The notes beneath the pieces are model-generated. The model did no database searches, was not told the origin of the DNA, and saw nothing but the letters and a program-made list of their open reading frames with translations. From the NCBI RefSeq assembly GCF_008039615.1, contig NZ_VDUZ01000002.1, positions 124,001-188,000 on the forward strand: a stretch of 64,000 bases of DNA, written 5' to 3'. Numbering within the stretch: position 1 is the first letter of the stretch; every line of letters starts with the position of its first letter. The translations under genes and the position numbers were made by a program. Shown piece by piece: positions 1-64,000 of the stretch. The DNA is from Vineibacter terrae (lineage in GTDB: Bacteria > Pseudomonadota > Alphaproteobacteria > Reyranellales > Reyranellaceae).

Positions 1-451
1 ATTCGATCAAGGCCGCATCTCGTGATGGCGTGTTCAGCAACTCCATTTCCGCGACAAGAGTAAAGCCGATTGGCTGGGAAAACTCGACTCGATATATGCG
101 CCAGACCGCTCCATTGGTCAGGGCAATCCATTCACTGCCCTGGTTTGCGGCATAGTCTACCGCTTGCTTGACATGTTGATCCTTGAGCTCGACACCGATG
201 GCCTTGACTTCGATCAAGCAACACAGCGTGCCACCAAGCTTGATGGCGAGATCACAGTACGTGCCTCGTATGGCAAACTCTGTTGTGATCTCGACATATT
301 TTTCATAGCCCAGGACGTCGGCTAGAAAATCCGCAATGATGACGGCGGTATCGGACTCGCTGACATCGCGCCTTTTCGCCGCGGCAAATATCTGCTGATA
401 CCGCCTGATCCCTGCAACCACCCGATCGTGCACGCGCTTGGGCACACTCAT
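1..451 (-). CDS. Partial protein with type I restriction enzyme R N-terminal-like (HSDR_N_2) nuclease domain
   Basis: The gene reads leftward from an ATG at 451 and is cut by the window edge, leaving 150 codons without a stop. The visible part contains a PD-(D/E)xK-like core: an Asp in TYCDLAI followed by LIEVKA, then DQHVKQAVDYAANQGSEW and IALTNGAVWRIYRV. That order is typical of HSDR_N_2 domains, found in HsdR subunits and in many stand-alone putative nucleases or defence proteins. Codon use is clearly less GC-rich than in the neighbours (gaa, aca, ata, tta-type codons), which suggests horizontal acquisition. The stand-alone length and any downstream partner lie outside the window, so the exact function is open. 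Confidence 0.72.
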   Translation of the reverse strand, partial: MSVPKRVHDRVVAGIRRYQQIFAAAKRRDVSESDTAVIIADFLADVLGYEKYVEITTEFAIRGTYCDLAIKLGGTLCCLIEVKAIGVELKDQHVKQAVDYAANQGSEWIALTNGAVWRIYRVEFSQPIGFTLVAEMELLNTPSRDAALIE

Positions 452-562
452 GACCGCTCCCCCAACGTGTAGTTCGTTGGGCAGACACTATCTGAGCCGA
501 GGTTGAACCCGCAACATTCGAAACTGGAACGACCCCAGATGATAGAAGCCATTTCAACCAGC

Positions 563-910
563 TCAACTCATGCCCGGCGGCGCGAAGAAGCAGCGGCGCA
601 CGCCGTTGGGCTGGTGGCAGCGCCAGAAGCGGCCGTCCTCGCTGGGCAGCGTGTCGACATAGGGCACGACCTCGCCGGTGGGTGCGATCAGCCAGCCCGG
701 CGCCGTCGGCTCGACCTGGTTGGCGGGGATCGGCACGCAATCTTCCTTGCCGCAGCACCATTCATTGGTCAGCGGACTGCGGTAGCCGCCTTTAGCGATC
801 CAGTCATGGTCATCATGCGCCTGCGCGCATGAGCCGAGCCAGCCATCCGGCGGCGCGACCATCGCCAGCATCGTCAATCCCACGACCACAGCACCATGAT
901 TGAGCATCAT
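563..910 (-). CDS. Small exported Cys-containing hypothetical protein
   Basis: About 115 residues. The start at 910 (ATG ATG) is preceded by GGAGG at good spacing; a longer reading frame to 973 lacks such a site. Residues 1 to about 30 look like a signal peptide (hydrophobic VVVGLTMLAMVA, then an SCAQA cleavage-like site). The mature part is a compact domain with HDWI near its start, an EWCCGKEDC cluster, and a C-terminal FWRCHQPNGVRRCFF motif, so it has several cysteines suited to disulphides or metal binding. I do not recognise a characterised family; similar short proteins occur as hypotheticals in alphaproteobacteria. It is probably periplasmic. Confidence 0.7.
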   Translation of the reverse strand: MMLNHGAVVVGLTMLAMVAPPDGWLGSCAQAHDDHDWIAKGGYRSPLTNEWCCGKEDCVPIPANQVEPTAPGWLIAPTGEVVPYVDTLPSEDGRFWRCHQPNGVRRCFFAPPGMS

Positions 911-1073
911 CGCGCCCTCCGTCGACCGCGGTGAGGACCGCGCCCAGTCTATCCGGTTCTGCGTCCACGTCACCTACGACGGTTCGACCGCCATCGAAGC
1001 AATGCACCGCCCGGGCGCAAGGCATGATGATAGGGTCGCCGCGTTCATCAACCGACACTGCATGGAGACGATG

Positions 1074-1403
1074 ATGCCCGGCACCTCCACCACCGCCGCG
1101 ACCGGCAGCCTCGCCCTGGCCGTCACCTGGGAGGCGCGGCGCGGCGAAGCCGACGCCGTGGCCGACATCCTGCGCCGCATGGCCAGCGCCGTCCGGCAGA
1201 AGGAGCCCGGCGTGCTGCGCTTCGAGCCGCATCGCTCGCCGGCCGACGATCACGTGTTCTTCCTGTACGAGCTCTTCGTCGACCAGGCGGCATTCGAAGC
1301 GCATCAGCAGACCGAGCACTTCAAGAGCCTCGTCGTCGAGCAGGGCCTGCCGAAGCTGGCGCGGCGCGAACGGACCCCCTTCACGCCGCTGGCCGCCGCC
1401 TGA
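1074..1403 (+). CDS. Antibiotic biosynthesis monooxygenase (ABM) family protein
   Basis: A 109-residue protein with the ferredoxin-like dimeric ABM fold typical of YgiN-type quinol monooxygenases. The pattern is LALAVTWEARRGEADAVADI, then EPGVLRFEPHR, then the characteristic VFFLYELFVDQAAFEAHQQT and FKSLV segments. Several in-frame ATGs (1062, 1071, 1074) are possible; 1074 is chosen because GGAG lies six bases before it. Such proteins are cytosolic and may oxidise quinols or other small aromatics, or have no enzymatic role. The adjacent genes give no pathway hint. Confidence 0.75.
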   Translation: MPGTSTTAATGSLALAVTWEARRGEADAVADILRRMASAVRQKEPGVLRFEPHRSPADDHVFFLYELFVDQAAFEAHQQTEHFKSLVVEQGLPKLARRERTPFTPLAAA

Positions 1404-1468
1404 GATGCGCCGGCCCGGTCACGAAAAGGACGCGCCGCTGTTCCGTCGCGTGCGCTATCAACTACGCT

Positions 1469-2221
1469 GTGGTTGTCCGTGCCCATATCGCGATGGCTCT
1501 TCTGGCGTCGGTCCCGCTCCTGGCCGGGGTCGGCGCCGCCTGCGCGCAAGGCCGGCCGGCCGTCGATTGGATCGCCGATCCCCGCACGCGCTGCCGGGTG
1601 TGGAACGCCGAGCCGCAGCCCAACGAGTCGGTCACGTGGAGCGGCGCCTGCCGCGACAGTTATGCGCAAGGCGTCGGCACGCTGCAGTGGCTGGAGAACC
1701 AGCGCCCCACCGAGCGGTTCGACGGCGGCATGGAACGCGGGCGCCCCAACGGCCGCGGCGTCTACACATGGCCCGACGGCTCGCGCTATGAAGGCGAGTT
1801 CCGCGACGGCTACCGCACCGGCCGGGGCGTGCAGACCTGGATGGATGGCGCGCGCTACGACGGCGAATACCGCAACGGCAACCTGAGCGGCCGCGGGGTG
1901 TACACGTGGCGCGACGGCGGCCGCTACGAAGGCGAGTTCCGCGACAGCCGCTTCAATGGCCAGGGCGTGCGCACCTGGCCCAACGGCGATCGCTATGAAG
2001 GCGCGTTCCGCGACGGCAAGGAGAACGGCCACGGCGTCTACACCTGGGCCAACGGCGAACGCTACGAAGGCGAATGGCGCGACGGCAAGGCCCACGGCAC
2101 CGGCACCAAGACGGCGCGCCAGGGCCGCGTGTTCTCGGGAGAATGGGCCGACGGCTGCTTCCGTGACGGCGCCCGCTGGGCCACGGCGGGCGTCACGCGT
2201 CAGGCATGCGGCTTCCGCTGA
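1469..2221 (+). CDS. Exported MORN-repeat protein
   Basis: A 250-residue protein beginning with GTG. The first 27 residues (Arg at 4, hydrophobic ALLASVPLLAGVGA, then a CAQ-like cleavage site) form a signal peptide. The GTG is preferred to the ATG at 1493 because the shorter form would have no positive charge before the hydrophobic stretch. From about residue 83 there are six tandem MORN repeats of 23 residues, each of the YEGEFRDG...GRGVYTWPDG type. MORN arrays make beta-hairpin rods that bind lipids or proteins, or act as scaffolds. A periplasmic location is inferred from the signal peptide. The repeats are highly alike, so recombination could change copy number. Confidence 0.82.
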   Translation: MVVRAHIAMALLASVPLLAGVGAACAQGRPAVDWIADPRTRCRVWNAEPQPNESVTWSGACRDSYAQGVGTLQWLENQRPTERFDGGMERGRPNGRGVYTWPDGSRYEGEFRDGYRTGRGVQTWMDGARYDGEYRNGNLSGRGVYTWRDGGRYEGEFRDSRFNGQGVRTWPNGDRYEGAFRDGKENGHGVYTWANGERYEGEWRDGKAHGTGTKTARQGRVFSGEWADGCFRDGARWATAGVTRQACGFR

Positions 2222-2225
2222 GTCC

Positions 2226-2816
2226 TCAGTCGCCGGTCCAGTTGCGTACCGGGCCGGTGTCGATGTGGATGAAGCCTGAGCGATAGAGCCCGATGCCGCC
2301 GGCGCCGCATTGCCGCGCGATCTCGCCCAATGCCGAGACCGCAATGCCCGCGACCGTGAAGTCGACCGCCTTGGCCGCGATATGAAGGCTGTTCTCGGCA
2401 ACGTCGAAGCCCGCCAGGTGAAGCATGTGGTTCGTCTGCCAGGAGCGGTAGCCGCTCAGCACGCGCAGCGGTTGGCCGATCTGCGACTGCACGCGCGCCA
2501 ACAGATCGAACAGGGCAGGATCGATCGGCTTTATCTCGCCGGTGCGAAAGTCGCGCAGCAGCCGGTTGAGCCGGGCCAACCCATCGTCGTGGTAGCGCTC
2601 GCCATCGGCGAAGACATCCGAGAACGACTCGCCGGTCTGCGCCACCACCAGGTTCAGATGCTTGGGCTTTAGGCTCACCGACAGGCTCTCGGACCGCACC
2701 GACGGTCCGCGCGCATGGGCCGATGGCGATGCCATCGCCAGAGCGAGCGCGGCGCCACCGAGGCCCGCCAGGGCGGCTCGCCGCCGCACCGCACCGTTTG
2801 CTGATCGTGTCGTCAT
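2226..2816 (-). CDS. DUF882/YcbK-family M15-like peptidase, Tat-exported (copy 1)
   Basis: A 196-residue protein starting with a twin-arginine-type leader (RRRAALAGLGGAALALAM). The body matches the DUF882/peptidase M15 family that includes the murein endopeptidase MepK (YcbK): VLSGYRSWQTN, then SLHIAAKAVDF (His145, Asp152), then FIHIDTGPVRNW (His184), the expected zinc ligands. The usual HxxGxAxD motif reads HxxAxAxD here. It would act on peptidoglycan crosslinks in the periplasm. A close paralogue lies immediately upstream on the same strand, with a 122-base gap, pointing to tandem duplication. Confidence 0.85.
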   Translation of the reverse strand: MTTRSANGAVRRRAALAGLGGAALALAMASPSAHARGPSVRSESLSVSLKPKHLNLVVAQTGESFSDVFADGERYHDDGLARLNRLLRDFRTGEIKPIDPALFDLLARVQSQIGQPLRVLSGYRSWQTNHMLHLAGFDVAENSLHIAAKAVDFTVAGIAVSALGEIARQCGAGGIGLYRSGFIHIDTGPVRNWTGD

Positions 2817-2938
2817 CGAAGGCCTACCGCAGCCGGGTCAACGAGCTGCCGGAAAGGAACCGGCTCAGCATCCAAGCGGCGGAGTGTGGCGCGTGTGAGA
2901 CCCGCCAGTGATAAAGCAGTGATCCCTGCGGTGGTGCG

Positions 2939-3613
2939 TCAGGCGCCGGTCCAGTGTCGCGGCGGGCCTGTATCGATATGCACGAAGCCGGAGCGGTAGA
3001 TGCCGATGCCGCCGGCGCCGCATTGCTGGGCGATCTCGCCGAGCCTCGCGGCCGCCATGCCGGGCACCGTGAAGTCGACCGCCTTCGCCGCGACATGCTG
3101 GCTGTTCTCGGCCACGTCGAAGCCGACCAGGTACATGAAGCGGTTCGTGCGCCAGGAGCGATAGCCGCTCAGCACGCGCAGCGGCTGGTCGATATAGGAT
3201 TGCACGCGCGCCATCAGATCGAGCAGGGCCGGATCGATCGGCTTGACCTCGCCGCTCTGATAGTCGCGCAGCAGCCTGTTGAGGCGCGCCAGCTTGGCTT
3301 TGTCGTAGCGGCTGCCCTCGGCAAAAACGTCCGAGAACGTCTCGCCCGTCTGCGCGGCGATGAGATTCAGAGACCTGGGCGCAGCGTCTGCCCGCGTTCC
3401 GTCGTCGACGGCGGGATCGCGCAACGCAGTCGACAGCCCGATCGTCGCCGAGAAGGCCGCTGCGCCCGCCAGGCCCGACAAAGCGGCACGCCGCCGGATC
3501 AGGCCGCCGGCCGGCGCGGCCCGAGTCGACGGCCGCCACCGCGTGTCCGCATCGAGGCGGATATCGGCGGCCGGTCGGCTGGGCATCGGGGCGCTCGGCT
3601 CCGGCATGTGCAT
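2939..3613 (-). CDS. DUF882/YcbK-family M15-like peptidase, Tat-exported (copy 2)
   Basis: A 224-residue paralogue of the adjacent gene. It has a longer N-terminus before its twin-arginine leader (IRRRAALSGLAGAAAF). The start at 3613 has AGGATCACC just before it. The same signatures are present: VLSGYRSWRTN, SQHVAAKAVDFTV and FVHIDTGPPRHW, again with Ala in place of the usual Gly of HxxGxAxD. The two copies differ mainly at the N-terminus and just after the leader, while the catalytic part is very similar. The likely role is peptidoglycan crosslink hydrolysis in the periplasm, inferred from the family. Confidence 0.85.
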   Translation of the reverse strand: MHMPEPSAPMPSRPAADIRLDADTRWRPSTRAAPAGGLIRRRAALSGLAGAAAFSATIGLSTALRDPAVDDGTRADAAPRSLNLIAAQTGETFSDVFAEGSRYDKAKLARLNRLLRDYQSGEVKPIDPALLDLMARVQSYIDQPLRVLSGYRSWRTNRFMYLVGFDVAENSQHVAAKAVDFTVPGMAAARLGEIAQQCGAGGIGIYRSGFVHIDTGPPRHWTGA

Positions 3614-4036
3614 GGTGATCCTGCTGGAGACGTCGCGATTTTACATGGCGTGGCCGAGACACCGCAACCGCACACGCCATGTCGAGACGCTTCTCGCTGC
3701 AGGCCTCGAACGACGTCAGACCGATATCACGCGTCCAGCGCGGCCGCGGGACTATTGCATATTGCAGGGCGCCGCTGCCGCACCTGCCGTCATCCCGAGC
3801 GCAGCGAGGGATCTCCCGGGAATAGCGCACTGTGCGCCTTCCCGCAGGAGATCCCTCGCTTCGCTCGGGATGACAGCGACGATACTTGCGATAGCCTCGC
3901 CCGCAGCCGGGATTTGCGTCACCGAAGAAACGTCACATCTGCAGCGATGCTAGATGCGGCCCGATCGCACGACCGCCGTTCCGTAGACGGATGATTCCGG
4001 ATAGGACTCGCGGTCCTTTCGTGCAGGAGGCTTTCG
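3614..4036. other. Intergenic stretch between divergent genes
   Basis: About 420 bases lie between the start of the second DUF882 gene and the start of the small orphan gene. The stretch holds one copy of the ~80-bp hairpin repeat (3789-3874). I see no convincing reading frame or RNA gene in the rest. A strong AGGAGG ribosome site for the next gene lies at 4025-4030. Promoters for both flanking genes should be here, but I cannot assign clear boxes. Confidence 0.6.
3789..3874. repeat. Hairpin repeat family A, copy 1
   Basis: Two 27-base inverted arms (left starts TCATCCCGAGCGCAGCGAGG, right ends CTCGCTTCGCTCGGGATGA) flank a ~30-base variable middle. The arms differ at one position. The same arms recur at 9814-9892 and 13603-13681. 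This copy lies between divergent genes, so unlike the others it is not simply a terminator between converging genes. Confidence 0.9.
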
Positions 4037-4387
4037 ATGTTCGCCCCCGTCGCCCGGGCCCTGGTGCAGAAATACGGCGGCAGCGCCGACGATCCGCTGC
4101 CGATGACCGTCTTCGATTCCGACGGCAACCCGGTCGATGCCAACGACCGCTCGGCCATCCGCTTCGCCCGCTTCCGCTGGTCAGGCTGGTGGCTGCTGGA
4201 GCCGTATCAGGCCGGCCAGTCGATCACCGACTATGTCCTGGAAGCGACGGCTGCCGCGGGCAAATGGTCGGTATCCATCTCGGCGCTGTCCAACAGCGGC
4301 ACCGTGATCGCCATCAAGACCGACGGCGAGATCTCGACACCGGTTGCGGCCTTCGCCACCAAGCTGGCGATCAAGCTCAAGGGTTGA
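4037..4387 (+). CDS. Hypothetical protein, 116 residues
   Basis: The start is set by a strong AGGAGG at 4025-4030. The protein has no signal peptide, no clear membrane segment and no motif I recognise. Notable parts are MTVFDSDGNPVDANDRSA, a Trp-rich FRWSGWWLLEPYQAG segment, and a C-terminal half of alternating small and hydrophobic residues (WSVSISALSNSGTVIAIKTD) suggesting beta strands. It lies just upstream of comM on the same strand, but an AT-rich gap with a possible promoter separates them, so it is probably a separate transcript. The codon use looks native. Confidence 0.6.
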   Translation: MFAPVARALVQKYGGSADDPLPMTVFDSDGNPVDANDRSAIRFARFRWSGWWLLEPYQAGQSITDYVLEATAAAGKWSVSISALSNSGTVIAIKTDGEISTPVAAFATKLAIKLKG

Positions 4388-4410
4388 ACCAGAATACAAC
4401 TTTCGGTTTA

Positions 4411-4438
4411 TTTTCCATACCATAATTCGTTCTATAGT
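4411..4438 (+). promoter_or_regulatory. Candidate promoter of comM
   Basis: The gap before comM is markedly AT-rich for this genome. A TATAGT hexamer at 4433-4438 lies 16 bases after TTTTCC at 4411-4416, which could be weak -10 and -35 boxes. The start codon follows 31 bases downstream with GGCGGAG before it. This is a prediction from base composition and spacing only. Confidence 0.3.
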
Positions 4439-4469
4439 CGTTCTCCACTCAAACGGGCGGAGATCGGTG

Positions 4470-6083
4470 ATGGTCGCGCGTGTGCGCACGGTGGCGTTCC
4501 AGGGCATCGACGTGGTGCCGATCGACGTGCAGGTCCAGATCGCGGGCGGCTCGCCCAACTTCATGCTGGTCGGCCTGCCCGACAAGGCGGTCGGCGAGAG
4601 CCGCGAGCGCATCCGCGCCGCGCTGGCGGCGCTCGGCCTCGCCCTGCCGCCGCGGCGCATCACCGTGAACCTCTCGCCCGCCGATCTGGCCAAGGAAGGC
4701 AGCCACTACGACCTGCCGATCGCGCTCGGCCTGATGGCCGCCATCGGCATCATCCCGACCGATCTGGTCGAGAGCTACGTGGCGCTGGGCGAGCTGGCGC
4801 TGGATGGCGCGCTGACACCGGTGGCCGGCGTGCTGCCGGCCGCCATGCATGCCGCCAGTCATGGCCGCGGCATCGTCTGCCCGGCGGCGTGCGGCGGCGA
4901 GGCGGCATGGGGCGGCTTCGAGTCCGTCGACCCAGCCGGCGAGGACGATACAGCTGCCGGGCGGCGCGCCGCGCGCTGCGGCGAGGTCGTGGCGGCGCCC
5001 TCGCTGCTGGCGCTGATCAACCATTTCAAGGGCACGCAGGTGCTGGCGGCGCCGCAGGCCATGCTGGCCGCCGACGATGGCCGCTATCCCGACCTGCGCG
5101 ACGTGAAGGGCCAGGAGAGCGCCAAGCGCGCGCTGGAGGTGGTGGCTGCCGGTGCGCACAACCTGCTGTTGACCGGGCCACCGGGTGCCGGCAAGTCGAT
5201 GCTGGCGGCCCGCCTGCCGGGCCTGCTGCCGCCGCTGGAGCCCGACGAGGCGCTGGAGGTGAGCATGGTCCAGTCGATGGCCGGCCAGCTTGGTGAAGGC
5301 AAGCTGACGCGCCGCCGCCCCTTTCGCGATCCGCATCACTCGGCGAGCCTGGTGGCGCTGGTCGGCGGCGGCATGCGGCCGCGTCCCGGCGAGGTGTCGC
5401 TGGCGCATCACGGCGTGCTGTTCCTGGATGAGCTGCCGGAGTTCAACCCCTCGGCGATCGAGGCGCTGCGCCAGCCGCTGGAGACCGGCCGTGTGACGGT
5501 GGCGCGCGCCAACGCGCATGTCACATACCCGGCGCGCTTCCTGCTGGTCGCCGCCATGAACCCCTGCCGCTGCGGTCATCTCGCCGATGCCACGCGCGCC
5601 TGCGGCCGCGCCCCACGCTGCGGCGCCGACTATCAGGGCCGCATCTCGGGGCCGCTCTATGACCGCATCGATCTTGCCATCGACGTGCCGCCGGTGGCGC
5701 CCGCCGATCTCGCGCTGCCGCCGCCCGCCGAGTCGACGGCCGACGTCGCGGCGCGCGTCCTGGCGGCGCGCGCCCGCCAGCGTCAGCGCTTCGCCGAGCT
5801 CGCCCGCAGCAACCCTTCATTGATGGCCGGCGTTCGGCCGCACGCCAACGGCCAGGCCGACGGCGAGCTGCTGACCGCCATCGCCACGCCCGATGCCGAC
5901 GGCCGCGCGCTGCTCGCCCGCGCCGTCGAGCGCCTGAACCTGTCGGCACGCGGCTATCACCGCGTGCTGCGTGTCGCCCGCACGCTTGCCGACCTCGACG
6001 CCAGCGACAGTGTGCGCCGCCTGCACATCGCCGAAGCGCTATCCTGGCGCCGCATGCAGCCCCGTGCAGCGGCCGCGGCCTGA
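4470..6083 (+). CDS. comM: YifB/ComM-family Mg-chelatase-like AAA+ ATPase
   Basis: A 537-residue protein. The start at 4470 begins MVARVRTVAFQGIDV, the family's usual N-terminus; the frame upstream of it is not conserved. Order of parts: N-terminal ChlI-like domain (NFMLVGLPDKAVGESRERIR), Walker A GPPGAGKS at residues 236-243, Walker B VLFLDELPEF, and a zinc-binding-like AAMNPCRCG...CGRAPRC region, then a C-terminal ChlI domain (NLSARGYHRVLRVARTLADL). In naturally competent bacteria ComM is a hexameric helicase promoting branch migration during integration of transformed DNA; it is widely conserved beyond competent species. It is cytosolic and probably monocistronic. Confidence 0.92.
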   Translation: MVARVRTVAFQGIDVVPIDVQVQIAGGSPNFMLVGLPDKAVGESRERIRAALAALGLALPPRRITVNLSPADLAKEGSHYDLPIALGLMAAIGIIPTDLVESYVALGELALDGALTPVAGVLPAAMHAASHGRGIVCPAACGGEAAWGGFESVDPAGEDDTAAGRRAARCGEVVAAPSLLALINHFKGTQVLAAPQAMLAADDGRYPDLRDVKGQESAKRALEVVAAGAHNLLLTGPPGAGKSMLAARLPGLLPPLEPDEALEVSMVQSMAGQLGEGKLTRRRPFRDPHHSASLVALVGGGMRPRPGEVSLAHHGVLFLDELPEFNPSAIEALRQPLETGRVTVARANAHVTYPARFLLVAAMNPCRCGHLADATRACGRAPRCGADYQGRISGPLYDRIDLAIDVPPVAPADLALPPPAESTADVAARVLAARARQRQRFAELARSNPSLMAGVRPHANGQADGELLTAIATPDADGRALLARAVERLNLSARGYHRVLRVARTLADLDASDSVRRLHIAEALSWRRMQPRAAAAA

Positions 6084-6102
6084 GGTGCGCGAGCGGCAGC
6101 GA

Positions 6103-7101
6103 TCAGGAACGCGAACGACTACTTTTCCGATCGAGGTCAACCATGACCGGATGGGGTTTTTCTGGTCTCCTCCCCCTGCCGACCTCACCCGTCGCGACGC
6201 GCCCGCCTTCCGGGTTGAGCTGCGCGCGCAGCCAGGCAGCGAAGGCCGTCAACGCCGGATCGTCATCCAGGCGGGCTTCATACTGCAGAACGAAGTGACG
6301 TCGCGTCGGCCGGGCCCGTGGATCGGCGACAACGATCATGCGTCGGGCGAGATCCGGCCCCAGCAGCGCCTCGATCGCCATGGCAAAGCCCAGCCCCGCC
6401 TCGGCGGCCTCGATCGCAAGCCCGATGCTCTCGAAGCTGCTGCCACCCTGCGCCGGGATCGAGGCCATGCCGATATGGTCGAGCCAGCGCCGCCAGTCAT
6501 CGGGCCGCGGGCGCGCATGCAGCAGCGGCACGGCGCCAAAGTCGGGCGCGCCCTGCTTCATCCACCTCGGCGCGCAGACCGGCACCGTGGCGATCGGCAC
6601 CAGGGCCTGCGTCACGAGGCCGGCACGCGGTGCCGCGTCCGCCACCGCGATGACGGCGTCGTAGCGGCCCGGCAGCAGATCCAGCGGATTGAGGCTGGTG
6701 TGCAGGTCGATCTCGAGCGTGGGATGCGCCGCGCGCAGGGCCGGCCACAGCGGCAGCAGAAGCCGGGAGGCGAAGAAGCCGTAGACTCCGACCGAGAGCC
6801 GCCGCAGGCGGCGCAGCTTCACGCCGCTGGTGGCATCGGCGATACGGTCGAGCCCTTCGCGCGTCGCTTGCGCCAAGGCGGCGCCGGCCGTCGTCAGCTC
6901 CAGCCCCGTCGCGCGGCGCAGGAAGAGCGGCTTGCCGAGCTCGGCTTCCAGCGCGCGCACATGACGGCTCACGGCGCCCGGCGTGACGCCAAGCTCGCCG
7001 GCCGCGCGCGTCACCGAGAGATGGCGGGCCGCGGCCTCGAAGGCGCGGACGGCGTGAAGCGGCGGCAGGCGGCGCCAGGACATCCGTTGAGTATGACTCA
7101 A
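6103..7101 (-). CDS. LysR-family transcriptional regulator (GcvA-like)
   Basis: 332 residues with an N-terminal winged helix (LPPLHAVRAFEAAARHLSVT, then GVTPGAVSRHVRALEAELG) and a C-terminal substrate-binding domain. The LPPLxAxRAFEAAARxLSxTxAA wording is typical of the GcvA-like branch. A second ATG at 7083 is also possible. It lies divergently, 106 bases from the acyl-CoA dehydrogenase gene, the classic arrangement of a LysR activator and its target, so it probably controls that gene and the hydratase-like gene after it. The effector is unknown. The C-terminal 40 residues are Arg/Lys-rich and look like an unconserved tail. Confidence 0.88.
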   Translation of the reverse strand: MSHTQRMSWRRLPPLHAVRAFEAAARHLSVTRAAGELGVTPGAVSRHVRALEAELGKPLFLRRATGLELTTAGAALAQATREGLDRIADATSGVKLRRLRRLSVGVYGFFASRLLLPLWPALRAAHPTLEIDLHTSLNPLDLLPGRYDAVIAVADAAPRAGLVTQALVPIATVPVCAPRWMKQGAPDFGAVPLLHARPRPDDWRRWLDHIGMASIPAQGGSSFESIGLAIEAAEAGLGFAMAIEALLGPDLARRMIVVADPRARPTRRHFVLQYEARLDDDPALTAFAAWLRAQLNPEGGRVATGEVGRGRRPEKPHPVMVDLDRKSSRSRS

Positions 7102-7207
7102 AGCTCAGGGCGAACAAGTCGTTTGCCAGGCCTGCAGCGCAAGCCTAAGGCTTCCGCCATCAACTGCGTGAGACCTCGACCAGGCTTTGCGACGATGAGC
7201 GCCTATC

Positions 7208-8977
7208 ATGAATGACGTCCGACCGACCGCCGATTTCGCACCGCTTGCCTCGCGCCGCGCTTCGGCGGCGCGTGCCGGGGCGCTGGCGCCGACCTGCCGT
7301 GGACTGAACTACTACACGATCGACGGCAGCCTGCGCGATCTGCTGCCGCTCTACATGGACGAGCCGCTGCTGGCGCACCTGACGCCACATCTTCGCGAGA
7401 TGGGCGAGCTTGCCGGCAACCGGCTGCACGATCTTTCAGACGCGTGCGAGCGCCACCCGCCGGTCCTGCACGGACGCGACAGCTACGGGCGCGACGAGGA
7501 GTGGCTCGAGTACCACCCCGCCTACCGCGAGATGGAGGCGATCGCCTTCGGCCGCTTCGGCATGCATGCGCTGACCCACCGCGGCGGCGTGATGGGCTGG
7601 CCCGAGCCCATGCCGCCGCTGGCCAAGTATGTCTTCCACTATCTTTTCGCCCAAGCCGAGTTCGGCCTGCTCTGCCCCGTCAATCTCACCGACAGCTCCT
7701 CCGAGCTGGTGCGCCGGTTCGGCAGCGAGGCCGTGCGCGCGCGCTACCTCGACCTGATGTGGAGCCAGGATCTCTCCCGCCTCCACCGCTGCGCGCAGTT
7801 CATGACCGAGAAGGCGGGCGGCTCCGATGTCGGTGCCGGCGACCTCCTGGCCGCTCGCGAGGGCGACCACTGGCGGCTGTGGGGCGAGAAGTGGTTCTGC
7901 TCCAACGTCGATGCCGAGCTCGCTGTGCTGCTGGCCCGGCCCGAGGGCGCGCCCGCCGGCGGCCGCGGGCTGGGCCTCTTCCTCATGCCCAAGACGCTGG
8001 CGGACGGCACGCGCAACGCCTATCGCATCGTGCGGCTGAAGGACAAGCTCGGCAGCCGCACCATGGCGAGCGGCGAGATCGTGTTCGAAGGCGCCGTGGC
8101 ATACCAGCTCGGCGCGCTGGACCAGGGCCTGAAGCAGATGCTGGTCATGGTGAACTCCAGCCGCGTCTCGCACCTGGCGCGCGCCGCCGGCATGATGCGC
8201 CGGTGCCTGAACGAAGCGCTGCAGGCGGCACGCCACCGCAATGCCTTCGGCAAGGCCGTCGTCGACCATCCGCTGATGCGCCGCCAGCTGCTGAAGCTCA
8301 TGGTGCCGACCGAGCAGGCGCTGTCGGCCCTGCTGCACGCCGCGACCGCGCCCGAGGCGGCGTTGCGGCTGATCACGCCGATCGCCAAGTACCGCGCCTG
8401 CCGCGACAATGTCACGGTGGCGACCGGCGCCATGGAGGCGAGAGGCGGCAACGGCTACATCGAGGACTGGCCCAATGCGCGGCTGGTGCGCGACGCCCAT
8501 CTCGGCCTGATCTGGGAGGGCACCAGTAACATCAACGCGCTCGATGCCGTGCAGCGTGCCGTCGGCAAGGCGAAGGCGCATGTCGCCCTGCGTGACGACC
8601 TGGCGGACCGGCTGGAAAAGGCGTCCGGTTTGCCGGGCCAGTTCCGCACCCGGCTTGAGGGCGCCATCGCCCAGGCTTTCCGCCTGGCCGAGGAGGTGGC
8701 GGCCCACCCCGCGCACGAACGCTTCTGCCGCATGGCCGCGGGCAGGCTCTATCACGCCACGACGGCCGCCGTGCTGGCCAGCGAAGGCCAGCGGCTGGGA
8801 GCGGCGGGCGGCGATGCCAGGCGCCTGCTGCTGTCACGCTTCGTGCTGGAGCATCGCCTGCAGCCCGACCAGCCGGCCTCGCTCGAGGCGCAGCGCTGGG
8901 AGGACGAAGCCACCGACCTGCTGCTGGCAGATGCGCCGGTGCCGCTGGCGCAGGCGGCGGCGCTGCTGATGAGGTGA
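7208..8977 (+). CDS. Acyl-CoA dehydrogenase, AidB-like
   Basis: 589 residues, longer than ordinary acyl-CoA dehydrogenases (about 380) and near AidB size. Signatures are MTEKAGGSDVGA in the middle beta domain, ARGGNGYIED, and LIWEGTSNI with the likely catalytic base Glu437. AidB relatives bind FAD and are linked to alkylation response or to dehydrogenation of branched acyl-CoAs. The enzyme is cytosolic, FAD-dependent, and would pass electrons to ETF. The next gene starts inside its stop codon, so the two are probably translated together. The divergent LysR gene is the likely regulator. The true acyl substrate cannot be read from sequence. Confidence 0.87.
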   Translation: MNDVRPTADFAPLASRRASAARAGALAPTCRGLNYYTIDGSLRDLLPLYMDEPLLAHLTPHLREMGELAGNRLHDLSDACERHPPVLHGRDSYGRDEEWLEYHPAYREMEAIAFGRFGMHALTHRGGVMGWPEPMPPLAKYVFHYLFAQAEFGLLCPVNLTDSSSELVRRFGSEAVRARYLDLMWSQDLSRLHRCAQFMTEKAGGSDVGAGDLLAAREGDHWRLWGEKWFCSNVDAELAVLLARPEGAPAGGRGLGLFLMPKTLADGTRNAYRIVRLKDKLGSRTMASGEIVFEGAVAYQLGALDQGLKQMLVMVNSSRVSHLARAAGMMRRCLNEALQAARHRNAFGKAVVDHPLMRRQLLKLMVPTEQALSALLHAATAPEAALRLITPIAKYRACRDNVTVATGAMEARGGNGYIEDWPNARLVRDAHLGLIWEGTSNINALDAVQRAVGKAKAHVALRDDLADRLEKASGLPGQFRTRLEGAIAQAFRLAEEVAAHPAHERFCRMAAGRLYHATTAAVLASEGQRLGAAGGDARRLLLSRFVLEHRLQPDQPASLEAQRWEDEATDLLLADAPVPLAQAAALLMR

Positions 8978-9762
8978 TGGGCATGGATGTGAAGCTGGAA
9001 CGCGAGCTGGCGCGGCTGATCGCCACCATGCGCCGCGACGGCCGCCAGCAGAGCGGGCTCGAGACGCGCCTGGTGCCGCCGGACAAGGACACGGCCTACC
9101 GGGTGGCGCGCCTGGTCGAGGAAGAGCTCGCCTTGCCGGTGGTCGGCTGGAAGATCGCGGCCATGAAGGAGGAGCTGCAGCGGCAGCTGCGGACCGACTC
9201 GCCTATCTATGGCCGCGTCTATGCCCGCAAGACATCGCCCGCCAGCGTCGAGCACGCGCGGCAATGCAGCCCCATCCCGGAGGCCGAGTACCAGGCGCTG
9301 CTGGGCGCCGACCTGCCGCCGCGCACCAAGCCCTACACGCGCGCCGAGGTGACCGAAGCCGTGGCCTCGCTGCACCCGGGGCTCGAGCTGGCGCAATGCA
9401 GCTTCATCCACGACGCCAGCTTCCCGCCGCTGCCCGCCATCCTGGCCGATGGCGCAGGCTCGGGCACCATCGTCTACGGGCCGCCGATCCTGGACTGGCG
9501 GACACGCGACATCGCGGGCCAGGAGGTCGTGCTTTCCTGCGACGGGCAGCCGCGCCGCCGGGGCACGGCAGGCGCAGCCCTGGACCACCCCATGGTGCCG
9601 CTGACCTGGCTTGCCAACGAGTTGTCGCGCACCGGCATCGGCCTCAAGGCCGGCCAGATGGTCAGCACCGGAACCCTCACCGGCATGCTCCGCCCCAAGG
9701 CCGGCGAGACCTATGCCGCCGATTTCGGTCCCTTCGGCAGCGTCACGGCCCGCTACACCTGA
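8977..9762 (+). CDS. Fumarylacetoacetase/2-keto-4-pentenoate hydratase family protein
   Basis: About 261 residues, starting at the ATG that overlaps the upstream stop by one base (TGATG), a sign of coupling; GTG 8974 and ATG 8983 are alternatives. The pattern GWKIAAMKEELQRQL..., EAEYQALLGADLPPR, ELAQCSFIHD, and the C-terminal MVSTGTLTGMLRPKAGETY match the MhpD/HpaH and 4-oxalocrotonate decarboxylase group. These act in meta-cleavage aromatic pathways, adding water to or decarboxylating 2-keto-enoic acids with a divalent metal. Pairing with an acyl-CoA dehydrogenase is unusual for such pathways, so the substrate is uncertain. Confidence 0.82.
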   Translation: MGMDVKLERELARLIATMRRDGRQQSGLETRLVPPDKDTAYRVARLVEEELALPVVGWKIAAMKEELQRQLRTDSPIYGRVYARKTSPASVEHARQCSPIPEAEYQALLGADLPPRTKPYTRAEVTEAVASLHPGLELAQCSFIHDASFPPLPAILADGAGSGTIVYGPPILDWRTRDIAGQEVVLSCDGQPRRRGTAGAALDHPMVPLTWLANELSRTGIGLKAGQMVSTGTLTGMLRPKAGETYAADFGPFGSVTARYT

Positions 9763-9813
9763 TCGGCGATGATCCCCGGCACCGCTTCCGGGAGCGACCG
9801 TCGACTTCTCACC

Positions 9814-9892
9814 GTCATCCCGAGCGCAGCGAGGGATCTCCCGCGAATGGAGTCTCGGCTTTCAGGAGATCCCTCGCTGCGCTCGGGATGAC
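9814..9892. repeat. Hairpin repeat family A, copy 2
   Basis: Same arms as copies at 3789 and 13603: left arm starts GTCATCCCGAGCGCAGCGAG, right arm ends CTCGCTGCGCTCGGGATGAC. It lies between the converging hydratase-like and HemL-like genes, where it could also serve as a transcription barrier. Confidence 0.9.
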
Positions 9893-9923
9893 ACCTGTAT
9901 TGCAGCCGCAGGAGAGGATTGGG

Positions 9924-11321
<1,398 letters not shown>

Positions 11322-11481
11322 GGGTCAGTCTCCGGATGGGCTGAAATACCGGCAGGAGACTACGGCCTGGCCTCGGCAACCGACAAGCGGCCTCGGCGCA
11401 CGCCTGCGTTGAGGCGCCGGGCACCGGGCGCGACGCGCGGCCACGGTGGAGATGCCGGCCGAGGCAGGCTATGATGCCGTC

Positions 11482-12372
11482 ATGCGCTTCCTGCTTGCCA
11501 TCGCCGTTGCTGCCGCGTCCCTGCTGCCGCTGACCGCCCTGGCGCAGGACCGGCAACAGGCGCCCACCCTGAAGGTCGAGATCGACGGCGAGACGGTCGC
11601 GATCCCGACGCCGTTCGGCTATTGCGACCTCGATCCGGCCGAGCCGCGCGACAAGCTGCTGATCGATGGGCTCGACCGGCTCACCCGCCAGGATCGCGTC
11701 CTGCGGCGCTTGTCGCCGTGCGACGAGCTGAAAGCCTGGCGTGCGGACAAGGCCCGGCGCGACGCGGTCGAGGTCGTTCAGTTCCTGCACGCCGCCCGTC
11801 TGGGCGACGTCGACGACGACCGGGAAGAATTCCTGCATCACGCTGTGCCGGGCGATGCCGCGGGCAAGGCCCAGGTGCTCAAGCAGGCCGCCCAGGGCTT
11901 CCCCTCCGGCCTGACCGAAGGCGACTTCAGCACCATCGGCCTGATCGAGCGCACCGAGCGGGCAGCGATCCAGGCGCAGGCAGCCATGGCCCGCGTCAAC
12001 GGTGACAGCCAGCGGCTGATCGCCGTGACGGCCATCACGGCGGTCGGCCCGGTGCCGGTCATCGCCCAGGTGCTGACGCCGTATGAGGACGGGTCCGAGC
12101 TCGACTGGATGCTGCGCGACGCCCATGAGCACGTCGACCGGCTGCTCAGCGCCAACGGTGAGGATTCGCAGCGCTTCCAGGGCCGCGCGCCGCGGGCGCA
12201 AGACCCGCTGCCGGGCGATGTGGCGACGCGCAAGACCCGCACGCCGCGGGAGCGCACCCCGGGCTTCTTCGACCACAATGGCGGCTACATCGCACTCGGC
12301 CTGGTGGTCGGCGGCGCCTTGCTGATCGCCATCGGCATGGTGGCCGCCCGCCGGCTGCGGCCGGCGCCGTAG
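11482..12372 (+). CDS. Exported, C-terminally membrane-anchored hypothetical protein
   Basis: About 296 residues from the ATG at 11482, which opens a clear signal peptide (MRFLLAIAVAAASLLPLTALAQ). The mature part has no motif I recognise; it contains a possible disulphide pair (FGYCDL, LSPCDEL). A long charged helix-rich stretch follows, then a Pro/Arg-rich linker (RKTRTPRERTP), and the end is a single membrane helix (YIALGLVVGGALLIAIGMVA) followed by AARRLRPAP. The layout is like a sortase-less wall or periplasmic domain tethered to the inner membrane. Its stop lies two bases from that of the converging Nudix gene. Confidence 0.72.
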   Translation: MRFLLAIAVAAASLLPLTALAQDRQQAPTLKVEIDGETVAIPTPFGYCDLDPAEPRDKLLIDGLDRLTRQDRVLRRLSPCDELKAWRADKARRDAVEVVQFLHAARLGDVDDDREEFLHHAVPGDAAGKAQVLKQAAQGFPSGLTEGDFSTIGLIERTERAAIQAQAAMARVNGDSQRLIAVTAITAVGPVPVIAQVLTPYEDGSELDWMLRDAHEHVDRLLSANGEDSQRFQGRAPRAQDPLPGDVATRKTRTPRERTPGFFDHNGGYIALGLVVGGALLIAIGMVAARRLRPAP

Positions 12373-12374
12373 GC

Positions 12375-12815
12375 CTATCGCGCCGCCCGGCGCGGCAGCA
12401 GCCGCAGGGCTTCGCGGTTGGTGGGCGACAGGCAGCGCGCGATCGCATCCCGCCAAGGCATCCAGACATAGCGCTCGTGCTCGGCCGGCGACAGGCGCAC
12501 CGCGCACCGCGCCGGCACCAGCGCCGAGAACGTGTGCTCGACGTTGTGGGTGACGTCGGGCGCATAGCGGTGCCGCCATGCCGGCCAGATCGTGTAGCGG
12601 TTGACCCAATGCCACGCCTGCAGCGAGCCGGCATCGATGCCGGTCTCCTCGAGCAGCTCGCGATGGGCCGTGTCGCGCAGCGTGGCGTCGCAGGCTTCAC
12701 GGGCGCCCGTGACCGACTGCCACCATCCGCGGCGCCCCACGCGCAGCAGCAGCAGCACCTGCAGGTCGGACGTGTGCACGATGACCAGCACCGATTCAGG
12801 CAAGGCGAAGGTCAT
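12375..12815 (-). CDS. nudB: Nudix hydrolase, dihydroneopterin triphosphate diphosphatase (NudB)-like
   Basis: 146 residues, the usual length of NudB. It starts PESVLVIVHT, then GRRGWWQSVTGAREACDA, and RELLEETGID forms the second half of the Nudix box. NudB removes pyrophosphate from dihydroneopterin triphosphate in folate synthesis. The phrases WQSVTG and VTHNVEHTFSALVP fit NudB better than general MutT proteins. The box appears one residue longer than the Gx5Ex7REUxEExGU consensus, with Asp in place of the first Glu. No folate gene is adjacent. Confidence 0.82.
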   Translation of the reverse strand: MTFALPESVLVIVHTSDLQVLLLLRVGRRGWWQSVTGAREACDATLRDTAHRELLEETGIDAGSLQAWHWVNRYTIWPAWRHRYAPDVTHNVEHTFSALVPARCAVRLSPAEHERYVWMPWRDAIARCLSPTNREALRLLPRRAAR

Positions 12816-12878
12816 GGGTTCTCCGAAACATGAACGATGTTAATATAGATCGGCGCACCGTGGCGAAGAGAGGATTGC

Positions 12879-13580
12879 ATGAGCGTCTTGAGTCATTCCA
12901 TCACCGCCATGGCGCTATCGGCGACGCTGTTCGTCGGCGGCCATTTCCTGCTCTCGCATGGGCTGCGCCGGCCGCTGGTGGCGGCGCTGGGCGAAGGCGG
13001 CTTCCGCGGCCTCTACACGGTCGTCGCCTTCATTGGGCTGGGATGGATGATCTGGGCGCACAAGACGGCGCCCTACGTCGCGCTGTGGGGCAATCCCCTG
13101 TGGGCGCGCCACCTGCTGGTGCTGATCATGCTGGTGGCGGTGTTCTTCTTCATGCTCGGCATGACCACGCCGAGTCCGGGCGTGGTCGGGGCCGAGACAC
13201 GCCCGATGTCCTACGATGGCGGCCTGGGCATCCACGCCATCGTGCGGCATCCCGGCCTGTGGGGCTTCGCGCTGTGGGGCGTCGGCCACCTGATCGCCAA
13301 CGGCGACGTCGCCACCGTGATCCTTGCCGGCGGCATCGCGCTGCTGGCGTTCGGCGGCATGCTCGGCATCGATGCCCGCAAGCGCCGCGCGTTTCCCGAA
13401 ATCTACGGCCGTTTCCTGGCGCACACGTCGAACATCCCGTTCGCGGCGCTGGCCGCCGGCAAGGTGCGGCTCGACTGGTCGAAGATCGGCCTCTGGCGCC
13501 TTGCCCTGGCGCTGGCGGTCTACCTGGTGCTGCTGTTCACCCACCGCTGGTTCATCGGGCTGAGCGCGCTGCCGGTTTGA
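12879..13580 (+). CDS. nnrU: NnrU family integral membrane protein
   Basis: 233 residues with about six membrane helices, beginning near ALSATLFVGGHFLLSHGLRRPL. The FLLSHGLRR, FRGLYTVVAFIGLGWMIW, HAIVRHPGLWGFALWGVGHL and DARKRRAFPEIYGRF stretches match NnrU, a protein first found beside nitric oxide reductase genes and required for denitrification in some bacteria; it is related to isoprenylcysteine methyltransferase-like membrane enzymes. No nitrogen-oxide genes are nearby here, so the denitrification role is not supported by context. It is located in the inner membrane. Confidence 0.85.
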   Translation: MSVLSHSITAMALSATLFVGGHFLLSHGLRRPLVAALGEGGFRGLYTVVAFIGLGWMIWAHKTAPYVALWGNPLWARHLLVLIMLVAVFFFMLGMTTPSPGVVGAETRPMSYDGGLGIHAIVRHPGLWGFALWGVGHLIANGDVATVILAGGIALLAFGGMLGIDARKRRAFPEIYGRFLAHTSNIPFAALAAGKVRLDWSKIGLWRLALALAVYLVLLFTHRWFIGLSALPV

Positions 13581-13602
13581 AAGCACGACCCGCCGCCACC
13601 GT

Positions 13603-13681
13603 GTCATCCCGAGCGCAGCGAGGGATCTCCCGAGGATTGAGGCTCCTTGCGCAGGAGATCCCTCGCTGCGCTCGGGATGAC
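13603..13681. repeat. Hairpin repeat family A, copy 3
   Basis: Third copy with the same inverted arms (GTCATCCCGAGCGCAGCGAG at the left; CTCGCTGCGCTCGGGATGAC at the right). It lies between the converging nnrU and scfR genes. The variable centre differs from that of the other two copies while the arms are nearly identical. Confidence 0.9.
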
Positions 13682-13691
13682 AGCTAATGCC

Positions 13692-15110
13692 TCACGCCAC
13701 CGGATAGGGCGCGAACCGGCTACGATGCGCGTCGATGGCAAGTGTGCGGCCGATGGGCGGAAAGGCCCGTTGCGGACATGCCGGCCGCTCGCAGACCTTG
13801 CAGCCGACGCCGATCGGCGTGGCCGCCTCGGGGTCGTTGAGGTCGAGGCCCTTGGCGTAGACCAGCCGCGCGGCGTGGCGCACGTCGCAGCCCAGGCCGA
13901 TGGCGAACGTCTTGCCTGGCGCGCCATAGCCGCCATGGCCACGCGCGACGGTGCGCGCGATCCAGAGATAGGTGCGCCCATCGGGCATGCGCGCGAGCTG
14001 CGTCAACACGCGGCCCGGCTGTGTGAACGCCTCATACACGTTCCACAGCGGACACGTGCCGCCCACGCGCGAGAAATGAAAGTCCGTCGCCGACTGGCGC
14101 TTGGACATGTTGCCGGCACGATCGACACGCACGAAGAAGAAGGGCACGCCGCGTGCTCCGGCTCGCTGCAGCGTGCTCAGCCGATGGCAGATGGTCTCGA
14201 AGCCGACACCGAACTGCCGCCCGAGGCGCTCGATGTCGTAGCGCAGCGCCTCGGCAGCACGCAGGAAGGCGCCATAAGGCAGGATCAACGCGCCGGCGAA
14301 ATAATTCGCCAGCCCGATGCGCGCCAGGGTCTGTGCCTCATCGCCCGAAAAGGCCGCCTCGTCGGCGATGCGATGCAATGCGGCGCCCATTTCGAGAAAG
14401 GCGAGCTGCGTCGCCATCTGGAAGGCCTGCTGGCCCGGCCGCAGGTGTGCCGACAGATGCAGCACCCGGCTGGCCGGATCATAGCGGCGCTGCACGCCCT
14501 CGCCCGCCGCATCGCCGGCATTGATCGCGACACGTACCCCGTGGCGGCGCGCCAGATAGTCGGCAAGGCCTGTGTTCACGACGCCGGCGGCCAGTCCCGC
14601 GGCGGCATGCAGATGCTCGGCCGCGTCGTCCAGCTCGGCGATATGGTTGTGTCGGGCATAGAAGAAGTCACGTACCTCTTCGTACGGCATGGGCGGTGGC
14701 GCCGTGGCCTGCCAATCGTCGCCCAGGCGCATGGCCATGGCCTCGGCCCGATCCACGGCCGCACGGTAGCGCCGATGCAGCGACAGCAGCGCACGGCCAA
14801 CCGCCGGCATGTTGGCGGCCAGCTCGCGGGTCTCCGCCATCGAGACGGCCTCGCCGCTGCCGGCGTCGGGCAAAGCATCACGCAGGTCGGCGATCAGCCG
14901 CGCCTCCTCGCCTTCGGAGAAGAGCTGCACGTCGACGCCGAAGACCGCGTTGAGGCGCAGCAGCACAGGCACGGTCAGCGGCCGCTGGTTCTTCTCCAGC
15001 TGGCTGAGATAGCTCGCCGACAGCTCGAGCGCGTCGGCGAGCGCAACCTGGGTCAGGCCGCGCTCCTCGCGCAACCGGCGCAGCCGCACGCCCATGAACG
15101 TCTTGCGCAT
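13692..15110 (-). CDS. scfR: ScfR/RamB-family short-chain fatty acyl regulator (XRE + ImmA/IrrE-like domain)
   Basis: 472 residues. An N-terminal XRE helix-turn-helix (LRRLREERGLTQVALADALELSASYLSQ; here MRKTFMGVRL opens the protein) is followed by an IrrE/ImmA-like metallopeptidase-type domain and the DUF2083 C-terminal region with Cys pairs (GVGCKVCERPACPQRAFP). This architecture is that of RamB, MccR and ScfR, regulators of acetate and propionate use. It is divergent from prpD-prpC-prpB, so control of the methylcitrate cycle is a firm inference. Direct CGCAAACTC repeats in the gap may be its operator. Confidence 0.88.
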   Translation of the reverse strand: MRKTFMGVRLRRLREERGLTQVALADALELSASYLSQLEKNQRPLTVPVLLRLNAVFGVDVQLFSEGEEARLIADLRDALPDAGSGEAVSMAETRELAANMPAVGRALLSLHRRYRAAVDRAEAMAMRLGDDWQATAPPPMPYEEVRDFFYARHNHIAELDDAAEHLHAAAGLAAGVVNTGLADYLARRHGVRVAINAGDAAGEGVQRRYDPASRVLHLSAHLRPGQQAFQMATQLAFLEMGAALHRIADEAAFSGDEAQTLARIGLANYFAGALILPYGAFLRAAEALRYDIERLGRQFGVGFETICHRLSTLQRAGARGVPFFFVRVDRAGNMSKRQSATDFHFSRVGGTCPLWNVYEAFTQPGRVLTQLARMPDGRTYLWIARTVARGHGGYGAPGKTFAIGLGCDVRHAARLVYAKGLDLNDPEAATPIGVGCKVCERPACPQRAFPPIGRTLAIDAHRSRFAPYPVA

Positions 15111-15135
15111 CGCATCCGGCCGATTTCACAAACTT

Positions 15136-15166
15136 CGCAAACTCACACTGAAATGTACGCAAACTC
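15136..15166. promoter_or_regulatory. Candidate ScfR operator: direct repeats
   Basis: Within the 162-base gap between scfR and prpD, CGCAAACTC occurs at 15136-15144 and again at 15158-15166, 22 bases apart (about two helical turns). A related TTGCAAAT lies at 15207-15214. The RamB site of Corynebacterium contains a TTTGCAAA-like core, so these are good candidates for ScfR binding. The region is also AT-richer than its surroundings. The assignment is inferred from position and similarity. Confidence 0.5.
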
Positions 15167-15272
15167 GCACCATTCCGCCTGTTCCAATCTACCACCGGCT
15201 GCGGATATTGCAAATCAGAGCGGCAGGTAAGATCACTCAGATAGCCTGTCAGCACGATCGACGAGGCATGAC

Positions 15273-16811
15273 GTGAAACTTCACACGATCCGCACACACA
15301 AATCCGTCGAGAAGCTGAAACGCGAAGCGCAGCTCGCGTGGAGGATCGCCGAGGTCGCGGCCGACCCGGTGCCGGTCGCCGACGACGTCATCGACATGAT
15401 CGGCAACCGGATCATCGACAATGCCGCGGTTGCGGCAGCGGCGATCAGCCGCCGCCCCGTCGCCAGCGCGCGGGCCCAGGCGGCAGCGCATCCTGGCCGC
15501 CCCGGCGCGACGCTGTTCGGGCTCTCACCACGGGCATCGTGCCGCGTATCGCCGGAATGGGCGGCATGGGCCAATGGCGTGGCCGTGCGCGAGCTCGACT
15601 TCCACGATACGTTCCTCGCCGCCGACTACTCCCATCCCGGCGACAACATCCCAGCGGTGCTGGCTGTGGCGCAGCATTGCGGCCGCAGCGGCGCGGCGCT
15701 GCTGCGCGGCATCGCGACGGCCTATGAGATCCAGGTCAACCTCGTCAAAGGCATCTGCCTGCACGAGCACAAGATCGACCACATCGCCCATCTCGGACCG
15801 GCGGCAGCCGCCGGAATCGGCACTGTCCTGGATCTGCCGGTCGAGACGATCTACCAGGCCGTGCAGCAGGCGCTGCATGTCACCACGACGACACGCCAGT
15901 CGCGCAAGGGTCAGATCTCGAGCTGGAAGGCGTACGCCCCGGCCTTCGCCGGCAAGATGGCGGTCGAGGCCGTCGACCGCGCGTTGCGCGGCGAAGGCGC
16001 ACCTTCGCCGATCTATGAAGGCGAGGACGGGGTCATCGCCTGGCTGCTGAGCGGTCCGGGCGCCGCGTACCAGGTGCCGCTGCCCGAACCCGGCGAACCC
16101 AAGCGCGCGATCCTGGAGACCTACACCAAGGAGCATTCGGCCGAGTACCAGAGCCAGGCGCTGATCGACCTCGCGCGGCGCCTCGGGCCGCGGCTGGGCG
16201 ACCTATCGCGGGTACGCGAGATCGTGATCCACACCAGCCACCACACCCACAACGTGATCGGCACAGGCGCGGGCGACCCGCAGAAGATGGACCCGAACGC
16301 CAGCCGAGAGACGCTGGACCATTCCATCATGTACATCTTCGCGGTCGCGCTGCAGGACGGCGGCTGGCACCATGAACGTTCGTATGCCCGCGAGCGCGCG
16401 GCGCGACCCGACACGGTGGCGCTCTGGCACAAGATCCGCACGGTCGAGGATCCGGCCTGGACGCGGCGCTACCACAGCCCCGACCCGAACGAGAAGGCGT
16501 TCGGCGGCCGCGCCGAGGTGGTCTTGGACGACGGGTCGGTGATCGCGGACGAGATTGCCGTCGCCGACGCGCACCCGCTGGGCGCGCGGCCGTTCACGCG
16601 CCAGAACTACATCGACAAGTTCCGCACCCTGGCCGCCGGCGTCATCTCGAGCGCCGAGCAGGACCGCTTCCTCGGCGCCGTCGCGCGCCTGCCGGTCCTG
16701 GCAGCCGATGAGCTGCTCGAGCTGAGCTTCATCGTCGATCCGGACCTGCTCGGACGGGCTCATGCTCGCGGCATCTTCGACTGGCACACGCTGGACGGCA
16801 TCACCGGATAG
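15273..16811 (+). CDS. prpD: 2-methylcitrate dehydratase PrpD
   Basis: 512 residues of the MmgE/PrpD family. The start is a GTG at 15273 with ACGAGG upstream. Family features are [14 protein letters not shown] near the start, [30 protein letters not shown], the [16 protein letters not shown] segment, and [17 protein letters not shown]. PrpD converts 2-methylcitrate to 2-methyl-cis-aconitate in the methylcitrate cycle, the route that oxidises propionyl-CoA to pyruvate and succinate. It is first in a prpD-prpC-prpB order, with an 11-base gap before prpC, and is probably controlled by the divergent ScfR. Confidence 0.94.
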
Positions 16812-16822
16812 CGGAGCAGATC

Positions 16823-17986
16823 ATGGCAGACCATAAGAGCCCCACCCCGAAGAAATCCGTGGCTCTGTCGGGCGTCGCGGCCGGCAACACCGCGCTGTGC
16901 ACCGTCGGGCGGTCCGGAAACGATCTCCACTATCGCGGCTACGACATCCTCGACATCGCCGAGCGGTGCGAGTTCGAGGAGATCGCCCATCTGCTGGTGC
17001 ACGGTACGCTGCCGGCCCAGGCGCAGCTTGCGGCCTACAAGGCAAAGCTGAGGGCGCTGCGGGGCTTGCCGGCGGCGGTGAAGCGGGCACTGGAGGCGAT
17101 CCCCGCCGCGGCGCATCCCATGGACGTGATGCGCAGCGGCGTCTCGGCGCTGGGCTGCGTGCTGCCCGAGGCCCCCGATCACAGCCATGCCGGCGCGCGC
17201 GACATCGCCGACCGCCTGATGGCCAGCCTCGGATCGATGCTGCTCTACTGGCACCACTACGCGCATCACGGGCGCACGATCGACGTCGAGACCGACGACG
17301 ATAGCATCGCGGCCCACTTCCTGCATCTGCTGCATGGCCAGCGTCCCCGCGAAAGCTGGGTCCAGGCGATGCACACGTCCCTGATCCTCTATGCCGAGCA
17401 CGAGTTCAACGCCTCGACCTTCACGGCGCGCGCCATCGCCGGTACGGGCGCGGACGTCTATTCGGCCGTCACCGGCGCGATCGGCGCGCTGCGTGGCCCC
17501 AGGCATGGCGGCGCCAACGAGGTCGCGTTCGACATCCAGAAGCGCTACGACGACGCCGACGCGGCGGAAAGCGATATCCGGCGCCGCATCGCGGCGAAGG
17601 AGGTCGTGATCGGCTTCGGCCATCCGGTCTATACCGTCGCCGACCCACGCAACACGGTGATCAAGACAGTGGCGCGGCGATTGTCGCTGGAGGCCGGCGC
17701 CCCCAGGATGTTCGAGATCGCCGATCGCATCGAGGCCGTGATGGCCCAGACCAAGCGGATGTTCGCGAACCTCGACTGGTTCAGCGCCGTCTCGTACCAC
17801 ATGATGGGCGTGCCGACCGCGATGTTCACCCCGCTCTTTGTGATCGCCCGCACATCGGGCTGGTGTGCCCACATCGTCGAGCAGCGCATAGACAACAAGA
17901 TCATCCGCCCGTCCGCCAACTATGTCGGGCCGGAGCACCGGCCCTTCGTGCCGATCGCAGAGCGTGGCAAGGACCGCGCTGCATGA
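16823..17986 (+). CDS. prpC: 2-methylcitrate synthase PrpC
   Basis: 387 residues, the size of type II-like methylcitrate synthases. Citrate synthase signatures are present: [14 protein letters not shown] and GFGHPVY carry the two active-site His residues, and FANLDWFSA carries the Asp. The N-terminus [14 protein letters not shown]...YRGYDI is typical of PrpC rather than housekeeping citrate synthase. It condenses propionyl-CoA with oxaloacetate to give 2-methylcitrate. It lies between prpD and prpB on the same strand with short gaps, consistent with one operon. Confidence 0.94.
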
Positions 17987-18009
17987 ACAACAGAACCAGG
18001 GAGCACCAA

Positions 18010-18939
18010 ATGCCGTATCTCGTTGCCACCGACCTGCCCGATGCACCCGCGGGCGCGCGTTTCCGGGCGCTGCTGGGCCGGCCGGGCATCGTCCAGATTC
18101 CGGGTACCCACAACGGCATGGCGGCGCTGCAGGCGAGAGCTGCCGGCTTCGAGGCCGCGTACCTGTCAGGCGCGGCGATGACCGCCTCGATGGGCCTGCC
18201 CGACCTGGGGATCATCACCATCGAGGAGGTCTGCCTCTTCATCCGGCAGGTGGTGCGGGCCAGCGGCCTGCCCTTGTTGGTCGACGGTGACACCGGCTAC
18301 GGCGAAGCCCTCAACGCCATGCACATGGTGCGCAGCTTCGAGGACGCGGGCGCCGCGGCGGTCCATATCGAGGACCAGCTGCTGCCCAAGAAGTGCGGGC
18401 ACCTCAACGACAAGCGGCTGGCCGATGCCCGCGACATGGCCGCCAAGATCGCCGCCACGGTCAAGGCACGACGCCACCTCCATGTCATCGCGCGCACCGA
18501 CGCCGTCGCCAGCGAAGGCATGGATGGCGCGATTGCGCGCGCCCGCCTCTACGTCGAGGCTGGCGCCGACGCGATCTTCCCCGAAGCGCTGACCAACGCC
18601 GAGATGTTCCGGGCGTTTGCGCAGGCGCTGCCCGGCGTGCCGCTGCTGGCCAACATGACCGAGTTCGGCAAGACTCCTTTCTTCACGGCCGGCGAGTTCG
18701 AGGCCATGGGCTACCGCATGGTGATCTGGCCGGTGTCGTCGCTGCGCGTCGCCAACAAGGCGCAGGAAAAGCTCTACGCCGCGATCCGGCGCGACGGCGG
18801 TACGCAGGCGATGCTGGAGGCGATGCAGACGCGCGCCGAGCTCTATGCGCTGGTGGGGCTGCACGATTACGAGGCGCTGGATGCGTCCATTGTCCAGACG
18901 GTCGTGCCGCTGGGCATGCCGCAACGCACGCCGACATAA
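18010..18939 (+). CDS. prpB: 2-methylisocitrate lyase PrpB
   Basis: 309 residues. It starts at ATG 18010 with AGGGAG upstream; an ATG at 17983 that overlaps the prpC stop by four bases is an alternative. ICL/PEP-mutase family motifs are IPGTHNGMAALQA, AAYLSGAAMTAS, PLLVDGDTGYG and the loop PKKCGHLNDK that carries the catalytic Cys. It splits 2-methylisocitrate into pyruvate and succinate, the last step of the cycle begun by the two genes before it. A metE gene follows after 26 bases. Confidence 0.94.
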   Translation: MPYLVATDLPDAPAGARFRALLGRPGIVQIPGTHNGMAALQARAAGFEAAYLSGAAMTASMGLPDLGIITIEEVCLFIRQVVRASGLPLLVDGDTGYGEALNAMHMVRSFEDAGAAAVHIEDQLLPKKCGHLNDKRLADARDMAAKIAATVKARRHLHVIARTDAVASEGMDGAIARARLYVEAGADAIFPEALTNAEMFRAFAQALPGVPLLANMTEFGKTPFFTAGEFEAMGYRMVIWPVSSLRVANKAQEKLYAAIRRDGGTQAMLEAMQTRAELYALVGLHDYEALDASIVQTVVPLGMPQRTPT

Positions 18940-18965
18940 AAGCACCGCCGCAACAGGGGTAAGCG

Positions 18966-21311
18966 ATGTCCTCATCTTCCGTTCCTGTCAGCACCCTCGG
19001 GGTGCCGCGCATCGGCCCGCGCCGCGAGCTGAAAGCGGCGCTGGAAAGCTATTGGGCGGGCAGCACCAGCGCCACCGCGCTGCTGGATGCCGCTTCGGGC
19101 CTGCGGGCCGCAAGCTGGGCACGCCAGCATGCGCTCGGCATCACACACATCCCGAGCAATGATTTCTCGTTGTACGATCACGTGCTCGACACCAGCGCCA
19201 TGGTCGGCGCCATCCCGGCTGCCTACGGCTGGGCCGGCGGCAACGTGTCGCTCGACACCTATTTCGCCCTGGCCCGCGGCCGCGCGGTCGCGAGCGCCGA
19301 TGCCTGTGGACATGGACACGCCGGCGCCGCGGCGCTCGAGATGACCAAGTGGTTCGACACCAACTACCACTACATGGTGCCCGAGTTCTCGAAGGGCCAG
19401 GCGTTCACCCTGGCCTCGACCAAGTCGATCGACGAATTCCGCGAAGCGCAGTCGCTCGGCTTCCACACGCGCCCGGTGCTGATCGGCCCGGTGACGTTCC
19501 TGAAGCTGGGCAAGAGCGCCGATGCGAGCCTCGATCCACTCGCGCTGCTGCCCGGCCTGCTGCCGGTCTACAGCGAAGTCCTGCGGCTACTCGCCGCCAG
19601 CGGCGCCGACTGGGTCCAGATCGACGAGCCATGCCTGGCGCTCGATCTCGACGATGCCACGCGCGCGGCATTGCGCTGCGCCTACGACGTGTTGTCGCGC
19701 GCCGCGCCGCCGCTGCGGATCCTGTGCACCAGCTATTTCGGCGGACTGAACGGCAACCTCGATACGGCGCTGCGCCTGCCGGTGAGCGGCCTGCACCTCG
19801 ACCTCGTGCGCGGCGCGCAGGACCTGGACCGCGCAATCGCCCAGGCGCCGGCGGATCTCGTGCTGTCCCTGGGCGTGATCGATGGCCGCAACGTCTGGCG
19901 CGCCGATCTGGCCGCGATCCTCGACCGGATCGCGCCGATCGTGGACCAGCGCGGCATCGACCGCGTCATCGTCGCGCCATCCTGCTCGCTGCTGCATGTC
20001 CCGGTCGACCTGGAGCTCGAGACGACGCTTGACCCTGAGCTCAAGTCCTGGCTCGCCTTCGCGGTCCAGAAGATGGATGAGCTGCGCATCATCGGCCGCG
20101 CGCTGTCCGAGGGTCGCGGCGCCGTGCGGGAGGTCCTGGAGGCATCGGGCCGCGCCGCCGCGGCACGACGCGCCTCGCCCAGGATCCACAACAGGACGGC
20201 CGCGGCACGACTGGCGCAGGCAACGCCCGACATGGCGCATCGCCACTCGCCATATCCCGAACGCCGCCGCCGGCAGCAGGCCCAGCTGGGCCTGCCGCAC
20301 TTCCCGACGACGACGATCGGCTCCTTCCCGCAGACCGATACGGTGCGCAAGGCGCGCGCGGCGCATCAGAAGGGCACGATGAGCGATGCCGCCTACGACA
20401 CGTTTCTGCACCAGGAGACAGAGGCCGCGGTGCGCTGGCAGGAAGAGATCGGCATCGATGTCCTGGTCCATGGTGAATTCGAGCGCAACGACATGGTGCA
20501 GTATTTCGGCGAGCGGCTGGCAGGCTATGCCTGCACCAGGCATGGCTGGGTGCAGAGCTACGGCTCGCGCTGCGTACGGCCACCGGTGATCTTCGGCGAC
20601 GTGTTCCGGCCGGCGCCGATGACCGTCGCCTGGACCTGCTACGCCCAGTCGCTGACTCGCAGGCCGGTCAAGGGCATGCTGACGGGGCCGGTCACGATGC
20701 TGCAATGGTCGTTCGTGCGCGACGACCTGCCACGCGACCAGGTCTGCCGGCAGATCGCGCTGGCGCTGCGCGACGAGGTCGCCGACCTGGAGCAGGCCGG
20801 CATCCGGGTCATCCAGATCGACGAGCCGGCGTTGCGCGAGGGTTTGCCGCTGCGCCGGGCGCACTGGAAGGCTTATCTCGACAGTGCCGTGGCGTGCTTC
20901 CGCCTCGCAGCGTCCATCGTGGGCGATGCCACGCAGATCCACACGCACATGTGCTACTCGGAGTTCAACGACATCATCGACTCGATCGGGGCGATGGATG
21001 CCGACGTCATCTCCATCGAAACGTCGCGTTCGAAGATGGAGCTGCTCGAGGCTTTCACGAGCTATCGCTATCCCAACGAGATCGGGCCCGGCGTCTACGA
21101 CATCCACTCGCCGCGCCTGCCCGGGGTCGACGAGATGGCCGCTCTGCTCGACAGGGCCCAGGAGCGCCTGTCGGCCGGGCAGATCTGGGTGAATCCCGAT
21201 TGCGGGCTGAAGACCCGCCGCTGGGAGGAGGTGCGGCCGGCGCTCGTCAACATGGTCGCCGCCGCCCACCGCCTGCGGGCAGCTCAGTCGTCGGGCGGCA
21301 CGAACATGTAG
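18966..21311 (+). CDS. metE: Cobalamin-independent methionine synthase MetE
   Basis: 781 residues, the usual full length, with two related barrel domains. The zinc ligands are all present: His661 and Cys663 (THMCYSEF), Glu685 (SIETSRS) and Cys746 (VNPDCGLKTR). It moves a methyl group from 5-methyltetrahydropteroyl-triglutamate to homocysteine without vitamin B12. It follows prpB by only 26 bases with no visible terminator or promoter, so it may belong to the prp operon. Its last 28 bases overlap the end of the opposing response-regulator gene. Confidence 0.95.
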   Translation: MSSSSVPVSTLGVPRIGPRRELKAALESYWAGSTSATALLDAASGLRAASWARQHALGITHIPSNDFSLYDHVLDTSAMVGAIPAAYGWAGGNVSLDTYFALARGRAVASADACGHGHAGAAALEMTKWFDTNYHYMVPEFSKGQAFTLASTKSIDEFREAQSLGFHTRPVLIGPVTFLKLGKSADASLDPLALLPGLLPVYSEVLRLLAASGADWVQIDEPCLALDLDDATRAALRCAYDVLSRAAPPLRILCTSYFGGLNGNLDTALRLPVSGLHLDLVRGAQDLDRAIAQAPADLVLSLGVIDGRNVWRADLAAILDRIAPIVDQRGIDRVIVAPSCSLLHVPVDLELETTLDPELKSWLAFAVQKMDELRIIGRALSEGRGAVREVLEASGRAAAARRASPRIHNRTAAARLAQATPDMAHRHSPYPERRRRQQAQLGLPHFPTTTIGSFPQTDTVRKARAAHQKGTMSDAAYDTFLHQETEAAVRWQEEIGIDVLVHGEFERNDMVQYFGERLAGYACTRHGWVQSYGSRCVRPPVIFGDVFRPAPMTVAWTCYAQSLTRRPVKGMLTGPVTMLQWSFVRDDLPRDQVCRQIALALRDEVADLEQAGIRVIQIDEPALREGLPLRRAHWKAYLDSAVACFRLAASIVGDATQIHTHMCYSEFNDIIDSIGAMDADVISIETSRSKMELLEAFTSYRYPNEIGPGVYDIHSPRLPGVDEMAALLDRAQERLSAGQIWVNPDCGLKTRRWEEVRPALVNMVAAAHRLRAAQSSGGTNM

Positions 21312-22009
21312 CCGGCGCCACGCACGGTCCGGATCGAGGTCGGCCGCGCCGGGTCGATCTCGACCTTGCGGCGCAGCCGCAGGATGCGGATGTCGATGGC
21401 GCGGTCGAATACATCCATCTCGCGGTGGCTGACGGTTTCCAGCAGCCAGTCGCGTGTCAGGGCCCGGTTCGGGTTCTGCGCCAGCAGCTTCAGCAGCTCG
21501 AACTCGCCGGCGCGTAGCGGGATGTCCTCGCCCGACAATGCCTTGAGGGTTCGCGTCTCCAGGTCGAGCAGGCAGCGGCCGATCCGCACCCGCGGCGAGC
21601 CGGTCGCGGCCGAGGCGCCGCCCGCCCGCCGCAGCACCGCCTTCACGCGCGCCAGAAGCTCGCGCGGCTCGAACGGCTTGGCGATGTAGTCGTCGGCTCC
21701 CGTCTCCAGCCCGACCACCCGGTCGACCGTATCGCCGCTGGCGGTCACCATGACGATGCCGACCTTGGCGCTGCGCTCCCGCAGCCAGCGCGCCAGCGCG
21801 AAACCGTCCTCGCCGCCCGGCAGCCGCAGGTCGAGCAGCACCAGCGCCGGCGGGTCCTTCTCGACCAGCTTTCGCAGCGCGGCACCGGCTTCGACGCCTG
21901 AGGCACGATAGCCGTTGGCATCAAGGTACTCGACCAGCGTCTCGCGCTGAAAAGCCTCGTCCTCGACGACGATGATATGTGGGCGGGTATCCTTGCCGCG
22001 TGCTGTCAT
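21284..22009 (-). CDS. OmpR-family response regulator
   Basis: 241 residues from the ATG at 22009 (a further ATG lies at 22030). The receiver domain has the acidic pair (VVEDE), phosphoacceptor Asp60 in LVLLDLRLPGGEDG, the switch residue in VMVTASG and Lys in DDYIAKPF. The C-terminal winged helix (IPLRAGEFELLKLLAQNPNRAL, DIRILRLRRKVE, RTVRGAGYMFV) binds DNA. It is divergent from the hybrid kinase gene, from which it is separated by about 180 bases, so the pair probably works together, though the kinase also carries its own receiver and phosphotransfer modules. Confidence 0.9.
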   Translation of the reverse strand: MTARGKDTRPHIIVVEDEAFQRETLVEYLDANGYRASGVEAGAALRKLVEKDPPALVLLDLRLPGGEDGFALARWLRERSAKVGIVMVTASGDTVDRVVGLETGADDYIAKPFEPRELLARVKAVLRRAGGASAATGSPRVRIGRCLLDLETRTLKALSGEDIPLRAGEFELLKLLAQNPNRALTRDWLLETVSHREMDVFDRAIDIRILRLRRKVEIDPARPTSIRTVRGAGYMFVPPDD

Positions 22010-22188
22010 GTTGTTCCCCCGGGTCCGCATCCTGCCGCAGGGCTGGCGCGCCGATCAAGGAAAGGCCGCACACCCGTGGAAAAGAGGTCCGGCGCGGTGC
22101 CCGCGAAACACACGCAACAATTCGGCTGCGCGCCGATACGCTGGTGAAACCCACCCCCGGCAGGATGGGCCGTTCGAGGATATCAAGC

Positions 22189-25100
22189 ATGCACGGCGCC
22201 GTTCCGCCCGACGCGACCCCCATATCACCCCCCCAGCCGCTGGCGCCGGACGATCCGCGCGTCACGATCGAGCTCAAGCGCCGGATCGCCGCCAAGATGG
22301 CGCCCTATCGCTATGCCCCCATCGTGATGTGGGCGCTGGGCGTGGTCTATCTGGCATCGACGGTGCCGATCTGGGTCACGGCCGGCCTGATCGCGGTCCG
22401 CCTGACGGTGGCCGTCTGGCTGGACAGACTGATCGTGATGGGCCTGGCGATCAAGGACGAGACAGCGGCCTGGCGGTTCGGGCGGATCTTCACGCTGTAC
22501 AACGCCAGTGTCGGCATCGCCTGGAGCCTGGTCGGCATCGCCGCCATCCATTTCGGCAACCAGGGCGCCCAGATCGTCTGGAGCCTCATGGCGATGCTGT
22601 TCCTGATCGCCGACATTCCAAGCCGCTCGCACCACCCGCCGGCGAGCCAGTCGCTGATGCTGGCCCTGGTGCTGCCGCTGCTGCCCTTCGTGGTGATCCA
22701 TCGCAGCTTCGTCGGCGACGTCAACGCGGTATGCGGCATCCTGCTGATCATCCTCACCCTGCCGGTCTTCACGCGCCGCCTCGAGGCCGCGCAACGGCGC
22801 GTCATCATCCGCGATTTCAACTACGAGCTGCTGGCGGAAAGCCTGACGGCGGCCCGCAACGAGGCCGAGGCGGCGCGCGAGGCGGCCGAGAAGGCGCAGC
22901 GCCAGCTCGACGACGCGATCCGCGCCCTGCCGTCGGGCTTCGCGCTCTACGATGCCGACGACCGGCTGGTGACGTGCAACGACGCCTACCCGGCCCTGGC
23001 GGCGCTGCCGCGCGACGCCGTGCGGCCGGGCATGACCTATGCCGACCTGCTGCGCGCCCTGCCGCCGCCCCGGCCCGGGATGCCGGCACGCGATGCCGCA
23101 TGGTTCGAGCAGATGCTGGCTCTGCACCGCGGCGGCGACAGCGACCGCGAGATGGCGACCGCCGCCGGCGGCTGGGTGCGGGTGTCGAAGCACGCCACAC
23201 GCGACGGCGCCATCGTGACGCTGGTCACCGACCTGACCCACGCCAGGCAGCGCGAGGCCGAGCTGGCCACCACGCGCGCCCAGGCGGAGCGCGCGCGCGC
23301 CGAGATCGGCGACGCCATTGCCGCCCTGCCCGTCGGCGTGGCGGTGCTCGATCCGGCGTTGCGCATGGTGGTCGTCAACGACGCTTTCGCTTCCGTGCTG
23401 CCGGGCGTGGAGAACGTGCGCGAGGCCGGGACGCCCCTGGCCGACGTGCTGCGGGAAGCCGTTCGCCGCGGCGTGGCGCCGGGCGTCAGCGAAGGCGAGA
23501 CCGGCGACCGCTGGGTCGCATGGTGGCATCGCGAGCTGTCGGATCCGAAGCGGCCGTTCGAGGGCGCCCTGCAGGATGGGCGCTGGGTGCGCTACGCGGC
23601 GTCGCGCACGCCCTTGGGCAATGTCGTGCTGGCCGTCAGCGACATCACGGCGCTCAAGGCCCGCGAGGTCGAGCTGGCCCGGGCCAAGGGGACGGCCGAG
23701 CAGGCACGCGACGCGGCCGAGGCGGCACGTGCCGATGCCCTGCGCACCCGCGGGATGGTCGACGCCGTCGTCAAGAACATGACCGACGGCGTCGCCCTGT
23801 ACGACCAGGACGGCAAATGGATCTTCGTCAACGAGTCGATCCTCACCTTCCACGACCTGACGCGCGAGATCATCGTCAACCAGCCGACGCTGCGCGACAC
23901 GTTCCTCTTCCAGGCCGCGCGCGGCGACTGGGGCGAGATGACACCGGAGCAGGTCGAGGCCGCCATCGAGGCCCGGCTGCGGGCGTTCAACGCACCCGGC
24001 GGTGCCCGCGAGCTGCGCCAGCTGCGCAATGGCCGCTTCATCGAGTACCAGATCAAGCCGCTGGCCACCGGCGAGACCCTGATGGTGCAGCGCGACGTCA
24101 CGGCGCTGAAGCAGAGTGAGCTGGAAGCGCAGCATGCCCGCGACGAGGCCGAGGCGGCCAACCAGGCGAAGTCGACCTTCCTCGCCACCATGAGCCACGA
24201 GATCCGAACGCCGATGAACGGCGTGCTGGGCTCGGCCGAGCTCCTGGAACGGGAAGCGCTCAGCGAACGGCAGCGCCGGCTGGTGGGCACGGTGCGCACC
24301 TCGGCCACGGCGCTGCTGCGCATCATCGACGACGTGCTCGACTTCTCCAAGATCGAGGCCGGGCGCATGGAGCTGGAGCATACGCCGTTCGGCCTGCGCG
24401 CCCTGGTCGAGGGCACCGGCGACACGCTGCGCGTGCAGGCCCAGCGCAAGGGCCTCAGCCTCACCTCCGCCATCGAGCCCGGCAGCCGCGACGGGCTGAT
24501 CGGCGATCCCACCCGCGTACGCCAGATCCTGTACAACCTGATCGGCAATGCCATCAAGTTCACCGAGATCGGCGGCGTGCGCGTCACGGCGCGCACGGAT
24601 GGCGGCAACGGCATGCCGGTCACGCTCGCGCTGTCGGTGACGGACAGCGGCATCGGCATGGATGCCGCCCAGGTGGCGCGCCTGTTCCAGCCTTTCGCCC
24701 AGGCCGACAGCTCCACCACACGCCGTTTCGGCGGCACAGGGCTGGGCCTTTCGATCGTGCGCCGGCTGGCACAACTGATGGGAGGCGATGTGACAGTGAG
24801 CAGCGTCGCGGGCCACGGCTCGACCTTCACGGCCACGCTTGTGGTCGATGCCGACGTCAGCAGGCCCGCGGATCGCTCCCGGGCCGCCGAGCCGTCGGCC
24901 GATGCGGACTCGGGCGCTTCACCCGGCCGTCTTGTCGGCCGGGTGCTGGCGGTCGACGACTACGACGTCAACCTCGAGGTGCTGGCGGGCCAGCTCGACA
25001 TCCTCGGCGTCGGCGTCGACCTGGCGCGCAACGGCATCGAGGCGCTGACGCAGTGGCGCAGCGGGGACTACGCCCTGGTGCTGACCGACATCCATATGCC

Positions 25101-25677
25101 CGACATGGACGGCTTCGAGCTGACCCGGCAGATCCGCACCGAGGAAGCCGGACGCCGCGAGAGCATACGCACGCCGATCGTGGCGTTGACCGCCAACGCG
25201 CTCAAGGGCGAGGCCGAGCGGTGCCTGGCGGCAGGCATGGACGACTATCTCACCAAGCCGCTCACGCTCGAGCGGCTGCGCGCGGCGCTGGATCGCTGGA
25301 TGAGGGGCGCACCACCGGCGCCGGCGGATGACGCGCCGGAGATCATCGACCGCTCCGCCCTGGGCAGGCTGTTCGGTGACAACCCGGTGATGATCGCCCG
25401 CATGACCGCGCGCTTCCGCGACAGCGCCGCGCGGCTGGTCGCCGATATCGACGCCCAGTGGTCGGCGGAAGACCTCGCATCGGTCGCCGAGACGGCGCAC
25501 AAGCTGAAGGGCGCGGCGCGCACCGGCGGCGCCACGGCGCTGGGCGATCTCGCAGCGGCGCTGGAGCAGGAGGCCCGTGCCGGCCGGCGCGAGGATTGCC
25601 GCGACCTGGTGGCGAGCATCGCCGCGGAATGGCCGCGCGTGCATGCGGCGCTGGCCAGCGAATCGGCACACATCTGA
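22189..25677 (+). CDS. Membrane-bound PAS hybrid sensor histidine kinase with receiver and Hpt domains
   Basis: About 1162 residues. The start at 22189 is chosen because GAGGA lies just upstream. Order of parts: about six membrane helices (residues 40-200), a coiled coil, then three PAS-like segments of the PAS_7/PAS_12 type (RALPSGFALYDADDRLV, AALPVGVAVLDPALRMV, KNMTDGVALYDQDGKWI), HisKA with His670 (MSHEIRTPMNG), HATPase (NLIGNAIKFTE, GIGMD, GGTGLGLSI), a receiver with Asp967 (LTDIHMPDMDGFE) and a C-terminal Hpt with His1104 (TAHKLKGAARTGG). It is a complete phosphorelay in one chain, like ArcB or BvgS. The final acceptor is probably the regulator encoded divergently. The signal is unknown. 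Confidence 0.9.
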   Translation: MHGAVPPDATPISPPQPLAPDDPRVTIELKRRIAAKMAPYRYAPIVMWALGVVYLASTVPIWVTAGLIAVRLTVAVWLDRLIVMGLAIKDETAAWRFGRIFTLYNASVGIAWSLVGIAAIHFGNQGAQIVWSLMAMLFLIADIPSRSHHPPASQSLMLALVLPLLPFVVIHRSFVGDVNAVCGILLIILTLPVFTRRLEAAQRRVIIRDFNYELLAESLTAARNEAEAAREAAEKAQRQLDDAIRALPSGFALYDADDRLVTCNDAYPALAALPRDAVRPGMTYADLLRALPPPRPGMPARDAAWFEQMLALHRGGDSDREMATAAGGWVRVSKHATRDGAIVTLVTDLTHARQREAELATTRAQAERARAEIGDAIAALPVGVAVLDPALRMVVVNDAFASVLPGVENVREAGTPLADVLREAVRRGVAPGVSEGETGDRWVAWWHRELSDPKRPFEGALQDGRWVRYAASRTPLGNVVLAVSDITALKAREVELARAKGTAEQARDAAEAARADALRTRGMVDAVVKNMTDGVALYDQDGKWIFVNESILTFHDLTREIIVNQPTLRDTFLFQAARGDWGEMTPEQVEAAIEARLRAFNAPGGARELRQLRNGRFIEYQIKPLATGETLMVQRDVTALKQSELEAQHARDEAEAANQAKSTFLATMSHEIRTPMNGVLGSAELLEREALSERQRRLVGTVRTSATALLRIIDDVLDFSKIEAGRMELEHTPFGLRALVEGTGDTLRVQAQRKGLSLTSAIEPGSRDGLIGDPTRVRQILYNLIGNAIKFTEIGGVRVTARTDGGNGMPVTLALSVTDSGIGMDAAQVARLFQPFAQADSSTTRRFGGTGLGLSIVRRLAQLMGGDVTVSSVAGHGSTFTATLVVDADVSRPADRSRAAEPSADADSGASPGRLVGRVLAVDDYDVNLEVLAGQLDILGVGVDLARNGIEALTQWRSGDYALVLTDIHMPDMDGFELTRQIRTEEAGRRESIRTPIVALTANALKGEAERCLAAGMDDYLTKPLTLERLRAALDRWMRGAPPAPADDAPEIIDRSALGRLFGDNPVMIARMTARFRDSAARLVADIDAQWSAEDLASVAETAHKLKGAARTGGATALGDLAAALEQEARAGRREDCRDLVASIAAEWPRVHAALASESAHI

Positions 25678-25812
25678 CGAAACACCCGGCCTTCCGCCCT
25701 GCAATCCCTGCGAACGAGCAAGGCGGAATCACAGGTTGCCGCCGCGTGCGCGGCGATGCCACGCTCGCGCCGTGACAGAGGCCACCAAGCGCCTCGCACG
25801 GAGGAACGGCCC

Positions 25813-27045
25813 ATGGTTGATGCGCGCAGCGCCACGACCGGCTGCCTGGCCGGCGTGCGGATTTTGGATCTCACGCAGTTCGAGGCCGGCCCATCCTGCA
25901 CCGAGGCCCTGGCCTGGCTCGGCGCCGAGGTCGTCAAGGTCGAGAACCCGAAGGGCGGCGATCCCGGCCGCACGTCGTTCCGCAGCGGCCCGGGCCAGGA
26001 TTCCTGGTACTTCCTGCTGTTCAACGCCAACAAGAAATCGATCACGCTCAACCTCAAGAGCCCACGCGGCATCGCGCTGGTCAACGACCTGGCGCGCAAG
26101 GCCGATGTCTTCGTCGAGAATTTCGCCCCAGGCGCCATCGAGCGGCTGGGGCTGGGCTACGACGCCATCCGCAAGGTCAATCCCGGCATCATCTACGCCC
26201 AGGTGAAGGGCTTCGGCACCGGCAGCCCGTTCGAGGACAATCTCGCCTTCGACATGATCGCGCAGGCCTGCGGCGGCATCATGAGCGTCAGCGGCGAGCG
26301 CGACGGGCCGCCGGTCAAGCCGGGCGCGACGCTGGGCGACACGGGCACGGGCATGCTGCTGGCCATCAGCGTGCTGGGCGCGCTGTACCGCCGCAAGGGC
26401 ACCGGCCAGGGCGAGCGCCTGGAGATCGCGATGCAGGACGCGATGCTGCATTACATCCGCGTCTGCTTCGCCGCGCAGGCCACGTCCGGCCGCCCCGCCG
26501 AGCGGGCCGGCGCCAAGCTGGCATCGGGCGGCAATCCGCCCTGCGGCATCTATCCCTGCAAGCCGGGCGGCCCCAACGACTACGTCTACATCTACACCAG
26601 CCGCGCCAACCCGGCGCACTGGCACCGCCTGCTGCAGGTGATCGGCCGTGAGGATCTGATCGGCAACCCGCAATACGAGACCGGCCTGGCGCGCACGGAA
26701 CACGAGCCACAGATCGACGAGATGATCTCGGCGTGGACCCGGCAACGCGACAAGAACGAAGCCATGCGCATCCTGGGCGCCGCCGGCATCCCGGCCGGCG
26801 CCGTGCTCGATACCGGGGAGCTGCAGAACGACCCCAGCTTCGAGAAGCGCGGCATCATGCAGACGATCCAGCACCCCGCGTGCGGCCCGTTCAAGATGCC
26901 GGCCTGGCCGGTGCGCCATGACGGCGCGCCGCCGCCGGTGAAGCCGGCGCCGCTGCTGGGCGAGCACACCGGTGACGTGCTGGGCGCCTGGCTGGGCCTG
27001 AGCGCCGACGATGTGAAGGGGCTGCGCCGGGACGGCGTGATCTAA
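25813..27045 (+). CDS. CaiB/BaiF family CoA transferase, formyl-CoA:oxalate CoA-transferase-like
   Basis: About 410 residues from the ATG at 25813. Class III CoA-transferase signatures: ILDLTQFEAGPSCTEALAWLGAEVVKVE near the start, FVENFAPGAIERLGLGYDAI, and ATLGDTGTGM holding the catalytic Asp176. The GPPVKPGATLGD phrase resembles formyl-CoA transferase (Frc). It moves CoA between carboxylic acids, forming a mixed anhydride on the Asp. It is followed 20 bases later by a TPP enzyme of the oxalyl-CoA decarboxylase group, as in oxalate-degrading frc-oxc pairs. The exact acid is not certain. Confidence 0.87.
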   Translation: MVDARSATTGCLAGVRILDLTQFEAGPSCTEALAWLGAEVVKVENPKGGDPGRTSFRSGPGQDSWYFLLFNANKKSITLNLKSPRGIALVNDLARKADVFVENFAPGAIERLGLGYDAIRKVNPGIIYAQVKGFGTGSPFEDNLAFDMIAQACGGIMSVSGERDGPPVKPGATLGDTGTGMLLAISVLGALYRRKGTGQGERLEIAMQDAMLHYIRVCFAAQATSGRPAERAGAKLASGGNPPCGIYPCKPGGPNDYVYIYTSRANPAHWHRLLQVIGREDLIGNPQYETGLARTEHEPQIDEMISAWTRQRDKNEAMRILGAAGIPAGAVLDTGELQNDPSFEKRGIMQTIQHPACGPFKMPAWPVRHDGAPPPVKPAPLLGEHTGDVLGAWLGLSADDVKGLRRDGVI

Positions 27046-27065
27046 CCAGACGAGGAGACCCGGAC

Positions 27066-28718
27066 ATGGCCGAGCTGACCGGATCGGAGATCCTGGCCAA
27101 GGCGCTGAGGAACGAAGGCACCGAGGACCTGTTCTTCCTCATGGGCGGGCCGATGCTTCTGGCCGAGGCTTCGTGCATCAAGGAAGGCATCCGGCCGATC
27201 GACGTGCGCCACGAGCAGGCGGCGGCGCTGATGGGGCAGGCCTACAGCCGCCTGCTGCAGAAGCCCAGCGTGTGCATGGCGGCCAGCGGCCCCGGCGTCA
27301 TCAACCTGACCACCGGCATCGCCAACGCGCTGATCGACTGCGCGCCGGTGGTGGCGATCGGCGGCTCCGCCCCGATCGGCCAGTTCGGCCGCCAGGTGTT
27401 CCAGGAGATCGACCAGGTGGCGCTGATGAAGCCGTGCACCAAGTGGGCCGACCGCGTGCACAACCTCAAGCGCATCCCCGAGCAGGTGAACATCGCCTTC
27501 CAGAAGGCGATGGGCGGCAAGCCGGGCCCGGTCTACCTCGATTTCCCGGGCGACATCCTCTACGGCAAGATCCCCGAGGAGCAGGTCGACTGGAGCCTCA
27601 GCGGCCGGCCGCTGCTCAACGCGCGGCCGATGGGCGAGCCCGGCCAGGTGGCGCGGCTGGCCGAGGCGATCGCCACCGCCAAGCAGCCGATCATCCTGTC
27701 GGGCAGCGGCGTGATCTGGTCGCGGGCCTGGGACGAGTTGCGCCAGCTGGTCGAGAAGGCCGGCATCCCGTTCTACACCACGCCGCAGGGCCGCGGCGTG
27801 CTGCCCGACGACCACAAGCTGTCGTTCCTCACCATGCGGTCGGCGGCCTTCCGCGAGGCCGACCTGATCATCGTGATCGGCACGCGCATGAACTACATCA
27901 TCGGTCATGCCGCGCCGCCGCGCTTCGCCGCCAACGCCACGATCGCCCGCATCGACATCGACGCCGACGAGATCGCCTCGTCGCCGCGCAAGGTGCATAT
28001 CGGCATCGTCGGCGACTGCAAGATGGTGCTGCAGCAGCTCCTGGGCGATATCGACAAGCGCATCGACGCCGAGCGCTTCGCGCCGTGGCGCAAGAAGCTG
28101 GCCGACGGCGAAGCCGCCAAGCGCGGCGCGCCCGGCGCCAATAAGCCGATGGACGAGGCGCCGATCCATCCCCTGCGCCTGTGCGACGAGATCAAGAACT
28201 TCATGCAGCGCGACGCGATCCTGGTCGTCGACGGCCAGGAGATCCTCAATTTCGGGCGCCAGTCGATGCCGACCTTCGCGCCGGGCCATCGCCTGAACTC
28301 GGGGCCGTTCGGCACCATGGGCGTCGGCCTGCCGTTCGGGCTGGGCGCCAAGGTCGCCAAGCCCGACAAGCAGGTGATCGTCGTGCACGGCGACGGCTCG
28401 TTCGGGCTGAACGCCATGGAGCTGGACACCGCTGTGCGCCACCGCATCCCGGTGCTGGTGGTGATCAGCCTCAACGGCGGCTGGACCGCCGACCCGAACC
28501 GCGACAAGCCCGGCCGCGACCTGGGCTACACCCGCTACGACAAGATGGCCGAGGCGCTGGGCTGCCACGGCGAATATGTCGAGCAGCCCGACCAGATCCG
28601 GCCGGCGCTGGAGCGCGCGCAGAAGAAGGTCGATTCAGGCATGGTGGCCGTGGTCAACGTCAAGACCGACTACCGTGCCCGCGCCGACACGGCCCGCTTC
28701 GCGGACTATTCGACGTGA
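27066..28718 (+). CDS. TPP-dependent enzyme, oxalyl-CoA decarboxylase/2-hydroxyacyl-CoA lyase-like
   Basis: 550 residues in the three-domain layout of TPP enzymes. The activating Glu lies in VRHEQAAALMGQAYSR; the TPP/Mg motif is VHGDGSFGLNAMELDTAVRH ending in SLNGGW; QEIDQVALM and PGPVYLDFPGDILYG match the oxalyl-CoA decarboxylase and 2-hydroxyacyl-CoA lyase branch. Such enzymes decarboxylate oxalyl-CoA or split 2-hydroxyacyl-CoAs to formyl-CoA and an aldehyde. The gene pairs with the CoA transferase just upstream. In known oxalyl-CoA decarboxylases the last motif reads NNGGIY; here it is LNGGWT, so a different substrate is possible. Confidence 0.85.
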   Translation: MAELTGSEILAKALRNEGTEDLFFLMGGPMLLAEASCIKEGIRPIDVRHEQAAALMGQAYSRLLQKPSVCMAASGPGVINLTTGIANALIDCAPVVAIGGSAPIGQFGRQVFQEIDQVALMKPCTKWADRVHNLKRIPEQVNIAFQKAMGGKPGPVYLDFPGDILYGKIPEEQVDWSLSGRPLLNARPMGEPGQVARLAEAIATAKQPIILSGSGVIWSRAWDELRQLVEKAGIPFYTTPQGRGVLPDDHKLSFLTMRSAAFREADLIIVIGTRMNYIIGHAAPPRFAANATIARIDIDADEIASSPRKVHIGIVGDCKMVLQQLLGDIDKRIDAERFAPWRKKLADGEAAKRGAPGANKPMDEAPIHPLRLCDEIKNFMQRDAILVVDGQEILNFGRQSMPTFAPGHRLNSGPFGTMGVGLPFGLGAKVAKPDKQVIVVHGDGSFGLNAMELDTAVRHRIPVLVVISLNGGWTADPNRDKPGRDLGYTRYDKMAEALGCHGEYVEQPDQIRPALERAQKKVDSGMVAVVNVKTDYRARADTARFADYST

Positions 28719-28721
28719 ACT

Positions 28722-28908
28722 CCCCTCTCCACCCGCGCAGCGGGGGGAGAGGGAGGGGCCCATGCCGAAGGCATGGGAGGGTGAGGTGGGTTGCGGGACC
28801 ACGTGGTCTTCGTTGGAAAGACCGGGTTCGATACGAGCGCCCACCTCACCCTCCCATCGCTTCGCGATGGGCCCCACCCTCTCCCCCCACTTCGTGGGCG
28901 GAGAGGGG
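28722..28908. repeat. Compound palindromic repeat (family B)
   Basis: A ~187-base palindrome with smaller hairpins inside each arm. The left side has CCCCTCTCC...GGGGGGAGAGGG and GGGGCCCATGCC...GGCATGGGAGGG; the right side mirrors it with CCCTCCCATCGC...GCGATGGGCCCC and CCCTCTCC...GGAGAGGGG. A short unpaired centre holds CCACGTGGTC. It fills the gap between the TPP enzyme and the luciferase-like gene. The central GTGGTCTTC resembles that of the elements at 47844 and 61283, so the three may be related. Confidence 0.85.
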
Positions 28909-28925
28909 ATGGAGGAGCGCTTTCC

Positions 28926-29924
28926 ATGAAAATCGGGGTCCTGCAGTTCTTCAGCTGGCCGGAACGGCGGGTGGCGCTGCCGACCGTGTACAAGCGGGCG
29001 CTCGAGCGCATCGAGATCATGGACCGCACCGGCTTCGATGCCGTGTGGCTGGCCGAGCATCACTTCAGCACCTTCAGCGTCTGCCCATCGGTGCACATGA
29101 TGGGCACGCTGGCGGCGGCGCGCACCAAGCGCCTGCGCATCGGCACGGCCGTGTCGCTGGCGGCGCTATACCACCCGCTGCGGCTGGCCGAAGAAGTGGC
29201 GCTGCTCGACGTGCTGAGCGGCGGACGCGTGAACTGGGGCGCCGGCCGTGGCTTCTCGACCACCGAGTTCAACGCCTTCGGTGTCCCGCCGGAAGAGAGC
29301 GCGGCACGCTTCCGGGAAGCCGTCGAGATCGTGCTGCGGGCCTGGACCGAAGACAGCTTCAGCTTCGCAGGCGACTATTTCCGGTTCGACAATGTCGAGC
29401 TGCTGCCCAAACCGTTGCAGCAGCCGCATCCGCCGACCTGGGTGGCGGCGACCTCCGACCCGGCGATCGATTGGGCCGCCGGCCGCGGCCTGTCGATCCT
29501 GATGGATCCGCATTCCTCGATCGACGACCTGGGACGCAAGCGCCGCCGCTATGCCGAGCAGCTCGGCGCGGCCGGCTTCACGTTGGGTGACCGCGACATT
29601 CCCATGGCCCGGCTGATCGCGCTGGCCGACACGCGCGAGAAGGCCGCCGATATCGCCCGCCGCGGCGCCGCCTGGCTGGTCGACGCCTATGCCGGGCCAC
29701 AGCACCAGAAGGCCAAGACCATGCACGTCGAGCGCCGCTACGGCGGCCTCGACCCGGTGGAGTTCTACCTCAAGGAGGTGGTGATCCACGGCACGCCCGA
29801 GTCGGTCGTCGACCGCATCCAGGCGCTACAGGCCGAGATCGGCCTGAACTACCTGATGTGCGCCCCGCTCAGCCACGACACGTTCATGATGCTGGCCGAC
29901 AAGGTGGTGCCGCGCCTGGCGTGA
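28926..29924 (+). CDS. LLM-class flavin-dependent oxidoreductase (luciferase-like)
   Basis: 332 residues starting at ATG 28926, with GGAG ten bases upstream; longer frames run into the repeat and are not credible. Luciferase-like features are GFDAVWLAEHHFSTFSVCPS, TKRLRIGTAVSLAALYHPLRLAEEVALLDVLSGGRV, GAGRGFSTTEF and GTPESVVDRI. The family uses reduced flavin (FMN or F420) and oxygen or another acceptor to oxidise small organic molecules. The gene follows the CoA transferase and TPP enzyme genes on the same strand, separated from them by the palindromic repeat, so co-transcription is possible but uncertain. Confidence 0.88.
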   Translation: MKIGVLQFFSWPERRVALPTVYKRALERIEIMDRTGFDAVWLAEHHFSTFSVCPSVHMMGTLAAARTKRLRIGTAVSLAALYHPLRLAEEVALLDVLSGGRVNWGAGRGFSTTEFNAFGVPPEESAARFREAVEIVLRAWTEDSFSFAGDYFRFDNVELLPKPLQQPHPPTWVAATSDPAIDWAAGRGLSILMDPHSSIDDLGRKRRRYAEQLGAAGFTLGDRDIPMARLIALADTREKAADIARRGAAWLVDAYAGPQHQKAKTMHVERRYGGLDPVEFYLKEVVIHGTPESVVDRIQALQAEIGLNYLMCAPLSHDTFMMLADKVVPRLA

Positions 29925-29926
29925 AG

Positions 29927-30568
29927 TCACCACCGCCAGCCGGCCAGGGGACGGATCAGCAGCAGGCCGGCGACGAAGCCGCCGACATGGCCGGCCCAGG
30001 CGATCCGATCGCCGCCGGCTGTCGAGCCGAAGAAGCCCAGCCCGACCTGCAGGACGACCCACAGGATGGCGAAGGGAATCAGCGCGTTCATGCGGCCGCG
30101 CTCGCGCATGAGCAGCAGCAGCCCGCCGAACAGGCCGCTGATGGCGCCCGACGCGCCCAGCATCGGATCGATCGAGTCGGGATAGATCGCGGCATGCAGC
30201 GCCGCGCCGGCCAGGCCGGTGATCAGGTAGAAGGCCAGGTAGCGCGCGCTGCCCAGGAACCGCTCCACCGGCGCGCCGAAGGCGGCCAGCGTCGCGGCGT
30301 TGAGGCCGACATGGGCCCAGTCAGCATGCAGGAACATGTGCGCCAGCGGCGCCAGCAGCAGCGACAGCCCGTCGGCCGGCGCGTCGCCGAAATAGCGGGC
30401 CGGCACGACCGAGAAGGCGAGGATCAGCGACTCGTCGGTCTCGACCGACAGGGTCTGGCGCAGCAGGTGGATGACGAGCAGGACGACGATCAGGCCGAGC
30501 GTCATCGGCGGCAGGTTGATCGCCGGCTCGCCCCGTGGCGGCGGCTGGTCGCGCTGGTCGAACGGCAC
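29927..30568 (-). CDS. Rhomboid family intramembrane serine protease
   Basis: 213 residues with about six membrane helices. The catalytic dyad is Ser140 in GASGAISG and His194 in AGHVGGFVAG, and the conserved H(x4)H(x3)N of helix 2 is present (LHADWAHVGLN). It cleaves membrane helices of other proteins within the bilayer of the inner membrane. Its stop is two bases from that of the converging luciferase-like gene. It is downstream of argG on the same strand with a 20-base gap, so it may be transcribed with argG. Confidence 0.93.
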   Translation of the reverse strand: MPFDQRDQPPPRGEPAINLPPMTLGLIVVLLVIHLLRQTLSVETDESLILAFSVVPARYFGDAPADGLSLLLAPLAHMFLHADWAHVGLNAATLAAFGAPVERFLGSARYLAFYLITGLAGAALHAAIYPDSIDPMLGASGAISGLFGGLLLLMRERGRMNALIPFAILWVVLQVGLGFFGSTAGGDRIAWAGHVGGFVAGLLLIRPLAGWRW

Positions 30569-30588
30569 GGAGCGAACCTCTGCGCCGC

Positions 30589-31851
30589 TCAGGTCTTGGG
30601 GCCGCCCTGGCCCACGGCGCGCAGCCGCAGGCGCAACGCGTTGAGCTTGATGAAGCCCTCGGCGTCGCGCTGGTCATAGGCGCCCTGGTCCTCCTCGAAG
30701 GTGACGTGCTGCATGCTGTACAGCGACTGGGGCGACTTGCGGCCGACCACGACCGCATGGCCCTTGTAGAGCTTCAGCCGCACCGTGCCGGTGACGTTCT
30801 CCTGGCTGCGATCGATCAGCGCCTGCAGCATCTCGCGCTCGGGCGAGTACCAGAAGCCGTAGTAGATCAGCTCGGCATAGCGCGGCATCAGCTCGTCCTT
30901 GAGGTGCGCCGCCCCGCGATCCAGCGTGATGCTCTCGATGCCGCGATGCGCCGCATGCAGGATGGTGCCACCCGGCGTCTCGTAGATGCCGCGGCTCTTC
31001 ATGCCCACGAAGCGGTTCTCGACCAGGTCCAGCCGGCCGATGCCGTTGGCCTTGCCCAGCTCGTTGAGCCTGGTCAGCAGCGCCGCCGGCGACAGCCGGA
31101 CGCCGTCGATGGCGACGGCGTCGCCCTTCTCGAAATCGATCGTGATGTACGTGGCCTTGTCCGGCGCCGCCTCGGGCGAGATGGTGCGCTGGTAGACCAT
31201 CTCGTCGGCTTCCTGCCAGGGATCCTCGAGGATCTTGCCCTCGGACGAGGAGTGCAGCAGGTTGGCGTCGACCGAGAACGGTGCCTCGCCGCGCTTGTCC
31301 TTGGCGATCGGGATCTGGTGCTTCTCGGCGAACTCCAGCAGCTTGGTGCGGCTGGTCAGCTCCCATTCGCGCCACGGCGCGATCACCTTGATGTCCGGCT
31401 TCAGCGCGTAGTACGCCAGCTCGAAGCGCACCTGGTCATTGCCCTTGCCGGTGGCGCCATGGCAGACCGCGTCAGCGCCAACGTCTCGCGCGATCTCGAT
31501 CTGGCGCTTGGCGATCAACGGCCGCGCGATCGACGTGCCGAGCAGGTACTGGCCTTCGTAGAGGGCGTTGGCGCGGAACATCGGGAAGACGAAGTCGCGC
31601 ACGAACTCCTCGCGCACGTCATCGATGAAGATGTTCTCGGGCTTGATGCCCAGCAGCTCGGCCTTCTTGCGCGCCGGCGCCAGCTCCTCGCCCTGGCCGA
31701 GGTCGGCGGTGAAGGTCACCACCTCGCAGCCATAGGTCGTCTGCAGCCACTTCAGGATCACGGAGGTGTCCAGGCCACCGGAATAGGCAAGCACGACTTT
31801 CTTGATGTCGCCCCGCTTGTGGGGGCCGGCGTACTGGACAGACACGGTCAT
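30589..31851 (-). CDS. argG: Argininosuccinate synthase
   Basis: 420 residues from the ATG at 31851, which has GAGAGG upstream; the frame extends further but without conserved sequence. The ATP-binding motif [15 protein letters not shown] is at residues 19-33, followed by [26 protein letters not shown] and [14 protein letters not shown]-like motifs (here [14 protein letters not shown]). It joins citrulline and aspartate with ATP in arginine synthesis. It is cytosolic. The rhomboid gene follows on the same strand; the small ECF41-linked gene is divergent, 217 bases away. Confidence 0.95.
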
Positions 31852-32013
31852 GACCTCTCGGGCGGCAGCAGGTGCCGGATGATGCAGGTTCCGGACCGCT
31901 TTGGCCCGGCCGGCGAAGCGGGCGGAGTATAGGCGGCGGCCCGATCGGGGCAAGCGGCGAAATCTGACATGAAATCAACACCTTGCGACGGCCCGGGCCG
32001 GCCGCCGTGGCGA

Positions 32014-32040
32014 TGTCACAGGTGGCCGGCCTGAATCGTC
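32014..32040 (+). promoter_or_regulatory. ECF41-type sigma factor promoter
   Basis: TGTCACA at 32014-32020, 16 bases, then CGTC at 32037-32040. This is the published consensus for ECF41 promoters (TGTCACA-N16-CGTC). It lies 28 bases before the GTG of the 84-residue gene that precedes the ECF41 sigma gene itself. An exact match of both boxes with the right spacing, in front of an ECF41 locus, is unlikely by chance and indicates autoregulation. Confidence 0.8.
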
Positions 32041-32068
32041 TGGCGGTCAGAGGATCTGGAGACCTGCC

Positions 32069-32323
32069 GTGACCACGATCGACCGGCCCGCCGCGCCGCC
32101 CATGCCGCCCCCGCCTGGGCGCCGGGTCGCGCCCTGCCTCCTGCCAGCCCTGCCCGGGCTCAATGCACCTGCCATGCTGGCGGCGGGTCTGCTGTGGTAT
32201 GCCCATATGCCTGTCGTCGTGGTGACGGGGCCGTACGATGCGCATTTCGTGGCCGGTATGGGCATCGCCCTTACGGCGGCGATGCTCGGCCTGCCGGCGG
32301 CAATGGAGGTCGCCGATGCCTGA
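32069..32323 (+). CDS. Small putative membrane protein upstream of ECF41 sigma factor
   Basis: 84 residues from a GTG with GGAGA a few bases upstream. The N-terminus is Pro/Arg-rich (RPAAPPMPPPPGRRVAP); two hydrophobic stretches follow (MLAAGLLWYAHMPVVVVTG and FVAGMGIALTAAMLGLPAAM) with PYDAH between them. Its last eight bases overlap the start of the sigma gene (ATGCCTGA), a sign of translational coupling. The matching ECF41 promoter lies just upstream. I do not recognise a family. ECF41 sigma factors usually sit beside a carboxymuconolactone decarboxylase, oxidoreductase or epimerase gene; this protein occupies that place. Confidence 0.65.
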   Translation: MTTIDRPAAPPMPPPPGRRVAPCLLPALPGLNAPAMLAAGLLWYAHMPVVVVTGPYDAHFVAGMGIALTAAMLGLPAAMEVADA

Positions 32324-33194
32324 TCTCGCCGCTGCTGACGAATCGGCCGCCACATTCGAGGCCGAACGGCCGCGCCTGCGGGCACTGGCTTACCGCATGC
32401 TGGGCACGCTCGGTGATGCCGAGGATGCTGTGCAGGACACCTACCTGCGCTGGCACCGGACCGACCGCAGCACCGTGCGCACGCCGCAAGCATGGCTGGT
32501 CTCGGCCTGCACCCGCATCTGCATCGACCGCTTGCGTCGTGTCCGCACGGAACGGGCCGCCTATATCGGGCCGTGGCTGCCCGAGCCGATGATCGTCGAG
32601 ACCCAGGACTCGCCGGCGCTCGACGACACGCTGTCGCTGGCCTTCCTGGTCGTGCTGGAGCGCCTCAGCCCGTCGGAACGCGCTGCCTGGCTGCTGCACG
32701 AGGCGTTCGAGCACGATTACACCGAGATCGCCCGCGCGCTCGACAAGAGCGAAGCCGCCTGCCGGCAGCTGGTGTCGCGGGCGCGGCAGCACCTGAAGGA
32801 GGCGCGGCCGCGCTTCGCGCCCGACCGCGCCGCAGCCGACGGCCTGGCCGGGCGCTTCCTGCAGGCTTGCGTCGCCCATGACCGCGCAGCGCTGATGGAC
32901 CTGCTGGCCTTCAACGCCGAGGCCTGGACCGATGGCGGCGGCAAGGTGCGGTCGGCGCTCAACGTCATCGTCGGCGCCGACCGCGTCATGCGCTTCATCC
33001 TCGGTATCATGCGCAAGCAGCCAGCCGATCTTCAGCTCCGGCCTGTCCGCATCAACGGCATGCCAGGCCTGGTTGGCTATGTGCACGGCACGCCGCGCCA
33101 CACCTTCTCGCTTGACATCGTCGATGGCCGCGTCGCCGGCGTCTACATCGTGCGCAACCCCGACAAGCTGCGGCACCTGCCGCCGATGGCGTGA
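32316..33194 (+). CDS. ECF41-family RNA polymerase sigma factor (SigJ-like)
   Basis: 292 residues from the ATG at 32316. Region 2 (LRALAYRMLGTLGDAEDAVQDTYLRW) and region 4 (LSPSERAAWLLHEAFEHDYTEIARAL) are joined by a linker carrying GPWLPEP at 86-92. A fused C-terminal SnoaL-like domain has DGGGK at 206-210 and NPDKL at 281-285. These three motifs define group ECF41, whose C-terminal domain tunes its own activity instead of a separate anti-sigma factor. It would drive the TGTCACA-N16-CGTC promoter 300 bases upstream, and thereby itself. The inducing signal is unknown. Confidence 0.93.
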   Translation: MPDLAAADESAATFEAERPRLRALAYRMLGTLGDAEDAVQDTYLRWHRTDRSTVRTPQAWLVSACTRICIDRLRRVRTERAAYIGPWLPEPMIVETQDSPALDDTLSLAFLVVLERLSPSERAAWLLHEAFEHDYTEIARALDKSEAACRQLVSRARQHLKEARPRFAPDRAAADGLAGRFLQACVAHDRAALMDLLAFNAEAWTDGGGKVRSALNVIVGADRVMRFILGIMRKQPADLQLRPVRINGMPGLVGYVHGTPRHTFSLDIVDGRVAGVYIVRNPDKLRHLPPMA

Positions 33195-33275
33195 CGGTCG
33201 GCTGCGGCCCGGAGCCTCATCGCGGTCAGGCGCCATCGACGCTATATAGAAAGGAGGCTTTGCATCGGAGGCGCG

Positions 33276-34316
33276 ATGGCCACCCTGCTCGACCGGGTCA
33301 CGTATGCCGCCGGCCAGACGGCGCGAGTCGGCTGGTTCCTGGCGCACTACGCCGCCGGAAGGCGCCAGCTCAAGCCGATGCCCAGGCCCGACTTTCCGGT
33401 GGGCCCCTTTCCCGACCGGCAGGCGCTGCTGCGCGACATGCGGCAGCTGTTCGAGCGCGAATGGCGCGATATCGCTGCCGGCCTTGTCCCGCGGCCCCCC
33501 GTGCTGGACCCTGACCCCGTGGCATGGCTGCGCCGCAGCGCCGCCTATTTCCGCGATCTGCGGCAGGTCGACCAGCGTCGTCACGCCGGCGTCAACGACG
33601 AGCCGAACCATGATCCGGCGCATGACCACCTGCCCCGCTACTATCGACAGAACTTCCACTACCAGAGCGGTGGCTGGCTGACCGGTGAGTCGGCCGAGGT
33701 CTATGACACCCAGGTCGAGACCCTGTTCACCGGTGCCGCCGACGTGATGCGCCGCCGCACCCTCAAGCCGATCGCCACCTTCCTCGATGGCCGCGACCAG
33801 CGCGCCGCGCGCCTGCTCGATGTCGGGACGGGCACCGGCCGGCTGCCCGGGTTCATCCACCACGCCTTCCCCGGGCTGCGCATCGCCGGACTCGATCTCA
33901 GCCGGCCGTACCTGGACCACGCCCGGCGCACCATCGGCGCCTCCGGCCGGCTGAAATGGGTCGAGGGCGCCGCCGAGGCGTTGCCTTTCGCCGACGCCAG
34001 CGTCGATATCGTGACGTCGTCGTTCCTGTTCCACGAGCTGCCGAAGAAGGTGCGCAGCACCGTCGTGGCCGAGATCGCCCGCGTGCTGAAGCCCGACGGC
34101 CAGGCCATCATCGTCGATTCAGCGCTCGAAGCCGACCTGCCGGCCTGGAAAGGGTTGTTCGACCTCTTTCCATACTACTTCCACGAGCCGTATTTCACCG
34201 ACTGGGTCACATCGGACCCCGACGCCCTGTTCGCGGCGCACGGCTTGACGACGGTGACGACCGAGCTGGCTTTCCTCTCGCGGGTGATGGTCTTCAGCAA
34301 GGACGTCGCCGATTAG
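33276..34316 (+). CDS. Class I SAM-dependent methyltransferase
   Basis: 346 residues. A long N-terminal part (about 170 residues, with LPRYYRQNFHYQSGGWLTGESAEVYD) precedes a Methyltransf_11 domain: RLLDVGTGTGRLPGFIHHAFPG (motif I), IAGLDLSRPYLDHARR, WVEGAAEALPFADASVDIV and LKPDGQAIIVDS. The start at 33276 has GGAGG close upstream, and AAAGGAGG lies a little further up. It is on the same strand as the ECF41 gene, with an 81-base gap that shows no ECF41 boxes. The methyl acceptor is unknown. Its stop overlaps that of the converging toxin gene. Confidence 0.85.
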   Translation: MATLLDRVTYAAGQTARVGWFLAHYAAGRRQLKPMPRPDFPVGPFPDRQALLRDMRQLFEREWRDIAAGLVPRPPVLDPDPVAWLRRSAAYFRDLRQVDQRRHAGVNDEPNHDPAHDHLPRYYRQNFHYQSGGWLTGESAEVYDTQVETLFTGAADVMRRRTLKPIATFLDGRDQRAARLLDVGTGTGRLPGFIHHAFPGLRIAGLDLSRPYLDHARRTIGASGRLKWVEGAAEALPFADASVDIVTSSFLFHELPKKVRSTVVAEIARVLKPDGQAIIVDSALEADLPAWKGLFDLFPYYFHEPYFTDWVTSDPDALFAAHGLTTVTTELAFLSRVMVFSKDVAD

Positions 34317-34594
34317 TCAACCGGCCAGCGCCGTGCGCCGTGCATCACACGCAGCGCCTCGACGCGCTCGTCACCGAACTCATACATGATGACATACGGT
34401 GTCCTGGTGACAACCAGCTCGCGCGTTCCCTGATTTCGACCGGTGCGCCCCATTTCGGAAAGATCCTTGAGCCGGGCAGCGGCCTTGAAAATCCTCTCGA
34501 CCAAGCGCTTCGCGGCGACCGGGTTGTCGCGGGATACATACCGGTGTGCTGCCTCGATATCGTCGAGCGCCGGACTCGACCATATCACCCTCAT
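34313..34594 (-). CDS. parE: ParE/RelE-family toxin
   Basis: 93 residues with the RelE/ParE fold signature: VIWSSPALDDIEAAHRYVSRDNP, AAKRLVERIFKAAARLKDL, GRTGRNQGTRELVVTRTPYVIMYEF and VEALRVMHGARRWP. ParE toxins inhibit DNA gyrase; RelE relatives cut mRNA in the ribosome, and this sequence is closer to ParE. It overlaps the antitoxin stop by four bases (ATGA), the usual coupling that keeps antitoxin in excess. The end shares bases with the stop codon of the converging methyltransferase. Confidence 0.9.
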   Translation of the reverse strand: MRVIWSSPALDDIEAAHRYVSRDNPVAAKRLVERIFKAAARLKDLSEMGRTGRNQGTRELVVTRTPYVIMYEFGDERVEALRVMHGARRWPVD

Positions 34595-34875
34595 GCGGCG
34601 CGGTTTCTCTTGCGATCAGGGCGTGGTCTCGGCTCGGCTGACCCGAGTGATCGAGCCCATGCTTCGGCCTCATCATGCTCGGCATAGGCGCCGCGCCGAA
34701 TAGCGACGCGACCTTCTTCCAGCGCCGCCTGCCGCAACTTTTCCATGTCAACGAAGCCACTGATAGCCTCGGCGATCAGGAACGACCGGCTGCGCCGGTA
34801 ACGCTTGCCGATCTTCTTGAGCTCTACATCAAGCGCCTTCGGCAGGCGGGCCGTGACCGTCGTTGTATCCGACAT
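34591..34875 (-). CDS. Ribbon-helix-helix antitoxin
   Basis: 94 residues from the ATG at 34875 (the frame extends to 34890). The N-terminus TTVTARLPKALDVELKKIGKRYRRSRSFLIAEAI is a ribbon-helix-helix DNA-binding domain that would repress the operon. The C-terminal part (EEGRVAIRRGAYAEHDEAEAWARSLG) is a toxin-binding tail of the kind seen in CopG/ParD proteins. It is first in the two-gene unit, with a perfect inverted repeat just before its start as a possible operator. Confidence 0.88.
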   Translation of the reverse strand: MSDTTTVTARLPKALDVELKKIGKRYRRSRSFLIAEAISGFVDMEKLRQAALEEGRVAIRRGAYAEHDEAEAWARSLGSAEPRPRPDRKRNRAA

Positions 34876-34887
34876 GGGAGCGCACAT

Positions 34888-34903
34888 CATCTGTGTTCAG
34901 ATG
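34888..34903. promoter_or_regulatory. Candidate toxin-antitoxin operator
   Basis: CATCTG-TGTT-CAGATG forms a perfect 6-base inverted repeat, with partial symmetry extending on both sides (CACATCATCTG and CAGATGTGTAC). It lies 13 bases before the antitoxin start, where ribbon-helix-helix antitoxins usually bind to repress their own operon. Confidence 0.5.
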
Positions 34904-34958
34904 TGTACATCCTAGTATGGTCGGAATACGCTGTCGAGGCCATCCGAGCCGCTGAAAG

Positions 34959-37181
34959 CTACGTTATCGGCATCATCTGCACCGGCACGCCGCTCAGCAC
35001 CGCGTTGCCGGAGAGCGGATCGCGCTGGCTGTCGTCGAGCAGCGCGTTGAGATTGGCGCCCGGGCGCTGGGCCGCCAGCGTCAGCCGCGCGCCGGGCCGG
35101 TCATGGCCCCAGCCATGCGGCAGGCTGACGACGCCCGGCATCATCTCCTCGCTGACCTCGACCTGCACCTCGATCGCGCGGTTGGCGCTCGTGATGCGCG
35201 CCGGCTGGCCGGCGCGCAATCCCAAACGCCTGGCATCCTGCGGATGGACCAGCGCCGTGCAGCGGTAGGGTCCCTTGGCCAGGATGGGCAGGTTGTGCAT
35301 CCAGCTGTTGTTGGAGCGCACCTGCCGGCGGCCGATGATCACCAGCTCGGGCACCGGTCGCGCCAGGTCGGCCGCGGGCCGCTGGAGGTCGAGCAGCAGC
35401 ATGCCCGGCGCCAGCTCGATCTTGCCCGAGGGCGTGCGCAGCAGCTCCGGCAGGCGCGGCGCCAGGGGTCCGAGGTCGATGCCTCCGGGCGCCGCCTTGA
35501 GCTTGGCCAGGTTGATCCCCTCGGGCTTCAGGCCGAACAGGTCCCCGTAGGGCCCGCCGCGCAGCGCGAGGTCGATCTGCCGCTCCGGCCCCTTCAGGTG
35601 CGCGACGGCGCGCAGCACCATCTCTGCCTGCGGGCCGGCCATGCGGCGAACATCGTCGGCCACCAGCTCGTCATCGAGCTGGCCGATATCGGCATCGGCA
35701 CCCTTGCCCTGGAGGATGGCGGTCAGGCGCAGCACGCTCTGCCATTCGGCAAGCTGGCCGTCGGGCCGCGCGAAGACCGGCGCGCTGAAGCGCGCCTGGT
35801 TACGATACGACAGCTGCGGGAAGGCGATGTCGTAATGCATCTCCTCCAGCGGCGAGGCCCCGGGCAGGATGACGTCGGCGTGCTGCGTCGTCTCGTTGAG
35901 ATAGATGTCGAAGCTGACCATGAGCTCGAGCCGGTCGAGCGCAGCGGCAAGCCGCGCGCCGTTGGGCGCCGACAGGACCGGATTGCCGGCGACCGAGATC
36001 AAGGCCCGGACCTGATCGTCGCCGCCGGTTTCGATCTCCTCCGCGAGACATGTGATCGGCAGCTCGCCGAACACTTCCGGCGCGCCGGCAACGCGGCTGG
36101 CCCAGCGCCCCGTGGCGATGCCGCGGCCGCTGCCCGGCTTGCCGGTGGTGTTGGCGGCGAAGGCCGGCGCCTTGGGGAACATGGCGCCACCCGGCTCGTC
36201 GAGATGACCGGTGAGGACATTCAGCACATCGATCAGCCAGCTGACCAGCGTGCCATAGGACTGCGTGCAGGTGCCGAGGCGACCATAGACCGCGGCACGT
36301 TCGGTCGCGGCGAGCCGGCGCGCGAGGTCACGGATCGCCGCGGCATCGATGCCGCAGCGCGCCGCCACACGCTCGGGCGCGAAGCCGGCGACCGCCACAG
36401 CCACGTCATCCAATCCGGCGACATGCGCCGCCAGCCGGCCGAGCCGCACCAGCTTCTCGTCGAAGAGCGTATGCACCAGCCCCAGCAGCAGGAAGACGTC
36501 GCCGCCGGGCCGGATGAACAAGTGCTGGTCGGCCATGGCAGCGGTCTCGGTGCGGCGCGGATCGACCACCACGATGCGGCCGCCGCGCTCGCGCAGCGCC
36601 TTGGCCTTGCCGCGGAAGTCCGGCACCGTCCACAGGCTGCCGTTCGACACGACCGGATTGGCCCCCAGGATCAGCAGGAAGTCGCATCGCTCGATATCCG
36701 GCACCGGAATCGACAGCCAGTGGCCGAACATCAGCCCTGACGACAGCTGCTTGGGCATCTGGTCCAGCGTCGAGGCGCTGTAGATGTTGCGCGAGCCCAG
36801 CGCCTTGGCCAGGCGGGGGAAATAGAGCATCAGCCCGACCTGGTGCACGGTTGGATTGCCGATCACCAGCGCGGTCGAATTGCGGCCGTGCTTCTCCAGG
36901 ATCGGCGGCAGGCGGCGATCGATCTCGGCGAACGCCTCCTGCCAACTCACGGCGACGAAACGCCCATCGCGCTTGACGAGCGGCGTGCGCAGACGGTCGG
37001 GATCCTCGTGCAGGTCCTTTAGCGCCACCCCCTTGGGGCAGATGTAACCGCGGCTGAACACGTCGCCGTCGTGTCCGCGGATCGACGTGACCTTGCCGTC
37101 CGCGATCCGCAGCTCCAGCCCGCAGCAGGCTTCGCAAACGGGACAGACGCGATGGGCGACGGTCTCGGTGGTGGTCATCAT
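34959..37181 (-). CDS. Molybdopterin-dependent oxidoreductase (formate dehydrogenase-like family)
   Basis: 740 residues from the ATG at 37181, which has GAGGGAG upstream. An N-terminal 4Fe-4S site has Cys13, Cys16, Cys20 and Cys48 (CPVCEACC and YICPKG). The Molybdopterin domain has VGLMLYFPRLAKALGSRNIYSA and LLILGANPVVSNGSLWTVPDF; the C-terminal dinucleotide-binding domain has QVRSNNSWMHNLPIL, VHPQDARRLGLRAGQ and VVSLPHGWGHDRPGARL. It belongs to the DMSO-reductase superfamily. There is no Tat leader, so it is cytosolic. No small subunits or FdhD are nearby, so the substrate is not known. The Mo-ligand residue cannot be named with confidence. Confidence 0.88.
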   Translation of the reverse strand: MMTTTETVAHRVCPVCEACCGLELRIADGKVTSIRGHDGDVFSRGYICPKGVALKDLHEDPDRLRTPLVKRDGRFVAVSWQEAFAEIDRRLPPILEKHGRNSTALVIGNPTVHQVGLMLYFPRLAKALGSRNIYSASTLDQMPKQLSSGLMFGHWLSIPVPDIERCDFLLILGANPVVSNGSLWTVPDFRGKAKALRERGGRIVVVDPRRTETAAMADQHLFIRPGGDVFLLLGLVHTLFDEKLVRLGRLAAHVAGLDDVAVAVAGFAPERVAARCGIDAAAIRDLARRLAATERAAVYGRLGTCTQSYGTLVSWLIDVLNVLTGHLDEPGGAMFPKAPAFAANTTGKPGSGRGIATGRWASRVAGAPEVFGELPITCLAEEIETGGDDQVRALISVAGNPVLSAPNGARLAAALDRLELMVSFDIYLNETTQHADVILPGASPLEEMHYDIAFPQLSYRNQARFSAPVFARPDGQLAEWQSVLRLTAILQGKGADADIGQLDDELVADDVRRMAGPQAEMVLRAVAHLKGPERQIDLALRGGPYGDLFGLKPEGINLAKLKAAPGGIDLGPLAPRLPELLRTPSGKIELAPGMLLLDLQRPAADLARPVPELVIIGRRQVRSNNSWMHNLPILAKGPYRCTALVHPQDARRLGLRAGQPARITSANRAIEVQVEVSEEMMPGVVSLPHGWGHDRPGARLTLAAQRPGANLNALLDDSQRDPLSGNAVLSGVPVQMMPIT

Positions 37182-37379
37182 CGGGGCTCCCTCAAGCGGC
37201 GCCACGAGCATGACCGCTTCGACGCACGAAAGCGATTACGTGCGAGATCATCAAGACGCAGATGCGGTCCGATTACCGGCAAGAGAATTGAGAGGGCGCC
37301 GCCGGTTGCCGATGTTGCGGTCAGGCGCCACGCACGGCCGACGGCCACGGCGGCGGTGCCCCAACCGATGGAGCCTGAC

Positions 37380-37748
37380 ATGAGCGACTTCAGCGACCTG
37401 GTCGACCGATACATCGCCATCTGGAACGAGACCGATACCACACGCCGCCGCGCGCTGATCGCGCGGACCTGGACGGAAGGTGCAAGCTATCTCGACCCGA
37501 TGATGAAGAGCGACGGCCATGCCGGCATCGACGCGATGATCGCCGCGGTGCAGGAAAAGTTCCCCGGCCACCGCTTCAGCCTGGCCGGCAAGGTCGATGC
37601 CTATCAGGACCGCGTGCGCTTCTCGTGGGCGCTGGCGCCCGAGGGCGGCGACGCGCTGGTCAAGGGCACCGATTTCGCCGTGGTCGACAGCGGCCGCCTG
37701 CAGCAGGTCACCGGCTTCCTGGACCAGGTGCCGGCCGGCGCAGCCTAG
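37380..37748 (+). CDS. SnoaL-like/nuclear transport factor 2 family protein
   Basis: 122 residues, start at ATG 37380. The cone-shaped alpha+beta fold is shown by LVDRYIAIWNETDTTRRRALIARTWTEGASYLDPM, GHAGIDAMIAAVQEKFPGHRF and VKGTDFAVVDSGRLQQVTGFLDQ. Such proteins are small cytosolic binders or isomerases of hydrophobic molecules; many have no known substrate. It stands alone, divergent from the molybdopterin gene. A hairpin terminator follows seven bases after the stop. Confidence 0.82.
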   Translation: MSDFSDLVDRYIAIWNETDTTRRRALIARTWTEGASYLDPMMKSDGHAGIDAMIAAVQEKFPGHRFSLAGKVDAYQDRVRFSWALAPEGGDALVKGTDFAVVDSGRLQQVTGFLDQVPAGAA

Positions 37749-37754
37749 CGAACA

Positions 37755-37789
37755 GAGGAAGAGGCGGATGCCCGGTCCGCCTCCTCCTC
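37755..37789. terminator. Candidate bidirectional terminator
   Basis: A 14-base stem with one mismatch (GAGGAAGAGGCGGA and TCCGCCTCCTCCTC) and a 7-base loop lies between the SnoaL-like gene and the converging rlmN gene. It has no long T-run, so it would work as a strong hairpin of weak intrinsic type or with Rho. Confidence 0.5.
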
Positions 37790-37832
37790 ACGACCTTTGG
37801 ACGAAGCGCGCCGCTCGCAGCGGCCGCGTTCG

Positions 37833-38987
37833 CTAGAGTCCGGCCCGCGCCTCGACGTCGCGCACCCGCGTGCGCCGGTCACGCGTGCTCTCGCTCTTGA
37901 GCTGGCCGCAGGCCGCCAGGATGTCGCGGCCGCGCGGCGTGCGCACCGGCGCCGAGAGGCCGCCGGCGTTGACGATCTCCGCGAAGCGATGGATGCGGTT
38001 GTTGGAGCTGCACTCGTAAGGCGCCCCGGGCCAGGGATTGAACGGGATCAGGTTCACCTTGGCATGGATCGGCTTCAGCAGCCGCACCAGCTCGCGGGCA
38101 TCGGCATCGCTGTCGTTGACTCCCTTGAGCATCACGTACTCGAAGGTGATGCGGCGGCTGTTCTTGGCGCCGGGATAGGCAGCGCAGACCTCGAGCAGCG
38201 TGGCGATCGGCCACTTCTTGTTCACCGGCACCAGCACGTCACGCACATCGTCGGTGACGGCGTGCAGCGACACAGCCAGGTTCACGTCGAGCTCGGAACC
38301 GACCCTGGGGATCAGGGGCACGATGCCCGACGTCGACAGCGTGATGCGCCGCTTGCTGAGCGCGATGCCTTGGTCGTCCATCACGATCCGCAGCGCCTTG
38401 GCCACGTTGTCGAGATTGTAGAGCGGCTCGCCCATGCCCATCATGACGATGTTGCTGAGCATGCGCGTGGTCTCGATCGGCGTCGGCCATTCGCCATAGC
38501 TGTCGCGCGCCACCATGAACTGGCCGACGATCTCCGCCGGGGTCAGGTTGCGCACCAGGGGCTGGGTGCCGGTGTGGCAGAAGCTGCAGGTCAGCGTGCA
38601 GCCGACCTGGCTCGACACGCAGACCGAGCCACGGTCCGCCTCCGGGATGTTGACGCACTCGACCTCGTTGCCGTCGGCCAGCCGCAGCAGCCATTTGCGG
38701 GTGCCGTCGACCGACCGCTGCTCGACCGCGATCTGCGGCCGCTCGATCACGAACAGCTCCTCCAGCCGTTCGCGCGTGGCGCGGGCGATGGTGCTCATGG
38801 CGGCAAATTGGCGCACGCCGTGCCAATAGACCCAGTGCCAGATCTGGCCGGCCCGGAACGGTTCCAGGCCATGCTCGGCCAGCAGCGCCTTCAGCTCAGC
38901 CCGGCTCAAGCCGATCAGGTTGGGCCGCAGATCGTTGCGGCGCAGCGGCTCCAGAATCGACACAGGCTCGGCGGAAAGGGCGGACAT
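37833..38987 (-). CDS. rlmN: 23S rRNA (adenine2503-C2)-methyltransferase RlmN
   Basis: 384 residues from ATG 38987. Radical SAM Cys residues are C130, C134 and C137 ([12 protein letters not shown]). Family motifs are [57 protein letters not shown] and [18 protein letters not shown], the last holding the methyl-carrying Cys. It methylates A2503 of 23S rRNA, and in some species A37 of tRNAs, which aids accurate translation. It is upstream in direction of no obvious partner; ialB lies 139 bases behind it on the same strand. Confidence 0.95.
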
Positions 38988-39126
38988 GGCGGGACAGATA
39001 GGCCTCCGGCCGAACATCCGCAACCTCGACCAGCGATGCGCTTGCCTTCAAGGTCGGCGGGATATCGATCGACGCGGTCCATAAGGACACTGCGGGAAGG
39101 ACACGGACATCGCGGCGACGCCGGCT

Positions 39127-39684
39127 CTACCGGATCCGGCATTCCTGGGTGGCGCGCCAGAACGCGGCGGTGAAGCCCTGCAGGGAAAACGTATCGGCCA
39201 TGTCACGGCCGGCCTCGTCGATGCCGCGCACCGTCACCGTCGCGCCGGCCCGCATGGACTCGACGATCCGCCCGTCGACCTCGGGATTGGGCGACCAGGC
39301 GCCGTTGCTTCCTTCCTGGGCGAAGAGCCGGAACTTGGCGAAACCGAAATCCAGCTCGACGTCGCTGTCAGGCTTCACGGCGTAGCCGGCAAAATAGGAA
39401 ACAACGTTGAGCGCGTTCTTGCCGGGCCGATGGGTGACATAAAGCAGCGGCCGATCCTTGGCACGGCCCTCGGGCGGCGCCGGTATCACCTTCTGGGTCA
39501 CATAGCAGGTGCGATCATCGTCACCGCCGGCCGCCAGCGCGCGCCAGTCGCCGTAGTCCTCCAGCTTGCGCGGCAGGTCCGGCGATTCGGCTGGCGCCGC
39601 CGCGGGCGCCTGGCCCCAGGCAGCGGACCCAGCCAGCAGCGACGGCAGGAGCAACGCCAACATCAAGGAATCTCGAAATTTCAT
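39127..39684 (-). CDS. Invasion-associated locus B (IalB) family protein
   Basis: 185 residues from ATG 39684, which opens a clear signal peptide (MKFRDSLMLALLLPSLLAGSAAWGQ); the longer frame is not supported. The mature part matches IalB: DYGDWRALAAGG, CYVTQKVIPAPPEG, YVTHRPGKNALNVVSYFAGY, DFGFAKFRLFAQEGS and VRGIDEAGRDMADTFSLQGFTAAF. Two Cys residues near each end may pair. IalB-type proteins are periplasmic or outer-membrane associated in alphaproteobacteria; the name comes from Bartonella and does not imply virulence here. Confidence 0.86.
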   Translation of the reverse strand: MKFRDSLMLALLLPSLLAGSAAWGQAPAAAPAESPDLPRKLEDYGDWRALAAGGDDDRTCYVTQKVIPAPPEGRAKDRPLLYVTHRPGKNALNVVSYFAGYAVKPDSDVELDFGFAKFRLFAQEGSNGAWSPNPEVDGRIVESMRAGATVTVRGIDEAGRDMADTFSLQGFTAAFWRATQECRIR

Positions 39685-39712
39685 AGCGGAATCATAGCTC
39701 AAGGGTGCAGTT

Positions 39713-40279
39713 TCACAAACCACTCTCGCCGGCAGCGCGCATCTTGCGGCGCTGCCGTCGCTTCCAGACGGGCTCACCGAAAACCGGTGGCGGCAGCGGC
39801 GCCTCGGGCCCGCCTGCGGCCACCGGGCGATCAGCGAAGCGTCCCAGGCTGATCAGGCGGTCATACATGATGATGGCGGCAGCTACGCCCAGATTGACCG
39901 AGAACCGGGTTGGAATTCTGACGACGAAATCGCACAACGACTGCGCCGATCGTGACAATCCCTCGCGCTCGGCACCCAGCACGTAGGCGACCTGCCGCGG
40001 ATGACGGAAGCTGGGCAGCTCGATCGCGTCATCCGTGATCTCGATCCCGACCAGGCGGCACCCCTGGGGCAGGCAGAACTCCTCGACGCTGGCGAAATGA
40101 TAGGTCGGGACGGCACCTGGCGTATCGGACGTGTCGGCATGGCCGCCGTCCCGACGCCGGTATTGGGCATTGATCGTGAAGACGAAGCTGGCCCCGAAGG
40201 CGTGGGCCGTGCGGAACAGGGTTCCCACGTTCATCGCCTTGCTGACGCCTTCCACGCCGATGCCGAAATAGCCTTTCAT
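39713..40279 (-). CDS. SpoU/TrmH-family RNA methyltransferase
   Basis: 188 residues from ATG 40279 (a GTG one codon earlier is possible). SPOUT knot motifs are present: NVGTLFRTAHAFGASFVF (motif 1), VAYVLGAEREGLS (motif 2) and IPTRFSVNLGVAAAIIMYDR (motif 3). It would 2'-O-methylate tRNA or rRNA ribose using SAM. The C-terminus is basic (VWKRRQRRKMRAAG), probably an RNA-binding tail. It reads toward ialB on the same strand with a 28-base gap, and is divergent from the methyltransferase gene that follows. Confidence 0.88.
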   Translation of the reverse strand: MKGYFGIGVEGVSKAMNVGTLFRTAHAFGASFVFTINAQYRRRDGGHADTSDTPGAVPTYHFASVEEFCLPQGCRLVGIEITDDAIELPSFRHPRQVAYVLGAEREGLSRSAQSLCDFVVRIPTRFSVNLGVAAAIIMYDRLISLGRFADRPVAAGGPEAPLPPPVFGEPVWKRRQRRKMRAAGESGL

Positions 40280-40383
40280 CACTCGCCAGATTGAGGCACA
40301 AGATGTTGTAGATTTGCTTGCGCGCTTAGCACGTCCGCGGCGCGCGCGACAGGCACTGGACGTTCGTCGAGCCGATCCACATC

Positions 40384-41679
40384 ATGAGTAATGACGTCAC
40401 CATCGGAGCGCCGCCTGCCAATGCAGCGCCCCCGCCGGTGAAGGCCGACGCAACGGTGCGCGCCCAGTACGAGGCGATGCCGTACCCGCCGCGCGACCCG
40501 GCCGACGAGGCCCGCCGGCTGGTGGTAGGCACCCCCAGCCACGTGCTGGAGATCAACCATTATCTCTATGCCGGGCGACGCGACTATCGGCAGCCGTTCC
40601 GGGCGCTGATCGCCGGCGGTGGCACGGGCGATGCCTGCATCATGCTGGCGCAGCAGCTCCAGGATCTCAGATGCCCGGCCGAGATCATCTACCTCGACAT
40701 CTCGGAGGCATCGCGCGCCATCGCCGAGGCGCGGGCCCAGGCGCGCGCCCTGCGCAACGTGAGGTTCATGACCGGCTCGCTGCTGGACCTCCCGTCGCTC
40801 GGACTTGGGCCGTTCGACTACATCGACTGCACGGGGGTGCTGCATCACCTGCCCGATCCCCAGGCCGGCCTCGATGCGCTGGCCGCCGCCTTGGCGCCGG
40901 AAGGTGGAATCGGGATGATGCTGTACGGCGAATATGGCCGCAGCGGCGTCTATCCCATGCAGGACATGCTGCGGACCCTGGCACCGGTCGGCACCCCCCC
41001 GGCCGAGCGGCTGGCCTTGGCCAAGCGGCTGATCCGTTTCTTGCCGCCCACCAACCTGTTCCGCCGCAACACATTCCTCAACGATCACCTGTCGGGCAAC
41101 GATGCGGCGCTCTACGACCTGCTGCTGCACAGCCAGGACAGGGCCTACACGGTGCCCCAGATCGCCGACATGACCCGCCGGGCGGGCCTGCGGCTGGTCG
41201 CGTTCATGGAGCCGATGCGCTACGAGCCGACCACCTACATGAGCGATCCGCAGATCGGCCGCGAGCTCGCCGCCCTGCCCTTCCTGGAGCGCGCCACCTT
41301 CGCGGAGCGGCTGGCCAACAACCTGCGCATCCATGTCTTCTACGCCACCAAGGCGGGCTACGATACGGTGGCACGCCCGGAGGACACGTCGGCCATCCCG
41401 GTTCTGCGCGAGATGGACGCCCAGGCCCTGGCGCAGGGCCTGCGGCCGGGCACGCCGCTGGTCGCCAACCTCGACGGCTTTCCATGGCGCGCGCAACTGC
41501 CGCCGCTGGCGAGCGCGATCGTGGCCCAGGTCGACGGCCGCAAGAGCATCGCCGAGATCTACACGTCCATGGCCATGCGCGGCGGACTGCCGGTGTGGGA
41601 CGAGTTCCATCAGCAGTTCGAGCAGCTCTATGTCGTGCTGAACGGCATCAACCACCTGCTGCTGCGCTTCCGGTCCTGA
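40384..41679 (+). CDS. Class I SAM-dependent methyltransferase with PqqD-like C-terminus
   Basis: 431 residues. Residues about 20-180 form the SAM-binding domain: ALIAGGGTGDACIMLAQQL (motif I), EIIYLDISEASRAIAEARA, VRFMTGSLLDLPSLGLGPFDYIDCTGVLHHLPDP. The middle (RRNTFLNDHLSGNDAALYDLLL, YTVPQIADMTRRAGLRLV) is unknown. The last 60 residues (AIVAQVDGRKSIAEIYTSMA) resemble a PqqD-like peptide-binding fold, which often guides a substrate peptide to a modifying enzyme. Such methyltransferases with this tail occur widely but uncharacterised. An EamA transporter gene follows after 21 bases. Confidence 0.83.
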   Translation: MSNDVTIGAPPANAAPPPVKADATVRAQYEAMPYPPRDPADEARRLVVGTPSHVLEINHYLYAGRRDYRQPFRALIAGGGTGDACIMLAQQLQDLRCPAEIIYLDISEASRAIAEARAQARALRNVRFMTGSLLDLPSLGLGPFDYIDCTGVLHHLPDPQAGLDALAAALAPEGGIGMMLYGEYGRSGVYPMQDMLRTLAPVGTPPAERLALAKRLIRFLPPTNLFRRNTFLNDHLSGNDAALYDLLLHSQDRAYTVPQIADMTRRAGLRLVAFMEPMRYEPTTYMSDPQIGRELAALPFLERATFAERLANNLRIHVFYATKAGYDTVARPEDTSAIPVLREMDAQALAQGLRPGTPLVANLDGFPWRAQLPPLASAIVAQVDGRKSIAEIYTSMAMRGGLPVWDEFHQQFEQLYVVLNGINHLLLRFRS

Positions 41680-41700
41680 CGGCGACCCGCCGCCCTCGCG

Positions 41701-42630
41701 ATGCCGCGCGCCTTCACGATCGCCCTCGCCACGGCTGTCCTGTGGGCGCTCTACCTTGTCATCACGCGCTTCGTGATCTCGCGCGCCGGTCTTGACCCGT
41801 GGGCCTACACGCTGGTGCAGCTCCTGGTCGGCGGTCTCGTCATCTTCTGGCTGGGCCGCAAGGCGCCGGGCGACTGGCGCGGGCTCTTCACGCCCTGGAT
41901 GGTGAGCTACGGCATCGTGCGGGTCGGCGTCACGGGCGCCTCGTCGGCAGCGCTGGGCTGGCTCATGGCGACGCAGAGCACGCTGCTGTCGACCGCCAAC
42001 GTCCTGATGGGCGCGCTGGCGACGCTGGTCGTGCACCGCATCGTGCCGCCGCACAGCGAGCGCGCGGCGCTGGCCCTGCTGGCGCTGGGCCTGAGCGTGC
42101 TGATCCTCTGCCTCGTGCCGGACACGGCCTACTACGGCGCGCTCTGGCTGCTGGCGTCGGAGATCGGCGTCGTGGTGGCGGCGCTGGCCGTCGAGAAGCA
42201 TCCGCGCAACCGCAGCGACAGCGTCGCCGAGCGCAGCCGGTTCACCGCCGAGACGCTCATCATCACATCGATGGTGCTGATCGTAGCGTGGAGCCTGGCC
42301 GGCGCCGTGGGCCTCATGCGCTCGCCGTGGGCAGCCGGCGGCGATGCCTTCGGCAATCCGCTGCTATGGGCCTGGGGCATCGTGACCGGGCTGGTGTTCC
42401 GTGGCCCCGGCCAGTGGCTCACCTTCTACACGCTGCGGCATGTCGGCACCCAGGCCTACCTGATCGCGCTGATGCTGATGCCGGTGTTCGTCATCGTCAT
42501 CGAGCTCGGCGCAAGCCGCGCCGGATGGGTCGACCCGCCACGCCTCAGCGCCGGCGAGTGGGTGGGCACAGCCCTGATCCTGGCCGCAGCGCTGTGGCTT
42601 ATGTGGGCAAGACTGAGGGCAGCGCGATAA
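41701..42630 (+). CDS. EamA/DMT-superfamily transporter
   Basis: 309 residues with ten predicted membrane helices in two EamA repeats (first LATAVLWALYLVITRFVISR; second starting about residue 140). The helix ending ARLRAAR suggests a cytosolic C-terminus. Members export or import small metabolites such as amino acids or nucleotides; this one's substrate is not known. It lies 21 bases after the methyltransferase gene on the same strand, so the pair may form an operon whose product is exported. A hairpin terminator follows. Confidence 0.82.
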   Translation: MPRAFTIALATAVLWALYLVITRFVISRAGLDPWAYTLVQLLVGGLVIFWLGRKAPGDWRGLFTPWMVSYGIVRVGVTGASSAALGWLMATQSTLLSTANVLMGALATLVVHRIVPPHSERAALALLALGLSVLILCLVPDTAYYGALWLLASEIGVVVAALAVEKHPRNRSDSVAERSRFTAETLIITSMVLIVAWSLAGAVGLMRSPWAAGGDAFGNPLLWAWGIVTGLVFRGPGQWLTFYTLRHVGTQAYLIALMLMPVFVIVIELGASRAGWVDPPRLSAGEWVGTALILAAALWLMWARLRAAR

Positions 42631-42635
42631 GAAAA

Positions 42636-42661
42636 GGGCCCGCGTCCGTGGACGCGGGCCC
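42636..42661 (-). terminator. Intrinsic terminator of pckA
   Basis: A perfect 12-base stem (GGGCCCGCGTCC paired with GGACGCGGGCCC) with a 2-base loop lies between the EamA and pckA stop codons. Read on the minus strand it is followed by TTTTCTT, as expected for a Rho-independent terminator of pckA. It may also stop the converging EamA transcript. Confidence 0.85.
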
Positions 42662-42686
42662 GGTCGGATGCCGGTGATCCGGGATC

Positions 42687-44294
<1,608 letters not shown>

Positions 44295-44321
44295 GTCTTG
44301 GTCTCCTGTGTCCCTGCACTC

Positions 44322-44350
44322 GTTATAATACGTCGCGCGGGATGCAATAA
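44322..44350 (-). promoter_or_regulatory. Predicted promoter of pckA
   Basis: Read on the minus strand: -35 TTATTG (44345-44350), 17-base spacer, -10 TATAAC (44322-44327). Transcription would begin about 44315, about 20 bases before the GTG at 44294, with GGAGA between. It is the best sigma70-like match I see in the window and supports the GTG start. Confidence 0.6.
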
Positions 44351-44480
44351 ACTACACCGACAAGCGAGCGCGCACCTTACGGAGACGCGCCCCTGCCGGG
44401 CAACAAGCGACTTGCTTATTAAACGTGACGAATCTGTGGAAGTTCCCTCCACGCTCGCTCTGCAAAAGTCCTGTTTCGTT

Positions 44481-45305
44481 CTATCGTTCGCCTACAGACA
44501 GATCGCGCCCGCCCTGGGCCCGAGCCTGCCTGACCAGGGCCACCAGCATGGCCCGTGCCGATTCGGCGTCATGCACGAGGCTGGGAAAGTCGAGCCTGGC
44601 CACCACGCCAGCCAGGCGCAGGTCGCAGCCTGCAGCATCGATGCCGGTCATGCGCCAGCCTTCGCCTGAGTGTCCCAGCAGCCGCGTGGCGTAGAGCTGG
44701 ATGGCGTCGGCGTGATCCTCGTTCATATGAGCGACGATGCCGGCCTCGCGCTCGACCAGGGCTGCTGGAGGCGTCGCCACCAGGTCTTCGCGCTCGATCC
44801 AGCGGATACGCCCGAAGCCGCCCACCAGGTGCGCCCGTGCCACCTCAACGCGATAGAAGTGGAAATCCTTGAAATCCGCATACATCGCCGCGTCGGGATG
44901 GCGCGCCAGGAACCGACGCCGGATCGCCGGATCGGCGCTGCGCGCGGCATGCCCCAACACCGTCACCCGTGGGCCTGTCAGGGGTTGCGCCAGGCCGGCC
45001 GTGCCATCGAACAACAGGGAGACGCGAGGCTCCGCCGCAATGGCCTTGCTGTGCTCGGCCAAGGTGCTCAGCAGCAGGATTGGTGCCAGGTCGTGGTCAA
45101 CGGCAATCAATACAAGCGATGCATAAGGCCAGGCAGCCAGGATATCGGCGCCAGGCACCGCCAGCGACCCGGGAAGGCCACTGGCCAAGCTGGCGCGATC
45201 GAGGCTACGCATCAGGGTGCGCGCCTGCGTCGCAGGGCTGGAATCGGTGGAGACGGTCATGGCGGGGACCGTGCCGCCAGCCGTCAGCCCGGTCAATGTC
45301 CGCAT
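44481..45305 (-). CDS. HugZ-like pyridoxamine 5'-phosphate oxidase-fold protein (DUF2470)
   Basis: About 274 residues. The start is placed at ATG 45305 because AAAAGGGG precedes it; ATG 45260 is a shorter alternative with no good site. The N-terminal split-barrel (PNP oxidase-like) is followed by a DUF2470 domain with [14 protein letters not shown], typical of heme-utilisation HugZ/HutZ proteins that bind and may degrade heme. Other signatures are [27 protein letters not shown] and [19 protein letters not shown]. It reads toward pckA and divergently from chvI, with 75 bases between their starts. Confidence 0.8.
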
Positions 45306-45380
45306 GGCCCCTTTTCCCATCGCTTTGTGTATGCTCAAAGACAGCTCACACCCCCACCGGCTTCGCCCCTGGAGGCCCAC

Positions 45381-46079
45381 ATGAAAAAGACGATCGCCTT
45401 GGTCGATGACGACCGGAATATTCTCACTTCGGTTTCCATGCTGCTCGAGGCCGAGGGTTTCACCGTCAAGACCTTCAACGACGGCGTGGCGGCGCTGGAA
45501 GGCCTCAATGCCAGCCCGCCGGACCTTGCGATCCTCGACATCAAGATGCCGCGCATGGACGGCATGGAGCTGCTCAACCGCCTGCGCAAGACGCAGACCA
45601 TGCCCGTGATCTTCCTCACCTCCAAGGACGAGGAGATCGACGAGGTGCTCGGCCTGCGCATGGGGGCCGACGACTACATCAAGAAACCGTTCTCGCAACG
45701 CCTGCTGCTGGAACGCATCCGCGCCCTGCTGCGCCGGGGCGAAAAGGTCGGCGGCGACGCCAAGGATGCGGGAGAGCGCATCGTCCGCGGCGACCTGGTG
45801 CTCGACCCGTCACGCCATCTCTGTGTCTGGAAGAACAAGCAGGTGAACCTCACGGTCACCGAGTTCCTGCTGCTGAAATCGCTGGCCGAGCGCCCGGGTC
45901 ATGTGAAGAACCGCGATCAGCTGATGGATGCGGCCTACGGCGAGACGATCTACGTCGACGACCGCACGATCGACAGCCACATCAAGCGCCTGCGCAAGAA
46001 GTTCCGCGAGATCGACGAAGGGTTCGCCCAGATCGAAACCCTGTATGGAATTGGATATCGATACCGCGACGGGCAATAG
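45381..46079 (+). CDS. chvI: Response regulator ChvI
   Basis: 232 residues of the OmpR family. The receiver has ALVDDDRNI, phosphoacceptor Asp53 ([17 protein letters not shown]) and [10 protein letters not shown]. The winged helix has [32 protein letters not shown] and [24 protein letters not shown] precedes the start. ChvI with ChvG senses envelope stress and acid in Agrobacterium, Sinorhizobium, Brucella and relatives. Its end overlaps the chvG start by 35 bases, so they are co-translated. The ChvG/ChvI-pckA block is a known alphaproteobacterial arrangement. Confidence 0.95.
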
Positions 46080-47841
46080 GTCCCGCACCGAGGACACGCC
46101 GGCACCGCCGGCCGACGTCTCTCGGGCCAGCCTGCGCCGCCCCTGGTGGCGACGCTGGGGAACCGGATGGCTGTTTCCGGCGCATCGGCGTGCGGCTGCC
46201 GCCGAGCCGCCGGCAAGCTCGGCATCGTCGCTCCTGCGCCGCCGCCATCGTGGACGCCGCTTCTCGCCGCTGACGCGACGCGTACTGCTGCTCAACATGC
46301 TGCCGATTGCGCTGCTCGCCGCCGGCGTGGTCTTCCTGGGTGACTACGAGGACACGCTGATCGAGGCCGAGCTCGCGGCGCTCACGGTGCATGGCGAGAT
46401 CGTCGCCACAGGCCTGGGCGAGGGCGCCGTGCGCGGCGGCGAGACCACGATCAACAGGCTCGACCGCGATCATGCCAATCAGCTGATGGCGCGACTGACC
46501 GCGCCCATCGGCATCCGCGGCCGGCTGTTCGCCGAAACCGGCGAGATGCTCGGCGACACCCGCACGCTGCGCGACCGCGCCGGCCGCATCACGTCGCAGC
46601 CGCTGCCGCCGCCCAACGCAGCGCCGGCGCAGCGCGGCGTTCTCACGCGCATCAGCGACTGGATCGATGCTCGGCTGCGCGTGGCCCGTTCCGACGGCGA
46701 GTATATCGAGCTGCCCGATCCGGTGGCGCGCGACTATCCCTGGGTGGAGCAGGCGCTGCGGGGCATCAACACACGCACCGCACGGCGCACGCCGGACGGA
46801 CGGCTGATGCTGTCGGTGGCGGTGCCGGTGCAGCGCTACAAGCAGGTGCTGGGCGCATTGATGCTGACGCATGACGATGCCGCCATTGCCGCCCGCATCC
46901 GCCAGGTGCGCCTGGACGTGTTCCGTATCGCCGCCGTGGCGCTGGCGGCCACGGTGCTGCTGTCGCTGTTCCTGGCCAGCACCATCGCAAGGCCGATCCA
47001 GCGGCTGGCGCGCGCGGCGGACCAGATCCGCTTCGCGCGCGAGGGCACGCCGCGCATGCCCAATTTCGGCGCGCGCAACGACGAGATCGGCGATCTCGCC
47101 GACTCGCTGCGCGCCATGACCGACGCCTTGTGGCAGCGCATCGACGCCATCGACACCTTCGCGGCCGACGTGGCGCATGAGCTGAAGAATCCGCTGACGT
47201 CCCTGCGCTCGGCCGTCGAGGTCGCCGCCCGCATCGACGACAAGGAGAAACGCGCCAAGCTGATGGAGATCGTGCTCGACGACGTGAAGCGGTTGGACCG
47301 CCTGATCAGCGACATCGCCGATTCCTCGCGGCTGGATGCCGAGCTGCTGCGCAGCGACCCGCAGATCGTCGATGTCGGCCGGCTGCTGTCATCGATGGCC
47401 GATGCCTACAACGCCACGGCAGCCGCCGAGGTCGGCGTGCGGGTGCAGCTCAACGTGCTGGGCAGCGGGACATTCCTGGCGCTGGGGCATGAGGGACGCT
47501 ACGGCCAGGTGTTCCGCAATATCGTCGACAACGGAATCTCGTTCAGCCCCCAGGGCGGCAACATCTCGATCGGCCTCATGCGCGAGCGCGACCAGGTCGT
47601 GGTGACGATCGACGACCAGGGGTCGGGCATTCCCGACGCCAATCTCGAATCGATCTTCCGCCGCTTCTATTCCGAGCGCCCCAACGCCGAGCAGTTCGGC
47701 AAGCACTCGGGGCTGGGCCTGTCGATCTGCCGGCAGATCGTCGATGCCTATGGCGGCTCCATCGCCGCCGGCAATCTGCGCTTACCCGATGGCCAGGTTC
47801 AGGGCGCGCGCTTCACGCTGCGGCTGCCGATGGCGTCGTAA
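46045..47841 (+). CDS. chvG: Sensor histidine kinase ChvG
   Basis: 598 residues from ATG 46045, inside the chvI end. Parts: Arg-rich cytosolic N-terminus, first membrane helix ([20 protein letters not shown]), a periplasmic sensor domain of about 210 residues, second helix ([19 protein letters not shown]), HAMP, HisKA with His378 ([17 protein letters not shown]) and HATPase ([28 protein letters not shown]). In relatives the periplasmic repressor ExoR blocks ChvG. It would phosphorylate ChvI. The usual downstream hprK and PTS genes are absent here; the next gene is converging. Confidence 0.93.
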
Positions 47842-47843
47842 TT

Positions 47844-47971
47844 CCTCCCTTCCCCGCTTCGCGGGGAAGGTGCCCGAAGGGCGGATGGGGAGCCGACGTG
47901 GTGCCTGCAACTGAGACCACGTTGGCTCCCCTCCGCCCCTTCGGGGCACCTCCCCAACTGCGTTGGGGAGG
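47844..47971. repeat. Compound palindromic repeat (family C), copy 1
   Basis: About 128 bases. Each side has a small hairpin with GCTTCGC- or CTGCGT-type loop (left TTCCCCGCTTCGCGGGGAA; right CTCCCCAACTGCGTTGGGGAG), and the sides also pair with each other. A central GACGTGGT...ACCACGTTGG element is flanked by GGGGAGCC and GGCTCCCC. It lies between the converging chvG and CoA-transferase genes. A close relative lies at 61283-61413. Confidence 0.88.
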
Positions 47972-47973
47972 AT

Positions 47974-49104
47974 TCACTCCCCGAACACGTCCTTCGTGTT
48001 CTCGCCGAGCGTCGGCGCACGGTGGCGTATCGGCGGACGCTGGCCATCGAACTGCAGCGGCAGGGCGATCAGCGGCACATCCCGCTCCAGGCCGGGCACC
48101 TTCTGCAGCATGCCGACGGCCTGGGTCTGGGGCTCGGCCAGCATCTCGGGCAAGGCGTTAATCGGCGTGCAGGGGATGCCGGCCGCGGCGATCACCTCGA
48201 GCCAGTGGGCGCGCGGCTTGGTCTTCAGCACGCGCTGCATCTCGCCGACCAGCTCCTCGCGCCGATCGACGCGCTGGCGGTTGGTTGCCAGGCTCGGGTC
48301 GCTGGCCCATTCCGGCTTGCCGATCACCGGGCACAGCTTGCGGAACAGGCCGTCATTGCCGGCCGCGACAATGATCGGGCCGTCCGCCGTCTCGAAGCCC
48401 TCGAACACCACAACGCCGCGGCTGCCGGTCGGATGCCGTTCCGGCACCTCGCCGGTGGTCGCGTAGCCGGCATAGGGGTTGGTCCACCACCCGATCGCGG
48501 TTTCCAGCAGCGAGGTATCGACCTTGCGACCACGGCCCGTGTGATGCCGTTCGGCCAGCGCCGCCAGCACGCCGATCGCGGCCCACATGGCGCTGCCGTG
48601 ATCCAGCACCTGCGTGCCCATGCGCATCGGCGGCCCTCCGGGAAAGCCCGACATCATCATCATGCCGGCAAAGGCCTGCACGATAGGCTCGTAGCCGGGA
48701 TCCATCTTCTTGGGACCGCTCGCGCCATAGGCGTTGACCGAGCAGTAGATCAGCCGCGGATTGCGTGCCATCAACGTCTCGGGACCCAGCCCCAGGCCCT
48801 CCAATGTGCCTGGCCGCATGTTCTGCACCAGCACATCGGCCGTATCGACCAGCCGGCGCACCTTCTCGACATCGGCCGGGTCCTTGAGGTCGGCCACCAC
48901 CGATTTCTTGCTGAGGTTGACGGCGTTGAACGACGAGCTGGCCGCGTGCGACAGCACCCTGCCCCAGCCACGCGCGTCATCGCCGCCGTTAGGCTTCTCG
49001 ACCTTGATGACCTCGGCGCCCAGATGCGCCAGGATCTGGGCGCAGAACGGCCCGGCCAGGTTCTGCGCCAGCTCGACGACCTTGATGCCTTCCAACGGCA
49101 GCAT
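47974..49104 (-). CDS. CaiB/BaiF family CoA transferase
   Basis: 376 residues from ATG 49104. Class III CoA-transferase motifs: VVELAQNLAGPFCAQILAHLGAEVIKVE at the start, VLVQNMRPGTLEGLGLGPETLMARNPRLIYCSVNAYG, and the catalytic Asp168 in TQVLDHGSAMWAA. The TTGEVPERHPTGSRG segment is also typical. It moves CoA between carboxylic acids. Its partner acids are not identified. An AEC transporter gene lies 77 bases upstream on the same strand, which would fit uptake of the acid that is then activated. The stop is at the edge of the palindromic repeat. Confidence 0.87.
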   Translation of the reverse strand: MLPLEGIKVVELAQNLAGPFCAQILAHLGAEVIKVEKPNGGDDARGWGRVLSHAASSSFNAVNLSKKSVVADLKDPADVEKVRRLVDTADVLVQNMRPGTLEGLGLGPETLMARNPRLIYCSVNAYGASGPKKMDPGYEPIVQAFAGMMMMSGFPGGPPMRMGTQVLDHGSAMWAAIGVLAALAERHHTGRGRKVDTSLLETAIGWWTNPYAGYATTGEVPERHPTGSRGVVVFEGFETADGPIIVAAGNDGLFRKLCPVIGKPEWASDPSLATNRQRVDRREELVGEMQRVLKTKPRAHWLEVIAAAGIPCTPINALPEMLAEPQTQAVGMLQKVPGLERDVPLIALPLQFDGQRPPIRHRAPTLGENTKDVFGE

Positions 49105-49181
49105 GCGTTTCCTCCGTCTTGCCGGCGTAGGATGCCTCCAATCCGGCAGCCACGCCATGCGAGGGCGCGCAACGCTGATCT

Positions 49182-50075
49182 TCAGGGCAGGACGTAGAGC
49201 AGCAGCGCCGGCAGGCTGATGAAGGAGACCACCGTGGTGATCACGATCATGCCGGCGACGTCGGCCGGCTCGCGCTTGTATTGCAGAGCGAACAGATAGT
49301 TGAAGATCGCCACCGGCATGGCCGACTGGATGATCAGCACGCCGCGCGCGGCACCCGCCAGCCCGAACGCCCAGGCCACGGCGAGCCCGACCGAGAAGCC
49401 ACCCACGAGGCGCAGGGCCGACAGCGCCGCGGCGCGTCCCGGCCGAGTCACCTTCAATGTCGCCAGCGAGACGCCCAGCGACAGGAGCATCAGCGGGATC
49501 AGCATGTTGCCCAGGATCTCGGTGGTGCGGCCGAGCCAGACCGGGGGCCGGTGACCTGTCAGGATGAAGACGAAGGCGAGCGCGATGGCGTAGATGATCG
49601 GCTGGCGCACCAGCTTGCCGATCGCGAAGCTGCCGGCGGCGATGTTGATGCCGACGGTGAACTGCCCCACCGCGCCGACCGCAAACCAGGCGATGCCCAG
49701 CGCCAGCCCCTCGGCGCCGAAGGCCAGGAAGCACAGCGGCAGGCCGACATTGCCGCCGTTGGGAAACATCAGCGCCGGCAGGTATGAATGCGCCGGCAGA
49801 TGCGCCAGGCGCAGCACCACCCAGCCCAGCACGCCCATGGCCACGAAGCAGGCCAGGGTTGCGGCCGCCAGCTGCGCCAGCGCCGCTGCCGACACTTCCA
49901 GCCGCGTCAGGGCGTTGAAGATCAGGCACGGCGCGGCGATGGCCGAAACCAGCGCCGTGGTGATGCCGGGATCGAACGGCCGCCTGAGCCAGCCCCAGAC
50001 GTAGCCGACGCCGGTGCACAGCAGCACGGGCGCGATAATGGCGAAGACCTGCCCCAGGAGCGCAAGCGACTGCAC
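49182..50075 (-). CDS. AEC (auxin efflux carrier) family transporter
   Basis: 297 residues with about ten membrane helices. The halves each contain a characteristic segment: SAIAAPCLIFNALTRLEVS and YLPALMFPNGGNVGLPLCFLAFG in the first, MLIPLMLLSLGVSLATLK and LIIQSAMPVAIFNYLFALQYKRE in the second. Bacterial AEC proteins such as MdcF carry carboxylates like malonate. Its position just upstream of a CoA transferase suggests it imports or exports the organic acid handled by that enzyme. No regulator is adjacent on the same strand except the TetR gene further up. Confidence 0.87.
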   Translation of the reverse strand: MQSLALLGQVFAIIAPVLLCTGVGYVWGWLRRPFDPGITTALVSAIAAPCLIFNALTRLEVSAAALAQLAAATLACFVAMGVLGWVVLRLAHLPAHSYLPALMFPNGGNVGLPLCFLAFGAEGLALGIAWFAVGAVGQFTVGINIAAGSFAIGKLVRQPIIYAIALAFVFILTGHRPPVWLGRTTEILGNMLIPLMLLSLGVSLATLKVTRPGRAAALSALRLVGGFSVGLAVAWAFGLAGAARGVLIIQSAMPVAIFNYLFALQYKREPADVAGMIVITTVVSFISLPALLLYVLP

Positions 50076-50110
50076 GGGCCAAGACTAGCCATGCGGGCGA
50101 CCCGGCGCCA

Positions 50111-50755
50111 TCACTGTTGCGGCAGCAGCCGCTCCAGGTAGTCCATCATGAGGCCATCGGCAGGCTCGCGGAAAATCCGCAGCCGGCCGGTGCCGTCCAT
50201 GACCAGCAAGCCGATGGCGTGCGAGACGCCGTCGACGGTGAGTGCCTGGGCGCGATCGAACCCGGCATCGGCGATGGCGGCGATGATCGCGTCGAAGACG
50301 GTGCGCAGCTGGCCATTGAGGTCGCGGTCCAGGTCGCGGCTCAAGCCCACGGGACGCACGCCGGCGCCGCGCAGAAGATAAAGACCGAGCGACAGCTCGG
50401 CCGGGTGCGCCTTGTAGTAGGCATAGAAGGCCGCCAGGGCGGCCCGCGCCCGATCGATCGGGCGGCGGTGCCGCGCCAGATGCTGCTCTATGAACTGCTT
50501 CAGCGCGATCAACGTCTGCGACAGGATCGCGGCGTAGATCTCCTCCTTGCCGCGGAAATAGGGATAGATCGCCCCCGTCGTGCAGCCGGCCTCGATGGCG
50601 ATCAGCCGGATCGACGCGCCTTCCAGGCCATGAGCCTCGAACACGCGGCGTGCCGCGTCGATCACCAGCTGGCGCTTGATGTCGCGGATCACCCCGAGGC
50701 GATCGCGGACCCTGGGGTCATCGTGCCGGCTGCGCGCCGGCGTCGCCCCTGGCAT
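50111..50755 (-). CDS. TetR/AcrR-family transcriptional regulator
   Basis: 214 residues from ATG 50755. N-terminal helix-turn-helix: KRQLVIDAARRVFEAHGLEGASIRLIAIEAGCTTGAIYPYF...GKEEIYAAI. The ligand-binding half (FIEQHLARHRRPIDRARAALAAFYAYYKAHPAELSLGLY) is of the usual variable kind. It lies 15 bases after the enoyl-CoA hydratase gene on the same strand, so the two are probably one transcript, and the regulator likely represses it via a palindrome found upstream of the hydratase. The inducer may be an acyl-CoA. Confidence 0.85.
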   Translation of the reverse strand: MPGATPARSRHDDPRVRDRLGVIRDIKRQLVIDAARRVFEAHGLEGASIRLIAIEAGCTTGAIYPYFRGKEEIYAAILSQTLIALKQFIEQHLARHRRPIDRARAALAAFYAYYKAHPAELSLGLYLLRGAGVRPVGLSRDLDRDLNGQLRTVFDAIIAAIADAGFDRAQALTVDGVSHAIGLLVMDGTGRLRIFREPADGLMMDYLERLLPQQ

Positions 50756-50769
50756 TGCCACCGCTCTCC

Positions 50770-51627
50770 TTAGCCGACCGGGTTGATCGGCCGGTTGGCT
50801 GTCCAGTCCCAGGTGCCCTGGTCGCGATGGCGCACCGCCTCCTTCCAACCGATCGCCTCCGCCTGCTTCTTGAAGTTCATCCCTTCCGGGGTGTGGCGCG
50901 TGATGCCGTCGAAGATCGTGGCCAGCATCTGGGTGTTCTTGAGCCCCATGGCCTCGATCGCCTGGTTGATCATCAGCTTGTGCATCATGAGCTGGTTGGT
51001 GGGCACGGTCGCCATGCGCTCGGCCAGCGCCTCCACCTCGGCATCCAGCTCGGCCGCCGGCACCGCCTTGAGCACGAGGCCCAGCTTCTCCGCTTCGCGG
51101 CCATCGATCTTGTCGCCGGTGAAGAGCATGCGCTTGGCGCGTTCTGCGCCCAGGCGATAGACCCACATGGCTGTCGTGGGGCAGCCCCACACACGCACCG
51201 GCATGTATCCGATGCGGGCATCCTCGGCCATGACGATCATGTCGCTGCAGAGCGCGATGTCCGAGCCGCCGGCGATCGCATAGCCCTGCACCTTGCAGAT
51301 CACCGGCCGGTAGGAGCGCCACAGGCTCATGAACAGCTCGGTGTTGCGCATCATGAAGGCATAGTCCTTCATCGGATCCCAAGGCATGTCCTGGGTCGCG
51401 GCGTTCGTGCCTTTGGTCTGCGCATAGTGCGTCAGGTCGTAGCCGGCGCAGAACGCCTGCCCGTTCCCTGACAGGATGATCACGTGCACGCCCGGGTCGG
51501 CATTGGCGCGGGCGACGCATTCGGCAAGCTCGCCCGGCAGCTCATCGTCGATCGCATTGAACACTTCGGGCCGGTTCAGGGTGATGCGCCCGATCCGGCC
51601 ATCCTTTTCATAAAGCACCTTCGGCAT
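50770..51627 (-). CDS. Enoyl-CoA hydratase/isomerase (crotonase) family protein
   Basis: 285 residues from ATG 51627. Crotonase features: RITLNRPEVFNAIDDELPGEL, HVIILSGNGQAFCAGYDL (oxyanion-hole residues), PVICKVQGYAIAGGSDIALCSDMIVMAEDARIG and AYKLG-type shapes later (RAKRMLFTGDKIDGREAEKLGLV). The Glu usually found in classical hydratases is replaced by Asp-like or other residues near GCPTTAMWVYRLG, so hydratase activity is not certain; other crotonases do hydrolysis, isomerisation or dehalogenation. The TetR gene follows. A palindrome upstream may be the operator. Confidence 0.86.
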   Translation of the reverse strand: MPKVLYEKDGRIGRITLNRPEVFNAIDDELPGELAECVARANADPGVHVIILSGNGQAFCAGYDLTHYAQTKGTNAATQDMPWDPMKDYAFMMRNTELFMSLWRSYRPVICKVQGYAIAGGSDIALCSDMIVMAEDARIGYMPVRVWGCPTTAMWVYRLGAERAKRMLFTGDKIDGREAEKLGLVLKAVPAAELDAEVEALAERMATVPTNQLMMHKLMINQAIEAMGLKNTQMLATIFDGITRHTPEGMNFKKQAEAIGWKEAVRHRDQGTWDWTANRPINPVG

Positions 51628-51663
51628 GATTTTCCCCGTGCGAATATCGCCTCTACAGAATAA

Positions 51664-51674
51664 TAACGACGTTA
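51664..51674. promoter_or_regulatory. Candidate TetR operator
   Basis: TAACG-A-CGTTA, an 11-base perfect palindrome within an AT-rich patch, lies 37 bases upstream of the enoyl-CoA hydratase start. Position and symmetry fit the binding site of the TetR protein encoded in the same transcript. Flanks are partly AT-rich (AATAATAACG). Confidence 0.5.
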
Positions 51675-51741
51675 CCTTTGGATGCAAGCTGTTGCAGACC
51701 GCCCGGTTTCCAGGGCCTGGCGTCGGTTCCGGGATGGGCTG

Positions 51742-52287
51742 CTACTTCCCTGCCAGCGCCCGCTCGGCCGTCGCAGCGGCGTCGTCGAACTGGGTCTCCA
51801 GCCATGGGTGCACACCGCGCAGGCCGGCGACGACGTCGCGGCCCCAGCGGACGTAGTCCAGGCGGCGTTCGGTCGACCAGTCGGCCGGCGGGCTGGCGGC
51901 GAGGTCGCGCAGGTTCGACGTCTTGTCGGCCAGCTTCAGCATCTTGGCGCGGTCGGTCTTGCCCGGTGCATGCACGACCTGCTGGCGCTTGCGCTCCTGC
52001 TTGGGCAGCGACTTGTCGTCGGTGACCTCGCTCACCAGCGCTGCGATATCCTCGTTGAAGGTCGCCGCCAGCTCGTCCCGCGTCGTCTGGGTATCCTCCA
52101 GAACGTCGTGCAGCAGGCCGGCCGCGACCAGGTTCGCGTCGCGGCCATGCACCGCCACCGCCAGCAGGTGAGCGACCTCGGCCAGGTGGTTGACATAGGG
52201 CTCGGCGTTAGCGCCCTTGCGCCGCTGATGCACATGCTTCTCAGCGGCGAAAGCGAAGGCCCGGGTCAACAGCAGGACCTCGTCCAT
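51742..52287 (-). CDS. MESH1-like HD-domain (p)ppGpp hydrolase
   Basis: 181 residues from ATG 52287, the size of a stand-alone hydrolase without synthetase or regulatory domains. Motifs match MESH1/SpoT HD domains: HQRRKGANAEPYVNHLAEV (His34), GLLHDVLEDTQTT (His60, Asp61), VTDDKSLPKQERKRQQV, and KMLKLADKTSNLRDL (Asp121), which supply the Mn ligands. It would hydrolyse ppGpp to GDP and pyrophosphate; related enzymes also act on NADPH. It is co-directional with, but separated by about 115 bases from, the hydratase operon. It is divergent from the acyl-CoA ligase gene. Confidence 0.85.
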   Translation of the reverse strand: MDEVLLLTRAFAFAAEKHVHQRRKGANAEPYVNHLAEVAHLLAVAVHGRDANLVAAGLLHDVLEDTQTTRDELAATFNEDIAALVSEVTDDKSLPKQERKRQQVVHAPGKTDRAKMLKLADKTSNLRDLAASPPADWSTERRLDYVRWGRDVVAGLRGVHPWLETQFDDAAATAERALAGK

Positions 52288-52423
52288 GATCACGCTCCTC
52301 AAGCGTGGCGCGCAGCGTGCCACGACGCCGGCCGGAGCGCCACACCCCGGACGGCGTAATCCTTGACTTCAATGCTGCCGCATCGACACTCGCGCACCAA
52401 TCGAACCAGTTGGGAGATACGTC

Positions 52424-53965
52424 ATGGATGTCCGCACGCAGATGCGCAGCGCCGCAGGCTACTACGCGCAGCGCGAGGCGATCGTCGCCGGAGGCCGGCG
52501 GCTCACCTTCGCCCAGGCCTGGGAACGCGGCATCCGCCTCGCCAACGGCCTGCTGGCGCTGGGCCTGCAGGCGCAGGACCGCGTCGCGGTGCTGGAGGAC
52601 AACCGGCTCGAATCGGCAGACATGTTCCTGGGCGCCGCCATCGCCAACCTCGTGCGCGTGCCGCTCTATCCGCGCAATGCCCGTGACAGCCACCTGCACA
52701 TGATGGGCCATACCAACTGCCGCGTCCTGGTGGTCGACGAGAAGCACCTGCCCGAGATCGAGGGCCTGCAGGCCGAGCTGCCCGACCTGCAGCACGTGAT
52801 CGTGCGCGACGCCGGCTACGAAGCCTGGCTGGCAAAGCAGTCGGCCGTCGATCCCGACCCCAAGATCGCACCCGACGACAACTTCATCATCCGCCACACC
52901 GGCGGCACGACCGGCAAGAGCAAGGGCGTCGCCTATTCGCACCGCGCCTGGCTCGCCGCCGGCCGCGACTGGTTCTACCTCTATCCGCCGGTCGAGCCGG
53001 GCGACACCGCCCTGCATCTGGGTCCGATCAGCCACGGCTCGGGCTACCTGTTCACGCCGGTGTGGCTGGCTGGCGGCTGCAACGTGATGATGGACCGCTT
53101 CGATCCGGCCGCCGTGCTCGACACCTTCGAGCGCGAGCGCATCGGCTACCTGTTCATGGTGCCGACCATGCTCAACGCCATCAACCGCATCCCCGGCATC
53201 GAGCAGCGCAAGTTCCCCCACCTGAAATGCATGCTGGTGGCGGCGGCGCCGATCGCCGACGACACGGCGATGAAGGCCTACGAGATCTTCGGCAAGGCTA
53301 TGTACCAGGGCTACGGCCAGACCGAGGTGCTGCCGGTGGCGATGATGGGCCCGGCCCAGTGGTTCGCCACGGACGTGCCCGGCTCGACGCCGCTGCGCGC
53401 CTGCGGCCTGCCGCTGCCGTTCGCGCAGCTGCAGATCTGGGACGAGGGCAACAAGCCCGTGCCACCGGGCACGCCCGGCGAGATCGTGGCCAAGACCGAC
53501 GGCCAGATGACGGCGTTCTGGAACGATCCGAAGGCGACGGCCGAGCGCCTCGTCGACGGCTGGGTGAAGACCGGCGACGTCGGCTACCTCGATGCCAACG
53601 GCTATCTCTACATGGTCGACCGGGTCGGCGACATGATCGTGTCGGGCGGCTTCAACATCTACCCGGCCGAGCTCGAGAACACGATCTCGGACCATCCCGA
53701 CGTGATCGAGGTGGCGGTGTTCGGCATCCCGCATGAGCGCTGGGGCGAGACTCCGTGCGCGGTGTGCACCGTGAAGGCCGGCGCCAGCGTGACCGAGGCG
53801 GAGCTGATCCAGCTCTGCGAGGAGCGGCTGGGCAATTACAAGCGGCCAGGCAAGGTCGTGCTGCGGGCCGAGCCGCTGCCCAAGACGCCGGTGGGCAAGA
53901 TCAAGCGCAAGGAGCTGCGCGAGCCGTTCTGGGTCGGCCACGGGCGCCGGGTGGCGGGCAGCTGA
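52424..53965 (+). CDS. AMP-dependent acyl-CoA synthetase/ligase
   Basis: 513 residues. ANL superfamily motifs: P-loop IRHTGGTTGKSKGVAYSH, YQGYGQTEVLPV, TGDVGYLDANGYLYMVDRVGDMIVSGGFNIYPAELE, and the C-terminal TPVGKIKRKELRE with the catalytic Lys. It activates a carboxylic acid as acyl-AMP and then acyl-CoA. The SGGFNIYPAELE wording is that of medium/long-chain or aromatic acid CoA ligases; the exact acid is not predictable. It stands alone between a divergent ppGpp hydrolase and the converging patatin gene, which could supply its fatty acid substrate. Confidence 0.88.
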   Translation: MDVRTQMRSAAGYYAQREAIVAGGRRLTFAQAWERGIRLANGLLALGLQAQDRVAVLEDNRLESADMFLGAAIANLVRVPLYPRNARDSHLHMMGHTNCRVLVVDEKHLPEIEGLQAELPDLQHVIVRDAGYEAWLAKQSAVDPDPKIAPDDNFIIRHTGGTTGKSKGVAYSHRAWLAAGRDWFYLYPPVEPGDTALHLGPISHGSGYLFTPVWLAGGCNVMMDRFDPAAVLDTFERERIGYLFMVPTMLNAINRIPGIEQRKFPHLKCMLVAAAPIADDTAMKAYEIFGKAMYQGYGQTEVLPVAMMGPAQWFATDVPGSTPLRACGLPLPFAQLQIWDEGNKPVPPGTPGEIVAKTDGQMTAFWNDPKATAERLVDGWVKTGDVGYLDANGYLYMVDRVGDMIVSGGFNIYPAELENTISDHPDVIEVAVFGIPHERWGETPCAVCTVKAGASVTEAELIQLCEERLGNYKRPGKVVLRAEPLPKTPVGKIKRKELREPFWVGHGRRVAGS

Positions 53966-53967
53966 TC

Positions 53968-56688
53968 CTATTTCGACGCCCCGGCCAGGGGCGCCAGCGG
54001 CGGCGGCGCCGGCGCCCAGTCCCTTTCACAGCGCGCTGACGCGGCCTCCTGCGCCTCCAGCCCGGAGACCGTCGCCAGCCGCACGCACAGCCGCACGAAC
54101 TCGGCGCGATTGCCGCACGGATCGCCGGCGCCGGGGTCCAGCCCCAGCATCTTGTTCATGACGTCCCAGGCGTCCTCGGAGTCGTGCCAGCTCATGGTGG
54201 GACCCTTGCGCATCGCCACCTTGCACTGGCGGAAGTGGAAGACATCGATCTCGGAGTCCGTCCGCAGCCGCCTGCCGAGCGCGCCGAGCCTGTCCTTGAC
54301 CTCGTCGATCGTCCCGCCGGCATAGCGGACGGCATCCTCCATGCGGTCGCGCACGATGATCTTGTTCTCGATGATCCGGTCATACAGCGCCGTCGCCGCC
54401 GCCTCGCCACGGGCGACACGGCCATTGTAGAGCGCCAGCCCCGGGTCGACGACGACCAGCGCCGCGTTGGATGCATCCTTCTCGCACTCCAGCCAGTCGT
54501 TGCCGGGATGCGCCAGCAGCGGCGGCTCGTCCGGCTTGAAGGGAGGCGGTGGCGGCACGAGGCCGCGGGCGCGCCGGCGCGCTTCGGATCGCGCCGCGTC
54601 CACGATGGCACATTCGGGCTTCGCGCCCGCGCGCCGCCGCCCGGGCGGCTCGAGGCGGTCAAGCGACGGATCGCTGCTGATGAGGATCACCATCGGCCAG
54701 ACCGGATACTGCACCGGCCTGCCGCCCACGCCCTGCGTGTCGGCGCGGCGCTCCACGACGTAGCGCAGCACCTCATCGGCCGTGACGGCGCCGAAGTTCT
54801 CATACAGGCCGCCGTCGGTGACGCGGGCCCAGAGCACGCCCTTGTCGTCGCGCATGCCGCCCGTAGGCGAGATCACGGGGAACCGGGCGCTCATCGTGAC
54901 CGCGGTGCTGATGCGGATGTCGCGGCCCAGGATGTCGAAGGCGTCGTAGCGGTTCACCTGCCCGGCGAGGTCCTCCCGCGCCCCCCGGGGCGCGGTGTGG
55001 AAGCGGACATTGGCGGTGACGATCCGCTTGCCCTTCTCCACGGAGGTGCCGTTGAGCGCCAGGATCGGCCAGACGCGGTCACGGTCGGTGCCTGCCGGCG
55101 GCACGGCGAAGGTATCGACGAAGCCGGCATCCCATGCGAATGGCGCCCGGCCCTTGTCCTTGATCGTGCGGGCCCAGGCCGCTTCCCATGCCTTCTCCAA
55201 TGCCGCCGCCCGGTCGTCCGGCGACAGGCCAGGAAAGGCGTGCAGCGGCAGGTCGACATAGAGGCCGGCCGCCATGGCGGGGCCGAGGAAATCACTCTTG
55301 ATGAACTCGGCGGCCATCGGCGCCGCCTGCGCGATCCTGGCCGCGCCGCCACCGGGCTTGCGCCGCTCGGCCTCGACCAGCGAGCGGAACGCAACGGCGC
55401 CCAGCGAGCCGCCCGAGACGCCGCTGATCAGGAAGACCCGATCGGCGAAATGCGCTTCGCGCTCGGCGATCTCGCCCAGCACCTGCGTGGTCCAGTAGCC
55501 GGCGCGGCTGGCGCCGCCGGCGGTCGCCACGACGATGAAGGGCGGCGTGTACACCGACGGCGCCACCGCGGCGTTGATGCCGGTCTGGCGGTCGACATTC
55601 GCCGCCCACCATGCCTTGAACACGGCATCGACATGCGGGCGCAGGGCCAGCGGCCTGTCCTTCAGGGTGCGGACGTCGTGGTTGTCGCCGGCCCATTGGG
55701 TCGCCACCACCATCCAGGCGACCGTGCCGGCGAAGATCGGCAGCCTGGTGCGCCTGGACAGCAGCACCAGGAAGCTGGTGATCGGCACCATGGCGGCCAG
55801 GCCCAGCAGCGTGGCGTTGACGGCGGTGCCGAAGAACGCGCTCGTGCCGACGGGATCGAGCGCGAAGGCGATCGCCAGGCATGGCGGGGCGATCAGCGAG
55901 ATCGACAGCACTGAGGCCGCCAGCGGGTTGGACAGGTAGTCGCGCAACCGGTCGTAGTGGGCCCGTCCGGCCAGGAGATGGTGGGCGCGCGACGTCGGCG
56001 GGATCCGAGGCGGCTGGTCCGGCTTGCCGACGATCAGCCCTTTGAGCAGCGGTTTGCGTATCCAGAGCACGGCGTACAGCACGCACGCGCCGCCGAGATA
56101 CATCCAGAACCACCGCCGGAACGTGCTGGCGGCGTCGAGGTCGCCGGCGTGCTGGTAGACCTCCGCCGCGTTCAGGAACGCCCAGCCGAACGACACCACG
56201 GCGCCGAAGGCGATCAGACGCGGCACCTGGTCGACCCAGAAGTCGCGCCACTCCTCCTGGAAGGTCGGCAGCGGTGGCTCCTGGCCCCGCGGCAGCGCCT
56301 CGGCCGCCGCCACGGGCTCCAGGACGAAGCTGTAGTTGAGGGTGACCCGCGCCCAGTACCACGACACCACCGCCCACAGAAAGGCGTAGGCGGTCATGCC
56401 GATCAGCTCCGACCAGCCGCGCCGCGGATCGACATTGCTGATGACGATGTCGCGCGCCTGGTCGGTGAGCACGATCAGGCCGCCGCCGACCACCACGGCC
56501 AGCAGCGATGCCCGGCAGGCCCAGAAGACCCGCGCTGCATCACATATCGCCCACCACGGCGTCGCCAGCCGCCGCGCCAGCCAGACCAGGGCGATCCCCG
56601 GCCACGAGCGGTCGACCAGCCAGTCGGCGAAGCGCTGTACGGCATTGCGCCGCGGCGGGTCAGGCGGTGGTGTCGGAGTCATCACCAT
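53968..56688 (-). CDS. Membrane-anchored patatin-like phospholipase
   Basis: About 906 residues from ATG 56688 (56682 and 56775 are alternatives). The first 330 residues contain about six membrane helices (SLLAVVVGGGLIVLTD, IGMTAYAFLWAVVSWYW, LIAFGAVVSFGWAFL, MYLGGACVLYAVLW, VLSISLIAPPCLAIAF, LLGLAAMVPITSFLVLL). The patatin domain follows: VATAGGASRAGYW (oxyanion glycines), GVSGGSLG with Ser425, and VTDGGLYENFG with Asp625 of the Ser-Asp dyad. The C-terminal 250 residues, from DEVLRYV on, are unlike known domains to me. It is probably an inner-membrane lipase with a cytosolic active site. It is divergent from a beta-lactamase-fold hydrolase gene. Confidence 0.86.
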   Translation of the reverse strand: MVMTPTPPPDPPRRNAVQRFADWLVDRSWPGIALVWLARRLATPWWAICDAARVFWACRASLLAVVVGGGLIVLTDQARDIVISNVDPRRGWSELIGMTAYAFLWAVVSWYWARVTLNYSFVLEPVAAAEALPRGQEPPLPTFQEEWRDFWVDQVPRLIAFGAVVSFGWAFLNAAEVYQHAGDLDAASTFRRWFWMYLGGACVLYAVLWIRKPLLKGLIVGKPDQPPRIPPTSRAHHLLAGRAHYDRLRDYLSNPLAASVLSISLIAPPCLAIAFALDPVGTSAFFGTAVNATLLGLAAMVPITSFLVLLSRRTRLPIFAGTVAWMVVATQWAGDNHDVRTLKDRPLALRPHVDAVFKAWWAANVDRQTGINAAVAPSVYTPPFIVVATAGGASRAGYWTTQVLGEIAEREAHFADRVFLISGVSGGSLGAVAFRSLVEAERRKPGGGAARIAQAAPMAAEFIKSDFLGPAMAAGLYVDLPLHAFPGLSPDDRAAALEKAWEAAWARTIKDKGRAPFAWDAGFVDTFAVPPAGTDRDRVWPILALNGTSVEKGKRIVTANVRFHTAPRGAREDLAGQVNRYDAFDILGRDIRISTAVTMSARFPVISPTGGMRDDKGVLWARVTDGGLYENFGAVTADEVLRYVVERRADTQGVGGRPVQYPVWPMVILISSDPSLDRLEPPGRRRAGAKPECAIVDAARSEARRRARGLVPPPPPFKPDEPPLLAHPGNDWLECEKDASNAALVVVDPGLALYNGRVARGEAAATALYDRIIENKIIVRDRMEDAVRYAGGTIDEVKDRLGALGRRLRTDSEIDVFHFRQCKVAMRKGPTMSWHDSEDAWDVMNKMLGLDPGAGDPCGNRAEFVRLCVRLATVSGLEAQEAASARCERDWAPAPPPLAPLAGASK

Positions 56689-56829
56689 GAGCGTCTGTTC
56701 AAACGAGACGGACACGGAGCGCAGATCAGCTTCAATTGTACCGCACGGACGGCGCCGGACGAACCCAAATCGCATAGGCAGTGCGACGGATCGTGGGCTA
56801 CAAATCGCCCGTCCGAAGGCGAGTCACCC

Positions 56830-57951
56830 ATGCTCCGTGCCGCGTTTCGTGTCTTCTGCCGCGTGCTCCTGCTGCCGCCGCTGGCTCTCGCCGCGGCGCC
56901 CGCGTCGGCGCAGACACCTGATGCCTTCGACGCCGCCTTCCGCGACTGGATGCAGACGAACGGCGTCGACAAGGGCACCCTGGCCGTCACCTATCGCGGG
57001 CGCCTGGTGCTCGAACGCGGCTATGGCGGCCAGGACCCGGGCCAGCGCGTGCTGCTGGCCAGCCTCAGCAAGGCGATCACCGGCCGCTGCATCGCCCGGC
57101 TGGTGTCGGACGGCCGGCTGCGCCTCGACGGCAAGGTCGGCGACGTGCTGGCGCCGTTCTTCCGCCAAGCCGGCGATCCGGCCGACGCACGGCTGAAGGA
57201 TGCCACCGTCGAGCAGCTTCTGGTGCACCGCGCCGGCTTCGCCGCGGCGCCGCGCGACCTGATGACCACGGCCGCCATGGATCTGCTGCAGACGAAGAAG
57301 TCGCCGGCCACGGCCACGCCCGCCGACCTGCTGGCGGCCACGCTGACGGCGCCGCTGGCATCGGCCCCGGGCGAGGCCTTCCGCTATTCCAATATCGGCT
57401 ACCTGACGCTGGGCGTGACGATCGAGACCATCACGGGCGAAAGCTACGAGCGGTTCTGCGGCCGCGAGATGCTGGAGGCCGCCGGCATCCGGGCCCCCCG
57501 GCTCGACTCCGAATGGCGCTCGTTCTCGTCGTTCGGCGGCTGGTCCCTGAGCGGCACCGAGTACCTGGCGTTCCTGGCGCGCGATCGCCTGCGTGACCTG
57601 CCGTGGCGTGGCCTGCTGGCGGAACCGGACGCGCGGCACGCGGCCGACGGCGCGCCGATTCCATGGCCGTCGGCGTGGTACGGCCTGGGCCAGTTCATGG
57701 CCGACATCACGTCTTCATCGCGCATCGCCTGGCATACCGGCACCTGGGGCGTGCCGCCGAGCACCTTCGGCATGACGGCGATGCAGCACCAGGACGGCGC
57801 GGCATGGTTCGTGTGGTACACGCCGCGCCCGGGCAAGGCGGCGACCGACGCGCTGGTGGAGCGGCTGGCGGCGCTGCCGGCGACCATCACCGCCTGGCCC
57901 GAGAACGACCTGTTCCCCGAGCGCGGGCTGCCTTCGCCGGCGGCCAAATGA
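56830..57951 (+). CDS. Exported serine hydrolase of the class C beta-lactamase family
   Basis: 373 residues from ATG 56830, with a signal peptide (FRVFCRVLLLPPLALAAAPASAQ). The active-site SxxK is Ser78-Leu-Ser-Lys81 (ASLSKAITG), followed by YSN (FRYSNIGYLTLG) and the HTG triad (WHTGTW). The family covers esterases, D-aminopeptidases and penicillin-binding-like enzymes as well as beta-lactamases; nothing in the sequence marks it as a resistance enzyme. It is periplasmic. Its start is 141 bases from that of the divergent patatin gene. A hairpin terminator of the next gene follows three bases after the stop. Confidence 0.88.
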   Translation: MLRAAFRVFCRVLLLPPLALAAAPASAQTPDAFDAAFRDWMQTNGVDKGTLAVTYRGRLVLERGYGGQDPGQRVLLASLSKAITGRCIARLVSDGRLRLDGKVGDVLAPFFRQAGDPADARLKDATVEQLLVHRAGFAAAPRDLMTTAAMDLLQTKKSPATATPADLLAATLTAPLASAPGEAFRYSNIGYLTLGVTIETITGESYERFCGREMLEAAGIRAPRLDSEWRSFSSFGGWSLSGTEYLAFLARDRLRDLPWRGLLAEPDARHAADGAPIPWPSAWYGLGQFMADITSSSRIAWHTGTWGVPPSTFGMTAMQHQDGAAWFVWYTPRPGKAATDALVERLAALPATITAWPENDLFPERGLPSPAAK

Positions 57952-57953
57952 AA

Positions 57954-57982
57954 GCCGGCCCGCTCCTGGGGAGCGGGCCGGC
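57954..57982 (-). terminator. Intrinsic terminator of rpsA
   Basis: A perfect 13-base stem (GCCGGCCCGCTCC and GGAGCGGGCCGGC) with a 3-base loop; on the minus strand it is followed by TTTCATTT, as expected after rpsA. It may also stop the converging serine-hydrolase transcript. Confidence 0.8.
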
Positions 57983-58008
57983 CGATGCTGCTGCCGATGG
58001 CGGCAGGA

Positions 58009-59724
58009 CTACTTCTCGCCGTTGTCCTTGGCGCGGCGCAGGGCGGCGCCCAGGATGTCGCCGAGGCTGGCGCCCGAGTCGGACGAGCCGTAGTCGGCCA
58101 TCGCCTGCTTCTCCTCGTCGACCTCGCGCGCCTTGACCGACAGCACGACACGGCGCGAGGCGCGGTCGATGTTGGTGATCTTGGCGTCGATCTTGTCGCC
58201 GATGGCGAAGCGGTCAGGCCGCTGCTCGGAGCGCTCGCGGCTGAGCTCGGTCTTGCGGATGAAGCCCGGGATGCCGTCGGTGACCGTGACGTCCAGGCCG
58301 TTCTCCTGGATGCCGGCGACGATGGCGGTGACCACCTCGCCCTTCTTCAGGTTGCCGGCCTTCTCGAACGGGTCGTTCAGCAGCTGCTTCACGCCCAGCG
58401 AGATGCGCTCCTTCTCGGTGTCGACGTCGAGCACCTTGACCTTGACCTGATCGCCCTTCTTGTAGTCGCGGATCGCGTCCTCGCCGGCCTTGTCCCACGA
58501 CAGGTCCGAGAGGTGCACCATGCCGTCGATGTCGCCGGGCAGGCCCACGAACAGGCCGAACTCGGTGATGTTGCGCACCTCGCCATCGAGCTCCGTGCCC
58601 GCCGGGTACTTGTCGGCGAACGTGTCCCACGGATTGTCGAGGCACTGCTTGAGGCCCAGCGAGATACGGCGCTTGGACATGTCGACGTCCAGCACCATGA
58701 CCTCGACCTCCTGGGAGGTCGACACGATCTTGCCGGGGTGCACGTTCTTCTTGGTCCAGCTCATCTCGGAGACGTGCACGAGGCCCTCGACACCCGGCTC
58801 CAGCTCCACGAAGGCGCCGTAGTCCGTGATGTTGGTGACGCGGCCCTTGACCTTGATGCCGGCCGGGTACTTGGCGGCGGCGCCGTCCCACGGATCGGCC
58901 ATCAGCTGCTTCATGCCCAGCGAGATGCGCTGCGTCTCGGGGTTGAAGCGGATGACCTGCACCTTGACCTGCTGGCCGATGTTGAGCGCCTCGGACGGAT
59001 GGTTGATGCGCTTCCAGGCGATGTCGGTGACGTGCAGCAGGCCGTCGACGCCGCCCAGGTCCACGAACGCGCCGTAGTCGGTGATGTTCTTGACGACGCC
59101 GTCCAGGACCTGGCCTTCGCTCAGCTGGCCCATCAGGCGGTTGCGGTCCTCGGCGCGGCTCTCCTCGAGCACGGCGCGGCGCGACACCACGATGTTGCCG
59201 CGGCGGCGGTCCATCTTGAGGATCTGGAACGGCTGCGGCGAGCCCATCAGCGGCCCGACATCGCGCACCGGACGCACATCGACCTGGCTGCCCGGCAGGA
59301 ACGCCACGGCGCCGTTGAGGTCGACGGTGAAGCCGCCCTTGACGCGGCCGAAGATGGTGCCGGTGACGCGCTGGTTGTCCTGGAAGGCCTTCTCCAGCGC
59401 CGTCCACGATTCCTCGCGGCGGGCCTTCTCGCGCGACAGCATCGCCTCGCCGTCGCGGTTCTCCATGCGGTCGACGAACACCTCGACGGTGTCGCCGGTG
59501 CGCAGCTCGGCGCCGGTGCCGCCGACGGCGAATTCCTTGAGGGGGACGCGGCCTTCGGACTTGAGGCCGACATCGACGATCGCGAAATCGCCGATGATGT
59601 TCACGATCGTGCCGCGCATCACGGCACCTTCGAAGCCCTGCGACTTGCTCAGCGACTCGTCCAGCATCGCAGCGAAATCGGCAGTCGAGGGATCAGCCTC
59701 CCTCAGGGCAGAACGTCTTGCCAT
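58009..59724 (-). CDS. rpsA: 30S ribosomal protein S1
   Basis: 571 residues from ATG 59724, preceded by GAGGAGAAGAG. The protein has six tandem S1 RNA-binding domains, such as VDGLLHVTDIAWKRINHPSE, VEGLVHVSEMSWTKKNVHPG and IDGMVHLSDLSWDKAGEDAI, separated by DFSxxxRRISLGxKQ-like linkers. S1 recruits mRNA to the small subunit and unfolds leader structure. It sits downstream of cmk, as in most proteobacteria, with a 161-base leader that may contain the autoregulatory site; no clear structure stands out there. Confidence 0.97.
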   Translation of the reverse strand: MARRSALREADPSTADFAAMLDESLSKSQGFEGAVMRGTIVNIIGDFAIVDVGLKSEGRVPLKEFAVGGTGAELRTGDTVEVFVDRMENRDGEAMLSREKARREESWTALEKAFQDNQRVTGTIFGRVKGGFTVDLNGAVAFLPGSQVDVRPVRDVGPLMGSPQPFQILKMDRRRGNIVVSRRAVLEESRAEDRNRLMGQLSEGQVLDGVVKNITDYGAFVDLGGVDGLLHVTDIAWKRINHPSEALNIGQQVKVQVIRFNPETQRISLGMKQLMADPWDGAAAKYPAGIKVKGRVTNITDYGAFVELEPGVEGLVHVSEMSWTKKNVHPGKIVSTSQEVEVMVLDVDMSKRRISLGLKQCLDNPWDTFADKYPAGTELDGEVRNITEFGLFVGLPGDIDGMVHLSDLSWDKAGEDAIRDYKKGDQVKVKVLDVDTEKERISLGVKQLLNDPFEKAGNLKKGEVVTAIVAGIQENGLDVTVTDGIPGFIRKTELSRERSEQRPDRFAIGDKIDAKITNIDRASRRVVLSVKAREVDEEKQAMADYGSSDSGASLGDILGAALRRAKDNGEK

Positions 59725-59885
59725 GCGATCTCTTCTCCTCAACAACGATCCCGGGCGTGGGTCGCAGCCCGTCGGCCAGCCGGTTCATCCGGCGGATCCA
59801 GTGCCTGGTCACACCACGACCGCGTGGCACGATGTGCCCGCGGGTCCAGCCGCCGGTACCCGGATCGTTCGCGCCGCCGACGGCT

Positions 59886-60557
59886 TCAGGCCCGGCGCGG
59901 ACGTGTTTTGGATTCGATGAAGGCGACGACCCGGTCGAAGACCGCGTCGGCGTCCAGATCGCTCGTATCGAGCACGAAGGCGCCGTCAGCCGGCAACAGG
60001 GGGGCCGTGGCCCGTTCGCTGTCACGCCGGTCGCGCGACGCCATCTCATCCAGAACGGCGCGTCTTATAGGGTTCGCCCCGGCCGCTTGCAACTCCTGGA
60101 AGCGCCGCTCCGCCCGCGCCTCGGGGCTGGCGGTGACGAACAGCTTCACGTCGGCGTCGGGACAGATCACGGTGCCGATGTCGCGCCCATCGAGGACCAC
60201 GCCCTGCTTGCCGTCCGGCGGCGCCTTGGCGAACTCGCGCTGCCAAGCCAGCAGGTTGGCCCGCACCGCCGGGATCGCGGCCACGATCGAGGCCGCCTGG
60301 CTGGTCGCCTCGCTGCGCAACTCGGGATCCTTGAGATCAACCGGTTGTAGGTTGGCAGCAGTCTCAGCAGCATACGTTGCGTCTTTCGGGTCCCGCCCTT
60401 CCCTCAGGATGCGCCGGCCCACAGCCCGATAGAGCGAGCCGGTGTCGAGGTGGGCCAGGTCGTAGTGGCTGGCCAGCCGGCGCGCCAGCGTGCCCTTGCC
60501 GGCCGCCGATGGGCCGTCCAGCGCAATGACCTGGGGACGAACTAATTGCACGCTCAT
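59886..60557 (-). CDS. cmk: Cytidylate kinase
   Basis: 223 residues. P-loop ALDGPSAAGKGTLARRLA at 12-29; LDTGSLYRAVGRRIL, VVLDGRDIGTVICPDADVKLFVTAS and RDRRDSERATAPLLPADGAFVLDTSDL are the CMP-kinase signatures. It phosphorylates CMP and dCMP with ATP in the cytosol. It precedes rpsA, the usual pairing, but the usual aroA upstream is missing; the kdpE gene is there instead, with a 34-base gap on the same strand. Confidence 0.95.
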   Translation of the reverse strand: MSVQLVRPQVIALDGPSAAGKGTLARRLASHYDLAHLDTGSLYRAVGRRILREGRDPKDATYAAETAANLQPVDLKDPELRSEATSQAASIVAAIPAVRANLLAWQREFAKAPPDGKQGVVLDGRDIGTVICPDADVKLFVTASPEARAERRFQELQAAGANPIRRAVLDEMASRDRRDSERATAPLLPADGAFVLDTSDLDADAVFDRVVAFIESKTRPRRA

Positions 60558-60591
60558 GAACCTCTTGCTGCCCGGACCGCCGGCCTTCGGG

Positions 60592-61275
60592 TCAAACTAG
60601 CCGATAGCCGACGCCGGCCTCGGTGATCAAATGCCGCGGGCAGGCCGGCTCGGCTTCGACCTTCTGGCGCAGCTGGCGGATATAGACCCGCAGGTACTGC
60701 GGATCGACGCTCTCGTCGCGCCAGGCCTCGCGCAGCAGGTGGCGGTGGGTGAGCACCTTGCCGGCATGGATCACGAGCTGCTCCAGGATGTCGTACTCCT
60801 TGGGCGACAGCTTGACCTCGCGGCCGCCGACCGCGACGTGGTGATGCACCAGGTCGACCCGCAGGTCGCCGCTCTCGAACACCGGCCGGGTGCCCTGCTG
60901 CTGCAGGCGGTGGCGCAGCGCGGTGCGGATGCGGGCCATCAGCTCCTCGGCGCCGAACGGCTTGGTGACATAGTCGTCGGCGCCGGCATCGAGCGCCGCC
61001 ACCTTCGCCGGCTCCTCACCGCGGCTGGAGAGCACGACGATCGGCACCGGGTTGTCGCGCCGCACCTGGCCGATCAGATCGAGCCCGTCGATGTCGGGCA
61101 GGCCGAGATCGAGCAGCATCAGGTCGACCTGATGATGGCGCAGCATGGCGAGCGCATCGCGCGCGGTGGCGGCCTCGATCACGCGATAGTCCTGCGCCCC
61201 CAGGGTGGTGCGCAGCAGGCGGCGGATCGGCGGCTCGTCATCGACGACCAGGATGGCGGCGGCGTCGCTGGTCAT
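60592..61275 (-). CDS. kdpE: KDP operon response regulator KdpE
   Basis: 227 residues of the OmpR family. Receiver: ILVVDDEPPIRRLLRTTL, phosphoacceptor Asp56 (LMLLDLGLPDIDGLDLI), VLSSRGEEPAKVAALDAGADDYVTKPF. Winged helix: VKLSPKEYDILEQLVIHAGKVLTHRHLLREAW, QYLRVYIRQLRQKVE. KdpE activates kdpFABC for high-affinity K+ uptake when phosphorylated by KdpD. The kdpD gene lies just upstream on the same strand, separated by a 156-base gap that is largely a palindromic repeat. Confidence 0.94.
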   Translation of the reverse strand: MTSDAAAILVVDDEPPIRRLLRTTLGAQDYRVIEAATARDALAMLRHHQVDLMLLDLGLPDIDGLDLIGQVRRDNPVPIVVLSSRGEEPAKVAALDAGADDYVTKPFGAEELMARIRTALRHRLQQQGTRPVFESGDLRVDLVHHHVAVGGREVKLSPKEYDILEQLVIHAGKVLTHRHLLREAWRDESVDPQYLRVYIRQLRQKVEAEPACPRHLITEAGVGYRLV

Positions 61276-61282
61276 GGCGTCA

Positions 61283-61413
61283 TCTCCCTCCCCAGCTTCG
61301 CTGGGGAGGTGCCCCTAAGGGGCGGAGGGGAGCGGACGTGGTCTTGATCATGAAGACCGCGTCGGCTCCCCCTCCGGCCTTCGGCCACCTCCCCCAACTG
61401 CGTTGGGGGAGGG
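61283..61413. repeat. Compound palindromic repeat (family C), copy 2
   Basis: About 131 bases, closely related to the element at 47844. Left hairpin CTCCCCAGCTTCGCTGGGGAG, then GGTGCCCC...GGGGCGGAGGGGAG; a central GACGTGGTCTTGATCATGAA element; right GGCTCCCCCTCC and CTCCCCCAACTGCGTTGGGG. It lies entirely in the gap between kdpD and kdpE. Confidence 0.88.
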
Positions 61414-61431
61414 AAGTCTCAGATACCGCCC

Positions 61432-64000
61432 TCATCCTGCCACCGTCATCGCCGGAAAGCTTATCACGAACTCCGCGCCCGACCGGTCGGCGCGGTTGCG
61501 GGCCACGATCCGGCCGCCTTGCGCCTCGACGAAGCCCTTGGCGATCGCCAGGCCCAGGCCGGTGCCGGCCCGCCGCCGATCGCCTTCGCGGGCACGATAG
61601 AACTTCTCGAACACATGCGGCAGGTCGGCGGCCGCCAGGCCGGGACCTTCGTCGCGCACCGCGAGCAGCACGTGGCCGTTCTCCGCGCGTGCCTCGATCG
61701 CGATGGTGGTGCCCTCGGGCGTGTACTTGGCGGCGTTGTCCAGCAGGTTGAACAGCACCTGCTCGCCGAGCACGAAATCGAGCTCCACCGGCGGCAGGTC
61801 GGGCGCGACCGTCGTCGCCACCCGGTGTGCCCGCAGCAGCGGCTCGGCGCGCCGCAGCGCCGTGGCGATCAGGTCGGCGGCATCGACCGGCTCGCGCTTC
61901 ACGCTGACGGCGCCGGCGTCCAGCCGCGTCATGTCGAGCAGGTTGCCGACGAAGCGGTTCAGGCGCTCGGCCTCGTCCTGCGCCGTGGCCAGCAGCTCGT
62001 CGCGGGTGGCGGGATCGTAGCGCTCGCCGTAGCTGCGCAGGCTGGAGACGGCGCCCAGGATCGAGGCCAGGGGCGTGCGCAGATCGTGCGACACCGAGGT
62101 CAGCATGGCCGAGCGCAGCCGCTCGCGCTCGGCGCCCAGGCGCGCCGCATCGATGTCGCGCGCCAGCAGCACGCGCTCGATCGCCACCGCCGCCTGGTCG
62201 CCCAGCGCATCGAGCAGGCGGCGCTGCTCGGGCGTCAGCGGCGCGTCGTTGTCGCGGTTGATGACGCCCAGCACCGCCACCTTGCCGCGCGCCGTGCACA
62301 GCGGCACGAACAGGCGGCGCGCGCCGGGCAGCGAATCGCTGCCCTTGCCGGTGGGCTGGTCATGGTCCCAGCACCACAGCGCCGCCGCGAGGTCGGCGTC
62401 CTCCAGCATGTCCTCGGGCGGGAAGGCAGCCTTGATGTCGAGCGCGGTGCGGCCGGGCCGGTCGTGCTCGGGCATGAGCACCACGACCTCGACCCGCACC
62501 ATGCGCGCGATCTGCGCCACGATGGTCCACAGCAGGTCGTCGAGATCGGCGAGGCCGACGATCTTGCGGCTGAAGGAGTAGAGCTCCGCCGTCACCTGCG
62601 CCTCGCGCCGCGCCGCCAGCGAGCGCGAGCGCGAGCGCGTCGCCAGCGCGCTGGTGAAGACCGCCACCAGCAGGAAGAAGAACAGCGCGACGACGTTGGC
62701 CGGGTCGGTGATGGTGAATTCGTACAGCGGCGGCAGGAAGAAGAAGTTGTAGGCCACCGCGCCCAGCGCCGCCGCCCACACCGACGGCCAGATGCCGTGC
62801 CGCGCCGCGCTCAGCAGCACCGGCACCACGAACACCAGCGAGATGTTGCTGAGGTTGACCAGCCGGTCGATGCCGACGCCGATGATGCCGGCTACGATCA
62901 CGGACAGCGCCGCCTCGGCATAGGCCCAGGTCGGCGCGCGCTCGGGGCGCCAGCCGGCCCAGCTCGAATCGGCGGTGGCGTGCGTGGCGGCCACAACCTC
63001 GATCGCGATGCCGCCCGATGTGCGCACCAGGTCGTCGACGACCGAGCCGTGCAGCAGCTCGAACCAGGCCGAGCGGTTGGATTTGCCGACGACGATGCGC
63101 GTGACATTGCGCTCGCGCGCGAACGCCAGCACGTCCTCGGCGATGCGCCGGCCCGGGATGGTCGCGGCCTCGGCGCCCAGCCGCTCGGCCAGCCGGATGG
63201 TCTCGGCCAGCCGGCCGCGCTCGGCCTCGCCGAGCGTCGCGTGGCGGTCGGTCTCGACATAGAGGGCCAGCATCGGCGCCCGCAGGCTGTCGGCCGTGCG
63301 CTTGGCCGCCCGCACCACGTTCTCGGCGTCCGGCGAGGGATCGATGCAGACCAGCACACGCTGGCCGGCCGCCCACGGGCCGGCGATCGCATGCTCGCGC
63401 ATGTAGCTGCGCATCTGCTCGTCGACGCGCTCGGCGGTGCGCCGCAGCGCCAGCTCGCGCAGCGCCGTCAGGTTGCCGGGCGAGAAATAGTGCTTCAGCG
63501 CCCGCTCGGCGGCCTCGCGGACATAGACCTTGCCCTCGCCCAGCCGCTTGATCAGGTCCTCGGGCGTGAGGTCGATGACCTCGACGCTGTCGGCGCCGTC
63601 GACGATCGAGTCGGGCACCGTCTCGCGCACGCGGATGCGGGTGATGCGCGCCACGATGTCGTTGAGGCTCTCGACATGCTGCACGTTGAGCGTGGTGTAG
63701 ACGTCGATGCCGGCGGCGAGCAGCTCCAGCACGTCGAGGTAGCGCTTGGGATGGCGGCTGCCGGGCGCGTTGGTGTGCGCCAGCTCGTCGACCAGCACCA
63801 GGGCCGGGCGGCGGGCGAGGACGGCATCGATGTCCATCTCCTCCAGCGAACGGCCCTTGTAGTCGATGCGCCGCCGCGGGACCGCCTCCAGGCCCTCCAG
63901 CAGCGCCGCGGTCTCGGCGCGGCCATGCGTCTCGACCACGCCGACCACGACGTCGACGCCCTCGGCCCGGCGCTGGCGCGCCGCCGACAGCATCTCGTAG
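61432..64000 (-). CDS. kdpD: Sensor histidine kinase KdpD (N-terminus cut by window)
   Basis: About 856 codons are visible; the start and the Walker A part lie beyond the window. Visible order: KdpD N-terminal domain (VDVVVGVVETHGRAET, ALVLVDELAHTNAPGSRH), a universal-stress-like domain (VLVCIDPSPDAENVVRAAKR, RIVVGKSNRSAWFELL), four membrane helices (about YAEAALSVIVAGIIGVG to FFFLLVAVFTSAL), GAF, HisKA (SVSHDLRTPLASILGAV) and HATPase (LFNLLDNAAKYTPEG, GTGLGLAIAKGFVEAQGG). KdpD responds to low K+ and osmotic change and phosphorylates KdpE. kdpFABC would be expected upstream, outside this window. Confidence 0.95.
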   Translation of the reverse strand, partial: YEMLSAARQRRAEGVDVVVGVVETHGRAETAALLEGLEAVPRRRIDYKGRSLEEMDIDAVLARRPALVLVDELAHTNAPGSRHPKRYLDVLELLAAGIDVYTTLNVQHVESLNDIVARITRIRVRETVPDSIVDGADSVEVIDLTPEDLIKRLGEGKVYVREAAERALKHYFSPGNLTALRELALRRTAERVDEQMRSYMREHAIAGPWAAGQRVLVCIDPSPDAENVVRAAKRTADSLRAPMLALYVETDRHATLGEAERGRLAETIRLAERLGAEAATIPGRRIAEDVLAFARERNVTRIVVGKSNRSAWFELLHGSVVDDLVRTSGGIAIEVVAATHATADSSWAGWRPERAPTWAYAEAALSVIVAGIIGVGIDRLVNLSNISLVFVVPVLLSAARHGIWPSVWAAALGAVAYNFFFLPPLYEFTITDPANVVALFFFLLVAVFTSALATRSRSRSLAARREAQVTAELYSFSRKIVGLADLDDLLWTIVAQIARMVRVEVVVLMPEHDRPGRTALDIKAAFPPEDMLEDADLAAALWCWDHDQPTGKGSDSLPGARRLFVPLCTARGKVAVLGVINRDNDAPLTPEQRRLLDALGDQAAVAIERVLLARDIDAARLGAERERLRSAMLTSVSHDLRTPLASILGAVSSLRSYGERYDPATRDELLATAQDEAERLNRFVGNLLDMTRLDAGAVSVKREPVDAADLIATALRRAEPLLRAHRVATTVAPDLPPVELDFVLGEQVLFNLLDNAAKYTPEGTTIAIEARAENGHVLLAVRDEGPGLAAADLPHVFEKFYRAREGDRRRAGTGLGLAIAKGFVEAQGGRIVARNRADRSGAEFVISFPAMTVAG

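Follow-up and report, generated by a model that had tools for sequence, protein, structure and literature searches.

Deletion in place of a membrane-anchored partner gene as the probable origin of an orphan ECF41 sigma factor with a conserved remote candidate target

In a stretch of 64,000 nucleotides from Vineibacter terrae (the window in the following) we find an ECF41 sigma factor gene which has very probably lost its COE partner gene (for a CMD, oxidoreductase or epimerase protein) by a deletion in place, and whose product would now act mainly on its own gene and on an oxidoreductase gene located far away. The small membrane protein encoded between promoter and sigma gene is most likely the remnant of this deletion and not a new sensor. 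The evidence comes from four species and consists of the synteny of the locus, the deletion itself, the loss of invariant residues and the conservation of the promoters at both genes. The genome of the window (G000), a draft assembly of 135 contigs, was compared with three congeners, namely G001, G002 (Reyranella sp. CPCC 100927, NZ_VOHA01000001.1, same genus as the genome of the window) and G003.

The sigma gene is located on the plus strand at 32316-33194 and encodes a protein of 292 amino acids with sigma2, a linker carrying the WLPEP motif, sigma4 and a SnoaL-like C-terminal extension. Sigma2 and sigma4 followed by such an extension, at least some 100 residues long, are characteristic for the ECF41 class. 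The best NCBIfam match is TIGR02957/SigX4, which covers the full length with an E-value of 4.5e-98 (327.9 bits) and lies above the curated cut-off, and among the Pfam profiles Sigma70_r2 (3e-12), Sigma70_r4_2 (2.7e-11) and, weakly, SnoaL_2 (0.053) match. The WLPEP motif, which has been named for ECF41 (PMC3426412), also belongs to the class features and is found in the sigma2-sigma4 linker at residues 87-91 (32574-32588); the motifs DGGGK and NPDKL are both present as well. The initial annotation had assigned the protein to ECF41 because of these hallmarks, an assignment borne out by the motifs and the NCBIfam profile alike. The locus has no more than a remnant of the COE gene that belongs to the class, which is not decisive for ECF41 membership because about one third of the known ECF41 loci have no such gene. 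The sigma gene is kept in all four congeneric genomes, with a dN/dS of about 0.16 in comparison to G002.

Upstream of the operon an ECF41-type promoter, TGTCACAGGTGGCCGGCCTGAATCGTC, is located at 32014-32040 on the plus strand, consisting of the -35 element TGTCACA (32014-32020), a spacer of 16 nucleotides and the -10 element CGTC (32037-32040). This corresponds to the class motif TGTCACA-(16+/-1)-CGTC in front of the sigma operon. It is the only exact match to TGTCACA-N16-CGTC in the 64-kb window, where 0.11 matches are expected by chance, so that the exact promoter reported earlier is indeed present. At the syntenic position the motif is exact in G002 and G003 and has one mismatch in G001. 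Judged by its sequence and position this is an ECF41 promoter, which the sigma factor would presumably use itself.

Between promoter and sigma gene a frame of 84 codons (32069-32323, plus strand) starts with GTG at 32069, preceded by a Shine-Dalgarno-like GGAG (32058-32061, plus strand) within the arrangement GGAGACC-GCC-GTG that is conserved in G002. The encoded protein has two hydrophobic stretches (residues about 24-55 and about 57-82), in agreement with the two likely membrane helices proposed before. Also the claimed overlap of eight bases exists: the frame ends at 32323 and the sigma gene starts with ATG at 32316, both sharing the 8 nt ATGCCTGA. The open length of 84 codons alone proves nothing, because in this G+C-rich DNA longer ORFs in other frames (132, 148 and 244 aa) overlap the same stretch. 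That the frame is derived from coding sequence is supported by homology. In Pfam and NCBIfam no family was found for the 84-residue protein, and no relative turned up when 84,980 species genomes were scanned with a tight peptide pattern. A search of whole genomes revealed one strong relative, in G002, with 52% identity over 64 residues (E 2.8e-13), while the weak matches are mostly chance frames. With P0001 the identity is 48% over residues 12-84 (E 5e-12) and 63% over a core of 43 residues.

The order of genes in G002 is the same as in the window: a divergent argG, the promoter, a gene for a protein of 331 residues, the ECF41 sigma gene and a methyltransferase gene, the sigma factor being orthologous and 80% identical to that of the window. 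The partner protein of G002 (331 residues, or 326 from the conserved GTG) begins with a hydrophobic domain, for which the structure model shows four helices, followed by a CMD/AhpD-like domain with a CxxC motif (DCGEC). Pfam detects CMD with 2.3e-4, at a score of 21.6 slightly under the gathering threshold of 23. With a profile built from four such CMD-like domains, the putative antioxidant-defence protein PDB 2gmy is found at 4.6e-4, and further entries of the CMD family at weaker values. In the model the CMD core reaches a pLDDT of about 90 and is the only usable part, the membrane half being low at about 40-60. Foldseek gives plausible matches of this core to the AhpD/CMD structures 2gmy, 3lvy and 2prr with probabilities of 0.92-0.99, at E-values of 0.45-1.3 and in all cases above 0.001. 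Despite these weak E-values and the sub-gathering Pfam score, we assign to the protein the CMD/AhpD fold with CxxC known for the class and regard it as a usual ECF41 COE partner with a membrane anchor.

Aligned to this gene, the 84-codon frame turns out to be composed of the first about 80 residues of the N-terminal part of the fusion, joined in frame to the last about 5 codons (EVADA-stop), and about 725 nt are missing in comparison to G002. The start region, the first about 80 residues, the end codons and the overlap all align with G002, which means that the stub continues the reading frame of the lost gene. The ancestral operon would have consisted of the promoter, a membrane-anchored CMD-like protein and the sigma factor, from which an in-frame internal deletion of this size would have taken the entire CMD domain together with the second half of the membrane domain. 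From promoter start to sigma start the distance amounts to 1027 nt for G002 and to 302 nt for the window, and in G003 promoter and sigma gene are 72 nt apart. In G003 a remnant of 15 codons ending with EVSDA-stop is left, so that the retained ends (EVADA-stop in the window, KVSDG-stop in G002, EVSDA-stop in G003) show the same 8-nt overlap with the sigma gene in all three genomes. G001 has lost the partner entirely together with the overlap and has a non-coding leader between the one-mismatch promoter and the sigma gene that it keeps. The Shine-Dalgarno sequence GGAGG of the sigma gene (32305-32309, plus strand) lies within the retained C-terminal codons; in the window it reads GGAGGT, at the same place in G003 GAGGTG and in G002 AAGGTG. 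These last codons have probably survived because they contain this ribosome-binding site and the overlapping stop and start. A paralogous partner elsewhere in G000 was considered as an explanation of the loss and rejected, since a second copy of the CMD partner was found neither in G000 nor in G001 or G003. The local membrane-bound CMD protein seems to have been dispensable in the genus.

The four-helix domain (4TM) of the partner belongs to a family which matches no named family in Pfam or NCBIfam, and no name for it was found in the literature searched, a search that did not extend to the re-classification of 2021 (PMC7826278). Among 289 alphaproteobacterial genomes, 21 besides that of the window contain a match, and in total 23 relatives of the domain were found outside the genome of the window. 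In thirteen of these 23 cases a CMD gene comes directly next and an ECF41 gene after it, always in this order, and seven of the 13 operons have the exact ECF41 promoter upstream. From its gene order, 4TM-CMD-ECF41 is to be regarded as a recurring operon of Alphaproteobacteria. Both domains are fused in front of ECF41 in the MAG RI_591, as in G002, and are encoded by separate genes in G046 and G041. Wecke et al. (PMC3426412) had already pointed out hypothetical genes which carry the promoter or lie between the COE gene and the sigma gene. The initial annotation had raised the question whether homologues of the 84-residue protein are always found beside ECF41 genes: 13 of the 23 are, and these are full-length and accompanied by a CMD gene, never a stub.

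The family shows the pattern H-F-V-x-D-I followed by H-x3-H, with H68, D72, H108 and H112 (P0001 numbering) being invariant; these residues could serve as metal or heme ligands. In G146 a 4TM gene with the exact ECF41 promoter is located on C16, CMD and ECF41 genes being located on C3, and in G263 the exact promoter, 4TM and CMD on C4 lie apart from the ECF41 gene on C2. Both would represent further cases of remote targets. For a membrane family without a name, its invariant His and Asp residues and its regular membership in ECF41 regulons of Alphaproteobacteria may offer a handle on the signal.

In an alignment with 24 full-length relatives, D72 is present in 24 of 24 and is replaced by G in the stub, and G58, present in 23 of 24, is replaced by V. 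H108 and H112 (24 of 24) lie in the deleted part, so that from the four invariant positions only H68 is kept. The stub also lacks helices 3-4 and the CMD/AhpD domain, and it contains no cysteine pair. Because residues invariant in the family are broken, a conserved sensor function of the stub is unlikely.

This bears on the reading given to the small protein in the initial annotation. Its statement that the locus has no intact COE gene stands, but its suggestion that the small protein is an alternative partner replacing COE does not, as the protein is the remnant of the COE gene itself. The proposed new type of sensor or effector is contradicted by the syntenic position in G002, where the membrane-anchored CMD fusion, of which the stub is a piece, is intact. 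One could still suppose that the 84-residue protein works in the membrane as a miniature sensor or effector and has taken the place of the COE partner. It is in frame, has a good ribosome-binding site and two hydrophobic helices, and its start region is conserved with G002; moreover, the core of 43 codons shows a dN/dS of about 0.22 in comparison to G002 and hence no neutral evolution, a value which can not settle the function of the stub because most of the divergence may predate the deletion. However, it is a fragment of a larger protein, has other residues in place of an invariant D and a G, and lacks the CMD domain as well as two of the helices and two invariant histidines, which makes it a very improbable candidate for such a role. 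In addition, no other stub was found, the tight search of 84,980 genomes revealed nothing that is related to the stub itself, and G001 and G003 keep sigma gene and promoter without such a protein. An assembly error in the genome of the window as the reason for the missing partner might be suspected in a draft of 135 contigs, but we consider this next to negligible: the substitutions of the stub at invariant sites are not expected from a collapsed assembly, two other congeners miss the partner too, and no leftover CMD fragment is found elsewhere in G000.

A different question is why start, stop, ribosome-binding site and reading frame of the stub are all still intact. This is a point against a mere remnant, the chance of keeping the frame being one in three. 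Besides chance, selection on the product or translational coupling could explain the intact frame. Were the stub translated only as a leader, coupling ribosomes to the start of the sigma gene, its amino acid sequence would be irrelevant. The 8-nt overlap kept in G000, G002 and G003, even with the 15-codon remnant of the latter, is in favour of this, as is the ribosome-binding site of the sigma gene within the retained codons. On the other hand the sigma gene persists in G001, where both the overlap and the coding leader are gone, and since this gene has its own Shine-Dalgarno sequence, coupling may not be needed. We therefore hold the coupling leader to be conceivable but rather doubtful; it is compatible with, and not opposed to, the explanation as a deletion remnant. 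It is improbable that the shortened protein is still produced and has a role, be it that of a minimal membrane modulator with two helices, acting on the sigma factor, or that of an obligatory coupling leader; if true, it would mean that an enzyme partner has been reduced to a regulatory peptide.

Concerning the sigma factor left behind by the deletion, RNA polymerase carrying it would read the TGTCACA-N16-CGTC promoter, and the sigma factor would thus drive its own transcription through the stub. A remote candidate target is encoded on contig C16 of the same genome (143018-144256), far from the sigma gene, by an oxidoreductase gene (Pyr_redox_2, 5e-37). An exact ECF41 promoter at C16:144289-144315 starts 59 nt before its start codon, and in each of the four genomes, G000 to G003, the exact promoter is found at a distance of 55-60 nt upstream of the start codon of the orthologous gene. 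All four genomes agree in every one of the 11 promoter bases (100% identity), in contrast to 15-35% identity in the 40 nt upstream and 12-44% in the spacer. A random promoter match within 300 bp has a probability of about 3e-4 per gene per genome, and therefore chance agreement in the three further genomes is negligible, even when it is allowed for that G000 has four exact matches genome-wide, which is near the chance number. Other matches in G000, one in a pyrB-like (aspartate carbamoyltransferase-like) frame and one near a GntR-like gene, were rejected as targets: they are not conserved at the orthologues and fit chance. For the oxidoreductase gene the position of the promoter implies a 5' leader of about 22-27 nt, in agreement with the mapped leaders of ECF41 targets, which measure 22/23 nt (PMC3426412).

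At E<=1e-60 the oxidoreductase is found in exactly the four searched genomes which have this sigma factor and in none of 33 others, and its 42%-identical paralogues in G000 and G002 are without the promoter. We infer that the oxidoreductase gene is a conserved remote target of a sigma factor that is an orphan at its own locus, and that the latter activates it in trans. A point against the window sigma factor acting alone there is that G000 has a second ECF41 gene (on C85) and G002 further ones, which might share the oxidoreductase promoter. G003 has a single ECF41 gene, of the window type, which argues for this type of sigma factor at the remote promoter. Promoter use, autoregulation, remote activation and a stub without function are all inferred from the DNA sequences of these genomes. 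The activity of the sigma factor may be set by its SnoaL-like extension, which would either hold it in check or enable it; in other ECF41 proteins the C-terminal extension controls activity (PMC3426412, PMC8999054).

Known COE-ECF operons are RSP_0606-ecf41 of Rhodobacter sphaeroides (PMC3426412) and SMb20029-rpoE9 of Sinorhizobium meliloti (PMC6180224). The intact locus of G002 resembles them in promoter motif and spacing, in the order of COE gene first and sigma gene second, and in the CxxC-containing CMD partner; unlike in these operons, a four-helix domain without a name anchors the partner in the membrane, and an in-frame deletion has destroyed this partner in the window. Orphans make up 34% of 373 ECF41 sigma factors (Wecke et al. 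2012, PMC3426412), and like them the window has a sigma gene with an ECF41 promoter upstream and no intact COE gene adjoining. Wecke et al. found local targets only, in the two species studied (PMC3426412). In contrast to their orphans, a comparison of four congeners makes the loss of the partner visible here, and an oxidoreductase gene could be proposed as a conserved remote target. Pyr_redox_2 is listed among the oxidoreductase domains of COE genes (PMC3426412), so that the remote gene is of the same domain type as these partners, differing in being encoded far from the sigma gene.

The genus may thus show how an orphan ECF41 can originate, by stepwise loss of the local partner while sigma gene and promoter are kept. 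For the partnerless ECF41 sigma factors, about one third of those known, the comparison of four species yields, as a new result, a concrete conserved candidate for a remote target. The second ECF41 gene of G000 (C85:16500-21261) has an ordinary CMD partner of 156 aa upstream and is without an exact TGTCACA-N16-CGTC promoter. A second ECF41 gene of G002, on C1 near 390743-390821, is an orphan as well: 78 nt upstream of its matched start it has the exact promoter, and no partner gene lies in between.

Follow-up and report, generated by a model that had tools for sequence, protein, structure and literature searches.

The CBASS effectors CapV and CapE work as cytoplasmic proteins without a membrane anchor and are encoded beside a nucleotide cyclase gene. 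An envelope-located patatin domain is represented by the type Vd protein PlpD of Pseudomonas, which is one of the Omp85 outer-membrane barrel proteins (PMC11116518). The protein analyzed here shares with potato patatin, iPLA2-beta, and cPLA2 a fold at residues ~373-876, a GxSxG serine, a DGG aspartate, and a glycine-rich oxyanion-type motif. Unlike the patatin/PNPLA proteins and cPLA2, it is predicted to carry seven N-terminal membrane segments, lies on the probable periplasmic side, and contains paired cysteines and a C-terminal WxxS motif; its identity to them in structural alignments is 9-14%, and it scores below threshold in Pfam. With CapV and CapE it shares the patatin fold (Z 15.6-19.1; 19.1 for the full model against CapE) and a possible conflict setting that concerns distant relatives only, whereas the matched CapV/CapE chains span ~300-345 residues without a membrane module. 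A CapV/CapE-type effector was rejected on the predicted membrane anchor of the window protein and on the lack of a nucleotide cyclase in its immediate flanks. PlpD resembles it in the envelope location of the patatin domain (Z 17.3 between the full model and the PlpD soluble part), but a PlpD-type autotransporter was also rejected, as the model contains no barrel and its membrane part is helical and N-terminal. Taken as one joint reading, the protein is probably a divergent patatin-type lipid acyl hydrolase with a seven-helix inner-membrane anchor and a periplasmic catalytic domain, encoded by an accessory gene without a demonstrable tie to the S12 hydrolase gene next to it.

The window, a stretch of 64,000 nucleotides, comes from Vineibacter terrae, a bacterium of soil. 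The reading frames and strands of the patatin and S12 genes, as well as the 141-base gap between their starts, were verified as the initial annotation gave them (Table 1). An alternative upstream ATG in the same frame would extend the patatin to 935 residues. The genes flanking the patatin encode the ligase, the S12 hydrolase, an HD hydrolase, and an S1-domain protein, and no Rfam family was detected in the window at gathering scores. The S12 product matched PF00144 with an E value of 2.2e-33 (116.3 bits against a threshold of 27) and contained SLSK at 78, YSN at 186, and HTG at 302, which fit the SxxK, YxN, and HxG patterns that we take to be S12 hydrolase motifs. Its residues 1-28 are signal-peptide-like as judged by eye, in agreement with the exported beta-lactamase-fold hydrolase proposed earlier.

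Table 1 Features of the patatin locus in window coordinates.
Feature	Position	Strand	Evidence
AMP-binding acyl-CoA ligase	52424..53965	+	
Membrane-anchored patatin-like protein, 906 residues	53968..56688	-	ORF and motif evidence
Patatin-fold catalytic domain, residues ~373-876, including most of the proposed tail	54061..55572	-	VIA-align, full model and catalytic part alone
C-terminal MSWHDS motif, residues 832-837	54178..54195	-	W834 and S837 invariant
Asp625 of DGG, predicted catalytic-dyad partner of Ser425	54814..54816	-	Invariant in A1 and A2
Ser425 in GVSGG, predicted nucleophile	55414..55416	-	Invariant in A1 and A2
Oxyanion-hole-type motif GGASR, residues 391-395	55504..55518	-	G391, G392, and R395 invariant in A1
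Predicted seven-segment membrane module, residues ~54-334	55687..56529	-	Family hydropathy, model helices, positive-inside test
Intergenic region, 141 bases, between patatin and S12 starts	56689..56829	unstranded	
S12 serine hydrolase (beta-lactamase fold), 373 residues	56830..57951	+	

The patatin-type catalytic domain was borne out by fold and motifs at a sub-threshold Pfam score. PF01734 reached 19.9 bits on the window protein, under the Pfam cut-off of 27.7 bits, which is a detection threshold and no biological feature; the initial patatin call was therefore non-trivial. At E values up to 1 the profile matched 13 of the 16 members of alignment A1, and the threshold was passed by the distant relatives L086 (28.0 bits), L078 (38.4), and L125 (34.1). 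No match to the window patatin was found by sequence search of the PDB (E up to 1), by Foldseek alone (E up to 0.001), or in NCBIfam, PADLOC, PHROGs, and a phage collection. A second look with VIA at the full model, which is of moderate confidence (mean pLDDT 67.5, built from 8 sequences only), gave clear scores: Z 20.3 to iPLA2-beta (6aun; rmsd 3.8, 295 aligned) and Z 19.8 to potato patatin (4pka; rmsd 4.8, 316 aligned). The best score of unrelated structures was far lower (Z 5.9). Modeled alone (mean pLDDT 57.8), the catalytic part retained Z 18.9 to iPLA2-beta and 18.8 to potato patatin.

The catalytic motifs were invariant or almost so over the 16 sequences of A1 and the 17 of A2, and GGASR presumably has the oxyanion-hole role that it has in patatin/cPLA2 enzymes. 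The 250 residues that follow DGG, which had been described as a separate uncharacterized tail, contain the invariant residues R757, C822, W834, and S837 among others (A1), and solved patatin-fold structures align over ~373-876. A separate tail domain was ruled out by this fold range and these invariant residues. The pattern [LM][GTS]WxxS was present in 12 of 14 scanned proteins, three of which are also in A2; the two without it were L105 and a second patatin of another type.

A homologue search recovered relatives with the same domain order, and their occurrence was sporadic. Membrane patatins annotated as 'hypothetical protein' on plasmids of Azospirillum, Rhizobium, and Mesorhizobium share domain order and motifs with the window protein at 24-29% identity, as does, in domain order and motifs, a relative on a plasmid of the cyanobacterium Nostoc that is annotated as 'patatin-like phospholipase family protein'; further copies were located on viral contigs and on one contig from Bacteroidetes. 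Neighbors and lengths differ between the plasmid relatives and the window protein. Short partial matches were excluded from the counts of full-length relatives, and L109 was left out of alignment A5 as too weak. In the tree, calculated without L020, the copies of the genus itself were set apart together by a weakly supported branch (56/96). All-against-all BLAST of the neighbors revealed no constant partner gene beyond local synteny; a cytochrome gene that recurred at two distant relatives was the one exception. The architecture is not described in the literature searched, whose coverage excludes most subscription journals, and the family is scattered and little described.

The setting of the distant relatives bears on what such a protein does. 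Conflict-type genes lay within 5 kb of four of the eight plasmid relatives; they comprised a SIR2-TPR gene 138 bases upstream, a caspase gene at another relative, two TIR domains, one of them matching ThsB_TIR, and pYEATS with a ZacC-like helicase. On viral contigs, AbiV was found 316 bases downstream of one relative, and another adjoins an SU10-type portal gene. As a control, six 50-kb stretches were taken from three of the plasmids that carry these relatives; they contained a single conflict gene, AbiEii/AbiGii, when genes for reverse transcriptase, UvrD, AAA, and ordinary toxin-antitoxin systems were excluded from the count. These data, together with the patchy distribution and high divergence of the family, would fit a patatin that serves as effector of a conflict module (phage defense or inter-bacterial) and degrades the envelope lipids of its own cell when triggered, the window copy being a chromosomal offshoot that is perhaps domesticated. 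However, the gene categories were picked post hoc, after the neighbors had been seen, and no conflict genes occurred within 5 kb of the other four plasmid relatives, three of which were assessed by annotation only. The HEPN annotation of a gene 5.1 kb from the Nostoc copy was unsupported by a Pfam scan. Moreover, both the copy in the window and its relatives in the family stand among metabolic genes wherever neighbors were scanned (1-3 at each of eight loci), PADLOC models at E up to 1 returned 0 families for three family members (P0001, L020, and L032), and a constant partner gene is lacking. An effector role for the window patatin appears unlikely. The anatomy it assumes is compatible with the preferred reading and only the role differs. 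The broader form of this idea, in which several unrelated conflict systems (SIR2, caspase, TIR, pYEATS, AbiV) would use an unnamed mobile family of seven-helix periplasmic patatins as the effector that destroys the membrane, with the Reyranellaceae copies as a chromosomal branch, is decidedly doubtful; such effectors would attack the envelope from the outer side of the inner membrane, unlike CapV and CapE.

The side of the membrane on which the catalytic domain lies depends on the number of helices. Hydropathy averaged over the family peaked at residues 63, 100, 167, 201, 268, 301, and 325 (n = 7), and the structure model contains helices in this module. A strict cut-off scan of the window protein alone returned four membrane segments, leaving segments 2, 4, and 7 undetected. 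The initial annotation was right in reading a polytopic membrane patatin, but its count of six helices was dropped in favor of the seven predicted from family hydropathy and the model. Two viral-contig relatives likewise have seven segments ahead of the serine, and several distant relatives gave 6 (L104, L105), 8 (L103, L124), 11 (L085, L078), 12 (L125), or 2 (L075) at the cut-off used. No convincing fold match was found for the membrane part, the best being a NosDFYL chain at Z 5.9, in a range that the tool calls common. Lysine and arginine were in excess in loops N, 2, 4, and 6 over loops 1, 3, 5, and 7 in all 16 members of A1 (0.172 versus 0.090 per residue), and the same bias held in 16 of 17 sequences of A2; it was reversed in L075, most of whose membrane part is absent. 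Past the membrane part, six cysteine columns were each conserved in 13-16 of the 16 A1 members. Counted by alignment column, and in related, hence non-independent, sequences, the number of cysteines was even in 14 of 16, the exceptions being L031, a copy ended by a contig edge, and the distant L020. Additional cysteines also came in pairs: columns 1209 and 1225 were both occupied in the same 8 rows, and column 446 paired with 461 or 451, 461 otherwise with 841. This is as expected for periplasmic disulfides, which we infer from the pairing.

Given seven segments, the loop charges and the paired cysteines indicate that the catalytic domain probably faces the periplasm, the side of the S12 hydrolase. 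This topology contradicts the earlier view that the two products act from opposite sides of the inner membrane: for both, a periplasmic orientation is predicted. Were the helices even in number, six or otherwise, the catalytic domain of the same protein would lie in the cytoplasm and work on the inner leaflet. The segments are indeed weak in single sequences, and even counts were obtained for 6 of 14 proteins at the chosen cut-off (L075, L103, L104, L105, L124, and L125). Nevertheless, the seven peaks of the family mean, the uniform charge bias in A1, and catalytic-part cysteines that are even in number and are gained and lost in pairs all argue against it, and we regard a cytoplasmic domain as quite unlikely.

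The patatin and S12 genes were adjacent and divergent at all four loci of the genus itself, whereas no S12 gene occurred within the patatin flanks in 18 genomes of the other patatin-bearing genus. In three genomes of a third genus of the same family, the ligase and S12 genes are neighbors without the patatin, directly adjacent in two and separated by one gene in the third. Within the own genus the entire block around the pair is syntenic, and identity to the window falls from rpsA (96-97%) through the ligase (88-90%) and S12 (65-69%) to the patatin (46-49%), which we propose, from these comparisons, to be an accessory, fast-changing gene in its family. Because the block is syntenic and ligase and S12 adjoin without the patatin, the pairing is a poor guide to function. 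The intergenic region varies in length (141, 235, 159, and 76 bases), its DNA identity is 35% against 37.5% for shuffles, and a consensus search covering sigma-70-type sites only found none in the 141 bases. The pairing on which the initial annotation had built is kept in its own genus and absent from the other, while conserved homologues of the tail do exist. A divergently transcribed functional pair answering one signal, although in line with the adjacency in the own genus and with cell-wall-type genes near three distant relatives (glucosaminidase/VanY at L076, M23 at L081, and annotated lysozyme and peptidoglycan-binding genes at L074), is highly improbable and found no support outside that genus in the synteny and intergenic conservation tests; the partnership looks accidental.

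In the favored reading of a periplasm-facing lipid acyl hydrolase, the seven N-terminal helices would seat the patatin in the inner membrane with its N terminus inside. Asp625 would activate Ser425, and G391/G392 together with R395 would shape the oxyanion hole. Acting at the periplasmic face, Ser425 would then cleave the fatty acyl esters in phospholipids to release free fatty acid and lysophospholipid, while disulfides would stabilize the catalytic domain. The predicted activity and substrate would suit a role in lipid remodeling. For the window, a tempting but unsupported gene pairing of patatin and S12 hydrolase is corrected. Among bacterial patatins this is an additional architecture, polytopic and probably facing the periplasm; the profile libraries tried either missed it or scored it near or below cut-off. 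Furthermore, should the association of the plasmid and viral-contig relatives with conflict genes prove real, the family would include an envelope-side phospholipase effector.

The 906-residue product of the patatin-like gene gave a weak match to PF01734 (19.9 bits against a cut-off of 27.7), whereas its S12 neighbour was a clear profile match. In an alignment of this protein with 15 relatives (A1), GGxxR (residues 391-395), S425 within GVSGG or a near variant, the DR...LE..WE stretch (492-502), an SARFP-type segment, D625 within DGG or DAG, R757, and W834 and S837 near the C terminus are all conserved. S425, D625, R757, W834 and S837 were conserved without exception in a broader alignment of 17 sequences including plasmid relatives (A2). 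A full-length AlphaFold2 model built from eight sequences (pLDDT 67.5, pTM 0.71) showed an N-terminal helical membrane module plus a patatin fold, for which VIA-align returned iPLA2-beta as the top structure (Z 20.3), along with potato patatin (19.8), CapE (19.1), PlpD (17.3) and cPLA2 (14.5). Modelling the catalytic part alone yielded a poorer model (pLDDT 57.8) with slightly lower scores. The structural match spanned residues ~373-876; therefore most of the 250-residue region that the initial annotation had set apart as a tail belongs, in the predicted structure, to the catalytic fold. The protein is judged to be a true member of the patatins, divergent in sequence and anchored in the membrane. 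The window is part of contig 2, in a genome of 8.76 Mb; by eye, a long sensor kinase in the window looks KdpD-like.

Features of the patatin-like gene region, with window coordinates
Feature	Position	Strand	Remark
RelA/SpoT-type HD hydrolase, small, stand-alone	51742-52323		PF13328
Patatin-like gene	56688-53968	minus	906-residue frame
S12 hydrolase gene	56830-57951	plus	373-residue frame; 141 bases start to start from the patatin-like gene
Response regulator and long sensor kinase	60592-63993		

Six membrane helices had been annotated initially; the family mean hydropathy displayed seven clear peaks ahead of the catalytic domain. Lys and Arg were richer in loops N, 2, 4 and 6 than in loops 1, 3, 5 and 7 in all 16 A1 members (0.172 versus 0.090 per residue) and in 16 of the 17 A2 members. 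Past the membrane part, 14 of the 16 A1 sequences had an even number of cysteines, the odd counts belonging to a copy truncated by a contig end (L031) and the distant L020. Six cysteine columns were conserved there in 13-16 of the 16 rows, and extra cysteines were gained or lost pairwise: columns 1209 and 1225 occurred in the same eight rows, column 446 was paired with 461 in four rows and with 451 in three, and 461 with 841 in two. Taken together, these sequence patterns favour a cytoplasmic N terminus and a periplasmic, disulfide-bonded catalytic domain. However, a shorter relative devoid of most of the membrane module (L075) does not fit, and distant relatives showed 6 to 12 segments ahead of the Ser at the cut-off used, with seven in L073, L077, L086, L102 and L107.

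Relatives were found in 22 of 75 Reyranellaceae genomes, comprising all four of the window's own genus and 18 of a second genus (g3, including two short or partial loci), whereas g2, g4 and g5, with six genomes between them, had none. Even draws, with up to two candidates scored per genome, gave lower bounds of at least 13 of 385 genomes for the class (seven long matches) and at least 8 of 398 for the phylum (five long matches). Further relatives occurred in eight plasmid records, a number that one more plasmid search did not raise, and on four viral contigs. Within the own genus, rpsA shared 96-97% and cmk 87-88% identity with the window (two genomes each), the acyl-CoA ligase 88-90%, the HD gene 78-83%, S12 65-69% and patatin 46-49%, the last being about as low as identity to full-length g3 copies (38-49%; one outlier at 27%, a partial match at 30%).

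The proposed pairing with the S12 gene holds in the own genus (4/4 genomes) but was absent from g3, where none of the 18 genomes carried S12 within 1.5 kb of the patatin match. The block rpsA-S12-patatin-ligase-HD gene was syntenic in the own genus, with one contig stopping before rpsA; the HD gene stays beside the ligase throughout. In three g5 genomes with no patatin, ligase and S12 were directly adjacent (G007 and G009; L110 and L111) or had a single gene between them (G011; L112), so it seems that the patatin gene either entered a ligase-S12 neighbourhood or dropped out of one. The fourth g5 genome (67% complete) showed no patatin and no close match to the ligase, and neither patatin nor S12 lay within 1.5 kb of the ligase in G006, G021, G023 and G037. 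Intergenic DNA between patatin and S12 had a mean identity of 35% versus 37.5% for shuffles, and a search for sigma-70-like sites found none there. Pairing beyond synteny within one genus is not supported, nor is the suggested action of both enzymes from two sides of the membrane.

Conflict-type genes lay within 5 kb of the relative in four of the eight plasmid records. The neighbours included a caspase gene in R. ruizarguesonis; two TIR genes, one of them ThsB-type, together with Nmad2 and a glucosaminidase/VanY cell-wall hydrolase in Rhizobium beringeri (L076 1660-8819), whose relative is split across two overlapping frames; pYEATS and a ZacC-like helicase in Mesorhizobium (L077 2-9839); and, 138 bases upstream in Azospirillum (L073 3-6464), a long SIR2-TPR protein gene. 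The Azospirillum arrangement resembles a two-gene conflict module, and the Mesorhizobium relative belongs to a dense island that also carries the helicase, multiubiquitin/ThiF, pYEATS, PLD and a second patatin (L077; wider L127). By annotation, the copies in Alteromonas, Agrobacterium and Caballeronia had no conflict-type gene nearby, and the only one for Nostoc was a HEPN gene 5.1 kb away without Pfam support. On one of the four viral contigs an AbiV (HEPN) gene followed the membrane patatin (L086 4101-7545), and on another an SU10-type phage portal gene lay divergent alongside it (L107 3375-8469). For comparison, six 50-kb control stretches were taken from three of these plasmids; among their 247 listed features was a single conflict-type gene (AbiEii/AbiGii), in addition to UvrD, reverse transcriptase and ordinary toxin-antitoxin genes. 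Because the categories were picked after the neighbours were seen, this setting is a lead rather than a test. Homologous cytochrome c proteins were also present near two distant relatives, one RoxA-like (L080 8719-10518) and one annotated as di-heme cytochrome c peroxidase (L074 8851-10903).

As to activity, substrate and role, we infer that the Ser425-Asp625 dyad would most likely hydrolyse acyl esters on the inner membrane's periplasmic face. The protein may thereby serve lipid turnover, inducible envelope attack being the less likely role.
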